This document shows, piece after piece, positions 1 through 27,793 of a stretch of 27,793 bases of DNA (position 1 is the first letter of the stretch; the number at the start of each line of letters is the position of its first letter). Origin of the DNA: a virus; the IMG/VR virus record IMGVR_UViG_3300021376_000281, positions 1 to 27,793 of that record, one strand, 5' to 3'. Under the pieces are notes generated by a model. The model saw nothing but the letters and a program-made list of their open reading frames with translations, was not told where the DNA came from and ran no database searches. The position numbers and the translations under genes are program-made.

Positions 1-618
1 GCTTGCGGTTCCATCACCACCAGCGCCCAGGGCTGCCGTGCGCACTCGGGCGCGGAATGTCTCTAGCGGCTCAAGTGGGCTCAACACCCTGGTGGGCACC
101 CCGTAGGTGGTCGCCAGGGTGTTCAGCTGGTCTACGTTGGCCAGCTTGATTGTCTCGGCCTCGTTGCTCAGGATCGCCACCCGAACCTCGCCGGCGTCGG
201 GGCTTGTCGCCAGAGCGTCCTGCACGCGGTTGTCGGCGCTTAGCGCTTGGTAGCGATACCAAGCAGCACCGCCAGCGGTTGAGCTGCCTTTGATCCGCTC
301 GATTGTGCGCTCACGCAGCTCCGTGTCGGTCTCAGGCGATTGTCGGTTGACGCCGTAGAAGGCGGACAGGTGATCGAGGTCTCCAGCAGCTGCGAACGCC
401 AGCAGTGTGGCCTTGAAAGAGTCGTTGACCCGTTGCCGCAGCACCAGCTCCCGATAGGCGAAAACCTGCAGCAGCTTCACCGCAGGGTCGCTCTCCAGCA
501 GGGCGGTGTAGTCGGGGTGCCGATCGAGAAAATCCTCCATCAGCTGGCGGAAGATCGTCTCGTAGTTCAGCTCCTCGATCAGCTGCGGCTCGGGAAGGTT
601 GCTGATGGTGAAGGTCAC
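1..618 (-). CDS. J: Baseplate assembly protein J-like (P2 gpJ / Mu gp47 family), partial
   Basis: The first 206 residues of a baseplate wedge protein are present; the 3' end lies beyond the left window edge. Translation begins at a GTG (618-616) preceded by GGAGG about 7 bases upstream, and the GTG overlaps the TGA of the gp25/W-like gene (GTGA). The N-terminus contains the family pattern: a leader like TISNLPEPQLIEELNYE, then VKLLQVFAYRELVLRQRVND, then a stretch with HLSAFYGVNR and TDTELRERI-like residues, followed by the start of a baseplate J domain (ALATSPDAGEVRVAILS). In P2, J follows V and W in the same order as here, and gpJ forms the edge of the baseplate with gpI and gpH. Identity is by recognition of family motifs and synteny. 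Confidence 0.85.
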   Translation of the reverse strand, partial: MTFTISNLPEPQLIEELNYETIFRQLMEDFLDRHPDYTALLESDPAVKLLQVFAYRELVLRQRVNDSFKATLLAFAAAGDLDHLSAFYGVNRQSPETDTELRERTIERIKGSSTAGGAAWYRYQALSADNRVQDALATSPDAGEVRVAILSNEAETIKLANVDQLNTLATTYGVPTRVLSPLEPLETFRARVRTAALGAGGDGTAS

Positions 619-962
619 AGAAAGCCTCCAATGCGCAGATCCTGGAGCGTCACCTGCCGGCCGTCAGGCAGGTAGGTGAAGGTGATGTCCATGGTCACAA
701 AGCCCTGGCCCACCTCGTTGAGCTGAACCCTCTCGCATCGTAGGCGGGGTTCCCATCTCGCCAGGGCGTCTACGGTCTCTGCCCGCAGCGCCGCGAGGAG
801 AGACTGATTGATGGGGCGATCGACCAGGCGCGGAAGGTTTGAGCCGTAGTCACGGCGCATCACCCTGGTGCCCTTGGGCGTGGTGAGAATGTCGACCACG
901 GATTGCCGCAGATGATCGAAGCCACCCAGGGAGGTGCCAACCTCCCGATTCATGCCCCTCAT
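615..962 (-). CDS. W: Baseplate wedge protein, gp25/gpW-like lysozyme-fold family
   Basis: A 115-residue protein with the hallmarks of the T4 gp25 / P2 gpW family: an N-terminal stretch (DHLRQSVVDILTTPKGTRVMRRDYGSNL) with the conserved 'TPkGtRvmrpdYGs.L' signature, then a helix around the conserved ALARWEPRL, and a C-terminal beta pair (TFTYLPDGRQVTL). It builds the baseplate wedge next to gpJ. ATG at 962 is used here; a second in-frame ATG lies at 953. The stop overlaps the GTG of J. Unlike most neighbours, it is separated from the upstream gene (V) by about 90 bases, which contain a TAGAAT-type element. Confidence 0.88.
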   Translation of the reverse strand: MRGMNREVGTSLGGFDHLRQSVVDILTTPKGTRVMRRDYGSNLPRLVDRPINQSLLAALRAETVDALARWEPRLRCERVQLNEVGQGFVTMDITFTYLPDGRQVTLQDLRIGGFL

Positions 963-982
963 CTATCGGGCCCCCTGTGTGA

Positions 983-992
983 TTTGATTCTA
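983..992 (-). promoter_or_regulatory. Candidate -10-like element upstream of W-J (TAGAATCAAA)
   Basis: On the minus strand the decamer TAGAATCAAA lies about 25 bases upstream of the W start codon. The identical decamer occurs upstream of the protease-capsid gene (6023-6032) at nearly the same distance from the start. TAGAAT resembles a sigma70 -10 box. No convincing -35 box is visible, so this is a candidate only. Confidence 0.35.
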
Positions 993-1054
993 GGCGGGCT
1001 GTTCTGTCTGGCCCCCGCCGCCAAAGCGCCTGTGCCGTAGCCGGCCTGTTGCTG

Positions 1055-2581
1055 TTACGGCTGGTTGAACTTGATCTCGCAGTCGTCGCTTGACGGGCTC
1101 TCCTCTTGTTGATCAGGAGTTCTATTGTCTTGTTGCTGGGTATTCACGTTGGGGTCGCGCTGCAGCGGTGTGCCGACGTTGAGCAGGCTTTCAATATTGA
1201 TGTCGCCGCTGTCCACGAAGCTAGCGATCATCGAGCCGGGTTGCACTTCACCCTGATAGAGCATCTCCCAGGTGGGCACGATGACGTTGTCGTGGATCGC
1301 GTTGACGATGCCGTCGTCGGTGATCGCGGCAAGGTTAGAGCGCAAGCCGTCCATCAGGTTGGCTGCCGACAGCTGCGGTGCGCCGCCCTGCCCGGACACG
1401 CTGCCCAGCAGGCTGGTGACGGTGCTCGCCATGCCGGCCACGTTGCTCGGCAGCAGGCCGCTGCCGCTGGCCACCTGCACCAGCTGGTTCACGTTGATCT
1501 CGCCGCCATTGAGCCAGCCGCTGATCGTCTGAAACCCATCGAGCGCAGCGCCAACCTGCGGCGGCACATTGAGGCCGAACTGACCTGCGATGTCGAGTGC
1601 AAAGTCGGCCATGCCCCAGGGATCGCTGAGAAGCGAGTTTGGGTTTTCGATAAAGCCCATCACATTTGACAGCGGGCCCATGAGGTTGCCCACGCCCAGG
1701 GCGCTCATGCCGGCGCCCAGGATGTCGGTCGGGATGAAGCTGGCCAGGCCGCTGGCCCCCAGGAAGCTGTCCAGACCCATCGGGGCACCTAGGCCCTGCG
1801 TGAGGTTGCCGAACAGGTTGCCCATGTTTCCGAAGTTGCCCAGGGCCCCAACGATGTTGGTAAGCCCAAAGGTGCCGATCAGGCTGGCGGCAATGCCAAA
1901 AACGCCGCCCTGATTGTTGAGGTGGATCGGGTCGCCAAGGAAGTCGAGCGGGGCATTGCCCTTTAGCTCCTTGTCCATGCCGATCACCTTGTCGGACAGC
2001 AGCAGCTTGCCAGTGATGTGGCAGGCGTCGCAGTCCAGCTTGATGAACGGGCTTTTGATGATCACCTGACCGCAGGCGTGCACCTTGACCGAGCCCGGGG
2101 TCTCAACCCGCACCAGGCTCTTGCCCTTGTCGTATTCGATCAGGGTGCCGTCGCCAAACAAGCGCCGCCACACAGAGTCCCGGGGATCCCCCAGGTCGCC
2201 AAACACATAGCCCTCGGCACGATCGCCGAACGGTGCGTCGTCCTTGTGCATGAACATGGACGACAGGATCAGGCCCGTCGTCAGCTCACCACCGGGCGCA
2301 TAGATCTGCACCACGTCGTCGACTCGGGGCGGATCCCACGACGACAGGCCGCCGCGTGTGGAGGATGCAGACACCTCCAGCACAGGCAGCCACGCGGTCT
2401 CGATGCAGCCGCCAGGCGAGCCATCCTCGCCAATGCAGACGCGCACAAGCCGCTTCTCAAGATCGACCTCCTTGACCTTGCCGGTCCGAAGGACGTTCTC
2501 GGTGTTGCGTGCTCCCTCAGTGTTCTCGAACTGGCCGACGCCGCCGGTGCGGCGACTACTCCGCGGAACCTGAAAGCTCAC
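1055..2581 (-). CDS. V: Baseplate spike protein V-like with a long Gly/Leu/Asn-rich C-terminal extension
   Basis: A 508-residue protein. Residues about 30-110 look like the OB-fold of phage baseplate assembly protein V (RTGKVKEVDLEKRLVRV, WDPPRVDDVVQIYAPGG). Residues about 125-200 hold the spike beta-helix signature (FGDGTLIEYDKGKSLVRV, VKVHACGQVIIKSPFIKL, ITGKLLLSDKVIGM). This matches the P2 gpV central spike that punctures the outer membrane. P2 gpV is about 210 residues; here roughly 300 further residues follow, low in charge and rich in Gly, Leu, Asn and Met, ending in a polar tail (QQQDNRTPDQQEESPSSDDC). That extension is not recognised. Translation probably starts at GTG 2581, overlapping the upstream gene by 26 bases. 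Its position before W and J supports the call. Confidence 0.8.
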   Translation of the reverse strand: MSFQVPRSSRRTGGVGQFENTEGARNTENVLRTGKVKEVDLEKRLVRVCIGEDGSPGGCIETAWLPVLEVSASSTRGGLSSWDPPRVDDVVQIYAPGGELTTGLILSSMFMHKDDAPFGDRAEGYVFGDLGDPRDSVWRRLFGDGTLIEYDKGKSLVRVETPGSVKVHACGQVIIKSPFIKLDCDACHITGKLLLSDKVIGMDKELKGNAPLDFLGDPIHLNNQGGVFGIAASLIGTFGLTNIVGALGNFGNMGNLFGNLTQGLGAPMGLDSFLGASGLASFIPTDILGAGMSALGVGNLMGPLSNVMGFIENPNSLLSDPWGMADFALDIAGQFGLNVPPQVGAALDGFQTISGWLNGGEINVNQLVQVASGSGLLPSNVAGMASTVTSLLGSVSGQGGAPQLSAANLMDGLRSNLAAITDDGIVNAIHDNVIVPTWEMLYQGEVQPGSMIASFVDSGDINIESLLNVGTPLQRDPNVNTQQQDNRTPDQQEESPSSDDCEIKFNQP

Positions 2582-2912
2582 GGCGCACCAAGACGAAGAA
2601 ATAGCGACACACCGAGGGGATGTCGTTCTCGTTCTCCAGATCGGAGGTGCCAGCGGCGTAGAACTTGGCCGCCAGGTGCTTTACGCCCTGATTGAACAGA
2701 TGGCCCTGTTGCTTGGGAGCAACCTCAAAGCCGATGAACTTAAAGGCGGTCAGGGTGCTGGCGCGCAGCAGCGCGCGCATCTGCTCCTCGTTGTAGTCCT
2801 TAAGGTCAAGGAAAGCGGCTAGGTCTGCCGGCTTAAGAACGGCGGCAGGCTGATTGGCAACAGCCTCTTGAACCTCAGCTGGGGCTTCCTTCTTGGTGCG
2901 TTTAGTCGCCAT
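2556..2912 (-). CDS. Structural protein, possible gp6-like head-tail connector
   Basis: A 118-residue protein with a Lys/Ala/Glu-rich, probably disordered N-terminus (residues 1-25), then predicted helices containing DLAAFLDLKDYNEEQ and a C-terminal segment (GVKHLAAKFYAAG ... DIPSVCRYFFVLVRREL). The latter resembles the 'ikqAvl.LvahfYenre ... lP..v..Ll..yR' pattern of HK97 gp6-type head-tail connectors. It lies between the tail terminator-like gene and spike gene V, with short overlaps on both sides, so it is clearly part of the virion operon. The assignment to the connector family is tentative; a P2 gpS/gpR-like completion protein would also suit the place. Confidence 0.55.
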   Translation of the reverse strand: MATKRTKKEAPAEVQEAVANQPAAVLKPADLAAFLDLKDYNEEQMRALLRASTLTAFKFIGFEVAPKQQGHLFNQGVKHLAAKFYAAGTSDLENENDIPSVCRYFFVLVRRELSGSAE

Positions 2913-3492
2913 TGGAAATCACCATCTCGTCAAAGTCTACGGAACCCTGCGGAGTGTGGCTCCGCAGGGTGATGGTTGTGACGCCCGGTGCTGGGCAGTT
3001 GTCAGGATAGTCGCGGTCCCACAGACCCAGGTCCACGCCGAGCCTGTAGCTCATGTAACTGGCCTCGAACGTGAGGCGGGCTGCGCCGATTGGCACCTCG
3101 CCCTCCCTGTCAATGTCAATCTCGGTGCGGATCAGGATGAACCGCGCAGTCTCCAGACCGTTGATCAGCAGGCCATCGAGCGCACCCTCCACGCCCAGGG
3201 CCAGGCCATCGAGCGTGTCGTCTACGTCATCCAGCGCCGAGGACAGGCACTCAACGTGCATCTGCACCGTGCGCCGGTAGCCGCCATCGAAGTCGGTGCG
3301 GTTCACCAGCTCGACGGTCTCCTCCTTGCAGTTGACCAGGATCAACGGCAGCTCGGTCTCCTCTAGGTCGATCGAACGGGAAGCGTAGACCCGGTCTTCT
3401 GCTGGGGTCCAGTAGCCGTCGTCCGGTAGCTGCTCAGCCAGGCGATCACGCACGGCGTGGCGCAGCTGCTGGCGGGGGTGGGTGCCGGGCAT
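2902..3492 (-). CDS. Tail terminator-like protein (lambda gpU / P2 gpR position)
   Basis: A 196-residue protein with no membrane segment. An N-terminal helix (PRQQLRHAVRDRLAEQL) is followed by VYASRSIDLEETELPLILV, then a strand-rich core with GGYRRTVQMHVE, DDTLDGLALGVEGAL and AARLTFEASYMSY. The order helix, 'r.r.v.v.elPal.Vy', then 'r...l.ve...a' is typical of phage tail terminator and completion proteins that cap the tail and join it to the head. It starts at ATG 3492, overlapping the TGA of the FII-like gene by one base (TGATG), and ends 11 bases inside the next gene. The family call rests on pattern and synteny (FII, then U-like). Confidence 0.6.
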   Translation of the reverse strand: MPGTHPRQQLRHAVRDRLAEQLPDDGYWTPAEDRVYASRSIDLEETELPLILVNCKEETVELVNRTDFDGGYRRTVQMHVECLSSALDDVDDTLDGLALGVEGALDGLLINGLETARFILIRTEIDIDREGEVPIGAARLTFEASYMSYRLGVDLGLWDRDYPDNCPAPGVTTITLRSHTPQGSVDFDEMVISNGD

Positions 3493-3803
3493 CAGCCGAC
3501 CTTCTGCAGGAACAGGGTGAACCCGGTGTGCCCGTCAGGTTGGGCGTCGCGCACCCGGTAAGTCTTGCCGCGAGCGGCAACGGTGTCGCCGCCCTTGGGC
3601 TTGATGGGGAGGTCCCAGCCATCGACCCCGGCCACCGGTTGAACGGTGGTGACGGGGCCTCCGGTCTCGGGATCGGCCGCCACGAAGGCGTCCTGAAACA
3701 CCGCACGGATCTGCCAGCTTTGCTCGGCCCGGGTGTAGGTAATGGGTTCCCCCATCACCCGCACGCAGGCCTTGAGTGCTCGGTTGGCGAGATCGTTCAG
3801 CAT
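3492..3803 (-). CDS. Head-tail joining protein, lambda gpFII-like
   Basis: A 103-residue beta-rich protein. It opens with MLNDLANRALKAC, then GEPITYTRAEQSWQIRAVFQDAF, which corresponds to the 'f.e.vtytp..g....i.aifd..' region of the FII / phage_attach family, and ends with GDTVAARGKTYRVRDAQPDGHTG, matching the 'gd.v.v.G..Y.V.....D..G.' C-terminal strands. FII proteins sit at the bottom of the portal and receive the tail. It lies just downstream of the DUF2190 gene and overlaps the tail terminator-like gene by one base. In lambda, gene Z lies between FII and U; here that place is empty and a Z-like gene is found at 16370-16927. Confidence 0.75.
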   Translation of the reverse strand: MLNDLANRALKACVRVMGEPITYTRAEQSWQIRAVFQDAFVAADPETGGPVTTVQPVAGVDGWDLPIKPKGGDTVAARGKTYRVRDAQPDGHTGFTLFLQKVG

Positions 3804-3807
3804 CAGA

Positions 3808-4128
3808 TCACAGCTTGTAGCCGTAGATCTTGAGGTGCACGGTGTTAGAGCTCACGGCCACCACGTGACCCACGGCGGGGTTGGTGTTGGTTGCGTCGAG
3901 CTTCTTGGTGGCGGAGTCGTAGTAAGCAACGTCGCCCTGGACCAGGGTGGCGGCTGCTTCCTTCTCGAACGAGTAGACGCCGCAGGTGGCGATGGAGCCG
4001 ACAGTGCCGGAGGCGATGTCCGCCACGGCAACGCCGACAAGGTTGCCCTCGATCACCAGCTGACCGCTGGTGTAGGCAGCGGAGGCGAGAACGTCGAGGT
4101 ACTCGCCTTTCTGGATGTGGTTCTTCAT
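3808..4128 (-). CDS. DUF2190 family capsid-associated protein
   Basis: A 106-residue protein with the DUF2190 pattern: a start with GEYLDVLASAAYTSGQLVIEG, then VGVAVADIASGTVGSIATCGVY, then AATLVQGDVAYYDSATKKLDAT and AVGHVVAVSSNTVHLKI. Small proteins of this family lie directly after the major capsid gene in many phages and are thought to decorate or stabilise the capsid. ATG 4128 is chosen because AGGATCAG precedes it and it lies 11 bases after the capsid stop. A longer frame from 4188 would overlap the capsid gene by 49 bases and adds an unlike, Pro/Arg-rich leader. Confidence 0.8.
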   Translation of the reverse strand: MKNHIQKGEYLDVLASAAYTSGQLVIEGNLVGVAVADIASGTVGSIATCGVYSFEKEAAATLVQGDVAYYDSATKKLDATNTNPAVGHVVAVSSNTVHLKIYGYKL

Positions 4129-4139
4129 GGATCTGATCC

Positions 4140-6005
4140 TCAGACGCCGGTGGACTTGTAGAAGCCCCGGTGGTTGAGCAGGGTGCAACCGAAGTCGAGG
4201 CGGGCGTAGATCACGGTCCCGTCGGGATCGCGTTCGTTCACAGTCTCGACCTGGGGACCAGCTTCGCCCTCCAGGTAACCGAACGCGATCATGTCGATCT
4301 GCGCAGGGTCAGCGGTCACGTAGTAGATCTGCTCGGATGCATCATCGAGACGAGGCTCGACGATCAGCTGCAGGCTGCCGCTGAAGATGTTGACGTCTGC
4401 GGTCGCGTTAGGCGACACGCCGGTCAGGAACTTCTGAGCTGCAGTCTCCAGGCTGGTGGGCACCAGCAGGTGACGGGGCCGCAGGTTGATGCGGTTGCCG
4501 GCAATGTCCTTCTGATTGCGAAGGGTCTTGCGGGCGTTGCTGATGGCGGTTTCGCCGATCGCACCGCTGCCACTGTTTGAGTGATCAGCGTGGAACAGCG
4601 CCTTGCCGTCATACGGGGTCTTGGCGTTGCCGGTGATCAGCTTCCAAATCTCGTTCGACTCGAACAGGGACATGCCCCGACCGATCATCGAAGGGATGCG
4701 GCTGAGTGCGTCGAGGTCATCGTTAATGATGAGCTGACGGGTGACGGCGATCTTCTTCCCGTAGGTGTAGATGCGCCAGGAGCTCTGTTGCTCCTGCACC
4801 GTGGCGGCCTTGTATTCGCCACCCTCAAGCAGAGGCTCGGGAGTGATCTGGCCGGCGATCTCAAGCTCGAAGACTGGCTTGAAGTCAGGCAGGTTGCGCT
4901 GCCGCACGATGGGGCGGAAGGTCTGCTGCTCCTCGGCATAGGCCGCGGCCAGGGTCTTGCGAGCGATGTTGCTCAGCAGCAGGGGGAAGTCGCTGGTGCT
5001 GTGCATGGCGCGGCCAGCAATCTGGCTTTTGCTCATGCCCACCAGGTTCACGCCGGAACGCACGAGGCTGTCCTTCGCCATGTCCAGCAGGCTGCTGGCG
5101 GTAAAGGCGCGGGCCTTGTCGTCCCACTCGCGCAGGCCCACGCGGGCCTCCAGAGCGGCTTCCATGCAGGCTGCGCGCTTGGATCCCTCATCGGCCACCA
5201 CCTGCACGTGAGTGCGGGTCGGGGCCTGGGCCTCGCGCTCAGCCATCTTGTCGATGATGAGTTTGCGGGCTTCGTCGATGGCGGTGCCATCTTCTGCCAG
5301 TTGATCTGCCAGGGAGTCATCTAACCCAGCGGCGCGAACAGAGCGGCGGATTTCCGCCACCCGACGACGCTCAGCAGCGATGACAGCCTGGAAGTCCTCG
5401 GGGGAGGTGGCTCGCTCCTGTGCCACGGGGGCTTCAGGTGCGGCGACCTCCAGTTCGCGGGTGTCGTCCATTGGGCTGATGTCCTTTGCAGGCTCGTTGT
5501 GAACTGTAGGCGGCTCTTCTGAGCGCACCTGAGCCCCGGCGTCTGCCGGGATTGGAACTAGGGAGAGTTCATGGGGCTCCCAGTCCGTCGCTCGCATCAC
5601 CGTGGTTTCACCCTCAGTGCTGCGCTCGTATTTCCAGACGCGGTAGCCGACCGAAATCGACCTGATGATGCCGTCGCGCACATCCCGAAAGATAGGCTCC
5701 ACGTCATCCCGGCTGGAAAAACGCACCACGGCACGGCCCTCGTTGTCATCCAGCCATGCCCGCTCGACCACCCCAACAATGTCGGAGAGCTCGAGTGCGC
5801 TGTGGCTGTTGAGCAGCGGGGCACCGGAGTTAAGGCGGTCCATGCGGATCGCCTTCTTGTCCATCGACAACTCCTCCATGAAGGGGCCGTCGAAGCCGTA
5901 GCGTGCCACCCGTGCGCCTGTGGTCCACACGACCTCGACCGTGCGCTGTTCGGCGTCAACGGTCTCGGGAGCGAACATCGCCCGGGTTTGGAGTAGTTCG
6001 CTCAT
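4140..6005 (-). CDS. Prohead protease - major capsid protein fusion (S78/U35 protease + Mu gpT-like capsid)
   Basis: A 621-residue polyprotein. Residues about 1-165 are a HK97/S78-type prohead protease: early beta strands (VEVVWTTGARVARYGFDG), then LLNSHSALELSDIVGVVERAW with the probable catalytic His in NSHS, and FRDVRDGIIRSISVGYRV with the candidate catalytic Ser in RSISVGY. Residues about 165-290 are charged and Ala/Glu-rich (delta/scaffold-like). Residues about 300-621 resemble Mu gpT-type major capsid protein (SNIARKTLAAAYAEEQQTF, YGKKIAVTRQLIINDDLDA, RPRHLLVPTSLETAAQKF, LNHRGFYKSTGV at the end). The protease probably releases itself and the scaffold region during head maturation. GGAG precedes ATG 6005 by 8 bases, and a TAGAATCAAA element lies just upstream. 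Confidence 0.9.
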   Translation of the reverse strand: MSELLQTRAMFAPETVDAEQRTVEVVWTTGARVARYGFDGPFMEELSMDKKAIRMDRLNSGAPLLNSHSALELSDIVGVVERAWLDDNEGRAVVRFSSRDDVEPIFRDVRDGIIRSISVGYRVWKYERSTEGETTVMRATDWEPHELSLVPIPADAGAQVRSEEPPTVHNEPAKDISPMDDTRELEVAAPEAPVAQERATSPEDFQAVIAAERRRVAEIRRSVRAAGLDDSLADQLAEDGTAIDEARKLIIDKMAEREAQAPTRTHVQVVADEGSKRAACMEAALEARVGLREWDDKARAFTASSLLDMAKDSLVRSGVNLVGMSKSQIAGRAMHSTSDFPLLLSNIARKTLAAAYAEEQQTFRPIVRQRNLPDFKPVFELEIAGQITPEPLLEGGEYKAATVQEQQSSWRIYTYGKKIAVTRQLIINDDLDALSRIPSMIGRGMSLFESNEIWKLITGNAKTPYDGKALFHADHSNSGSGAIGETAISNARKTLRNQKDIAGNRINLRPRHLLVPTSLETAAQKFLTGVSPNATADVNIFSGSLQLIVEPRLDDASEQIYYVTADPAQIDMIAFGYLEGEAGPQVETVNERDPDGTVIYARLDFGCTLLNHRGFYKSTGV

Positions 6006-6022
6006 TGCGACTCCACTGGCGG

Positions 6023-6032
6023 TTTGATTCTA
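6023..6032 (-). promoter_or_regulatory. Candidate -10-like element upstream of the protease-capsid gene (TAGAATCAAA)
   Basis: This is the second exact copy of the decamer also found at 983-992. It ends about 21 bases before the capsid start codon, within the 30-base gap after the portal gene. It could raise transcription of the capsid gene, the most needed product of the operon. No clear -35 box is seen. Confidence 0.35.
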
Positions 6033-6035
6033 AGG

Positions 6036-7562
6036 TTACCCAGACTGCGCGGCCTGGCTGCTACTTGCCGGGGGAGCATTCTCCTCTGGCGGCTCGCCTG
6101 TGCCGGGATACTCGCTGCCAACCGGACGCACTTGCGTGAGTCCGGCGGCGCTCACCTTGCGGGGATCGGTGTCAAGGACGAGGCCCAGCTTGTCGAGCTG
6201 TGCGTTGTCGTCGGCCATCTCCTGCATGACTTCTTCTGGGTCGTAGCCCAACTCGCGGATCGCTTCGCTCAGGGTTTGGAAGCCGTAGCGCACCGCAAGG
6301 CCAGTGGCTTTGATCTCGGTGGCCGGATCGATCAGCTCACGGCGTGGTGGTGTCCACTGCGCCACGATGCCGTCCATGCGCACACCGTTCACGCTGCCCG
6401 CTGCAGCAAACCAGCGCCATACAGGATCGAGCAGCTGGGGCACCAGCATCTGCCAGCGCCATGACTCGATGTTGCGCTGAAACTCCAACCAGCCCATGCG
6501 ACCGCTGCTGAACGAGGTGTTGTTCAGATCGCCGGTCAACGCCTCGTAGGTGATGCCAAAGCCGGCGGCGATCTGCAGCAAATATTGCCGTGAGATCTTG
6601 TCGAACTCGCCCACCGTTGGCGGTGATGCAAACCGAATGTCCTTACCTGGGGGAAGGATCTCGATGGCACCGGGCTCGAGCTTGTCGATCAGCTCCGTGC
6701 CCATGCCAGCGTCAGGTGATTCAGTATCCACAGCAAAGGCCGTGAAGCAAGCAGAAATCTTCTGCTTGAGCAGCTGGGCGTCGCTGTAGTCGTCGAAATC
6801 GCGCAGGCGAATGGTGATCGGGGATGCCCAGGGAACTCCCCGTGTCTGGCCGGGGCGGTCTTGGCGGAAAATGTGGATAACCTCGTCGGCAGGCACGAAG
6901 CTGCTGACGAAGCTCGTTACGCGGGCGTGCTGCTCGCCGGGGTGGTCGGCGTATAGCCAGTAGCCCATGCGCCTGCCGTTGGCGTCGTGCTTGATGCCTT
7001 CGCGGGTGTAGCTGCCGTCCTCGTCCACGCCGTCGTGGCTGTTGTCCAGCAGGTCCGGTTCCAGCACCTGCAGCTGCAGGGGGATGCGCTGGCCATCGGT
7101 GGGGGTGCGCCGGCGGATCAGCGCCTCTCCGCTCTCCACCACGCAGCGCAGCACCAGGGCCTGGATGCCGTTGAAGTCCAGGCGGCCGTTGAAATCACAC
7201 TGCAGCGGATCGGCAGACCACCCCCTCCAGATGTCGGTGAACTGCTGGCTGCGCCGGCGGGATCGCTGCGCCTTGGCCTGGGCCATGATGCCCGTGCCGA
7301 TCGTGTTGCTGACGATCACCTGCACCGCCTTGGCGGCGTAGGGATTGTTGCGCACCAGGTCCCGGGACCGATCGCGCAGGGTCTTGCGCCCCATGGCGGC
7401 GGCCGCATCGGCGCTGGTGCCCTGGGTGAGCCACCCATCAGTGCGGCGGCCACGGGAGGCCCCGTCGTAGCGACGCAGGGCATCGAGCTGCAGGCGGGCC
7501 CGCTGCCGGCGGACAGCAGCTGCAGGGCTGATCGCCCCGATGAAGTTGTCAACGAGGCTCAT
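6036..7562 (-). CDS. Portal protein, lambda gpB family
   Basis: A 508-residue portal protein of the lambda family. Visible signatures include LRDRSRDLVRNNPYAAKAVQVI near residues 60-80, NTIGTGIMAQA, WSADPLQCDFNGRLDFNGIQ, ESGEALIRRR, LQLQVLEPDLLD, EVIHIFRQDRPGQTRGVPW and the clip/wing region with GAIEILPPGKDIRFASPP. The last part (AAGFGITYEALTGDLNNTSFSSGRMG) is highly typical of Phage_portal_2. It forms the dodecameric ring through which DNA is packed. ATG 7562 overlaps the gpW-like stop (ATGA). The length is as expected for the family. Confidence 0.92.
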   Translation of the reverse strand: MSLVDNFIGAISPAAAVRRQRARLQLDALRRYDGASRGRRTDGWLTQGTSADAAAAMGRKTLRDRSRDLVRNNPYAAKAVQVIVSNTIGTGIMAQAKAQRSRRRSQQFTDIWRGWSADPLQCDFNGRLDFNGIQALVLRCVVESGEALIRRRTPTDGQRIPLQLQVLEPDLLDNSHDGVDEDGSYTREGIKHDANGRRMGYWLYADHPGEQHARVTSFVSSFVPADEVIHIFRQDRPGQTRGVPWASPITIRLRDFDDYSDAQLLKQKISACFTAFAVDTESPDAGMGTELIDKLEPGAIEILPPGKDIRFASPPTVGEFDKISRQYLLQIAAGFGITYEALTGDLNNTSFSSGRMGWLEFQRNIESWRWQMLVPQLLDPVWRWFAAAGSVNGVRMDGIVAQWTPPRRELIDPATEIKATGLAVRYGFQTLSEAIRELGYDPEEVMQEMADDNAQLDKLGLVLDTDPRKVSAAGLTQVRPVGSEYPGTGEPPEENAPPASSSQAAQSG

Positions 7563-7759
7563 TGGTAGTCCCTGTTGAAGGCCACGTAGCGGCGGCGTGC
7601 GGTGCCGTTGCCCAGGCGGGCGCGGATCATGTCGCGCACCTTGAGCAGCTCATCGAGGCTCCGGTAGGTGACCTCCTTGTCGTCATATTTGACCTTGAGA
7701 TAGCCACCGGCGATGGCCTCTTCGATTGCCTGGAGCCCTGCCTCAGTAAACATCGACAT
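7559..7759 (-). CDS. gpW-like head-tail joining protein
   Basis: A 66-residue protein that matches the lambda gpW family in length and pattern: MFTEAGLQAIEEAIAGG, a short beta hairpin YLKVKYDDKEVTYRS, and a second helix LDELLKVRDMIRARLG. gpW completes the portal vertex and precedes attachment of FII. A strong ribosome binding site (AAGGAGG at 7767-7773) lies 7 bases before ATG 7759. The gene sits between the terminase and portal genes, its usual place. Confidence 0.88.
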   Translation of the reverse strand: MSMFTEAGLQAIEEAIAGGYLKVKYDDKEVTYRSLDELLKVRDMIRARLGNGTARRRYVAFNRDYQ

Positions 7760-7766
7760 GGCGGCA

Positions 7767-7773
7767 CCTCCTT
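7767..7773 (-). promoter_or_regulatory. Strong Shine-Dalgarno for the gpW-like gene
   Basis: AAGGAGG on the minus strand, 7 bases before ATG 7759. It fixes the start of the 66-residue protein. Confidence 0.8.
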
Positions 7774-7790
7774 GGGTTCATGCTATCGGC

Positions 7791-9671
7791 TTATAGGAAC
7801 GTCGATCTGCGACGTTTGATCTCTGTTTGCGGGGCTTTGCTGTTGCTTTGGGGGCTGGCCAGCACGCTTTGCGAGCCTTCGCCGTGCTCGTATTCCCACC
7901 GCTTGTCGTCCCAGCGGTCGGCACCCACCGCCATGCAGGCGGCCCGGTTGTAGATCCGGCAGTCGAGAGCCTCGTTGCGCTCGCGGGTCTTCTCCCATTG
8001 GAACTTCTGGTAGCCCCGCACGATGCGTGACACCAGCGCCTCGGCAGTCAGCTGGCGGAAGTATTCCTCACCGTGCTGTGGGAAGTGACACCAGCCGAAC
8101 GGCAGGCCATCTCCCAGGTTGGTGGGCAGCTTGCGGCGCAGCCAGCCGTAGAGCTCCGACTTCGCCACCGACACACCGACCGGCCACACCTTGACGCCAC
8201 CCCGCAGGCGCTTACCCCGGACCGTGACCTCCACCGTGCTGGGCTGGCTGATGATCGTGGCCTGCTGCTCGCGGCCCTTGACCGCCATCACCCGCAGGGC
8301 GGATTGCCCTTTGACCCAGCGGTAGACCTCCTGGGTGCGGTAGCCCGTGTCCACGGCGGTCATGCGGATCGGTACCGACAGGCCGTTGCCCCTGGGGTAC
8401 TCGTTGCGGATCGCCCGGCTGAGCAGCTCCCACACCTCGTCGCCAGCGGTGTCGCCCGGGATGATCTGGTAGTCGATCGACCAGCTCTCCAGGTTGCGGC
8501 CCCAGCCAACCACTTCCAGTTCGATGCGATCCTTTTGCACGTCGACGCCTGCGGTCAGGAATACCACCTCGTCGGGCACCTGGCCGATCACGTACTCCTC
8601 CCTGCGGTGATACAGCAGCTCCCAGTCCGGGGCTTCGCCCGTGTCGGCGTAGGTCAGCCCCAGGACCGTGTTCTGGAAAACCCGCATCGCCTCGTCGGAC
8701 TTCTTGGCCTGAATGCTCGACTCCACGCATTGCGCCCAGCTCCACCAGCCGAGCGGTGAGTAGAGCGAGCTGATGTGATAGCTGCGCCACTTGCCCTCCG
8801 GGTTCTGTGGCACCCACCGGCCCTGGGTCAGGATCTTGTTCTTGTGGTGCTCCTCGAACTGCTCACCGCAGTGGCAGCACTCGTAACGCACCGTCTCTGG
8901 CTGCCCCTCCTCCCATTTCATCTGCGGCCACACCAGCTGCTGATAGGTACCGCACAGGGGGCACGGCACCTCGAAGAACCGCATGTCCCCGTCCATGAAC
9001 TCACGCTCGATCCGGCTGCGCCCGGCCAGCGTGGGGGTGGAAACGTAGAAGACCTTGCGCCGGCTGAACGTGCGGGTGCGGGCTTCGGCCAGCGCACAGG
9101 GATCACCCTCCCCGTCCACATCGCCCGGGTAGGCGTCGGGCTCGTCAAGGAACAGGAACCGCACCGGCATCGAGCGCAGGCCGGCGGCGCTGTTGGCCCC
9201 GGCCATCACCACGACACCGCCCGGAAACTCCTTGGCCAGCAGGCTGTTGCCGCTGTCACGGCTCCTGGGGTCGCGCACCTTTTCACACAGGCTTGGGCTT
9301 TCTTCGATTAGCGGGGCGATGCGCGTCTTGCTGTTGCGCTTTGCCATTTCCACTGTTGGCTGCACCATGAGCATCGGCCCCGGACAGTTGTCGATCACGT
9401 AGCCCAGCCAGTTGTTCCCAGCCTCGGTGCCTCCCACCTGTGCCCCTTTCATAAACACCGTCTTCTCAACCGGGCTTGTAGCTGATAGGCAGTCCATGAT
9501 CTCGCGCAGGTACGGGGTGCGCTCTGTGCGCCAAGCTCCAGGCTCTGCGCTTGCCCGCTGACTGAGAAACCGATGCTTGTCGGCCCACTCGCTCACCGTC
9601 AGCAGCGGGTCGGGTCTGATTGCCCCTCGTGCCGTTTCCCAGATCAGTGCGTAGGAATCAGCGAGGGCCAC
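7791..9671 (-). CDS. terL: Terminase large subunit, GpA family
   Basis: A 626-residue packaging ATPase-nuclease. The Walker A-like segment is at residues 76-83 (GAQVGGTE), Walker B at 173-179 (LFLDEPD) and the coupling motif at 211-214 (STPT). A zinc ribbon is made by CPLC (237-240) and CCHC (265-268). The C-terminal nuclease opens with TAGVDVQKDRIELEVVGWG, whose Asp residues are metal-ligand candidates. These features are typical of Terminase_GpA. Translation likely starts at a GTG (9671), overlapping the small subunit by 14 bases. It packs DNA together with the portal and the small subunit. Confidence 0.95.
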   Translation of the reverse strand: MALADSYALIWETARGAIRPDPLLTVSEWADKHRFLSQRASAEPGAWRTERTPYLREIMDCLSATSPVEKTVFMKGAQVGGTEAGNNWLGYVIDNCPGPMLMVQPTVEMAKRNSKTRIAPLIEESPSLCEKVRDPRSRDSGNSLLAKEFPGGVVVMAGANSAAGLRSMPVRFLFLDEPDAYPGDVDGEGDPCALAEARTRTFSRRKVFYVSTPTLAGRSRIEREFMDGDMRFFEVPCPLCGTYQQLVWPQMKWEEGQPETVRYECCHCGEQFEEHHKNKILTQGRWVPQNPEGKWRSYHISSLYSPLGWWSWAQCVESSIQAKKSDEAMRVFQNTVLGLTYADTGEAPDWELLYHRREEYVIGQVPDEVVFLTAGVDVQKDRIELEVVGWGRNLESWSIDYQIIPGDTAGDEVWELLSRAIRNEYPRGNGLSVPIRMTAVDTGYRTQEVYRWVKGQSALRVMAVKGREQQATIISQPSTVEVTVRGKRLRGGVKVWPVGVSVAKSELYGWLRRKLPTNLGDGLPFGWCHFPQHGEEYFRQLTAEALVSRIVRGYQKFQWEKTRERNEALDCRIYNRAACMAVGADRWDDKRWEYEHGEGSQSVLASPQSNSKAPQTEIKRRRSTFL

Positions 9672-10218
9672 TGCTATCCGCGAGTTGTTCCAGTGCTCGG
9701 TTGATCTCGCGCTGCATGATCAGCATCATCTCGTGCCGTTTCTCTGGGGACACGTCGCCAACGACGGCCGCCAGCTCGTTGACGACCCTGATGGGAATGT
9801 TCTGCACAGCATCGCGGAACAGGCGAATGGTCTTAAACGTGGCGGTGCGCACATCATCGACGCGGCACAGCTGCTGTGCCTTTTCCCGATACTCGAGCTC
9901 CGCCATCTTGGCGGCAAACTGCTCCCGGATCGCCCGGGCCCTGCTGTAGTTGACCTCCACCGGCACAGCCTGGTCTTGCCCTGATGGCTTGAACGGCTTG
10001 CCCTGGGCGGCCGCCTTGCCGGCGTTGATCGCATCAGCTGGCCTGGCTTTGGTGGTCTGGGTGTTAATCGCCCACTCGCGGTCGGCCTTGTCGATGTCGA
10101 TCGCCGTCTGCCCAGCAACCTTGGAGATCGACTTGCTCAGTCGACCGTCCTTAATTGCTTTGCGCACCGCCTGGGGGCTCACCCCCCGGTATCTGGCGTA
10201 TTCGGTAACGCTTACCAA
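9658..10218 (-). CDS. terS: Terminase small subunit-like (HTH, DNA recognition)
   Basis: A 186-residue protein. Its N-terminus (VTEYARYRGVSPQAVRKAIKDGRL) is a winged-helix/HTH of the type used by Nu1-like small terminase subunits. A Lys/Ala-rich linker and a helical part (REQFAAKMAELEYREKAQQLCRVDDV) follow, then FKTIRLFRDAVQNIPIRV. This pattern is common in small subunits partnering GpA-type terminases. The only in-frame start near the N-terminus is TTG at 10218, which begins after the stop of the second phosphoribosyltransferase gene in the same frame; AGGG lies about 9 bases upstream. The gene overlaps terL. Confidence 0.8.
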   Translation of the reverse strand: MVSVTEYARYRGVSPQAVRKAIKDGRLSKSISKVAGQTAIDIDKADREWAINTQTTKARPADAINAGKAAAQGKPFKPSGQDQAVPVEVNYSRARAIREQFAAKMAELEYREKAQQLCRVDDVRTATFKTIRLFRDAVQNIPIRVVNELAAVVGDVSPEKRHEMMLIMQREINRALEQLADSSGPR

Positions 10219-10245
10219 TCCTTGGCCCTGGGGTAGTTGCTGAAG

Positions 10246-10650
10246 TTAGTCGTGGAACCCAGACAAGAACGGCTCCCGACATTCCGTCGGTGCCTCCTGC
10301 CAGGGCATCACCACCATGGCGCACGCACCGTCGAGCTTTAGGACACTGGGCCAGCGGTGATCAGGTGATGCGTCAACCCAGGCCCATGCCTCCACCTCGT
10401 CCTCGGTGTTGGCGAGCCTTGTGAACTTGCTTTGCTCTGTGGCCACGGCATCGACCAGGAGCATCCCTGGCGTGGGGTGTTGCAGCAGTGGTAGCGACAG
10501 CCGGTCGCTTAGCGCCACTGCCAGCACGATCCCGGCGGCGCTGGAGCCGTACACCCCGCTGCGATCACGACGCACGCACTGCGCTGCGATTAGGTCGATT
10601 GCGGCATCAAAGCCCGCCCAGGTCAGAAACATTAGGGGCGGGCGTCGCAT
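10246..10650 (-). CDS. Degenerate phosphoribosyltransferase-like protein (paralogue of the 11290-11676 gene)
   Basis: A 134-residue protein clearly related to the other phosphoribosyltransferase of this island. Shared stretches include WxxFxxAI near the start, SGVYG, LAVALSxxLxLPLL and the ending VVMPWQE. The family PRPP loop is damaged: the paralogue has VDDIYETGRT, here residues 66-75 read VDAVATEQSK, losing the second acidic residue and the TG. The RGG motif is replaced by SAAG (37-40). Catalysis by the usual mechanism is therefore unlikely, and a regulatory or subunit role is possible. ATG 10650 overlaps the QueE stop (TAATG). A longer frame from 10764 runs inside queE and is not used. 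Confidence 0.7.
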   Translation of the reverse strand: MRRPPLMFLTWAGFDAAIDLIAAQCVRRDRSGVYGSSAAGIVLAVALSDRLSLPLLQHPTPGMLLVDAVATEQSKFTRLANTEDEVEAWAWVDASPDHRWPSVLKLDGACAMVVMPWQEAPTECREPFLSGFHD

Positions 10651-11306
10651 TAACGCACCCCGGCGTATTTGTGGGTCTGAATGCTTAGCCGCCAGCGGTG
10701 GGTCATGCACGCCTCGACGCACAGGCGTGTGGCCTCGTGGCCCTGGCTTACTGGCTGCAGCCACACGCTGGTGCGCTCCTGCTTGTGCACCAGCAGGGCC
10801 TCCAGGTTGTCAATGTCGGCCTTGCCGGTGACCGGCATCTTGATCTCGTCTGCGGCAGCGATCGCGCTGGGCAGCACGTCCAGGCCACCGCCCATGGCCA
10901 CCTTGGGACTTACGGTCACCCAGGTGCCTGGGGCAACCTTGATCTCGTGGGTGCCGCTGGTCTCAATCTGCACCGTTCCCATGGTCTGCAAATTGGCGGT
11001 CAGCAGCCAGATGTCCTGAGCGCATGGCTCACCGCCGGTGATCACGAAGTGCCGGGGGCTGTAGTGGCCCACGTTCTTCACGATCTGCTCGGCGCTCATC
11101 TCCGCCCAGGTCGGCGCAGAGTCTTGCTTGTCGAGCATCTCTACGATGCCGATGCGCTTGCTCTCCGCACCCGGGTGCCAGGTGTGCTTTGTGTCGCACC
11201 AGCTGCAGCCCACCGGGCAGCCTTGGAGCCTGATGAACGTGGCCGGTGTTCCGGTCCAGCACGCCTCCCCCTGAATGGTGGGAAAGATTTCATTCACGCG
11301 AAGCAC
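10650..11306 (-). CDS. queE: 7-carboxy-7-deazaguanine synthase QueE (radical SAM)
   Basis: A 218-residue radical SAM enzyme converting 6-carboxy-tetrahydropterin to 7-carboxy-7-deazaguanine, the third step of preQ0 synthesis. Seen: VNEIFPTIQGE at the N-terminus, typical of QueE; the cluster motif CxxxCxxC at C30, C34 and C37 (GCPVGCSWCDTKHTW); and HFVITGGEP for the GGE SAM-binding motif. GTG 11306 is preferred: AGGAGG (11313-11318) lies 6 bases upstream, giving the N-terminus usual for the family. An ATG at 11321 contains that same AGGAGG as its codons 2-3. The start overlaps the phosphoribosyltransferase gene by 17 bases. Together with FolE, QueD and QueC it makes a full preQ0 pathway. Confidence 0.93.
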   Translation of the reverse strand: MLRVNEIFPTIQGEACWTGTPATFIRLQGCPVGCSWCDTKHTWHPGAESKRIGIVEMLDKQDSAPTWAEMSAEQIVKNVGHYSPRHFVITGGEPCAQDIWLLTANLQTMGTVQIETSGTHEIKVAPGTWVTVSPKVAMGGGLDVLPSAIAAADEIKMPVTGKADIDNLEALLVHKQERTSVWLQPVSQGHEATRLCVEACMTHRWRLSIQTHKYAGVR

Positions 11307-11676
11307 GGTAAGCCTCCTCATCAGCAGCGGCCGCCTCGGGGTCTTCCCATGGGAAGACGATCCATTCGGGTGAATCGATCACCTCGACGGCTCGGAACCA
11401 TGTTGGCCGCACCTTGCTGATCCACACGACGGCTTCACAACCTGGAAGGCTCTTTAGCCGGGTCAGGGTGCGACCGGTCTCGTAGATGTCGTCAACGATC
11501 AACGAGTCTTCTTCCGGCTCTAGCAGCAACGGCAGCTCCAGGTGATGGCTCAACGCCACCGCCAGACACAGCCCACCACGCGGAAAGCCGTAGACGCCAT
11601 TGAACGCACGCCCATGGTGCTCGGCGCTGATCTTCCAGACCGCCTCTTCGAAGTCAGACCAGCTCAGCCGTCTCAT
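11290..11676 (-). CDS. Type I phosphoribosyltransferase
   Basis: A 128-residue protein with an intact PRPP-binding loop, SLIVDDIYETGRTL (residues 58-71), and an upstream GVYGFPRGGLCLAVALS segment in which RGG corresponds to the second PRPP-binding motif. The family (Pfam Pribosyltran) joins bases to PRPP. The short length resembles small gpt/xanthine-type enzymes. It lies between queD and queE with ATGA-type overlaps, so it is co-expressed with preQ0 synthesis. Its substrate is unknown: it might salvage guanine to feed GTP to FolE, or act on a deazaguanine base. A degenerate paralogue lies two genes downstream. Confidence 0.82.
   Translation of the reverse strand: MRRLSWSDFEEAVWKISAEHHGRAFNGVYGFPRGGLCLAVALSHHLELPLLLEPEEDSLIVDDIYETGRTLTRLKSLPGCEAVVWISKVRPTWFRAVEVIDSPEWIVFPWEDPEAAAADEEAYRASRE
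11313..11318 (-). promoter_or_regulatory. Shine-Dalgarno deciding the queE start
   Basis: AGGAGG on the minus strand, 6 bases before GTG 11306. It lies inside the end of the upstream gene and points to GTG 11306 rather than ATG 11321. Confidence 0.65.
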
Positions 11677-12122
11677 GGACGGTATATCGCGGAGTTCGCG
11701 CCATGCTCGCGCACCTCGACTTCAGCGACACGACAGCGCGGGGCGTAGCCCTTGTCCTCCAGCCAGGTGTTGGTGGTCGTCCACACCAGCTGCGCAAACC
11801 TCTCGCATCCGACCGCAGGCACAGTCACCAGGTCGATCACGCCACGGCGATGGGCCTCCCGAAACCAGCTGATTTCTGGGTCGTCATCTGCGACCACGGT
11901 CTTGTGATCGAACGTGGCCTGCAGCCACGCCTTGAGATCCTTCAGCCCCCCGAAGTCCACCACCCAGTTGCGCTCGTCGAGATCATCCGCTTCGAACTTC
12001 AGATGCACTGACAGGGCGTAGCCATGCAGGAACTGGCAGTGGCTGTGAGTGCTGCGCCACTGGCGGAAGCACGCACTCAGCCCAACGTCGTGCCCCCAGG
12101 TCTTCGTGGAGATGAACGTCAT
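11673..12122 (-). CDS. queD: 6-carboxytetrahydropterin synthase QueD, variant metal site
   Basis: A 149-residue member of the 6-pyruvoyltetrahydropterin synthase family, making 6-carboxy-tetrahydropterin from dihydroneopterin triphosphate. Landmarks are catalytic-type C29 before LHG (SHCQFLHGYALSV), DFGGLKDLKAWLQATFDHKTV with D72-H73 of the catalytic relay, and VREHGANSAIY with the terminal Glu (E139). Two usual zinc ligands look altered: the family HGH motif reads HGY (Y35), and the early AAH motif reads SACF. Extra His residues (H26, H28) lie just before the Cys. ATG 12122 overlaps folE (ATGA), and the stop overlaps the next start. The pathway context makes the role secure even with the altered site. 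Confidence 0.88.
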   Translation of the reverse strand: MTFISTKTWGHDVGLSACFRQWRSTHSHCQFLHGYALSVHLKFEADDLDERNWVVDFGGLKDLKAWLQATFDHKTVVADDDPEISWFREAHRRGVIDLVTVPAVGCERFAQLVWTTTNTWLEDKGYAPRCRVAEVEVREHGANSAIYRP

Positions 12123-12787
12123 TTGAGTCCAATCAGCTGTAAGAACTCAGCTTTCATGTGTGGTTTGTCGCGGAACTCGCCTCGAACGACGCTAGTCACC
12201 ATCGACGTGTTCGGCTCGCGCACGCCGCGCCATTTCATGCAGTAGTGCTGGGCGTCCACGATCACGATCAGACCCACAGGGTCCACTAGCCGTTCGATCT
12301 CGTCGGCCAGGATCATCACCGCCTCCTCCTGAATGTGGGGGCGTGAGAAGACCCACTCGGCCAGCCGGACGAACTTCGACAGGCCAATCACCCGGTCGCC
12401 CGGCTTGATGCCGACCCAGCACTTGCCGAGGATCGGCACCAGGTGGTGGCTGCAGGCGCTGCGCACCGTGATCGGGCCCACGCTGTAGACCTGGTCCAGG
12501 TCCTTGACGTTGGGGAAGTCGGTCAACCGGGGGGCCTGGTGGTAGCGCCCGGCGAACACCTCCTGCAGATACATGCGGGCCACGCGCTCGGCGGTGCCCC
12601 TGGTGTTGTGGTCGTTGTCCACGTCGATCACCAGGGAACGCAGGAGATCCTCCACGCGCTGTGCAACCTCGCCCTCCAGCAGGCTCAGCTCACCAGGCTC
12701 GATGAACTGTGCGATGTTGTCGTTGGCCAGGAACGATGCGCCGGCGGCCGACAGGCGTTGGCGGATGGCTTCAGACGTAGATGGCAT
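12119..12787 (-). CDS. folE: GTP cyclohydrolase I FolE
   Basis: A 222-residue type I GTP cyclohydrolase, the first step from GTP to dihydroneopterin triphosphate. Signatures: TRGTAERVARMYLQE (residues 62-76), SACSHHLVPILGKCWVGI with zinc ligands C112 and H115, VIGLSKFVRLAEWV, and AQHYCMKWRGV with the third ligand C183. The usual CEHH is CSHH here. In this island it supplies the pterin precursor for QueD rather than folate. ATG 12787 overlaps the preceding DUF6884-type gene by 17 bases. Confidence 0.95.
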   Translation of the reverse strand: MPSTSEAIRQRLSAAGASFLANDNIAQFIEPGELSLLEGEVAQRVEDLLRSLVIDVDNDHNTRGTAERVARMYLQEVFAGRYHQAPRLTDFPNVKDLDQVYSVGPITVRSACSHHLVPILGKCWVGIKPGDRVIGLSKFVRLAEWVFSRPHIQEEAVMILADEIERLVDPVGLIVIVDAQHYCMKWRGVREPNTSMVTSVVRGEFRDKPHMKAEFLQLIGLK

Positions 12788-13220
12788 ACAGGCTCTCTGG
12801 CAGCTTGCGGTGGTGGGTTTTGAACCAGTTTCTCTGGAACCCCATGCGTGTGCATGGGGTGTTCATGTGCTCAGTCAGCACCTCAAACTGGGGTAGCACC
12901 TGGACCAGCATTTTGCGGTAGGGCTTGCCGGTGTTGACCAGGAGCGGTCGTTCTTGATCGAGGCCCAGCTCGGTCACTTGTCGCGCCAGCTCTGGCACCG
13001 TGATCACCTGACTGGGGGTGCCCATCTTGGCCTCGTATGGGGCAATCACCTCCAGCGAGCTGACGAGCCCGTACTTCGCAGACAGGATGTAGATGGCCCG
13101 CAGGGGCACGATGGTTCGCGCCCAGTTGAACGCAAGAGTGAACTGGCTGCCGGTGTAGAGCTGCCACGCAGGAGCGGCGACACGGCCTTTCCCTGCGCCG
13201 CAGCCGAGGATGATCTTCAT
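12771..13220 (-). CDS. DUF6884-type protein, copy A
   Basis: A 149-residue protein of a family I recognise as DUF6884. Its conserved parts are ILGCGAGKGRVAAPAWQLYTGSQF (N-terminal Cys/Lys motif, residues 4-27), IYILSAKYGLV (about residues 44-54) and VIAPYEAKM (about 58-66), then VNTGKPYRKMLVQVLP. The function of the family is not established. The gene sits between a second DUF6884-type gene and folE inside the preQ0/DpdA island, six bases after the previous stop and overlapping folE. GAGG lies 5 bases before ATG 13220. Lying among these genes suggests a role in deazaguanine DNA modification. I infer, without proof, a remote relation to YaaA- or ArcS-type domains because of the C-x2-K ... Y-x-S/G-x-x-F pattern. 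Confidence 0.7.
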   Translation of the reverse strand: MKIILGCGAGKGRVAAPAWQLYTGSQFTLAFNWARTIVPLRAIYILSAKYGLVSSLEVIAPYEAKMGTPSQVITVPELARQVTELGLDQERPLLVNTGKPYRKMLVQVLPQFEVLTEHMNTPCTRMGFQRNWFKTHHRKLPESLYAIYV

Positions 13221-13226
13221 GTGGCC

Positions 13227-13805
13227 TCATGTTGAGAAAGCGTAGAAGACGCGTCCATTAGCGACACGGGCAAATGGCGATTTGAGAAGACGCGAGAATT
13301 GTGCGCGTCTTGTTGAAGGGCTAGTCCAGGTATCAATACAGAACTTCTGAAAGTCCCTTACCGATGCGCCTGAGTTTTGATAGAGCCAGACTAAAGACGC
13401 TCTAAGCGGAAAGACGTTTCCCTTCACCGATCCTCTATTGCCCAGCGCCTTGGCTTTTTCGTAAATGCCGCCACTAGCAGCGACGCGAAACTCTACCAGC
13501 CGCAATGCCTTGTTGTAGTCACTTGGACAATAGGAGATCACTTCACAATCTCCAATCGCCTGAATTGCCTGCTGAATCTCTTCTGCAAGCCCTGGTCTGT
13601 CAGGGGTGATTCTCTGGTCGTAAGGCGCAATCACTTTACGTGGGTCGATAAGGCCATGGCGACCGGAAAGAATCCGAACTACGTCGCAGTCTTGCTTGGC
13701 CGCCAAAAAGTTTTGACTAAAAGTTGGACTCGCAGAGTAAAGCAGCCACGCAGGGCATGGCGTGGGCATCTTTTTTGACGAGCAAGCAACGATTCCAATC
13801 GTCAT
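13227..13805 (-). CDS. DUF6884-type protein, copy B with C-terminal extension
   Basis: A 192-residue paralogue of the next gene. Residues 1-115 hold the shared motifs: IVACSSKKMPTPCPAWLLYS, VRILSGRHGLID and VIAPYDQRI, then a segment matching VNTG...Y (VISYCPSDYNKAL). A C-terminal part of about 75 residues (SLVWLYQNSGASVRDFQKFCID, then SRLLKSPFARVANGRVFYAF) is absent from copy A and could be a small helical nucleic-acid binding domain. Base composition differs from the neighbours: eight rows counted by hand give about 51% G+C against about 65% in a folE row, a sign of separate acquisition. ATG 13805 overlaps the queC stop (ATGA). Function unknown; see the findings. Confidence 0.7.
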   Translation of the reverse strand: MTIGIVACSSKKMPTPCPAWLLYSASPTFSQNFLAAKQDCDVVRILSGRHGLIDPRKVIAPYDQRITPDRPGLAEEIQQAIQAIGDCEVISYCPSDYNKALRLVEFRVAASGGIYEKAKALGNRGSVKGNVFPLRASLVWLYQNSGASVRDFQKFCIDTWTSPSTRRAQFSRLLKSPFARVANGRVFYAFST

Positions 13806-14467
13806 GCGCGGTACTGCGTGGGATCAGGCACCCCGCTGTCGCGGAACGCTTCTTTGCGCTCGGTGCAGGCACCGCACTGACCGCAGTGAATGTCTCCGCC
13901 CTCGTAGCAGGTCCAGGTGTGCTCGAAGGGTACGCCGAGCGTCCCACCTATGGCTGCGATGTCGGTCTTGGTGTGATGCACGAAGGGTGCGATCAGCTCG
14001 AGGCTGTCCTTGCGGTGGCCCACCGTGCCGATGCGCATGCTCTCGTTTAGCGAGGCGATGAACTCGGGGCGGCAGTCGGGGTAGATGAAGTGATCCCCAG
14101 CGTGCACGCCGCAGGCCAGTACTTCCGCACCGTCGCTGCAGGCCAGGCCCCAGGCGATCGACAGCATGATCGCATTGCGGTTAGGCACCACGGTGGCCCG
14201 CATCGTCTCCTCGGCGTAGTGGCCATGGGGCACCGCCACGTCGTCGGTCAGCGCCGAGCCCTTGAGCAGGGGGCGGATCCCGCTGATGTCGATGATCGTG
14301 TGCTCAGCGCCCAGGTGCTCCGCCTGCCATGCCGCGCACTGCAGCTCCCGGCTGTGGCGCTGCCCGTAGTCGAAGGAGATCAGGTGGAGCTCGGGGTAGA
14401 CCCCCTTGAGCCAGTGGGCCAGCGTCACGCTGTCCATCCCGCCGGAGACAATGGCGACTGCTTTCAT
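13802..14467 (-). CDS. queC: 7-cyano-7-deazaguanine (preQ0) synthase QueC
   Basis: A 221-residue ATP-dependent PP-loop enzyme that turns 7-carboxy-7-deazaguanine into preQ0. The PP-loop motif SGGMDS is at residues 8-13, and SFDYGQRHSRELQCA follows at 31-45 as in the family. The four zinc-binding Cys are C187, C195, C198 and C201 (TCYEGGDIHCGQCGAC). VVPNRNAIMLSIA is also typical. ATG 14467 overlaps the dpdA stop (ATGA). A longer frame to 14638 runs inside dpdA and is rejected. No fused Gat domain and no nearby QueF-like gene are seen, so preQ0 itself, or a product of the adjacent unknown genes, is the likely modifying base. Confidence 0.95.
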   Translation of the reverse strand: MKAVAIVSGGMDSVTLAHWLKGVYPELHLISFDYGQRHSRELQCAAWQAEHLGAEHTIIDISGIRPLLKGSALTDDVAVPHGHYAEETMRATVVPNRNAIMLSIAWGLACSDGAEVLACGVHAGDHFIYPDCRPEFIASLNESMRIGTVGHRKDSLELIAPFVHHTKTDIAAIGGTLGVPFEHTWTCYEGGDIHCGQCGACTERKEAFRDSGVPDPTQYRA

Positions 14468-15294
14468 GGTGCGGTCCTGAGGTAAAGATCGGTGAAACCC
14501 TGCACCAGCAGACCCAGGGCCTGGGCGGTGGTTAGGGCGAGGAACATCTTGGTTCCGGTCTGGCGTTCCACATCCACCGACAGCGCCACCCCACTGCGAG
14601 CACAGAGGGTGCGTGATGCCGATGGGCCGCCGTGCCATTCATCCAGCTTCGCCAGCCGGAAGGGATCGACGCCCAGCTGCCGGATCCGATCGAGCACCGC
14701 CTGCGGTGGCCGGTCCTGGAACTGCGGCTTCTTGATAGTGAGGAACTTCGCGTTGCCCATGTAGAGCTTCAGCGCCCCGTATCTTGCCCCCGACTCCCAG
14801 GTGCTGCTGTCACACATGAACGGTCTGTAGACCTTGATGAAGTCCAGGTCGGTGAAGCCCAGCCAGTGCACCATGCGATCACCGACGTGGCGCATGATCC
14901 CCTTGACAAAGCCACGGTTGCCCGGGGTGCCCACCAGCCCCCCGATGCCCACCACGTCGCTGGTCTTGTAGAACTCCTCAAGCACCGTGGGGTCCTCGCC
15001 CCTGGTGAAGATCGGCACCGGCTTGAAGCCCCGGGCCAGCATCGTTTCGTAGTTGTGCATCGTGCCCTCCGGGTCGCCGATCACGTCCAGGGTGAAGTAA
15101 CGCCAGGGCTTGATCGGCAGCCCCTCGAGGAACCGGCAGTAGTCGTCGAGCTGAATCGGCTTGCCGGCTTTCCATGCCGTGAACGCACCAGAGTCGAGCA
15201 CGAAGCGGAGCGATGGCCCCACCACCCGCAGGCTCTCGATCACCTGGGGGTTCATGTACGGGTAGGCGACCAGGACGTTGAGCCTGGGCTCCAT
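14464..15294 (-). CDS. dpdA: DpdA-like DNA guanine transglycosylase (preQ0 insertion)
   Basis: A 276-residue TGT-fold protein of the phage DpdA type. FVLDSGAFTAWKAG (D34) matches the TGT 'DSGGFQ' acid/base motif. RYFTLDVIGDPEG (D70) matches the base-binding Asp, GIGGLVGTPGNRG (116-128) the glycine loop, and HWLGFTDLDF ... MCDSSTWESG, with D162, is the candidate nucleophile. The C-terminal zinc site of tRNA TGTs is not seen, which fits DpdA rather than Tgt. It would exchange guanine in DNA for preQ0. ATG 15294 is preceded by GGAGG 7 bases upstream and overlaps the previous stop (TGATG). It lies beside queC and a ParB-domain gene, a typical DpdA setting. Confidence 0.85.
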   Translation of the reverse strand: MEPRLNVLVAYPYMNPQVIESLRVVGPSLRFVLDSGAFTAWKAGKPIQLDDYCRFLEGLPIKPWRYFTLDVIGDPEGTMHNYETMLARGFKPVPIFTRGEDPTVLEEFYKTSDVVGIGGLVGTPGNRGFVKGIMRHVGDRMVHWLGFTDLDFIKVYRPFMCDSSTWESGARYGALKLYMGNAKFLTIKKPQFQDRPPQAVLDRIRQLGVDPFRLAKLDEWHGGPSASRTLCARSGVALSVDVERQTGTKMFLALTTAQALGLLVQGFTDLYLRTAP

Positions 15295-15878
15295 CAGCTG
15301 ACCTCCACGCTGATGGCGTGGCCGTCGCAATACATGCGAATGGCCTCCACCACCTCGTCGCGGTAGGTGCCGTCGAGCTTCACCACGATCTTGGCGCTGA
15401 TGCCGTCAAAGTTCTCCTCGTGCTTCTCGATCGCCTCGATGTCGCTTGCCCAGCCATCAGCGCCCAGGCCCTCGATCTCGGCGTCGCTGAAGCCCAGCAA
15501 GCTGATGTCAAAGTCAAGCTCGGTCAGGCCCTGGATCTCCTCGTTCAGCAGGTTGACATCCCACCCTGCGTTCAGGGCCAGCTTGTTGTCGGCGATCACG
15601 TAGGCCCGCTTCTGCGCAGGGCTCAGGTGATCGAGCACCACCACCGGCACCTCCTCCAGGCCCAGCTCCCGGGCCGCGGCCAGCCGGCCATGCCCCGCGA
15701 TCACCCCGGCGGCGGTGTCTACCAGGATCGGGTTCACGAAGCCAAACTCCACGATCGACCCAGCCAGCTGAGCCACCTGCTCAGGTGAGTGGGTGCGGGC
15801 GTTGCGCTCGTAGGGCACCAGCTTGTCGATCGGCCAGACCTCGATGCGGTTGGCCATGGCTGGGGTCAGCCGGGTCAT
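15294..15878 (-). CDS. ParB/sulfiredoxin-domain protein, possible DpdA partner
   Basis: A 194-residue protein. Residues 10-100 form a ParB/Srx domain: IEVWPIDKLVPYERNARTH, then QLAGSIVEFGFVNPILVD, then the phosphate-binding GHGRLAAARELG (62-73) and LDHLSPAQKRAYVIADNKL. Residues about 125-138 (ISLLGFSDAEIEGL) match the linker often seen in ParB-domain proteins tied to DNA modification enzymes, followed by a short C-terminal ferredoxin-like part (IVVKLDGTYRDEVVEAIRM). DpdB, the ATPase partner of DpdA in bacterial dpd clusters, is reported to carry a ParB-like fold, so a similar role is an inference. ATG 15878 is used; an internal ATG at 15857 is an alternative, and neither has a strong ribosome binding site. 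Confidence 0.78.
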   Translation of the reverse strand: MTRLTPAMANRIEVWPIDKLVPYERNARTHSPEQVAQLAGSIVEFGFVNPILVDTAAGVIAGHGRLAAARELGLEEVPVVVLDHLSPAQKRAYVIADNKLALNAGWDVNLLNEEIQGLTELDFDISLLGFSDAEIEGLGADGWASDIEAIEKHEENFDGISAKIVVKLDGTYRDEVVEAIRMYCDGHAISVEVS

Positions 15879-16045
15879 GGTGGGTCTATCGGTGGTGAGA
15901 GGTTAGCCGCCCCAAGCTGGCCGGGTTGCGGCACCTGCGCAAGGTAGCCGGGGCATCCCGCCGGATACTCCCTGTCCAGAAAACGGTTGCCGCGTTCACG
16001 GTTGCGCTGGGGCTAGATCTGAGCCGTTATCAAAAACCCAGTGAT

Positions 16046-16059
16046 TGCAAGGGGTTTGG
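16046..16059. repeat. 14-base direct repeat, copy 1 (TGCAAGGGGTTTGG)
   Basis: Exact copy of the 14-mer at 17183-17196, with similar flanks (CAGT before, GTGAC after). The pair brackets a 1.1-kb segment whose only gene is the gpZ-like tail gene. Confidence 0.6.
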
Positions 16060-16067
16060 GTGACAGA

Positions 16068-16110
16068 CGCAACCCAAAGGTTGCGCAGTCGCTAGCGAAA
16101 AACGGCGACT
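16068..16110. promoter_or_regulatory. Two adjacent stem-loops / operator-like dyads
   Basis: CGCAACC/GGTTGCG (7 bp, 4-base loop) is followed after one base by AGTCGC/GCGACT, which also contains the perfect palindrome TCGCTAGCGA. Neither has a T-tract in the minus direction, so operator or RNA-structure roles are more likely than termination. Confidence 0.35.
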
Positions 16111-16369
16111 CGGGGAGCCGCATCTAACAACAACCGGGAGGACCCAAAGCGGTGCGGGGGGTGTCGGGTGAGGGTGGGCAGAGTGAGGCCACCCACAGGG
16201 GCAGTCGATTGCGGCGCTGTTGCGCAAGACGTGGGAGCAAACACCACAGAGGTCTCAGGGCTACCCCGCAGTGCACCCCAGGGGCACCGGGGGGGGTGGG
16301 GTAGGTGTGGCCCACCCATGGGGATGGGTCAGGTGTGCTGGGCGCGCAAGGCGCGGGGTCTGGTGGTGT

Positions 16370-16927
16370 TCACCTACCAAAGCCAGCTGCGGCTGAACCG
16401 ATCGCCCGAAGGATCCCCTTGACCAGCTGCTCCTCTATGCGGGCTTCGGTGGCGGATTGGATCGCACCAGCGAACAGGCCCCCGTCATAGATCGCATGGA
16501 TGGACGGGCCCTTGAGCACGGACAAGGGGTAACGCCCTGCCCCTTGGCGTACGAAGAACAGGCCCTTGGCCCCGAAGGCTTTGGGATGGCGTGATCGCTT
16601 GCCCTTGTAGATCGCAACGGTGACCCCCCTGGGGCGTACGTCCCGGGCCTTGTAGCTGGCAAAGGTGATCGGCTTTCGAGAGGTGCGGATGATCGCGGTC
16701 ATCCCCCCGTCGCGGTAGCTGGGTTCGGTGACGTCTTGCTTGATGCGCCCGGCAGCTAGGGAATAGTTCGCGCCGATGTTCTTGGCGATGGCTGCGCGCC
16801 CACCACGTGCGGCGTACTTGACGCCCTGACGGATGGCCTTGGGGATGTCATGACCGGAGAGCTTCTCCAGGTTTCGCATAACGTCCTTGTCACCGAGGAC
16901 CTTGGCGTCGATGGAGATGTAGCCCAT
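16370..16927 (-). CDS. Minor tail protein Z-like (lambda gpZ family)
   Basis: A 185-residue protein resembling prophage minor tail protein Z. The N-terminal region (DKDVMRNLEKLSGHDIPKAIRQGVKYAARGG) is followed by a basic region (GRIKQDVT, RTSRKPITFASYKARDVRPRGVTVAIYKGKR), then KGLFFVRQGAGRYPLSVLKGPSI, which matches the 'f.r.g..RlPi..l.GPsi' signature, and a C-terminal amphipathic helix. gpZ helps connect tail to head. In lambda the gene sits between FII and U; here it lies 12.5 kb away between the primase and the modification island, flanked by noncoding DNA and a direct repeat. ATG 16927 has GAGGG about 9 bases upstream. Confidence 0.78.
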   Translation of the reverse strand: MGYISIDAKVLGDKDVMRNLEKLSGHDIPKAIRQGVKYAARGGRAAIAKNIGANYSLAAGRIKQDVTEPSYRDGGMTAIIRTSRKPITFASYKARDVRPRGVTVAIYKGKRSRHPKAFGAKGLFFVRQGAGRYPLSVLKGPSIHAIYDGGLFAGAIQSATEARIEEQLVKGILRAIGSAAAGFGR

Positions 16928-17016
16928 GGGATTGGCCCTCTGCAGTCAGGCTAGGTGCGGTTACAGGTGCAACGGTTGGCAACGGGGACCGTAACAGAGC
17001 AGATCGGTTGGGGTGG

Positions 17017-17035
17017 AAGGGCCCTGGGGGCCCTT
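17017..17035. repeat. Perfect 8-bp inverted repeat within the GTAAC spacer
   Basis: AAGGGCCC and GGGCCCTT separated by TGG. GTTAC motifs follow directly on the plus strand. It lacks a proper T-tract, so a structural or protein-binding role is as likely as termination. Confidence 0.5.
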
Positions 17036-17084
17036 GTTACGTTGTTACACCTTTATGGAGATAGAGGTATTAGTAAGTAAACAA

Positions 17085-17102
17085 GAGAGAGGGGGGACTC
17101 TC
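17085..17102 (-). terminator. Weak terminator candidate after the primase gene
   Basis: On the minus strand GAGAG and CTCTC pair around an eight-base loop and are followed by TTGTTTACTTACT. The stem is only 5 bp, so support is low. Confidence 0.25.
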
Positions 17103-17182
17103 CTCCTTTTTCACACACACACCTATAAGGGGGTCTGTCTACCCAAACCGTAACAGCGTAACGGCCGTAACAACACAGTCAC

Positions 17183-17196
17183 TGCAAGGGGTTTGG
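17183..17196. repeat. 14-base direct repeat, copy 2 (TGCAAGGGGTTTGG)
   Basis: Exact second copy of the 14-mer at 16046-16059, lying 24 bases after the primase stop in the direction of transcription. Confidence 0.6.
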
Positions 17197-17220
17197 CGTG
17201 ACGGTCTTGTTAGGTCAGGG

Positions 17221-19782
17221 TTACAGGGTGCTTAGGGGCACCCGAACGGCCCTGCTCGATGCACCCAAGCCCTTGAAACGCACGACTCCGGCCTTTTGCG
17301 CCCCGGGCAGGCGGCTGAGCAGCGTCCCCCAGCTGTGACCCCATGCCGTATCTCGCAGGATTGATGCGATCGCCTGGGCGGTGTTGGATACCAGCAGAGC
17401 ATCATCATCGACCCGCAGGCCATGCCGGCTGAGGGCAGCTTCGGCGAGGTTGGTGCTGATTTCCAAGCTGGCTTCAGTGTGTGCGACGATGCCCACCAGC
17501 TCGCCCAGGGTGCGGGTGTGGGTGCCATGATCGGTCTCAACGCGCACCTGGTGCTGAAGGATGAACTGCACGCAGCGCACCTCATCCGGCACCTCGGTGG
17601 TCTGGCTGTAGGGCTCCCAATCGTTCTGGTTGATCAGCGCCCGGGCCTGCTCCGGGGTCACCACGTCGCTGCTCATCAGTGACCACGCCCCCGCCAGCAG
17701 GGTGCCGTACTGATCCCCCAGGCGTTGGCTGTCAAACCGCTCGGCGGCTGCTCTGCCAAACACCCTGACCGACTGGCGGATGGTGGGGATCATGCTGGTG
17801 GTCCTGGCCAGGAGGCGCAGACCGGTGTCATCGGTGATATAGCGGTCCAAATCACGGTCTAGGGCTTCCCAGTGGGAGATGCGCTCGGCCTTGTCCAGCT
17901 CGGTGGGGCTGCGCAGGGTTAGTTGGCCGAACCGTGATCGATCAGCGCCCTGTTTTAGCGCCGTGGCGATAGACGACATGAGAAACATCGATCGGATGGA
18001 GAACCGAGTGACATCACCCCCGGGGCTGCCCTTGAGCATGGAGGCGTGGCTTTCGCTTGAGGCGACCCGCGCCAGAGCCAGGATCGACTGCATGCGCACC
18101 TGATCGGCCTTTTCGTTGCTTTCGGCTTCGTCGAAGACCACCGGTAGGGCATCAGCGCGCAGGGTCTGTCGCAGGCCGGCCTCGGTGGTGTTGCCGGCCA
18201 CCACCAGTCCCATGTCGGCCAGCAGCGGGGTCACGTAGCGGTCGAGGATCGCGCTCTTCCCAGAACCTGCAGCTGCGGTCAGCCAAATGTGCGGCCGCCA
18301 GCGCAGGGCACCGCAGATCGGTGCCAGGGTGACCCAGCCAGCTAGTAGCAGGCCAGATGCGGGCACATCCCAATGGAACCGCTCTGCCAGCTCGCACACC
18401 ATCAAAGCCTCGCTGTCGGTTAGTGGGGTTGCCCCTGCGGGCCCGTTAAGACGGGACAGGCGCTGGTAGAGGTAGGTGCTGTCGAACGACCGGGTGATCG
18501 CCCGTTGCTCGCCGTCCACCACCAGGCGGTCGCCCAGGTGCAGCACGGTGCGGTCCTGATCAACCCATGCCCCCCTGCCCCTGATGCGCTCGGGGGTGTA
18601 AACCCCGACCTTGGCCTGCTGCTCGAACAGGGATGCCGCTGCCCAGGTCCAGTTCACGCCCTCCTTCTTGCCGGCATAAAGGTCCTCCCAGTAGCTGAGG
18701 GGTGCAATGGCCACCAGGTTGGTGCTGTTGTGACCTGATCGCACCAGGCGCACCACCTGCCCGGTGCTGCGGGGCTGGTAGTAATAGGCGTCGCCGTCAA
18801 AGCCCAGGCAGGTGAAGTAGCCGCCTGCGGCCGGCTTAATGGGATCGGGCTCCTGCTCCGGGTTATTAGCTGGTGGCGCTTTGATGCCCTGCATCGTGAT
18901 GGCGGGCACCACGTCGTGGAGGTTGGCCCTGGCGTAGGCGGCGGCCTCCTGGCGTGTCCAACTTGCGTCTGCCAGATCCCAGCCCTCGGGAGCGTTGGGC
19001 GGGTTGCTCATTTTCCGCACGGTGGTGCCGGGCAGGTTGAGCAGGATTTGGCCCAGCTGCTCCATGGCCTGGAGTCCTGGAGCGTCGTTGTCGGGCCAGA
19101 GGATCACCTTTCGGTGGGCCAGCGCATCGAAAGGTGTCTTGCTCAGCGCCTTGCAGCCCCCGGACCAGGTAATGGCCACGGCCTTGGGGAAAAGGACTGA
19201 TGCGGCGTCGCAAGTCTTCTCCCCCTCTACGATCACCACCGGGGCCTCGGGGTGCGCATCGAGCAGGTGGCGGTTGAACAGGGGCCTGGGGCCCTTGGGT
19301 GCTCTCCACTGCCAGGCGCTGCCGTCCCATGTCAGGGGGCGGATCTTCTTCCCTGGGAAGCGGGCCACGATGAAGTCGGGGCTGTAGTGCCAGAACTGCT
19401 CAGCGCCCTGCGTGGGGGGCGATGTGGGGGGCGATCCGGGCACAGGGCCGTTGCTGGGACTTCCGATCACGGATTGCCTACCGGATCTGGGGGGCAAGTT
19501 CAGAAACTGCTCGATGCGCTTCGCGGCTTCCTTGAACTCCCAGCCCTTGAGTCGCATCAGCAGGTCCATGCCGGAGCCTGCGCCACCGTTGTGGTTTTTG
19601 CCGCCGCACTGATTGCAGAACCAGGTGCCAGCCCCCTCGATGTCATCAAAGCGGTAGCGATCCTCGCCACCACATAGGGGGCAAGGCTGATGCTTGTCTT
19701 CGAGCTGATCTGCGCTGAGGCCGCCAAGGGACGCCAGGATCTCCCGCCACCGGCCCTGGGCGGCGTTGCTGATGTCTGTCAT
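17221..19782 (-). CDS. Primase-helicase: zinc ribbon, TOPRIM and DUF927 ATPase
   Basis: An 853-residue replication protein. The N-terminal zinc ribbon is C34-P-L-C37 with C56-N-Q-C59, and ends in a helical part with MDLLMRLKGWEFKEAAKRI. The TOPRIM domain has VVIVEGEKTCDAA (E187) and LWPDNDAPG (D231, D233). A Pro-rich linker precedes the DUF927 helicase (YFTCLGFDGDAYYY at about 322), whose Walker A is AAAGSGKS (503-510) and Walker B VVFDEAE (548-554). It likely makes primers and unwinds DNA at the phage origin. It is followed by a GTAAC-rich spacer. ATG 19782 starts three bases after the stop of the preceding small gene. Confidence 0.9.
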   Translation of the reverse strand: MTDISNAAQGRWREILASLGGLSADQLEDKHQPCPLCGGEDRYRFDDIEGAGTWFCNQCGGKNHNGGAGSGMDLLMRLKGWEFKEAAKRIEQFLNLPPRSGRQSVIGSPSNGPVPGSPPTSPPTQGAEQFWHYSPDFIVARFPGKKIRPLTWDGSAWQWRAPKGPRPLFNRHLLDAHPEAPVVIVEGEKTCDAASVLFPKAVAITWSGGCKALSKTPFDALAHRKVILWPDNDAPGLQAMEQLGQILLNLPGTTVRKMSNPPNAPEGWDLADASWTRQEAAAYARANLHDVVPAITMQGIKAPPANNPEQEPDPIKPAAGGYFTCLGFDGDAYYYQPRSTGQVVRLVRSGHNSTNLVAIAPLSYWEDLYAGKKEGVNWTWAAASLFEQQAKVGVYTPERIRGRGAWVDQDRTVLHLGDRLVVDGEQRAITRSFDSTYLYQRLSRLNGPAGATPLTDSEALMVCELAERFHWDVPASGLLLAGWVTLAPICGALRWRPHIWLTAAAGSGKSAILDRYVTPLLADMGLVVAGNTTEAGLRQTLRADALPVVFDEAESNEKADQVRMQSILALARVASSESHASMLKGSPGGDVTRFSIRSMFLMSSIATALKQGADRSRFGQLTLRSPTELDKAERISHWEALDRDLDRYITDDTGLRLLARTTSMIPTIRQSVRVFGRAAAERFDSQRLGDQYGTLLAGAWSLMSSDVVTPEQARALINQNDWEPYSQTTEVPDEVRCVQFILQHQVRVETDHGTHTRTLGELVGIVAHTEASLEISTNLAEAALSRHGLRVDDDALLVSNTAQAIASILRDTAWGHSWGTLLSRLPGAQKAGVVRFKGLGASSRAVRVPLSTL

Positions 19783-19785
19783 CGC

Positions 19786-19983
19786 TCAGGGTTCCCCGTC
19801 GATCTGATCAGCGAGCCTGCGCAGCTCAGCGGTGACCATGCGGTGGCAACGCCCACCAGTGCCGAACTCCTCGAGGGTGCTGATCAGGGTGATGCGCTGC
19901 CGGATCATTTCGCCGATGCGTCGGCGCTCGTAGCTTGTGCCGGCTGCGAAGCCAACTGAGTCACGGAACTCGTCGTTTCTCAC
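19786..19983 (-). CDS. Small hypothetical protein
   Basis: A 65-residue protein of unknown function. The GTG at 19983 is preferred because it overlaps the stop of the previous gene (GTGA), the habit of this operon; a longer frame to 20067 gives a Pro/Arg-rich leader that shadows the neighbour. The product is mostly helical and charged (SYERRRIGEMIRQRITLISTLEEF and ELRRLADQIDGE). It lies three bases before the primase gene, so it is probably co-expressed with it. No family is recognised. Confidence 0.55.
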   Translation of the reverse strand: MRNDEFRDSVGFAAGTSYERRRIGEMIRQRITLISTLEEFGTGGRCHRMVTAELRRLADQIDGEP

Positions 19984-20216
19984 AGGGTCACCCCAGCTGC
20001 TATAGCTGCGCGGCGCACGAGGATGCGGCACTGCCTCACGACACTCTCGGCGGCGTAGTAGCTCCACCCGTGGTGTGCGATCTGATGGGTCGCCCAGTGC
20101 TCCGGCTTGTGGGCCCAGCGGATCGCAGCCTCATCGGTTTCGGGGTCAATCTTGAAAGCGTCGCGGTACAGGGTGCGGACCCTGGCAAGACATTGTTCGG
20201 GTGGTAAAGAGGCCAT
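19980..20216 (-). CDS. Small hypothetical protein
   Basis: A 78-residue protein of unknown function. It begins MASLPPEQCLARVRTLY and continues with FKIDPETDEAAIRWAHKPEHWATHQIAHHGW and a basic helical end (RQCRILVRRAAIAAG). ATG 20216 is taken; longer in-frame starts run through the 70-base gap and into the VRR-NUC gene in another frame. The stop overlaps the next gene's GTG. The His/Trp-rich centre is distinctive, but no metal-binding motif is clear. Confidence 0.6.
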   Translation of the reverse strand: MASLPPEQCLARVRTLYRDAFKIDPETDEAAIRWAHKPEHWATHQIAHHGWSYYAAESVVRQCRILVRRAAIAAGVTL

Positions 20217-20286
20217 CGGTAGCAGTGGTGATTGGTCGGACCCTATTGATGGCGGGATCGCGTGGCACGTGGCGAGTAAAAATCCT

Positions 20287-20730
20287 TCACGCCAGCTTGA
20301 GGATCTCTCTTGCGTCGTCGACGGAACGGGCAACACCTCCCAGCCCACCTGCGGCAACCACCAGGTCAAGGAACTGCAGCTGCTGTGGTGTGGCCCGGCC
20401 CCTGTCCTTGACTTCAATGGCGGTAAAGACGGCGATCCGCTGACCCACCATGTCGGGTGTGATTTCGACGGTGCGGTAGCCAATGAGATCGGAACTGCCC
20501 TGGCAAAGGCCGTAGCGAACGAGGCGACCGGTCGCATCCTTGAGTGCGCCGGTGTTGTTGCGCCAAAGCCGAACAGGGCCGCGACCCAGAGCAAGCCGGA
20601 TGTTGTTCTGCACTGCCAGTTCATCGCTGCCGTTCCTGCGCGTTGAACCGTCGGAGCCCACGTGAACGCCAGATATGTTCCGCCCATCCTGGCTTGTATC
20701 CGCGCTGCTGTCCGATGGATCTGAGCTCAT
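20287..20730 (-). CDS. VRR-NUC domain nuclease
   Basis: A protein of up to 147 residues. The recognisable domain starts near SDELAVQNNIRLALG and continues with VRLWRNNTGALKDATGRLVRYGLCQGSSDLIGY (GSSDLIG carries the catalytic Asp) and FTAIEVKDRGRATPQQLQFLDLV (E-V-K catalytic pair). Such standalone VRR-NUC proteins occur with phage helicases and may act on branched DNA. Start is uncertain: ATG 20730 overlaps the end of the helicase gene by 110 bases, where the helicase frame looks genuine. GTG at 20661 or 20613 would be shorter alternatives, though 20613 would remove the conserved Glu before LAVQ. Confidence 0.8.
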   Translation of the reverse strand: MSSDPSDSSADTSQDGRNISGVHVGSDGSTRRNGSDELAVQNNIRLALGRGPVRLWRNNTGALKDATGRLVRYGLCQGSSDLIGYRTVEITPDMVGQRIAVFTAIEVKDRGRATPQQLQFLDLVVAAGGLGGVARSVDDAREILKLA

Positions 20731-22051
20731 CAAGGCTACGGGCCTTTCCCACTTCTTGGCGGCGTTGGGCCAGGCGCTGGCGCTCCAGCTCCTGGCGCTG
20801 CTCTGCGGTCAGCTCCACCAGGAGCGCGGTTCCCTGCTCCTCGGGTGCATCGTGTTGGGGTGTCTCGAACAGGTAGCCGCACTCGGGGCACACCCTGGTG
20901 GCGGCCGGCAGTGCGGCGTAGCACTCGGGACATTCGCGGATCGGTGCTGCCGCACTGGCATTGCGCTTGTGGCGACCCTCAAGGCTCCAGTCGCGGGGGT
21001 CGGTGTGGAATCCGTGTTTCGCCACGTTGCCCACCATGTCCAGGATCAAGGCGTGCGACTTGCCGGGTGATGGGCGCAGGCAACGGCCCACCTGCTGCAG
21101 GTATAGGCTCAGGCTGTCGGTGGGCCGCAGGAGCAGGCACCCGCCCACGCTGGGCACGTCGGTGCCCTCGCTGATCACTTGGCAGGAGGTGAGCACCCGC
21201 AGCTCACCGGTGGCCAGTTGATTGATTCGGCTACGGCGTGTGGCCTTGTCTAGGGAGCCATCCAGCACCGCAGCTGGGATGCCGGCCTGATTGAAGCCAC
21301 GGGCCACCAGGTCGGCGTGCTCAACGGTGCAGCAGAAAGCGATGGCGGTGCTGCCCTGCAGGTGGGCCAGGTATTGGGTGACCGGACCGGCAACCGCTTG
21401 GGTGCTGGCCATGATCACCCGGGCCGCATCGCGCTCGTCGATGTCCCCCCCCCGGTGCTTGAGCGCAGCCCAGTCGATGCCCAAGCCCGGAGGCACGAAG
21501 TACCGGGCCGGGGCCAGGTAGCCCTCGTCGGTAAGCCATGCGGCCTCAGGCCCCACCACCATGCTCTGAAACTTGTCGCCCAGGCCCTGGCCATCGAGGC
21601 GTTCGGGGGTGGCGGTAACCCCCAGGATCTTGGCGTCGCTGTAGTGCTCGATGACCTTGGCCCAGGATCCGGCCACGGCGTGATGGGCCTCGTCGATCAC
21701 CAACAGCTGAAAGAAACCTGGGGGCACGCGGTGGATCCGCCGGGCCAGGGTCTGCACGCTTGCCACCTGCACCCCATGGCTCAGGTCCTGGCGGTAGCCG
21801 GCGGCGATGATGCCATGCTCCACCCCGATCTCGGTCAGGGTGCGGGAGGTCTGGTCCACCAGCTCCTGTCGGTGCACCAGGATGCAAACCCGGTTTCCGA
21901 GCACCGCTGCGCGCTCGGTGATGTAGCTGAAGCAAACAGTCTTGCCTCCCCCGGTCGGCAAAACGAATAGAACTGAAGTCCTATTCCGCATGTATTCCAT
22001 GCGCAGGGAAGTTACCGCCTCTTCCTGATACTTCCTGAGCGTTACTCGCAT
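20621..22051 (-). CDS. SF2 DEAH-box helicase
   Basis: A 476-residue helicase. Q motif at R6-Q9, Walker A PTGGGKT (32-38), DEAH (120-123), motif III region GVTATPERLDG (about 144-154), and motifs V-VI in the C-terminal lobe (VISEGTDVPSVGGCLLLRPT ... QQVGRCLRPSPGK). Near residues 374-392 a zinc ribbon (CPECYAALPAATRVCPECG) is present, followed by a charged helix and a conserved-looking tail (GYKPGWAEHIWRSRG). Proteins of this build occur in many phage replication modules and may assist recombination or replication. It is the first gene of the long minus block, reading away from the divergent region at 22052-22166. Confidence 0.9.
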   Translation of the reverse strand: MRVTLRKYQEEAVTSLRMEYMRNRTSVLFVLPTGGGKTVCFSYITERAAVLGNRVCILVHRQELVDQTSRTLTEIGVEHGIIAAGYRQDLSHGVQVASVQTLARRIHRVPPGFFQLLVIDEAHHAVAGSWAKVIEHYSDAKILGVTATPERLDGQGLGDKFQSMVVGPEAAWLTDEGYLAPARYFVPPGLGIDWAALKHRGGDIDERDAARVIMASTQAVAGPVTQYLAHLQGSTAIAFCCTVEHADLVARGFNQAGIPAAVLDGSLDKATRRSRINQLATGELRVLTSCQVISEGTDVPSVGGCLLLRPTDSLSLYLQQVGRCLRPSPGKSHALILDMVGNVAKHGFHTDPRDWSLEGRHKRNASAAAPIRECPECYAALPAATRVCPECGYLFETPQHDAPEEQGTALLVELTAEQRQELERQRLAQRRQEVGKARSLDELRSIGQQRGYKPGWAEHIWRSRGLRRFNAQERQR

Positions 22052-22166
22052 GAATAGTCGCCTGAAATAGCACTTGACTAAGCCACAGTAAGGCGCAAAA
22101 ACTTAACGAGATCAAGGGGTTGTTACGGTATACGACAGTAGCCCTAGGGATGCTGGAGGAAGCACT
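22052..22166. promoter_or_regulatory. Divergent promoter/operator region between the two gene blocks
   Basis: This 115-base gap separates the helicase gene (minus) from the exonuclease gene (plus), so outward promoters should lie here. On the plus strand TATACG (22129-22134) is a possible -10, 33 bases before the start codon; no good -35 is seen. The octamer TGTTACGG (22121-22128) directly abuts it and is the reverse complement of CCGTAACA, repeated in the primase spacer, so a common regulator is possible. Confidence 0.45.
22155..22161 (+). promoter_or_regulatory. Shine-Dalgarno for the RecE-like gene
   Basis: GGAGGAA, 5 bases before ATG 22167. It selects this ATG over the in-frame ATGs at 22194 and 22200. 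Confidence 0.75.
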
Positions 22167-23009
22167 ATGGTTTCGCAGTACCCCAAAGTATTCATGAGTA
22201 TGAGCGGGGAAGTGACAGGAACCTATTCCTTGTCCAATGCCGACTATCACGCCCACCCAGCTGTTTCGAAGTCGCACCTCGACAAGGTTGCGAAATCACC
22301 GGCGCACTACTGGGAGGCTTACCTGAACCCTGATCGCACACCGCAGGAACCGACAGCCGCAATGGTGCTGGGCACTGCGTTGCACACTGCTGTGCTGGAG
22401 CCACACCTATGGGCCGAGCAGTTCGCCGTGCCGCCTCACGCCTTTGATCGCCGGACCAAAGCCGGCAAGGAGCTGGCGGCCGCCTTCGAGGCCGAGGCCG
22501 AGGGCAAGGTGGTGTTGACGCCTGATGACGCGGATCGGGTGCAGCTGATGGCCAAGGCTGTGCACGATCACCCAGCCAGTCGGTTCCTGCTCAACCTGGA
22601 AGGCAAGCGCGAGCACTCCTACTTCTGGAACGACGCCGACACCGGCATCGATTGCAAGTGCCGCCCCGACTGGCATAGCCTCGACCGCCGCCTAGTGGTC
22701 GACATCAAGACCACCGAGGACGCCAGCCCCGCCGGCTTCGCAAAGTCGGTGGCGAAATTTCGCTACCACGTGCAGAGCCACTGGTATCTACGGGCCCTGG
22801 AAGGCGAGCAATTTCTGTTCGTGTGCGTGGAGAAGACCGCGCCATACCTGGTCGCCGTTTACGTTGCGACGCCTGCGCTAGTAGCTGCCGGCGGACGCAC
22901 AGCCGAGAAGAACCTTGCCCAGATCGCCGAGTGCCGCGCCGCTGATCAGTGGCCGGGCTACGGCGACGAGATCCAACCCATCGACCTTCCCTCCTGGTGC
23001 CATGACTGA
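22167..23009 (+). CDS. RecE-like PD-(D/E)XK exonuclease
   Basis: A 280-residue nuclease. Early motifs include YSLSNADYHAHPAVSKSHLDKVAKSPAHYW (residues 20-49) and AMVLGTALHTAVLEP (65-79), both typical of RecE/DUF3799-type exonucleases. The catalytic PD-(D/E)XK set is KCRPDW (164-169) and VVDIKTT (177-183), with the QxxxY element at Q203-Y207. It should degrade one strand from double-strand ends and feed RecT, encoded next, with which its end overlaps by 8 bases. ATG 22167 is set by a GGAGGAA ribosome binding site. It is the first gene of the plus block. Confidence 0.88.
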   Translation: MVSQYPKVFMSMSGEVTGTYSLSNADYHAHPAVSKSHLDKVAKSPAHYWEAYLNPDRTPQEPTAAMVLGTALHTAVLEPHLWAEQFAVPPHAFDRRTKAGKELAAAFEAEAEGKVVLTPDDADRVQLMAKAVHDHPASRFLLNLEGKREHSYFWNDADTGIDCKCRPDWHSLDRRLVVDIKTTEDASPAGFAKSVAKFRYHVQSHWYLRALEGEQFLFVCVEKTAPYLVAVYVATPALVAAGGRTAEKNLAQIAECRAADQWPGYGDEIQPIDLPSWCHD

Positions 23010-23751
23010 AACGACCGCGATCACCACCCAGACCACGCCAACCGCAGGGCAGCTCGCCTACCTCCACGATGGGGAAGCGCTCAACCACATTTGGCGTCTG
23101 GCGAAGTTTCTCAGCGCCAGCAAGCTGGTGCCATCGCATTTCCAGAGCAGGCCCGAGGACTGCATGGTGGCCGTGATGATGGCGCAGCAGCTCGGTGTCG
23201 ATGCGCTGCAGCTGACGCAAAACGTCTACATGATTAACGGCCGACCAGGGCTTAGCGCACCGTTCGCCATCGCACTTGCCAACAGCCGGGGCCCCTTCGC
23301 CGGGCCGATCACCTGGTGCAGCAAGGGCCAAGGCGACGACCTCGAAGTGACCGCCCAGGCCACGGTGCGGTCGACCGGTGAGCGGGTTACCGCCACCTGC
23401 TCGATGCTGATGGCCAAGGTCGAGCAGTGGACGAAGAATCCCAAGTACCGCTCGATTCCAGAGCACATGCTTAAGCTGCGCTCGGCTGCTTGGCTGATCA
23501 GGACCACCTGCCCTGAGGTGCTGTTCGGCTTCTACACCGACGAGGAGGTGGAGACGATGCCGGTCAAGGTTGTGAGCGGCACCACCACGAAACCCACCCA
23601 ACCCGCAGAAACCACGAGCGGATCGGGTGATGTCATTGGCGAGCTGAACGCAGCGATCAGGCAGTCAGTGTCAATCAGCGACAGGGGCGAACCGTTAAAA
23701 CATGAGCAACCGGAACCGGTGGATGACGTTGAAGTCGACGACCCGTTTTGA
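23002..23751 (+). CDS. recT: RecT family single-strand annealing protein
   Basis: A 249-residue protein of the RecT family. HIWRLAKFLSASKLVPSHFQSRPEDCMVAVMMAQQLGVDALQ (residues about 30-70) and LTQNVYMINGRPGLSAPFAIALAN (71-95) are characteristic; the core ends with HMLKLRSAAWLIRTTCPEVLFGFYTDEEVE (about 155-184). A polar, Thr/Glu-rich tail follows. It pairs single strands made by the upstream exonuclease. ATG 23002 lies within the end of the exonuclease gene. Its TGA is followed at once by AGGAG, the ribosome binding site of the next gene. Confidence 0.85.
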   Translation: MTETTAITTQTTPTAGQLAYLHDGEALNHIWRLAKFLSASKLVPSHFQSRPEDCMVAVMMAQQLGVDALQLTQNVYMINGRPGLSAPFAIALANSRGPFAGPITWCSKGQGDDLEVTAQATVRSTGERVTATCSMLMAKVEQWTKNPKYRSIPEHMLKLRSAAWLIRTTCPEVLFGFYTDEEVETMPVKVVSGTTTKPTQPAETTSGSGDVIGELNAAIRQSVSISDRGEPLKHEQPEPVDDVEVDDPF

Positions 23752-23761
23752 GGAGAAGTAG

Positions 23762-23986
23762 ATGAGTGACACCGCATTTCTTAATGCCAAGGAGCTGTCC
23801 ACCCGTTGGCGGCTCTCCCTTCAGACGCTTGCGAACTGGAGGCATGAGGGTAAGGGCCCCCCGTTCATTCGGGTAGGTGTTCGAGTCCTCTACCCCGTCG
23901 AGGGGATCCACGCTTTCGAGAAACTTTCAACGACATGGCTTTCACCGGACAGTTCACAGGCAACGTCGGGCGTGATCCAGAGCTGA
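23762..23986 (+). CDS. Excisionase/AlpA-like helix-turn-helix protein
   Basis: A 74-residue protein of the MerR-type HTH_17 group: FLNAKELSTRWRLSLQTLANWRHEGKGPPFIRVGVRVLYPVEGI has the typical 'ell.v..sTL.rWr..GkgP.f.kvG.rvrY..edle.f' pattern. Such proteins act as excisionases or transcription regulators. AGGAG is 6 bases before ATG 23762. The last 17 codons overlap the ssb gene in another frame, and the protein may have little structure there. In a phage without a visible integrase here, regulation of early genes is as likely as excision. Confidence 0.78.
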   Translation: MSDTAFLNAKELSTRWRLSLQTLANWRHEGKGPPFIRVGVRVLYPVEGIHAFEKLSTTWLSPDSSQATSGVIQS

Positions 23987-24444
23987 AGACCACCCCCAAT
24001 GGGTCGATGGTCGCCAACTTCTCCGTGGCTGTTCGGCAGCGCAAGGTGAATGGCGAGTACCCGCCGGCCCGTTGGGTCAAGGTCGAGGTCTGGGGCAAGC
24101 CGGCTGAATACGTCACCGACTACGTGCGCCGTGGCGACACCGTCATGGTTTACGGGGAGGTGATGCAGCCGGAGTTGTTCACCCGCCGTGATGGCTCCCA
24201 GGGTGTGGCCGAGGTGTTACGCGCCAACAACGTGGAGAACTTCGGACGCCGCGAGGATGGCGGGCAGCGCACCCAGGAGCAGCACCAGTCTGCCCCGGCC
24301 CCGGCCCCGGCCCCGGCCGCCAGGCCCAATCGCATCCAGCAGCTGACCCAGCGGGTCGCGCCAACAGTGGATCATCACGCCCAGGAGTTGGCGCAGGCCA
24401 CCGGCGGGCAGGTAGTCCAGGGCTACTCCGACATCCCCTTCTAA
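23935..24444 (+). CDS. ssb: Single-stranded DNA-binding protein
   Basis: A 169-residue SSB. The OB-fold starts MAFTGQFTGNVGRDPELK and includes VANFSVAVRQR, ARWVKVEVWGKPAEYV and YVRRGDTVMVYGEVM. The linker is low complexity (APAPAPAPAARP, from a CCGGCC-type repeat at 24294-24320) and ends in the peptide GYSDIPF, close to the SSB tip DDIPF that recruits other replication proteins. It protects single strands produced by the exonuclease and helicase. The start is inside the HTH gene (52-base overlap) with only a weak ribosome binding site, suggesting translational coupling. A strong terminator follows. Confidence 0.93.
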   Translation: MAFTGQFTGNVGRDPELKTTPNGSMVANFSVAVRQRKVNGEYPPARWVKVEVWGKPAEYVTDYVRRGDTVMVYGEVMQPELFTRRDGSQGVAEVLRANNVENFGRREDGGQRTQEQHQSAPAPAPAPAARPNRIQQLTQRVAPTVDHHAQELAQATGGQVVQGYSDIPF

Positions 24445-24454
24445 TTCCCTGCCT

Positions 24455-24489
24455 GGGGCCCACTCCTGTCTGGGGTGGGCCCCTTTGTT
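24455..24489 (+). terminator. Rho-independent terminator after ssb
   Basis: GGGGCCCAC (24455-24463) pairs with GTGGGCCCC (24475-24483) and is followed by TTTGTTA. It would end the recombination operon. Confidence 0.8.
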
Positions 24490-24492
24490 AAG

Positions 24493-24522
24493 GGATGTGA
24501 CTGGTCGTTGCCAGGCACATCC
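24493..24522. promoter_or_regulatory. Stem-loop (7 bp + 4 bp) before the KorB-like gene
   Basis: GGATGTG-A-CTGG, loop TCGTTG, CCAG-G-CACATCC. One A/G mismatch interrupts an 11-bp stem. No T-tract follows, so a leader structure or operator is more likely than termination. Confidence 0.45.
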
Positions 24523-24545
24523 ATGTGAGTGGAGGTTGTCGGTGT

Positions 24546-24559
24546 GCGGGTCGACCCGC
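24546..24559. promoter_or_regulatory. Perfect 14-bp palindrome GCGGGTCGACCCGC
   Basis: It lies 20 bases before the ATG of the KorB/ParB-type HTH gene. A symmetric site just upstream of a regulator gene suits an autoregulatory operator. Binding is inferred, not seen. Confidence 0.4.
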
Positions 24560-24579
24560 TTTCTACCCCGGAGAACACC

Positions 24580-25167
24580 ATGACCGACGCATTCGACAAG
24601 CTGTTTGAAGCCGCCAAGCTGGTGGGCTTGACCGTGAGCAAGACCCCTGGCAACCGCTACCGCTTCGATGACGCCCAGGGCACCACCGTTAATGTGGCTG
24701 GCAACCTGGATGACGCCATCGAGCTGATCCGCCTCCACGGCAAGGCCCAGGCCAAGCGTGTCAAGGCCGACGCCCCCAAGGCTGACAAGACCCCCCGCTC
24801 CCAGGCCCCCAAGGCCGGCCAGCCGATCGCCAAGAAGCTGGCCGCCCACTACGAGGCCCTGCCCAACGGGCTCGACCGCGCCCGGGTGCTGCGTGAGGCC
24901 CAGGACACCTACGGCCGCCAGGCTGTGATCGATCAGCTGGGCATCAGCACCGCCAACCTGAGCCGCCAACTGGCCAGCCTGCAGCTGGTGGAAACCAGCA
25001 AGGTGATCAGCAAGGCGCTGGAGGGCGGGCAGCTGTCGTGGGCGAAGATCCACAGCCAGCTCGCCACAAAGATGCGGCACGGCCTGCAGGAGCAGGAGCG
25101 CATCGCCGCCAACATGATCCAAGAGGCTCTGGAGCTGGCCGGCAACCGCCAACCCGCCGCAGTGTGA
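24580..25167 (+). CDS. KorB/ParB-type HTH DNA-binding protein
   Basis: A 195-residue protein. Residues 1-60 form a compact N-terminal part, and about 60-85 is a Lys/Ala/Pro-rich linker. Residues 97-155 carry a ParB/KorB-like HTH: LDRARVLREAQDTYGRQAVIDQLGISTANLSRQLASLQL, followed by the helical VETSKVISKALEGGQLSWAKIHSQLA, which matches the 'v.kai..g.ls...a..la' region of ParB family proteins. No N-terminal GER(R/xx)A motif is visible. It may regulate phage genes or help DNA partition. GGAGA lies 7 bases before ATG 24580. A palindrome and a hairpin lie just upstream. Confidence 0.75.
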   Translation: MTDAFDKLFEAAKLVGLTVSKTPGNRYRFDDAQGTTVNVAGNLDDAIELIRLHGKAQAKRVKADAPKADKTPRSQAPKAGQPIAKKLAAHYEALPNGLDRARVLREAQDTYGRQAVIDQLGISTANLSRQLASLQLVETSKVISKALEGGQLSWAKIHSQLATKMRHGLQEQERIAANMIQEALELAGNRQPAAV

Positions 25168-25180
25168 CGGGATGTTCCAA

Positions 25181-25201
25181 GGGGGGAGCGCACCTCCCCC
25201 C
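25181..25201. terminator. G/C hairpin after the KorB-like gene
   Basis: GGGGGGAG and CTCCCCCC around CGCAC form a strong stem 13 bases after the stop. No T-tract follows, so termination is uncertain. Confidence 0.4.
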
Positions 25202-25255
25202 TGCGAGGCGAGTATTGATTCACGGGGGGCGACCCCCACCCACTACCCCAAAGCC

Positions 25256-25585
25256 ATGTCTTACGAAGCCGACGAGCTTGAGCTCTATCTGGTAAACACT
25301 GAAGCGTGCTACCGGGCCTGGCTCCTGCCCGCTTACCAGAACCTGGAACGCAAGTGGAAGCGGGGCGTGTTTGACCGCGACCTGGGTATTAAGCTCCTGG
25401 CCCAATACACCCTGGTCTCCGCCGCCAAGCAATACCACCTGGAGCACGGTTCCATGTCCACAAAGTGGAGCACCGTCTTCCCGCCCAGCGTTCGTGCGGA
25501 GGCGGCCGAGTCCTTGCTCGACGGGTTCCTCGCTGAGGTAAAGATCGGCAACACCTACCTCCCCACAAAAAACCGCATAGCCTGA
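25256..25585 (+). CDS. Hypothetical protein, 109 residues
   Basis: Unknown function. ATG 25256 is chosen because the upstream codons (from 25172) translate the hairpin region and look non-coding. The product begins YEADELELYLVNTEACYRAWLLP, continues with helical stretches (RKWKRGVFDRDLGIKLLAQYTLVSAAKQYHLEHG) and a C-terminal AEAAESLLDGFLAEV. Small soluble phage proteins of this kind are common beside regulators. No catalytic motif is recognised. Confidence 0.6.
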   Translation: MSYEADELELYLVNTEACYRAWLLPAYQNLERKWKRGVFDRDLGIKLLAQYTLVSAAKQYHLEHGSMSTKWSTVFPPSVRAEAAESLLDGFLAEVKIGNTYLPTKNRIA

Positions 25586-25733
25586 GCCTGCCGGGTCGGC
25601 TCCACCCGTAAGGGCGAGCGGCTTCGCGTGCTTGGTAGGGGTAGCGGGCACGCATGGAGGAGGCCATCGGAGGCCCGGTTTCCTTCTCTACACTTCGCCC
25701 CCGTGCCAACGGCCGGGGGCTTCTTGTTGTCCG
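25586..25733 (+). other. Intergenic leader before the zinc-ribbon gene
   Basis: No gene is seen in 148 bases. CGGGT/ACCCG (25592-25608) is a weak dyad that resembles half of the GCGGGTCGACCCGC palindrome. A strong stem-loop lies at 25697-25720. Confidence 0.3.
25697..25730 (+). terminator. Rho-independent terminator or attenuator
   Basis: GCCCCCG (25697-25703) pairs with CGGGGGC (25714-25720), then TTCTTGTTGT. It ends 4 bases before the next start codon and so might attenuate that gene. Confidence 0.6.
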
Positions 25734-26228
25734 ATGATCGACTGCCCAACTTGCCACAGCAGCTGCACCGAGGTGCTTGAATCCCGCACCTGCAACAACG
25801 GCACCCGCCGCCGCCGGCACCTGTGCCTGGACTGCGGCAACCGCTGGACCACGTGGGACGGCCCCAGGCCCAAGCAAGGGGCTGCAGCTGGGTGCTGCCA
25901 CGCCAAGCGGCCTGACCTGCCGCCCCGCCTGACCGAGGGCCAGGTGCGGCTGATACTGGAGCGCCGTGATCTAAGCGGCAAAGCCCTGGCCCGCCAGCTG
26001 GGGCGTAGCGCCGAGGCGATCCGCCAGGTGCGCCGGGGGACGGCTTACCGGGAGGTGCTGCCTGATCTGCCACGGTGGCGCAGGGGCCAGCCCAAGGGGC
26101 CCAGCTGCTACGCCTGCAGCCACTGGAGCGCCGGCTGCCTGATGGGGTTCCCGGACCCCATGGTCGAGGGCCCTGGCTTTGCCCGGGACTGCTCCCTCTA
26201 CGCCACAGGTGGCTGTGAAGGCTTGTGA
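25734..26228 (+). CDS. NrdR-like zinc-ribbon and HTH protein
   Basis: A 164-residue protein. Residues 1-42 form an NrdR-type zinc ribbon: C4, C7, C31 and C34 with the telltale ESRTCNNGTRRRRHLCLDCGNRWTTW. No NrdR ATP-cone follows. Instead residues 66-104 form a HTH (LTEGQVRLILERRDLSGKALARQLGRSAEAIRQVRRGTAY). A third part holds C125, C128, C135 and C153, a second possible zinc site. It is probably a phage transcription regulator; the target is unknown. ATG 25734 is directly preceded by a terminator-like hairpin, which could couple its expression to upstream transcription. Confidence 0.72.
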   Translation: MIDCPTCHSSCTEVLESRTCNNGTRRRRHLCLDCGNRWTTWDGPRPKQGAAAGCCHAKRPDLPPRLTEGQVRLILERRDLSGKALARQLGRSAEAIRQVRRGTAYREVLPDLPRWRRGQPKGPSCYACSHWSAGCLMGFPDPMVEGPGFARDCSLYATGGCEGL

Positions 26229-26243
26229 CAAGGTCCGACCTTG
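26229..26243. repeat. Short hairpin after the zinc-ribbon gene
   Basis: CAAGGT-ccg-ACCTTG directly after the stop. A second dyad CCTTAG/CTAAGG lies downstream in the same 82-base gap. No T-tract. Confidence 0.4.
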
Positions 26244-26310
26244 CACCCGCCTTAGCCGGGAACCTTGGCGTGCCCTAAGGGGCTTTCCGATCTACTACCC
26301 CACCCCTACC

Positions 26311-26496
26311 ATGCGAACGACTTACGCGACCACCCTGTGCCTCGCCCTGGCTGTCGGGTTCTGGTACTGCCTGACGACCACCCTGACCGACATGACGAAG
26401 GCCGACTGCATTGCTGGGATCGCAAAAGCCTGCGATCAGCTCAAGCAAGACGGGATTCCGATCGCAGGACCGCCCACCGCAGATCGGGACCAGTGA
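26311..26496 (+). CDS. Small membrane or exported protein, 61 residues
   Basis: Unknown. The N-terminus is a hydrophobic segment (TYATTLCLALAVGFWYCLTTTL, with basic start MR), either a signal anchor or a transmembrane helix, followed by a short soluble tail with two Cys (ADCIAGIAKACDQLK). ATG 26311 starts where the leader ends. Its stop overlaps the next GTG (GTGA). A role in host takeover or lysis could be considered, but no spanin or holin signature is clear. Confidence 0.5.
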   Translation: MRTTYATTLCLALAVGFWYCLTTTLTDMTKADCIAGIAKACDQLKQDGIPIAGPPTADRDQ

Positions 26497-26696
26497 GCTA
26501 CGTCCTCCTGCGCGATAGGCAGTTCATCAGCGTGGAGCCGGGCCACGACCCGGACCAGCTGGTGCCGTTACCGATCCTCCTGTGCTCCGAAACCAGCAGC
26601 GCCTGGGTGAGCACCACCATCGACCAAGCCCTGGAACGGTCCGCCCTGCTGCGGATCTGCTGGGGCCTGAACACCGAGATTCGAGCAATCCGATGA
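26493..26696 (+). CDS. Hypothetical protein, 67 residues
   Basis: Unknown. It begins at GTG 26493, overlapping the previous stop. The product has the sequence pattern SYVLLRDRQFISVEPGHDP, LVPLPILLCSETSSAWVST and a helical end (ALERSALLRICWGLNTEI). No family is recognised. It ends in an ATGA overlap with the next small gene, so these are a translated chain rather than random ORFs. Confidence 0.5.
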   Translation: MSYVLLRDRQFISVEPGHDPDQLVPLPILLCSETSSAWVSTTIDQALERSALLRICWGLNTEIRAIR

Positions 26697-26854
26697 CCCA
26701 CGACAACCTGACCACCCTGCGCCCTTACGTGCGCCACGAGATCACCATGCGCGAGCTGCGCAAGCTCAAGCGCCGCGCCAACGTCCAAGACGCCATGCTC
26801 GTCGCGATCATTGCCGTGCAGATCGTTAACCTCATCGCCGCGCTGCGGCGATGA
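26693..26854 (+). CDS. Small single-pass membrane protein, 53 residues
   Basis: Unknown. A charged N-terminal helix (TMRELRKLKRRANVQ) is followed by a hydrophobic segment (AMLVAIIAVQIVNLIAALRR) typical of a membrane anchor with cytosolic N-terminus. It overlaps the genes on both sides by four bases (ATGA at each junction). Confidence 0.5.
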   Translation: MTHDNLTTLRPYVRHEITMRELRKLKRRANVQDAMLVAIIAVQIVNLIAALRR

Positions 26855-26943
26855 GGCGGATCAAAACCGACCTGGTGCAGTCGGCAGACTGTAAAAGGTC
26901 GCCCGGCGTCTGTGCCCAGGGAATGGAACACCCCAGTCCGTGA
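26851..26943 (+). CDS. Possible tiny ORF, 30 residues
   Basis: ATG 26851 overlaps the stop of the membrane protein gene (ATGA), the same junction type as its neighbours. The product is only 30 residues and the next gene starts inside it in another frame. It may be real or merely a coupling relic. Confidence 0.25.
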   Translation: MRRIKTDLVQSADCKRSPGVCAQGMEHPSP

Positions 26944-27106
26944 GCCGTGGAACGCGGTGATCCATCAGCTGCTGCAGGCAGTAGATCATCACAACCACCT
27001 GCTGCTTATCACCGGCGACCGCTGGCACGCGGACAAGGCTGAGCAGCTGCGACAGTACGTGCGAGAGCTAAAAACTTGGATCCACCAGCAGGAGGGTCGC
27101 ACGTAA
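26912..27106 (+). CDS. Hypothetical protein, 64 residues
   Basis: Unknown small helical protein, probably starting at GTG 26912. It contains PWNAVIHQLLQAVDHHNHLLL and ends LRQYVRELKTWIHQQEG. There is no clear ribosome binding site for this GTG; an internal GTG near 26958 is an alternative. It lies at the end of the chain of tiny genes. Confidence 0.45.
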   Translation: MPREWNTPVREPWNAVIHQLLQAVDHHNHLLLITGDRWHADKAEQLRQYVRELKTWIHQQEGRT

Positions 27107-27188
27107 GCCTGCAGTAGCTGGAAGCCTTCAGCCTCCGGTACGTGATCACTTGCGCCATCGTTTTGTTGATCGCGTCCAAGGTGTTGTC

Positions 27189-27362
27189 ATGACACACGAC
27201 CTGAGGGTGATCGGCTGCTGGGAGATCAACGGCGGCACGATTGAACAGCTCGAAGACGAGCAGGGTGAGCTTTACTACCGATCCTGCGCGCACGGATATT
27301 GCCAATACTCCAGAGATCTGTGGTGCGCCGAGCTGCACCTAAGCCACCTGCTGGCGCGCTGA
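27189..27362 (+). CDS. Hypothetical protein, 57 residues
   Basis: Unknown. AAGGTG lies 5 bases before ATG 27189. The product is short with several Trp, Cys and Tyr residues (VIGCWEINGG, GELYYRSCAHGYCQYSRDLW). No family is recognised. It ends 4 bases from the end of the opposing ORF at 27367. Confidence 0.45.
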   Translation: MTHDLRVIGCWEINGGTIEQLEDEQGELYYRSCAHGYCQYSRDLWCAELHLSHLLAR

Positions 27363-27366
27363 TTGT

Positions 27367-27793
27367 TCATGGACTCGCACCATCGTTGTCTGGGTACAGC
27401 GACTGCGCCCACTCCAAGTAGTTTCGATCCGGTTCAGGCATCAGCCCGGCCTTGGCCAGCATCACCTCGCAGCCACTAATCTGCGCAATTAGCTGGGCGG
27501 TGATGTCGGACTGCTGAGCCCAGGCACGCAGCAAGCTGGCGGCTAAATGACGCAGCTCGTGGATGTCCTCGCAGTCAAGAATCACTCGAACGTGCTTCTC
27601 GACCTCAAGCTCCTCGTGAAGCGGCAGCTCCAAGTTCAGCCACGCCATAGCAATCCCGCAGGATCGTCTAAGGGTAGCCAGGGCTAACCGTTGACACTCA
27701 GCAGGGGCGCGCACCTGGTAGATGAGGTAGCTCGCAGCGCCGTGCGCCAGGTGGGAGATGGTTTGGGGGTTTAGCCCGCGAATACGTCGTGCC
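27367..27793 (-). CDS. Hypothetical protein, possibly 5'-truncated by the window edge
   Basis: This minus-strand frame stays open to the right window edge. The last part from ATG 27648 encodes 93 residues (MAWLNLELPLHEELEVEKHV, a helical centre, and LEWAQSLYPDNDG at the end). Upstream codons in the same frame (ISHLAHGAASYLIYQVRAP) also look protein-like, and another possible start is GTG 27714. So the true start may lie at 27648, at 27714 or outside the window. The frame opposes the plus-strand block. No family is recognised. Confidence 0.5.
   Translation of the reverse strand, partial: ARRIRGLNPQTISHLAHGAASYLIYQVRAPAECQRLALATLRRSCGIAMAWLNLELPLHEELEVEKHVRVILDCEDIHELRHLAASLLRAWAQQSDITAQLIAQISGCEVMLAKAGLMPEPDRNYLEWAQSLYPDNDGASP

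What the first reader, a model, noticed from the sequence alone, without database searches (positions are those of the whole stretch)
10246..15878. Complete preQ0 synthesis and DpdA-type DNA modification island inside the phage late operon
FolE, QueD, QueE and QueC form a full GTP-to-preQ0 route, and a DpdA-like TGT-fold protein lacking the tRNA-TGT zinc site lies beside them with a ParB-domain protein. All are joined by short overlaps and lead into the terminase genes. Known dpd/phage systems put deazaguanines into DNA and protect against restriction (established knowledge). Here the set is joined with four uncommon members: two DUF6884-type proteins and two phosphoribosyltransferase-like proteins. 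The final base may therefore be preQ0 or a new derivative.
Basis: partly seen in the sequence, partly recalled or inferred. Interest (0 to 1): 0.82.

Follow-up and report, generated by a model that had tools for sequence, protein, structure and literature searches.

The report
Phage guanine-replacement genes with guanine recycler
This virus fragment carries a complete gene set for swapping guanines in its DNA for a modified base, together with an enzyme that probably recycles the guanine thrown out by the swap, a partner that recurs in many unrelated viruses and seems to have been overlooked.

Summary
On the minus strand, 10246-15878 holds ParB, DpdA-like, QueC, two DUF6884 proteins, FolE, QueD, a phosphoribosyltransferase (PRT1), QueE and a PRT-like protein (PRT2), mostly with short overlaps, directly upstream of TerS and TerL. 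The core is a known kind: Rosebush-genus phages share its layout, and the DpdA profile matches the genetically proven CAjan DpdA (99.6%). The two extras are what is interesting. PRT1 is a predicted guanine/xanthine-type PRT with intact motifs. Relatives recur in 32 of 71 viral DpdA plus preQ0 clusters. Of 80 loci found through PRT, 71 carry preQ0 genes, across several DpdA types. In Pseudomonas, Vibrio and Stenotrophomonas phages it is fused to FolE. I propose it recycles the guanine that DpdA expels into GMP/GTP, which feeds FolE. It is unlikely to make a new base. DUF6884 contains bacterial DpdC, which turns preQ0 in DNA into the amide dADG. Here it occurs only in clusters with QueC and mostly just after it, so the final base is more probably dADG than plain dPreQ0. 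PRT2 has lost its active site but is under purifying selection. All function is inferred from sequence; nothing biochemical was tested.

The parts
15294..15878 (-). ParB_N-domain protein (194 aa), almost always next to DpdA; like the N-terminal ParB domain of phage DNA methyltransferases
   Evidence: PF02195 5e-8; phrog_498/620 ~1e-55; ParB found in 70 of 71 DpdA + preQ0 clusters
14464..15294 (-). DpdA-like DNA guanine transglycosylase (276 aa from ATG 15294; the listed TTG start at 15330 is probably too long)
   Evidence: phrog_887 1e-26; hhalign to CAjan DpdA 99.6%, E 9e-25, to Rosebush-genus DpdA 99.4%; D46, D174 and H155 (numbered from the TTG start) invariant in 56 sequences; AF2 pLDDT 94, nearest BFVD entries include phage 'queuine tRNA-ribosyltransferases'
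13802..14467 (-). QueC (7-cyano-7-deazaguanine synthase), real start probably ATG 14467
   Evidence: PF06508 9e-64; TIGR00364 194.8 bits, cut-off 150.3; start codon context
13227..13805 (-). DUF6884-b (192 aa): CxxxK and LSGRHG motifs, C-terminal extension
   Evidence: PF21818 9e-16; alignment A5; no DpdC model matches it
12771..13220 (-). DUF6884-a (149 aa): CxxxK and LSAxxG motifs; distant DpdC/YaaA relative
   Evidence: PF21818 3e-16, YaaA 6e-4; PADLOC DpdC 1e-4; dN/dS 0.19 against L014
12119..12787 (-). FolE (GTP cyclohydrolase I)
   Evidence: PF01227 7e-43
11673..12122 (-). QueD
   Evidence: PF01242 4e-17; phrog_2389 1e-44
11290..11676 (-). PRT1: purine (guanine/xanthine-type) phosphoribosyltransferase, 128 aa, motifs intact (RGG, VDDIYETGRT, WIVFPWE)
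   Evidence: hmmsearch PDB 1vdm 3e-14; AF2 pLDDT 94.5, Foldseek prob 1.00 to purine PRT, XGPRT, HGXPRT; dN/dS 0.22-0.31 by NG86
10650..11321 (-). QueE (radical SAM)
   Evidence: TIGR04322 268 bits, cut-off 200; phrog_2076 1e-41
10246..10650 (-). PRT2: degenerate paralogue of PRT1 (RGG to AAG, DD to DA, TG to TE); predicted pseudo-enzyme; start probably ATG 10650
   Evidence: tblastn PRT1-PRT2 34% identity; alignment; dN/dS 0.27 against L008; three-member fast-evolving offshoot in the tree
9658..10218 (-). TerS, next gene downstream (context, not part of the system)
   Evidence: phrog_57 3e-26
7791..9671 (-). TerL (context)
   Evidence: phrog_15 1e-258

Best explanation
A phage 7-deazaguanine DNA-modification operon with two add-ons. 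FolE, QueD, QueE and QueC make preQ0 from GTP. DpdA, probably helped by its ParB partner for DNA access or targeting, exchanges guanine in phage DNA for preQ0 and releases free guanine. PRT1 converts that guanine with PRPP to GMP. This keeps the exchange moving and returns one purine for every GTP that FolE spends. The DUF6884 proteins act after insertion, on the nitrile of dPreQ0 in DNA, most simply hydrating it to the amide dADG as bacterial DpdC does. PRT2 is an inactive PRT paralogue kept perhaps as a partner or regulator of PRT1. The product protects phage DNA from host restriction. What the evidence covers: gene content, homology, gene linkage and the PRT-FolE fusion in relatives are shown. 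Base insertion by this DpdA, guanine as PRT1's substrate, nitrile hydration by DUF6884, and protection are inferred.
For: CORE: families and gene order. DpdA profile match to CAjan DpdA, whose deletion abolishes modification (PMC6884629; match). Same layout (regulator, DpdA, QueC, QueD, QueE, FolE, terminase) in the Rosebush-genus phage Arbiter; Rosebush has ~28% of its G as dPreQ0 (PMC6884629). PRT1: closest solved folds are purine/xanthine-guanine PRTs. Present in 32 of 71 DpdA-anchored preQ0 clusters, always on the same strand, mostly between QueD and QueE (53 cases over both locus sets) but also in other orders. 71 of 80 PRT-anchored loci hold preQ0 genes, and 56 of those 71 a DpdA, of several sequence types. 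Fused to FolE in ten IMG/VR loci, Vibrio VpKK5, a Stenotrophomonas phage and Pseudomonas PaMx25. Kept in QueC-less clusters, so not tied to preQ0 itself. Chromosomal relatives in picocyanobacteria stand away from preQ0 genes apart from an occasional lone FolE; in one freshwater genome the next gene is a nucleoside 2-deoxyribosyltransferase. That suits ordinary purine salvage. DUF6884: DpdC is cited as a DUF6884 protein (PMC11888242); weak direct match to DpdC models, 1e-4 here and 5e-6 in L131. 17 DpdA loci carry it, most right after QueC; all 17 have QueC and none of 12 QueC-less clusters has it (Fisher one-sided p = 0.027, not corrected for relatedness). None co-occurs with QueF or with the methyltransferase variant.
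Against: Phages measured to hold dADG (Salmonella 7-11, Pantoea MED16, Campylobacter CP220) have no PF21818 match, so DUF6884 is not the only route to dADG. DUF6884-b has no match to DpdC models; the DpdC match of DUF6884-a is weak and partial. Streptomyces TubE is a PRT that uses the 7-deaza base CDG and not 7-deazaguanine (PMC6112128), so a PRT beside deazapurine genes can take the modified base instead. 39 of 71 DpdA clusters lack PRT, so salvage is not essential; the host enzyme may suffice. DpdA had no significant PDB match by sequence or fold: Foldseek listed no TGT among its best 50, and hhalign to E. coli TGT aligned only a 16-residue DSG motif.
Confidence: 0.62

Rival explanations
1. 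PRT1 acts on the 7-deaza base (preQ0 or CDG), making a ribonucleotide that is reduced and fed to the DNA polymerase or used as a signal, as TubE does with CDG in tubercidin synthesis.
For: TubE is a CDG-specific PRT in a preQ0-like gene cluster (PMC6112128). PRT sits among Que genes. The Asp of the D-T/S-G motif, which in XGPRT faces N7 (established knowledge), is Glu in the window clade. The L076-type cluster continues into a nucleotide pyrophosphohydrolase and a DNA polymerase gene.
Against: DpdA, which needs only the free base, is present in 56 of 71 PRT + preQ0 loci, and most of the others are short or cut contigs. Chromosomal picocyanobacterial PRTs without a nearby preQ0 cluster show the same D/E variation. 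PRT fuses to the GTP-consuming first enzyme, not to the enzymes that make the base.
Confidence: 0.2
2. The DUF6884 proteins do not tailor the base; they bind or process modified, mismatched or abasic DNA left by DpdA (a repair or quality-control role), so the final base is plain dPreQ0.
For: DUF6884/YaaA proteins have a positively charged DNA-binding cleft, and B. subtilis YfjM was found among interactors of abasic and RNA lesions (PMC11701544). dADG phages lack PF21818. Most QueC-containing clusters do without it.
Against: [quoted passage not shown] Montevideo (PMC11888242). The family is restricted to QueC-containing clusters, mostly right behind QueC. An invariant Cys and Lys fit nitrile chemistry.
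Confidence: 0.3
3. The cluster boosts queuosine precursors for tRNA rather than modifying DNA.
For: preQ0 is a shared precursor; phages with preQ0 genes and no DpdA have been proposed to do this (PMC6884629).
Against: A DpdA is present, with 30% identity to the DNA-specific CAjan enzyme, in a ParB-DpdA unit found in 70 of 71 clusters. No QueA, QueG or QueF was found among the window genes scanned.
Confidence: 0.04

Closest known systems
Rosebush/CAjan-type phage dPreQ0 systems (DpdA with FolE, QueD, QueE, QueC; Hutinet 2019 group 2)
   Same: DpdA homologous to CAjan and Rosebush-genus DpdA; all four preQ0 genes; no amidotransferase or QueF; in the Rosebush genus the layout (regulator gene, DpdA, QueC and the other preQ0 genes, terminase) is shared.
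   Different: Two DUF6884 proteins, an intact purine PRT and a degenerate PRT inserted in the operon; DpdA itself is only ~30% identical; Arbiter's first gene has no Pfam ParB match and only weak similarity to the window ParB.
Bacterial Dpd island (DpdA-DpdB-DpdC, dADG)
   Same: DpdA; a DpdC-family (DUF6884) protein; a ParB-like partner (DpdB is described as a ParB-like ATPase, PMC12839542).
   Different: The window ParB matches no DpdB model and DUF6884-b no DpdC model; no restriction genes dpdD-K seen; preQ0 genes are in the cluster.
Queuovirinae clusters (Pseudomonas PaMx25, Vibrio VpKK5) and Flavobacterium phage immuto
   Same: preQ0 genes, DpdA and the same PRT family; PRT fused to FolE in PaMx25, VpKK5 and a Stenotrophomonas phage.
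   Different: Different DpdA, no DUF6884 annotated in the cluster, and in the fusions the PRT domain is annotated only as part of 'GTP cyclohydrolase' or missed.
E. coli XGPRT / archaeal purine PRT (1vdm, HGXPRT)
   Same: Fold, PRPP loop, base-stacking Trp motif.
   Different: Only 128 aa, about 16-26% identity in the fold matches, phage-encoded beside DpdA; substrate untested.

Membership tests
Phage DpdA (DNA guanine transglycosylase) | Sequence homology to an experimentally proven DpdA | tested here: met
   hhalign 99.6%, E 9e-25, 30% identity to CAjan DpdA
Phage DpdA (DNA guanine transglycosylase) | Catalytic Asp residues of the TGT site | tested here: met
   D46 (DSGAF, aligned with DSGGF of E. 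coli TGT) and D174 (CDSS, aligned with CAjan) invariant in 56 relatives
Phage DpdA (DNA guanine transglycosylase) | TGT fold shown by comparison with solved TGT structures | tested here: inconclusive
   Confident model (pLDDT 94), but no significant PDB match; viral library returns annotated phage TGT/DpdA
Phage DpdA (DNA guanine transglycosylase) | 7-deazaguanine in virion DNA | not testable with these tools
   Needs mass spectrometry; uncultured virus fragment
preQ0 synthesis pathway | FolE, QueD, QueE and QueC all present | tested here: met
DpdC (dPreQ0 to dADG) | Belongs to DUF6884 with CxxxK and SAxxG motifs | tested here: met
   for DUF6884-b the second motif reads SGRHG
DpdC (dPreQ0 to dADG) | Direct match to DpdC models | tested here: inconclusive
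   DUF6884-a 1e-4 over ~55 residues; DUF6884-b none; both match PDC-M57A better
DpdC (dPreQ0 to dADG) | dADG formation | not testable with these tools
   dADG phages lack PF21818, so no support from measured phages
6-oxopurine (xanthine/guanine) PRT | PRT fold with PRPP loop and base-binding hood motif (PRT1) | tested here: met
   alignment A3
6-oxopurine (xanthine/guanine) PRT | Same active-site motifs in PRT2 | tested here: not met
   RGG, DD and TG lost
6-oxopurine (xanthine/guanine) PRT | Activity on guanine with PRPP | not testable with these tools
   Needs an enzyme assay

The most novel reading that the evidence does not exclude
Viral DpdA systems commonly carry their own purine-recycling enzyme, coupled to or fused with FolE, so that base exchange in DNA is a closed guanine cycle (GTP to preQ0, guanine out, guanine back to GTP). 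This would be an undescribed functional module of 7-deazaguanine DNA modification, in the window's lineage sharing ancestry with a picocyanobacterial-type gene and later duplicated into an active/inactive pair.
Probability: 0.5. Interest if true: 0.7.

Novelty: new variant of a known kind. Interest (0 to 1): 0.58.

Why it matters
DpdA releases one guanine for each base it inserts, and the pathway burns one GTP for each preQ0. By a rough estimate from the published ~28-32% of G replaced, this could approach the size of a cell's GTP pool in an infection (inference, not computed here). A dedicated recycler would explain how phages afford such heavy replacement, and gives a direct test: remove the PRT domain and measure the degree of modification. 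The DUF6884 link offers a candidate for a phage enzyme that makes dADG, a step left unassigned in the literature read here (PMC6884629, PMC8306585).

Tried and rejected
PRT as a pre-replicative nucleotide route in clusters that seemed to lack DpdA: rejected, because those loci hold a divergent immuto-type DpdA that my first profile and a PHROG search missed. dADG phages as positive controls for DUF6884: all negative, so no correlation could be claimed. Microbacterium phage Megan gp6, in the QueC-QueD slot, as an isolated DUF6884 case: not DUF6884. Host by DpdA prophage search in 400 genomes of the family of a Vulcanococcus genome: nothing found (no positive control), so the host stays unknown; a picocyanobacterium is only hinted at by the PRT1 tree. 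PRT1 with tblastn against isolated phages: no match from the window sequence; relatives appeared only with more divergent family members. ParB as DpdB: no DpdB match. Literature: a 2023 paper on further DpdA subfamilies and tailoring enzymes that I know of is not held, so I cannot exclude that PRT or DUF6884 is mentioned there.
Full report
WHAT IS THERE. The window is a 27.8-kb uncultured virus record. From 15878 down to 10246 on the minus strand lie ParB, DpdA-like, QueC, DUF6884-b, DUF6884-a, FolE, QueD, PRT1, QueE and PRT2, followed by TerS and TerL. Start codons chosen from context give tight joints: the ParB stop and DpdA ATG share a base at 15294, the QueC ATG at 14467 overlaps the DpdA stop, and the PRT2 ATG at 10650 shares a base with the QueE stop. 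The rest of the fragment is a tailed phage: baseplate, tail terminator, head decoration, head protease/capsid, portal, terminase, primase, helicase, exonuclease VIII and RecT.

IS IT REAL. A second contig (L002) is identical or nearly so over this stretch. Others, mostly at 60-90% protein identity, keep ParB-DpdA-QueC-FolE-QueD-PRT1-QueE-TerS-TerL (L003, L005, L006, L007). dN/dS by NG86 is 0.09-0.31 for the genes tested, including DUF6884-a (0.19) and PRT2 (0.27). These look like kept, working genes.

THE CORE IS A KNOWN KIND. The DpdA profile of 56 viral relatives aligns over 210 columns with CAjan DpdA (99.6%, 30% identity) and with Rosebush-genus Arbiter DpdA (99.4%). D46, D174 and H155 are invariant. 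Deleting CAjan dpdA abolishes modification, and CAjan and Rosebush DNA hold about 32% and 28% of G as dPreQ0 (PMC6884629). Arbiter has a regulator gene, DpdA, QueC, QueD, QueE and FolE in a row before its terminase. The AlphaFold model is confident, but it has no significant PDB match, so the TGT fold rests on sequence profiles and viral model matches.

PRT1 IS A RECURRENT PARTNER. Profiles built from the window proteins were run over 80 distinct DpdA-anchored IMG/VR loci (selected without reference to PRT) and 80 PRT-anchored loci. Of 71 DpdA loci with at least three preQ0 genes, 32 have PRT, 17 DUF6884, 70 ParB and 59 QueC. Of 80 PRT loci, 71 have preQ0 genes; 56 of these also have a DpdA, once a divergent immuto-type DpdA is counted, and most of the remaining 15 are short or cut contigs. 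PRT is never on the opposite strand and sits in several gene orders, so the linkage has probably been re-made more than once. In ten contigs it is one ORF with FolE. Vibrio VpKK5 and a Stenotrophomonas phage have the fusion as 'GTP cyclohydrolase' of 300 and 297 aa. In Pseudomonas PaMx25 the annotated folE start hides a 300-aa PRT-FolE ORF, and the annotated gp38 is the wrong frame. Flavobacterium phage immuto has a stand-alone PRT beside FolE, with DpdA close by. A search of the key paper's main text for 'phosphoribosyl' gave none, and no held paper has DpdA with phosphoribosyltransferase and phage.

WHAT PRT1 DOES. Its nearest solved relatives by sequence and fold are purine and xanthine-guanine PRTs. 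It keeps RGG, the PRPP loop and the W..FPWE motif, invariant or nearly so in 42 diverse relatives. In the tree it lies in a supported clade (99/97) with chromosomal PRTs of Prochlorococcus, Synechococcus and other cyanobacteria, which have no preQ0 cluster nearby, only an occasional lone FolE. Guanine is the one product common to every DpdA reaction whatever base is inserted. PRT's independence of QueC and of DpdA type, together with its fusion to FolE, makes guanine recycling the best reading (my confidence about 0.6 for this step). The serious rival is that it takes the deaza base, as TubE takes CDG (PMC6112128).

DUF6884. Bacterial DpdC is assigned to DUF6884 (PMC11888242) and is required for dADG in S. 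Montevideo. The family is a YaaA-like fold with CxxxK and LSAxxG motifs and a probable DNA-binding cleft (PMC11701544). The cluster proteins keep the invariant Cys and Lys. In viral clusters the family appears only where QueC is present (17 of 59 against 0 of 12; p = 0.027 without correction for relatedness), mostly directly behind it, and never with QueF or the methyltransferase variant. That fits an enzyme working on the nitrile. Against this, dADG phages 7-11, MED16 and CP220 have no DUF6884, and the direct DpdC match is weak. I put the DpdC-like role at about 0.5. The pair here (one close to the L014 protein, one with a C-terminal extension) may have split tasks; nothing decides this.

VERDICT. 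A new variant of a known kind: phage DpdA modification with an apparent guanine-recycling module and a DpdC-like tailoring step. The inference of a new base from the four extra genes is weaker than the simpler reading: dADG plus recycling.

Noticed in passing
L010:10380-12053 (and L032): QueE is interrupted by an in-frame intein-like insert with LAGLIDADG-like motifs, placed inside the radical-SAM cysteine motif (GCPW|C...|CDTKNTW).
   Followed up: partly
L096:1566-2144, L098:1533-2111, L114:1458-2039, L117:2112-2702; also L097, L116, L118, L145: Eight DpdA clusters lack QueC and carry a small methyltransferase-like protein (weak Pfam match in L098, none in L117); in the four positions checked it sits in the QueC slot. 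QueC is absent from the whole records. This may be a 7-carboxy-7-deazaguanine (possibly methyl-ester) DNA modification.
   Followed up: partly
L105, L107, L008:1086-2561, L016: Clusters with DpdA, FolE, QueD, QueE and PRT but no QueC anywhere in the record, predicting dCDG; L008 has a different DpdA type.
   Followed up: partly
L172:5890-6792 (Pseudomonas phage PaMx25): folE is annotated with too late a start; the true ORF is a PRT-FolE fusion and gp38 is a wrong-frame call.
   Followed up: yes
L179-L229: Prochlorococcus, Synechococcus and Cyanobium genomes carry a chromosomal relative (about 50-60% identity) of the phage PRT; in L204 the next gene is a nucleoside 2-deoxyribosyltransferase.
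   Followed up: partly
L008:145-1089: The ParB protein next to DpdA is longer (314 aa), with a C-terminal part that looks like a decayed DNA methyltransferase by eye; Pfam found only ParB_N.
   Followed up: partly
L076:8438-12900: Downstream of FolE-PRT lie a nucleotide pyrophosphohydrolase, a DNA polymerase, an aminotransferase and an unknown 323-aa protein.
   Followed up: no
window 7791-9671: TerL is most similar among isolated phages to Wolbachia phage WO TerL (about 56-60% identity).
   Followed up: no

Follow-up and report, generated by a model that had tools for sequence, protein, structure and literature searches.

A tandem pair of DUF6884 proteins in a viral preQ0 operon: candidate DpdC-like tailoring enzymes of the dPreQ0 nitrile

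Two adjacent genes of the DUF6884 family, here called copies A and B, lie between queC and folE in the deazaguanine operon of a virus. We propose, with a probability of roughly 0.55, that A, and probably B, are optional DpdC-like enzymes that tailor the nitrile of dPreQ0 and most likely form the amide dADG. In the proposed pathway, FolE, QueD, QueE and QueC would make preQ0 and DpdA would put it into phage DNA, while A and probably B, as stand-alone single-domain relatives of DpdC, would act on the preQ0 nitrile after or during its insertion in DNA. The likeliest chemistry would be a DpdC-like hydration or hydrolysis of dPreQ0 to dADG. Nitrile chemistry is proposed because two characterised relatives of the family, DpdC and ArcS, act on preQ0 in nucleic acid. 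The formation of dADG is reported to require DpdC, which is labelled DUF6884 and given as an example of that domain in the same source (PMC11888242); elsewhere DpdC is labelled DUF328 and described as hydrolysing dPreQ0 (PMC12839542).

The two DUF6884 genes are part of a preQ0 operon

The window, that is, the whole stretch of DNA analysed, is a 27.8 kb virus record. Its deazaguanine operon lies wholly on the minus strand, in the order ParB-like, DpdA-like TGT, QueC, DUF6884 B, DUF6884 A, FolE, QueD, phosphoribosyltransferase-like and QueE. In order of coordinates, the genes and their profile matches are:

10650..11321, minus strand, queE (radical SAM); TIGR04322 E 5.3e-80, over cut-off
11290..11676, minus strand, phosphoribosyltransferase-like gene between queD and queE; phrog_8995 E 8e-14
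11673..12122, minus strand, queD; phrog_2389 E 1.3e-44
12119..12787, minus strand, folE (GTP cyclohydrolase I); PF01227 E 7e-43
12771..13220, minus strand, DUF6884 copy A, 149 aa, candidate dPreQ0-nitrile tailoring enzyme; PF21818 E 3e-16
13227..13805, minus strand, DUF6884 copy B, 192 aa, second lineage; PF21818 E 9.2e-16
13802..14467, minus strand, queC (preQ0 synthase); PF06508 E 8.8e-64, TIGR00364 over cut-off
14464..15330, minus strand, dpdA-like DNA guanine transglycosylase, 288 aa ORF; phrog_887 E 1.1e-26, phrog_7068 E 8.5e-18
15294..15878, minus strand, ParB-like gene preceding dpdA; PF02195 E 4.7e-8, phrog_620 E 6.2e-55

The likely start of queC is at 14467, and its mechanical ORF extends to 14638. 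In tblastn searches the dpdA-like ORF matched phage proteins annotated as queuine tRNA-ribosyltransferase or DpdA-like. The stop of queC and the start of copy B share an ATGA overlap (13802-13805), six bases separate the stop of B from the start of A, and the end of A overlaps the start of folE by 17 bases; by anatomy, therefore, these genes form one operon. A preliminary description of this DNA had placed a tandem DUF6884-type pair at 12771-13805 between queC and folE, and this was borne out: besides the QueC and FolE matches given above, both copies score above the Pfam cut-off of 30 for DUF6884/PF21818 (60.2 bits for A and 58.6 bits for B).

Copies A and B match each other with 30% identity across 83 residues (E 1.5e-7 to 2e-7, and 6.7e-8 in a separate search). 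Since this match makes them paralogues, the motifs common to both are not due to chance. Both carry C-x3-K at the N-terminus (CGAGK in A, CSSKK in B); the C-x2-K(K) pattern first ascribed to both copies fits B only. The second motif reads LSAKYG in A and LSGRHG in B, where G replaces A. CxxxK and LSAxxG are the motifs named for DUF6884 by the Pfam authors (PMC11701544). We called a copy preQ0-linked when it was on the same strand as a core gene and within 2 kb of it, the core genes (DpdA, QueC, FolE, QueD and QueE) being detected by local profile searches. In an alignment of 24 preQ0-linked copies, B included, six residues never vary (in A numbering C7, K11, I45, S47, G51 and Y62), and C7 and K11, together with the S-x3-G element (S47, G51), would be the candidate active site.

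Relationship to DpdC, YaaA and ArcS

The preliminary description had also noted a resemblance of the pair to ArcS, YaaA and DpdC, and profile comparisons now support this resemblance as homology. We built profile A3 from 24 preQ0-linked copies, which are the 28 labelled copies minus one identical row, two near-identical rows and one fragment. A true DpdC was located (PADLOC E 5.1e-91) with DpdB, DpdA and a second DpdB as neighbours, and hhalign of A3 against it (E 2.2e-7) brought four elements into register: the Cys-Lys stretch, LY.G, SA..G and the PY region. The DpdC family (PDLC02815) has C-x3-K, LY.G, SA..G and PY/VYN in its N-terminal domain, as in DUF6884. The single-protein match is shorter: PADLOC DpdC PDLC02815 matched A at E 9.6e-5, covering only positions 52-105 of 312, and gave no match to B. 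DpdC and the pair are both linked to dpdA, A and B being in an operon with a DpdA-like TGT. The DpdC found has 310 aa and an extra C-terminal half, whereas A and B, with 149 and 192 aa, are about half that length. DpdC at E 1e-12 was found in none of 48 DUF6884-bearing genomes, and in 1 of 369 genomes of the class searched next.

Comparison with the YaaA profile gave E 1.3e-5. Pfam YaaA (PF03883) matched A at E 5.6e-4 and 20 bits, below its cut-off of 29.6, and had no match to B; on the YaaA equivalog models A reached 14.7 bits, far short of the cut-off of 204. A Pfam YaaA match at E 0.01 or better was seen in 17/24 preQ0-linked copies. E. coli YaaA differs in beginning with ISPAKT, without the Cys. 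The AF2 model of A (pLDDT 94.8, pTM 0.88) has YaaA 5caj as its closest structure (Foldseek E 1.6e-3; Z 8.3, rmsd 3.7, 136 aligned). Its second match is AF0587/2q07 (Z 6.4, rmsd 3.4, 101 aligned), and a Z below 8 alone may reflect a common arrangement. AF0587 in turn matches ORF388 of phage nt-1 at E 3.3e-8, and ORF388 has a DUF5591 match (PF17884 E 2.5e-12). An ArcS has been reported in nt-1 by Hutinet et al., and we presume ORF388 to be that protein; AF0587 is on this match an ArcS homologue. The suggested fold check thus turned up YaaA and an ArcS homologue, as had been anticipated. The single-sequence model of B had a pLDDT of 36, so that the fold evidence comes from A. Matches of A to acetylcholine-binding proteins in a phmmer search of the PDB (E 0.17 or worse) were taken as chance, and UDG-fold and toprim structures, lower in the structural list, were not taken as relatives.

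That A has the same fold as YaaA would also fit an accessory role, in which the proteins would recognise DNA that is damaged or contains deazaguanine, or repair it, in the manner of YaaA or YfjM, or would help DpdA, with no preQ0 chemistry of their own. DNA binding and possible repair have been proposed for DUF6884 by the Pfam authors, and the stand-alone YfjM-type proteins belong to the same Pfam family and have the same motifs as A and B (PMC11701544). A link of YfjM to preQ0 or dpdA is not mentioned in the available excerpts of the literature on it. We regard an accessory role as unlikely, since DUF6884 genes of more than one lineage are found again and again in preQ0 operons, on the operon strand, and also next to DpdA and a transporter (see below), a pattern that better fits a pathway step.

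Homology to ArcS is more distant. Against a core profile (PF17884) of eight ArcS sequences, single comparisons gave collinear alignments of 101-106 columns with E 2.5e-4 (A3), 2.6e-5 (A4) and 2e-5 (A5) and HH probabilities of 43, 75 and 77, respectively; the rows of this ArcS profile were picked by their Cys-Lys motif. When the ArcS columns were shuffled, 0/100 profiles reached the real score with A3 (best 20.3 vs 29.4), and the reversed profile scored 12.8. A3 found nothing when compared with nt-1 ArcS alone or with a two-sequence ArcS profile, and A4 likewise; comparisons of DpdC and of YaaA with the ArcS profile also gave nothing. The ArcS motif is PC-x3-KPY-x2-S-x2-H. It was seen in the ArcS sequences compared, and A and B keep only C-x3-K, so the ArcS-like Cys/Lys motif noted at first holds for this element and not for the PY-x2-S-x2-H portion, which is missing. 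The archaeal ArcS frames compared are mostly larger (open frames of 275-708 aa), and the substrate of ArcS is tRNA. No relatives of nt-1 ArcS were found in a scan of viral contigs.

The nitrile carbon of preQ0 is the site on which ArcS acts. ArcS is reported to transfer lysine to preQ0 and to act even on the preQ0 nucleoside (PMC11298593). One could therefore envisage that A and/or B add an amine, such as lysine or another nucleophile, to the dPreQ0 nitrile to give an amidine-type base. The homology to the ArcS core, with no shuffled profile reaching the A3 score, and the ArcS homologue as second-best structure argue for such a reaction. We nevertheless hold it to be distinctly unlikely, given that the PY..S..H after C-x3-K is not kept, that DpdC is a closer relative of DUF6884 than ArcS is, and that a RaSEA-like partner is missing from the ten operon-region proteins scanned, among which QueE is the sole radical-SAM match.

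Likeness to DpdC is not a mark of the preQ0-linked copies. The DpdC profile matched 21/24 linked copies and 37/39 copies without preQ0 genes (A is counted in the 39), and the idea that linked DUF6884 proteins are the more DpdC-like was dropped on these counts. As the likeness is family-wide, the fold alone is no proof of a preQ0 substrate.

Linkage of DUF6884 to preQ0 and dpdA genes

Scans of viral contigs with single proteins gave 1 to 3 loci each, and alignments were used for this reason. For the viral set, a single DUF6884 motif was drawn from alignment A1, which contains linked and unlinked copies, and IMG/VR was scanned with it; confirmed loci numbered 135, of which the 80 most like A were taken with flanks of up to 10 kb. 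The cellular set came from a scan with alignment A5, which contains linked copies only, and comprises the best 80 of 263 confirmed loci with flanks of up to 8 kb. The median locus lengths of the two sets are alike (12.7 vs 13.1 kb). At least two core genes were present in 18/80 viral loci (best 80 of 135) and in 2/80 cellular loci (best 80 of 263), the latter serving as the comparison (Fisher p 1.7e-4), and the ranking by likeness to A tilts both sets toward A-like copies. The difference persisted when the four closest kin were removed (14/76 vs 2/80, p 1.1e-3). At least one core gene was found in 21/80 of these viral loci, and any core gene in 4/80 of the cellular ones. The two cellular loci with at least two core genes are a phage-operon-like locus (L182) and an archaeal contig (L184). 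In viruses, then, DUF6884 is not randomly spread relative to deazaguanine genes. The remaining 59/80 viral loci (best 80 of 135) have no core gene in the flanking stretch examined, which counts against the tailoring role and in favour of the accessory role discussed above.

Among the preQ0-linked copies, 24/28 are within 60 bases of a core gene; the list of 28 includes one identical pair, two near-identical pairs and one gene split into two fragments. The gene orders seen are dpdA-queC-DUF-folE, dpdA-queC-DUF-queD and dpdA-queC-DUF-queE, and further dpdA-DUF-queC, dpdA-DUF-dpdA-queC and queC-DUF-dpdA. Viewed from the other side, loci fetched with a QueC alignment had DUF6884 within ~2 kb in 9/80 cases, two of which were already known. 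Viral DUF6884 is thus strongly linked to deazaguanine genes, yet most preQ0 clusters of this kind do without it.

The association with DpdA extends to phages that seem to import preQ0. Fusobacterium phage phiFN37 carries a unit of ParB, DpdA, DUF6884 and a queuosine precursor transporter, and its DUF6884 protein matches A3 (E 2e-40 in the local search, 8.6e-38 when the record was searched). The same four genes are found in L036 and in L186, its copy in a Clostridiales assembly. No QueC above the family cut-off was found in the records of this type that were searched, the phiFN37 record having one partial sub-threshold match. In a further locus (L140) the order is transporter-queC-DUF6884-dpdA. 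That DUF6884 stays with DpdA where preQ0 seems to be imported suggests that it acts downstream of preQ0 supply. PreQ0 loci that lack DUF6884 can likewise have transporter-like genes (L110, L114, L115, L137 and L158), and a neighbouring transporter therefore does not set the DUF6884 loci apart.

Other tailoring genes of phages, namely ArcS, Gat-QueC and QueF, occupy a comparable place in preQ0 operons and belong to other families; in nt-1, ArcS is located between a QueD-like gene and folE. In phage Megan, QueC has a sub-threshold GATase match in front, and searches for DUF6884 gave no match there. A single-sequence search with the Megan Gat domain found Megan alone. Separately, tblastn listed a DUF6884-like match in three records of Microbacterium phages.

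Copy number and lineages

Closely related operons differ in their number of DUF6884 genes. In L003, whose operon proteins are 100% identical to those of the window, B and A are both present; L004 (proteins 68-85% identical) has A alone in the queC-folE interval; and L005 (69-88% identical) has no copy, the queC frame ending at 2042 and the folE frame starting at 2046. Copy numbers of 2, 1 and 0 in syntenic operons imply that the DUF6884 genes are optional extras. The phosphoribosyltransferase-like gene is retained with or without DUF6884, being found in both L004 and L005. As for codon usage, the GC3 of A is 0.80 and that of its neighbours 0.70-0.89, and B has 0.50; going by GC3, A is probably resident and B was probably acquired recently.

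These observations bear on the possibility that the genes are mobile cargo (morons) or counter-defence genes that landed in the operon by chance. The foreign codon usage of B and the variable copy number in otherwise syntenic operons are what one would expect of cargo, and PDC-M57A, a profile for candidate defence proteins, matches the family throughout (24/24 linked and 39/39 other-set copies, with A in both). A, on the other hand, is codon-adapted, and linked copies adjoin queC or dpdA in several gene orders, which would hardly result from random landing. We consider chance cargo very improbable.

When A was used as a BLAST query, the best seven matches outside L003 were all in preQ0 clusters (two of the seven are identical); the eighth, L029, is not preQ0-linked and has a score nearly equal to that of the seventh. 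In a first tree A was within a set of eight rows, seven of them linked and one ~2 kb off (SH-aLRT 91, not ranked as strong support), and in a second tree the sole strongly supported set with A was A, L004 and L023 (99). In that second tree, which contained more loci, B groups with L168 and L170 (SH-aLRT 99, long branches), whose copies are each downstream of queC and preQ0-linked. The view from the first tree that B is without preQ0-linked kin was accordingly dropped. In a BLAST search with B, the non-linked copy L062 ranks equally high. A single clade of all preQ0-linked copies was rejected by the AU test (p 0.0027, on a quick tree with long branches), and DUF6884 was therefore probably recruited more than once. 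A and B may well have different functions. A more far-reaching reading would be that these proteins constitute an unnamed stand-alone family of phage dPreQ0-tailoring enzymes, recruited repeatedly, phages with two different copies making two products or a base undescribed in DNA. This strikes us as rather unlikely.

DUF6884 and dADG in other phages

If DUF6884 proteins form dADG, one may ask how the family and the base are distributed in phages of known DNA composition. The base is reported in CP220, CPt10, 7-11, MED16, nt-1 and HVTV-1, two of which are fully substituted and four have low levels (PMC6884629, PMC8306585). None of these six matched A3 at E 1, in a search in which the positive controls phiFN37, Laurie, KS14 and Saguaro did match (4/14 records), and PF21818 had no match in CP220, CPt10, 7-11, MED16 and nt-1. 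This would suggest that dADG in these six phages arises by another route or chemically.

Conversely, DUF6884 is found outside preQ0 operons. A DUF6884 gene is present in Laurie, of the genus Rosebushvirus, and in another 34 mycobacteriophage records, which include duplicates; in Laurie it is on the opposite strand, behind the terminase, and shares a lineage with L084 and the copy of Saguaro (SH-aLRT 98). Rosebush DNA is reported to contain 96,530 dPreQ0 and only 9 dADG per million nucleotides (PMC6884629 Table 2). Were the Laurie-type copy an active dADG synthase, dADG would be expected, and Rosebush has only a trace. Hence, either this copy is not a dADG synthase, or it is silent, or it is missing from Rosebush, the gene being known from Laurie. 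In KS14, TMCBR3, Saguaro and Ponzi, DUF6884 occurs without an annotated preQ0 gene in the stretch shown; core-gene searches of that stretch gave no match in KS14, TMCBR3 and Saguaro, and no QueC match was found across the whole records of TMCBR3 and Ponzi. The DUF6884 family is wider than preQ0.

The homology and the gene linkage speak for the preQ0-tailoring role first suggested for the pair, and the family-wide likeness to DpdC and the six dADG phages without a DUF6884 match speak against it; the suggestion is thus supported in part.

Implications

The step from dPreQ0 to dADG in phages was called poorly explained in 2021 (PMC8306585), and a phage protein yet to be identified was suggested for Salmonella phage 7-11 by the authors of PMC6884629. 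The available excerpts of the literature on DUF6884 and on phage preQ0 and DpdC contained no description of a link between phage DUF6884 and preQ0 genes. We would like to point out, in a separate matter of priority, that Cui et al. 2023 is said to describe further phage 7-deazaguanines and could already contain part of this linkage.

A single-domain DpdC relative of 149 aa, found beside queC or dpdA in a range of phages, would be an easily expressed candidate for the dADG step in those phages; 7-11 is without a match. With only four genes, the cassette of the phiFN37 type would offer a compact means of introducing a modified guanine into DNA. If the proposed role is true, some members of a Pfam family so far without an assigned function would gain one.

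Further genes of the preQ0 operon

The minus-strand preQ0 operon of the window contains two phosphoribosyltransferase-like genes, located as follows.

Phosphoribosyltransferase-like genes of the window operon
11290-11676: phosphoribosyltransferase-like gene 1, inside the operon, between queD and queE
10246-10764: phosphoribosyltransferase-like gene 2, inside the operon, paralogue of gene 1

The two paralogues share 33-34% identity, and the product of 10246-10764 has no Pfam match of its own. In the close relatives of the operon, L004 and L005, the queD/queE interval retains a gene of the 11290-11676 type, whether DUF6884 is present (L004) or absent (L005).

A ParB-like gene precedes dpdA in the window (15294-15878), in Fusobacterium phage phiFN37 and in L036, a locus with the same four-gene unit as phiFN37. 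Outside the core genes DpdA, QueC, FolE, QueD and QueE, the most frequent family across 101 compared preQ0 clusters, present in 45 loci, is one judged ParB-like by eye.

DUF6884 and a possible DpdC-like gene in other genomes

Elsewhere, DUF6884 is flanked by two DpdA-like genes in L119 (7604-9999) and lies immediately ahead of QueC, QueD and QueE in an archaeal assembly contig (L184, 7794-10368). Microbacterium phage Megan likewise has two DpdA-like genes, and its QueC shows a sub-threshold GATase match in front. The preQ0-linked DUF6884 of L031 (9980-10467) appears as two overlapping frame fragments, from a frameshift or sequencing error. In some viral contigs (L092, L093, L094 and L099), DUF6884 domains lie within very long open frames, about 1,570-3,400 codons.

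The profile of DpdC, the relative of DUF6884 in bacterial dpd clusters, gave no match in the Haloferax volcanii control genome at E 1e-15. The profile did match this genome at E 1e-12 or better, which suggests that H. volcanii carries a DpdC-like gene.
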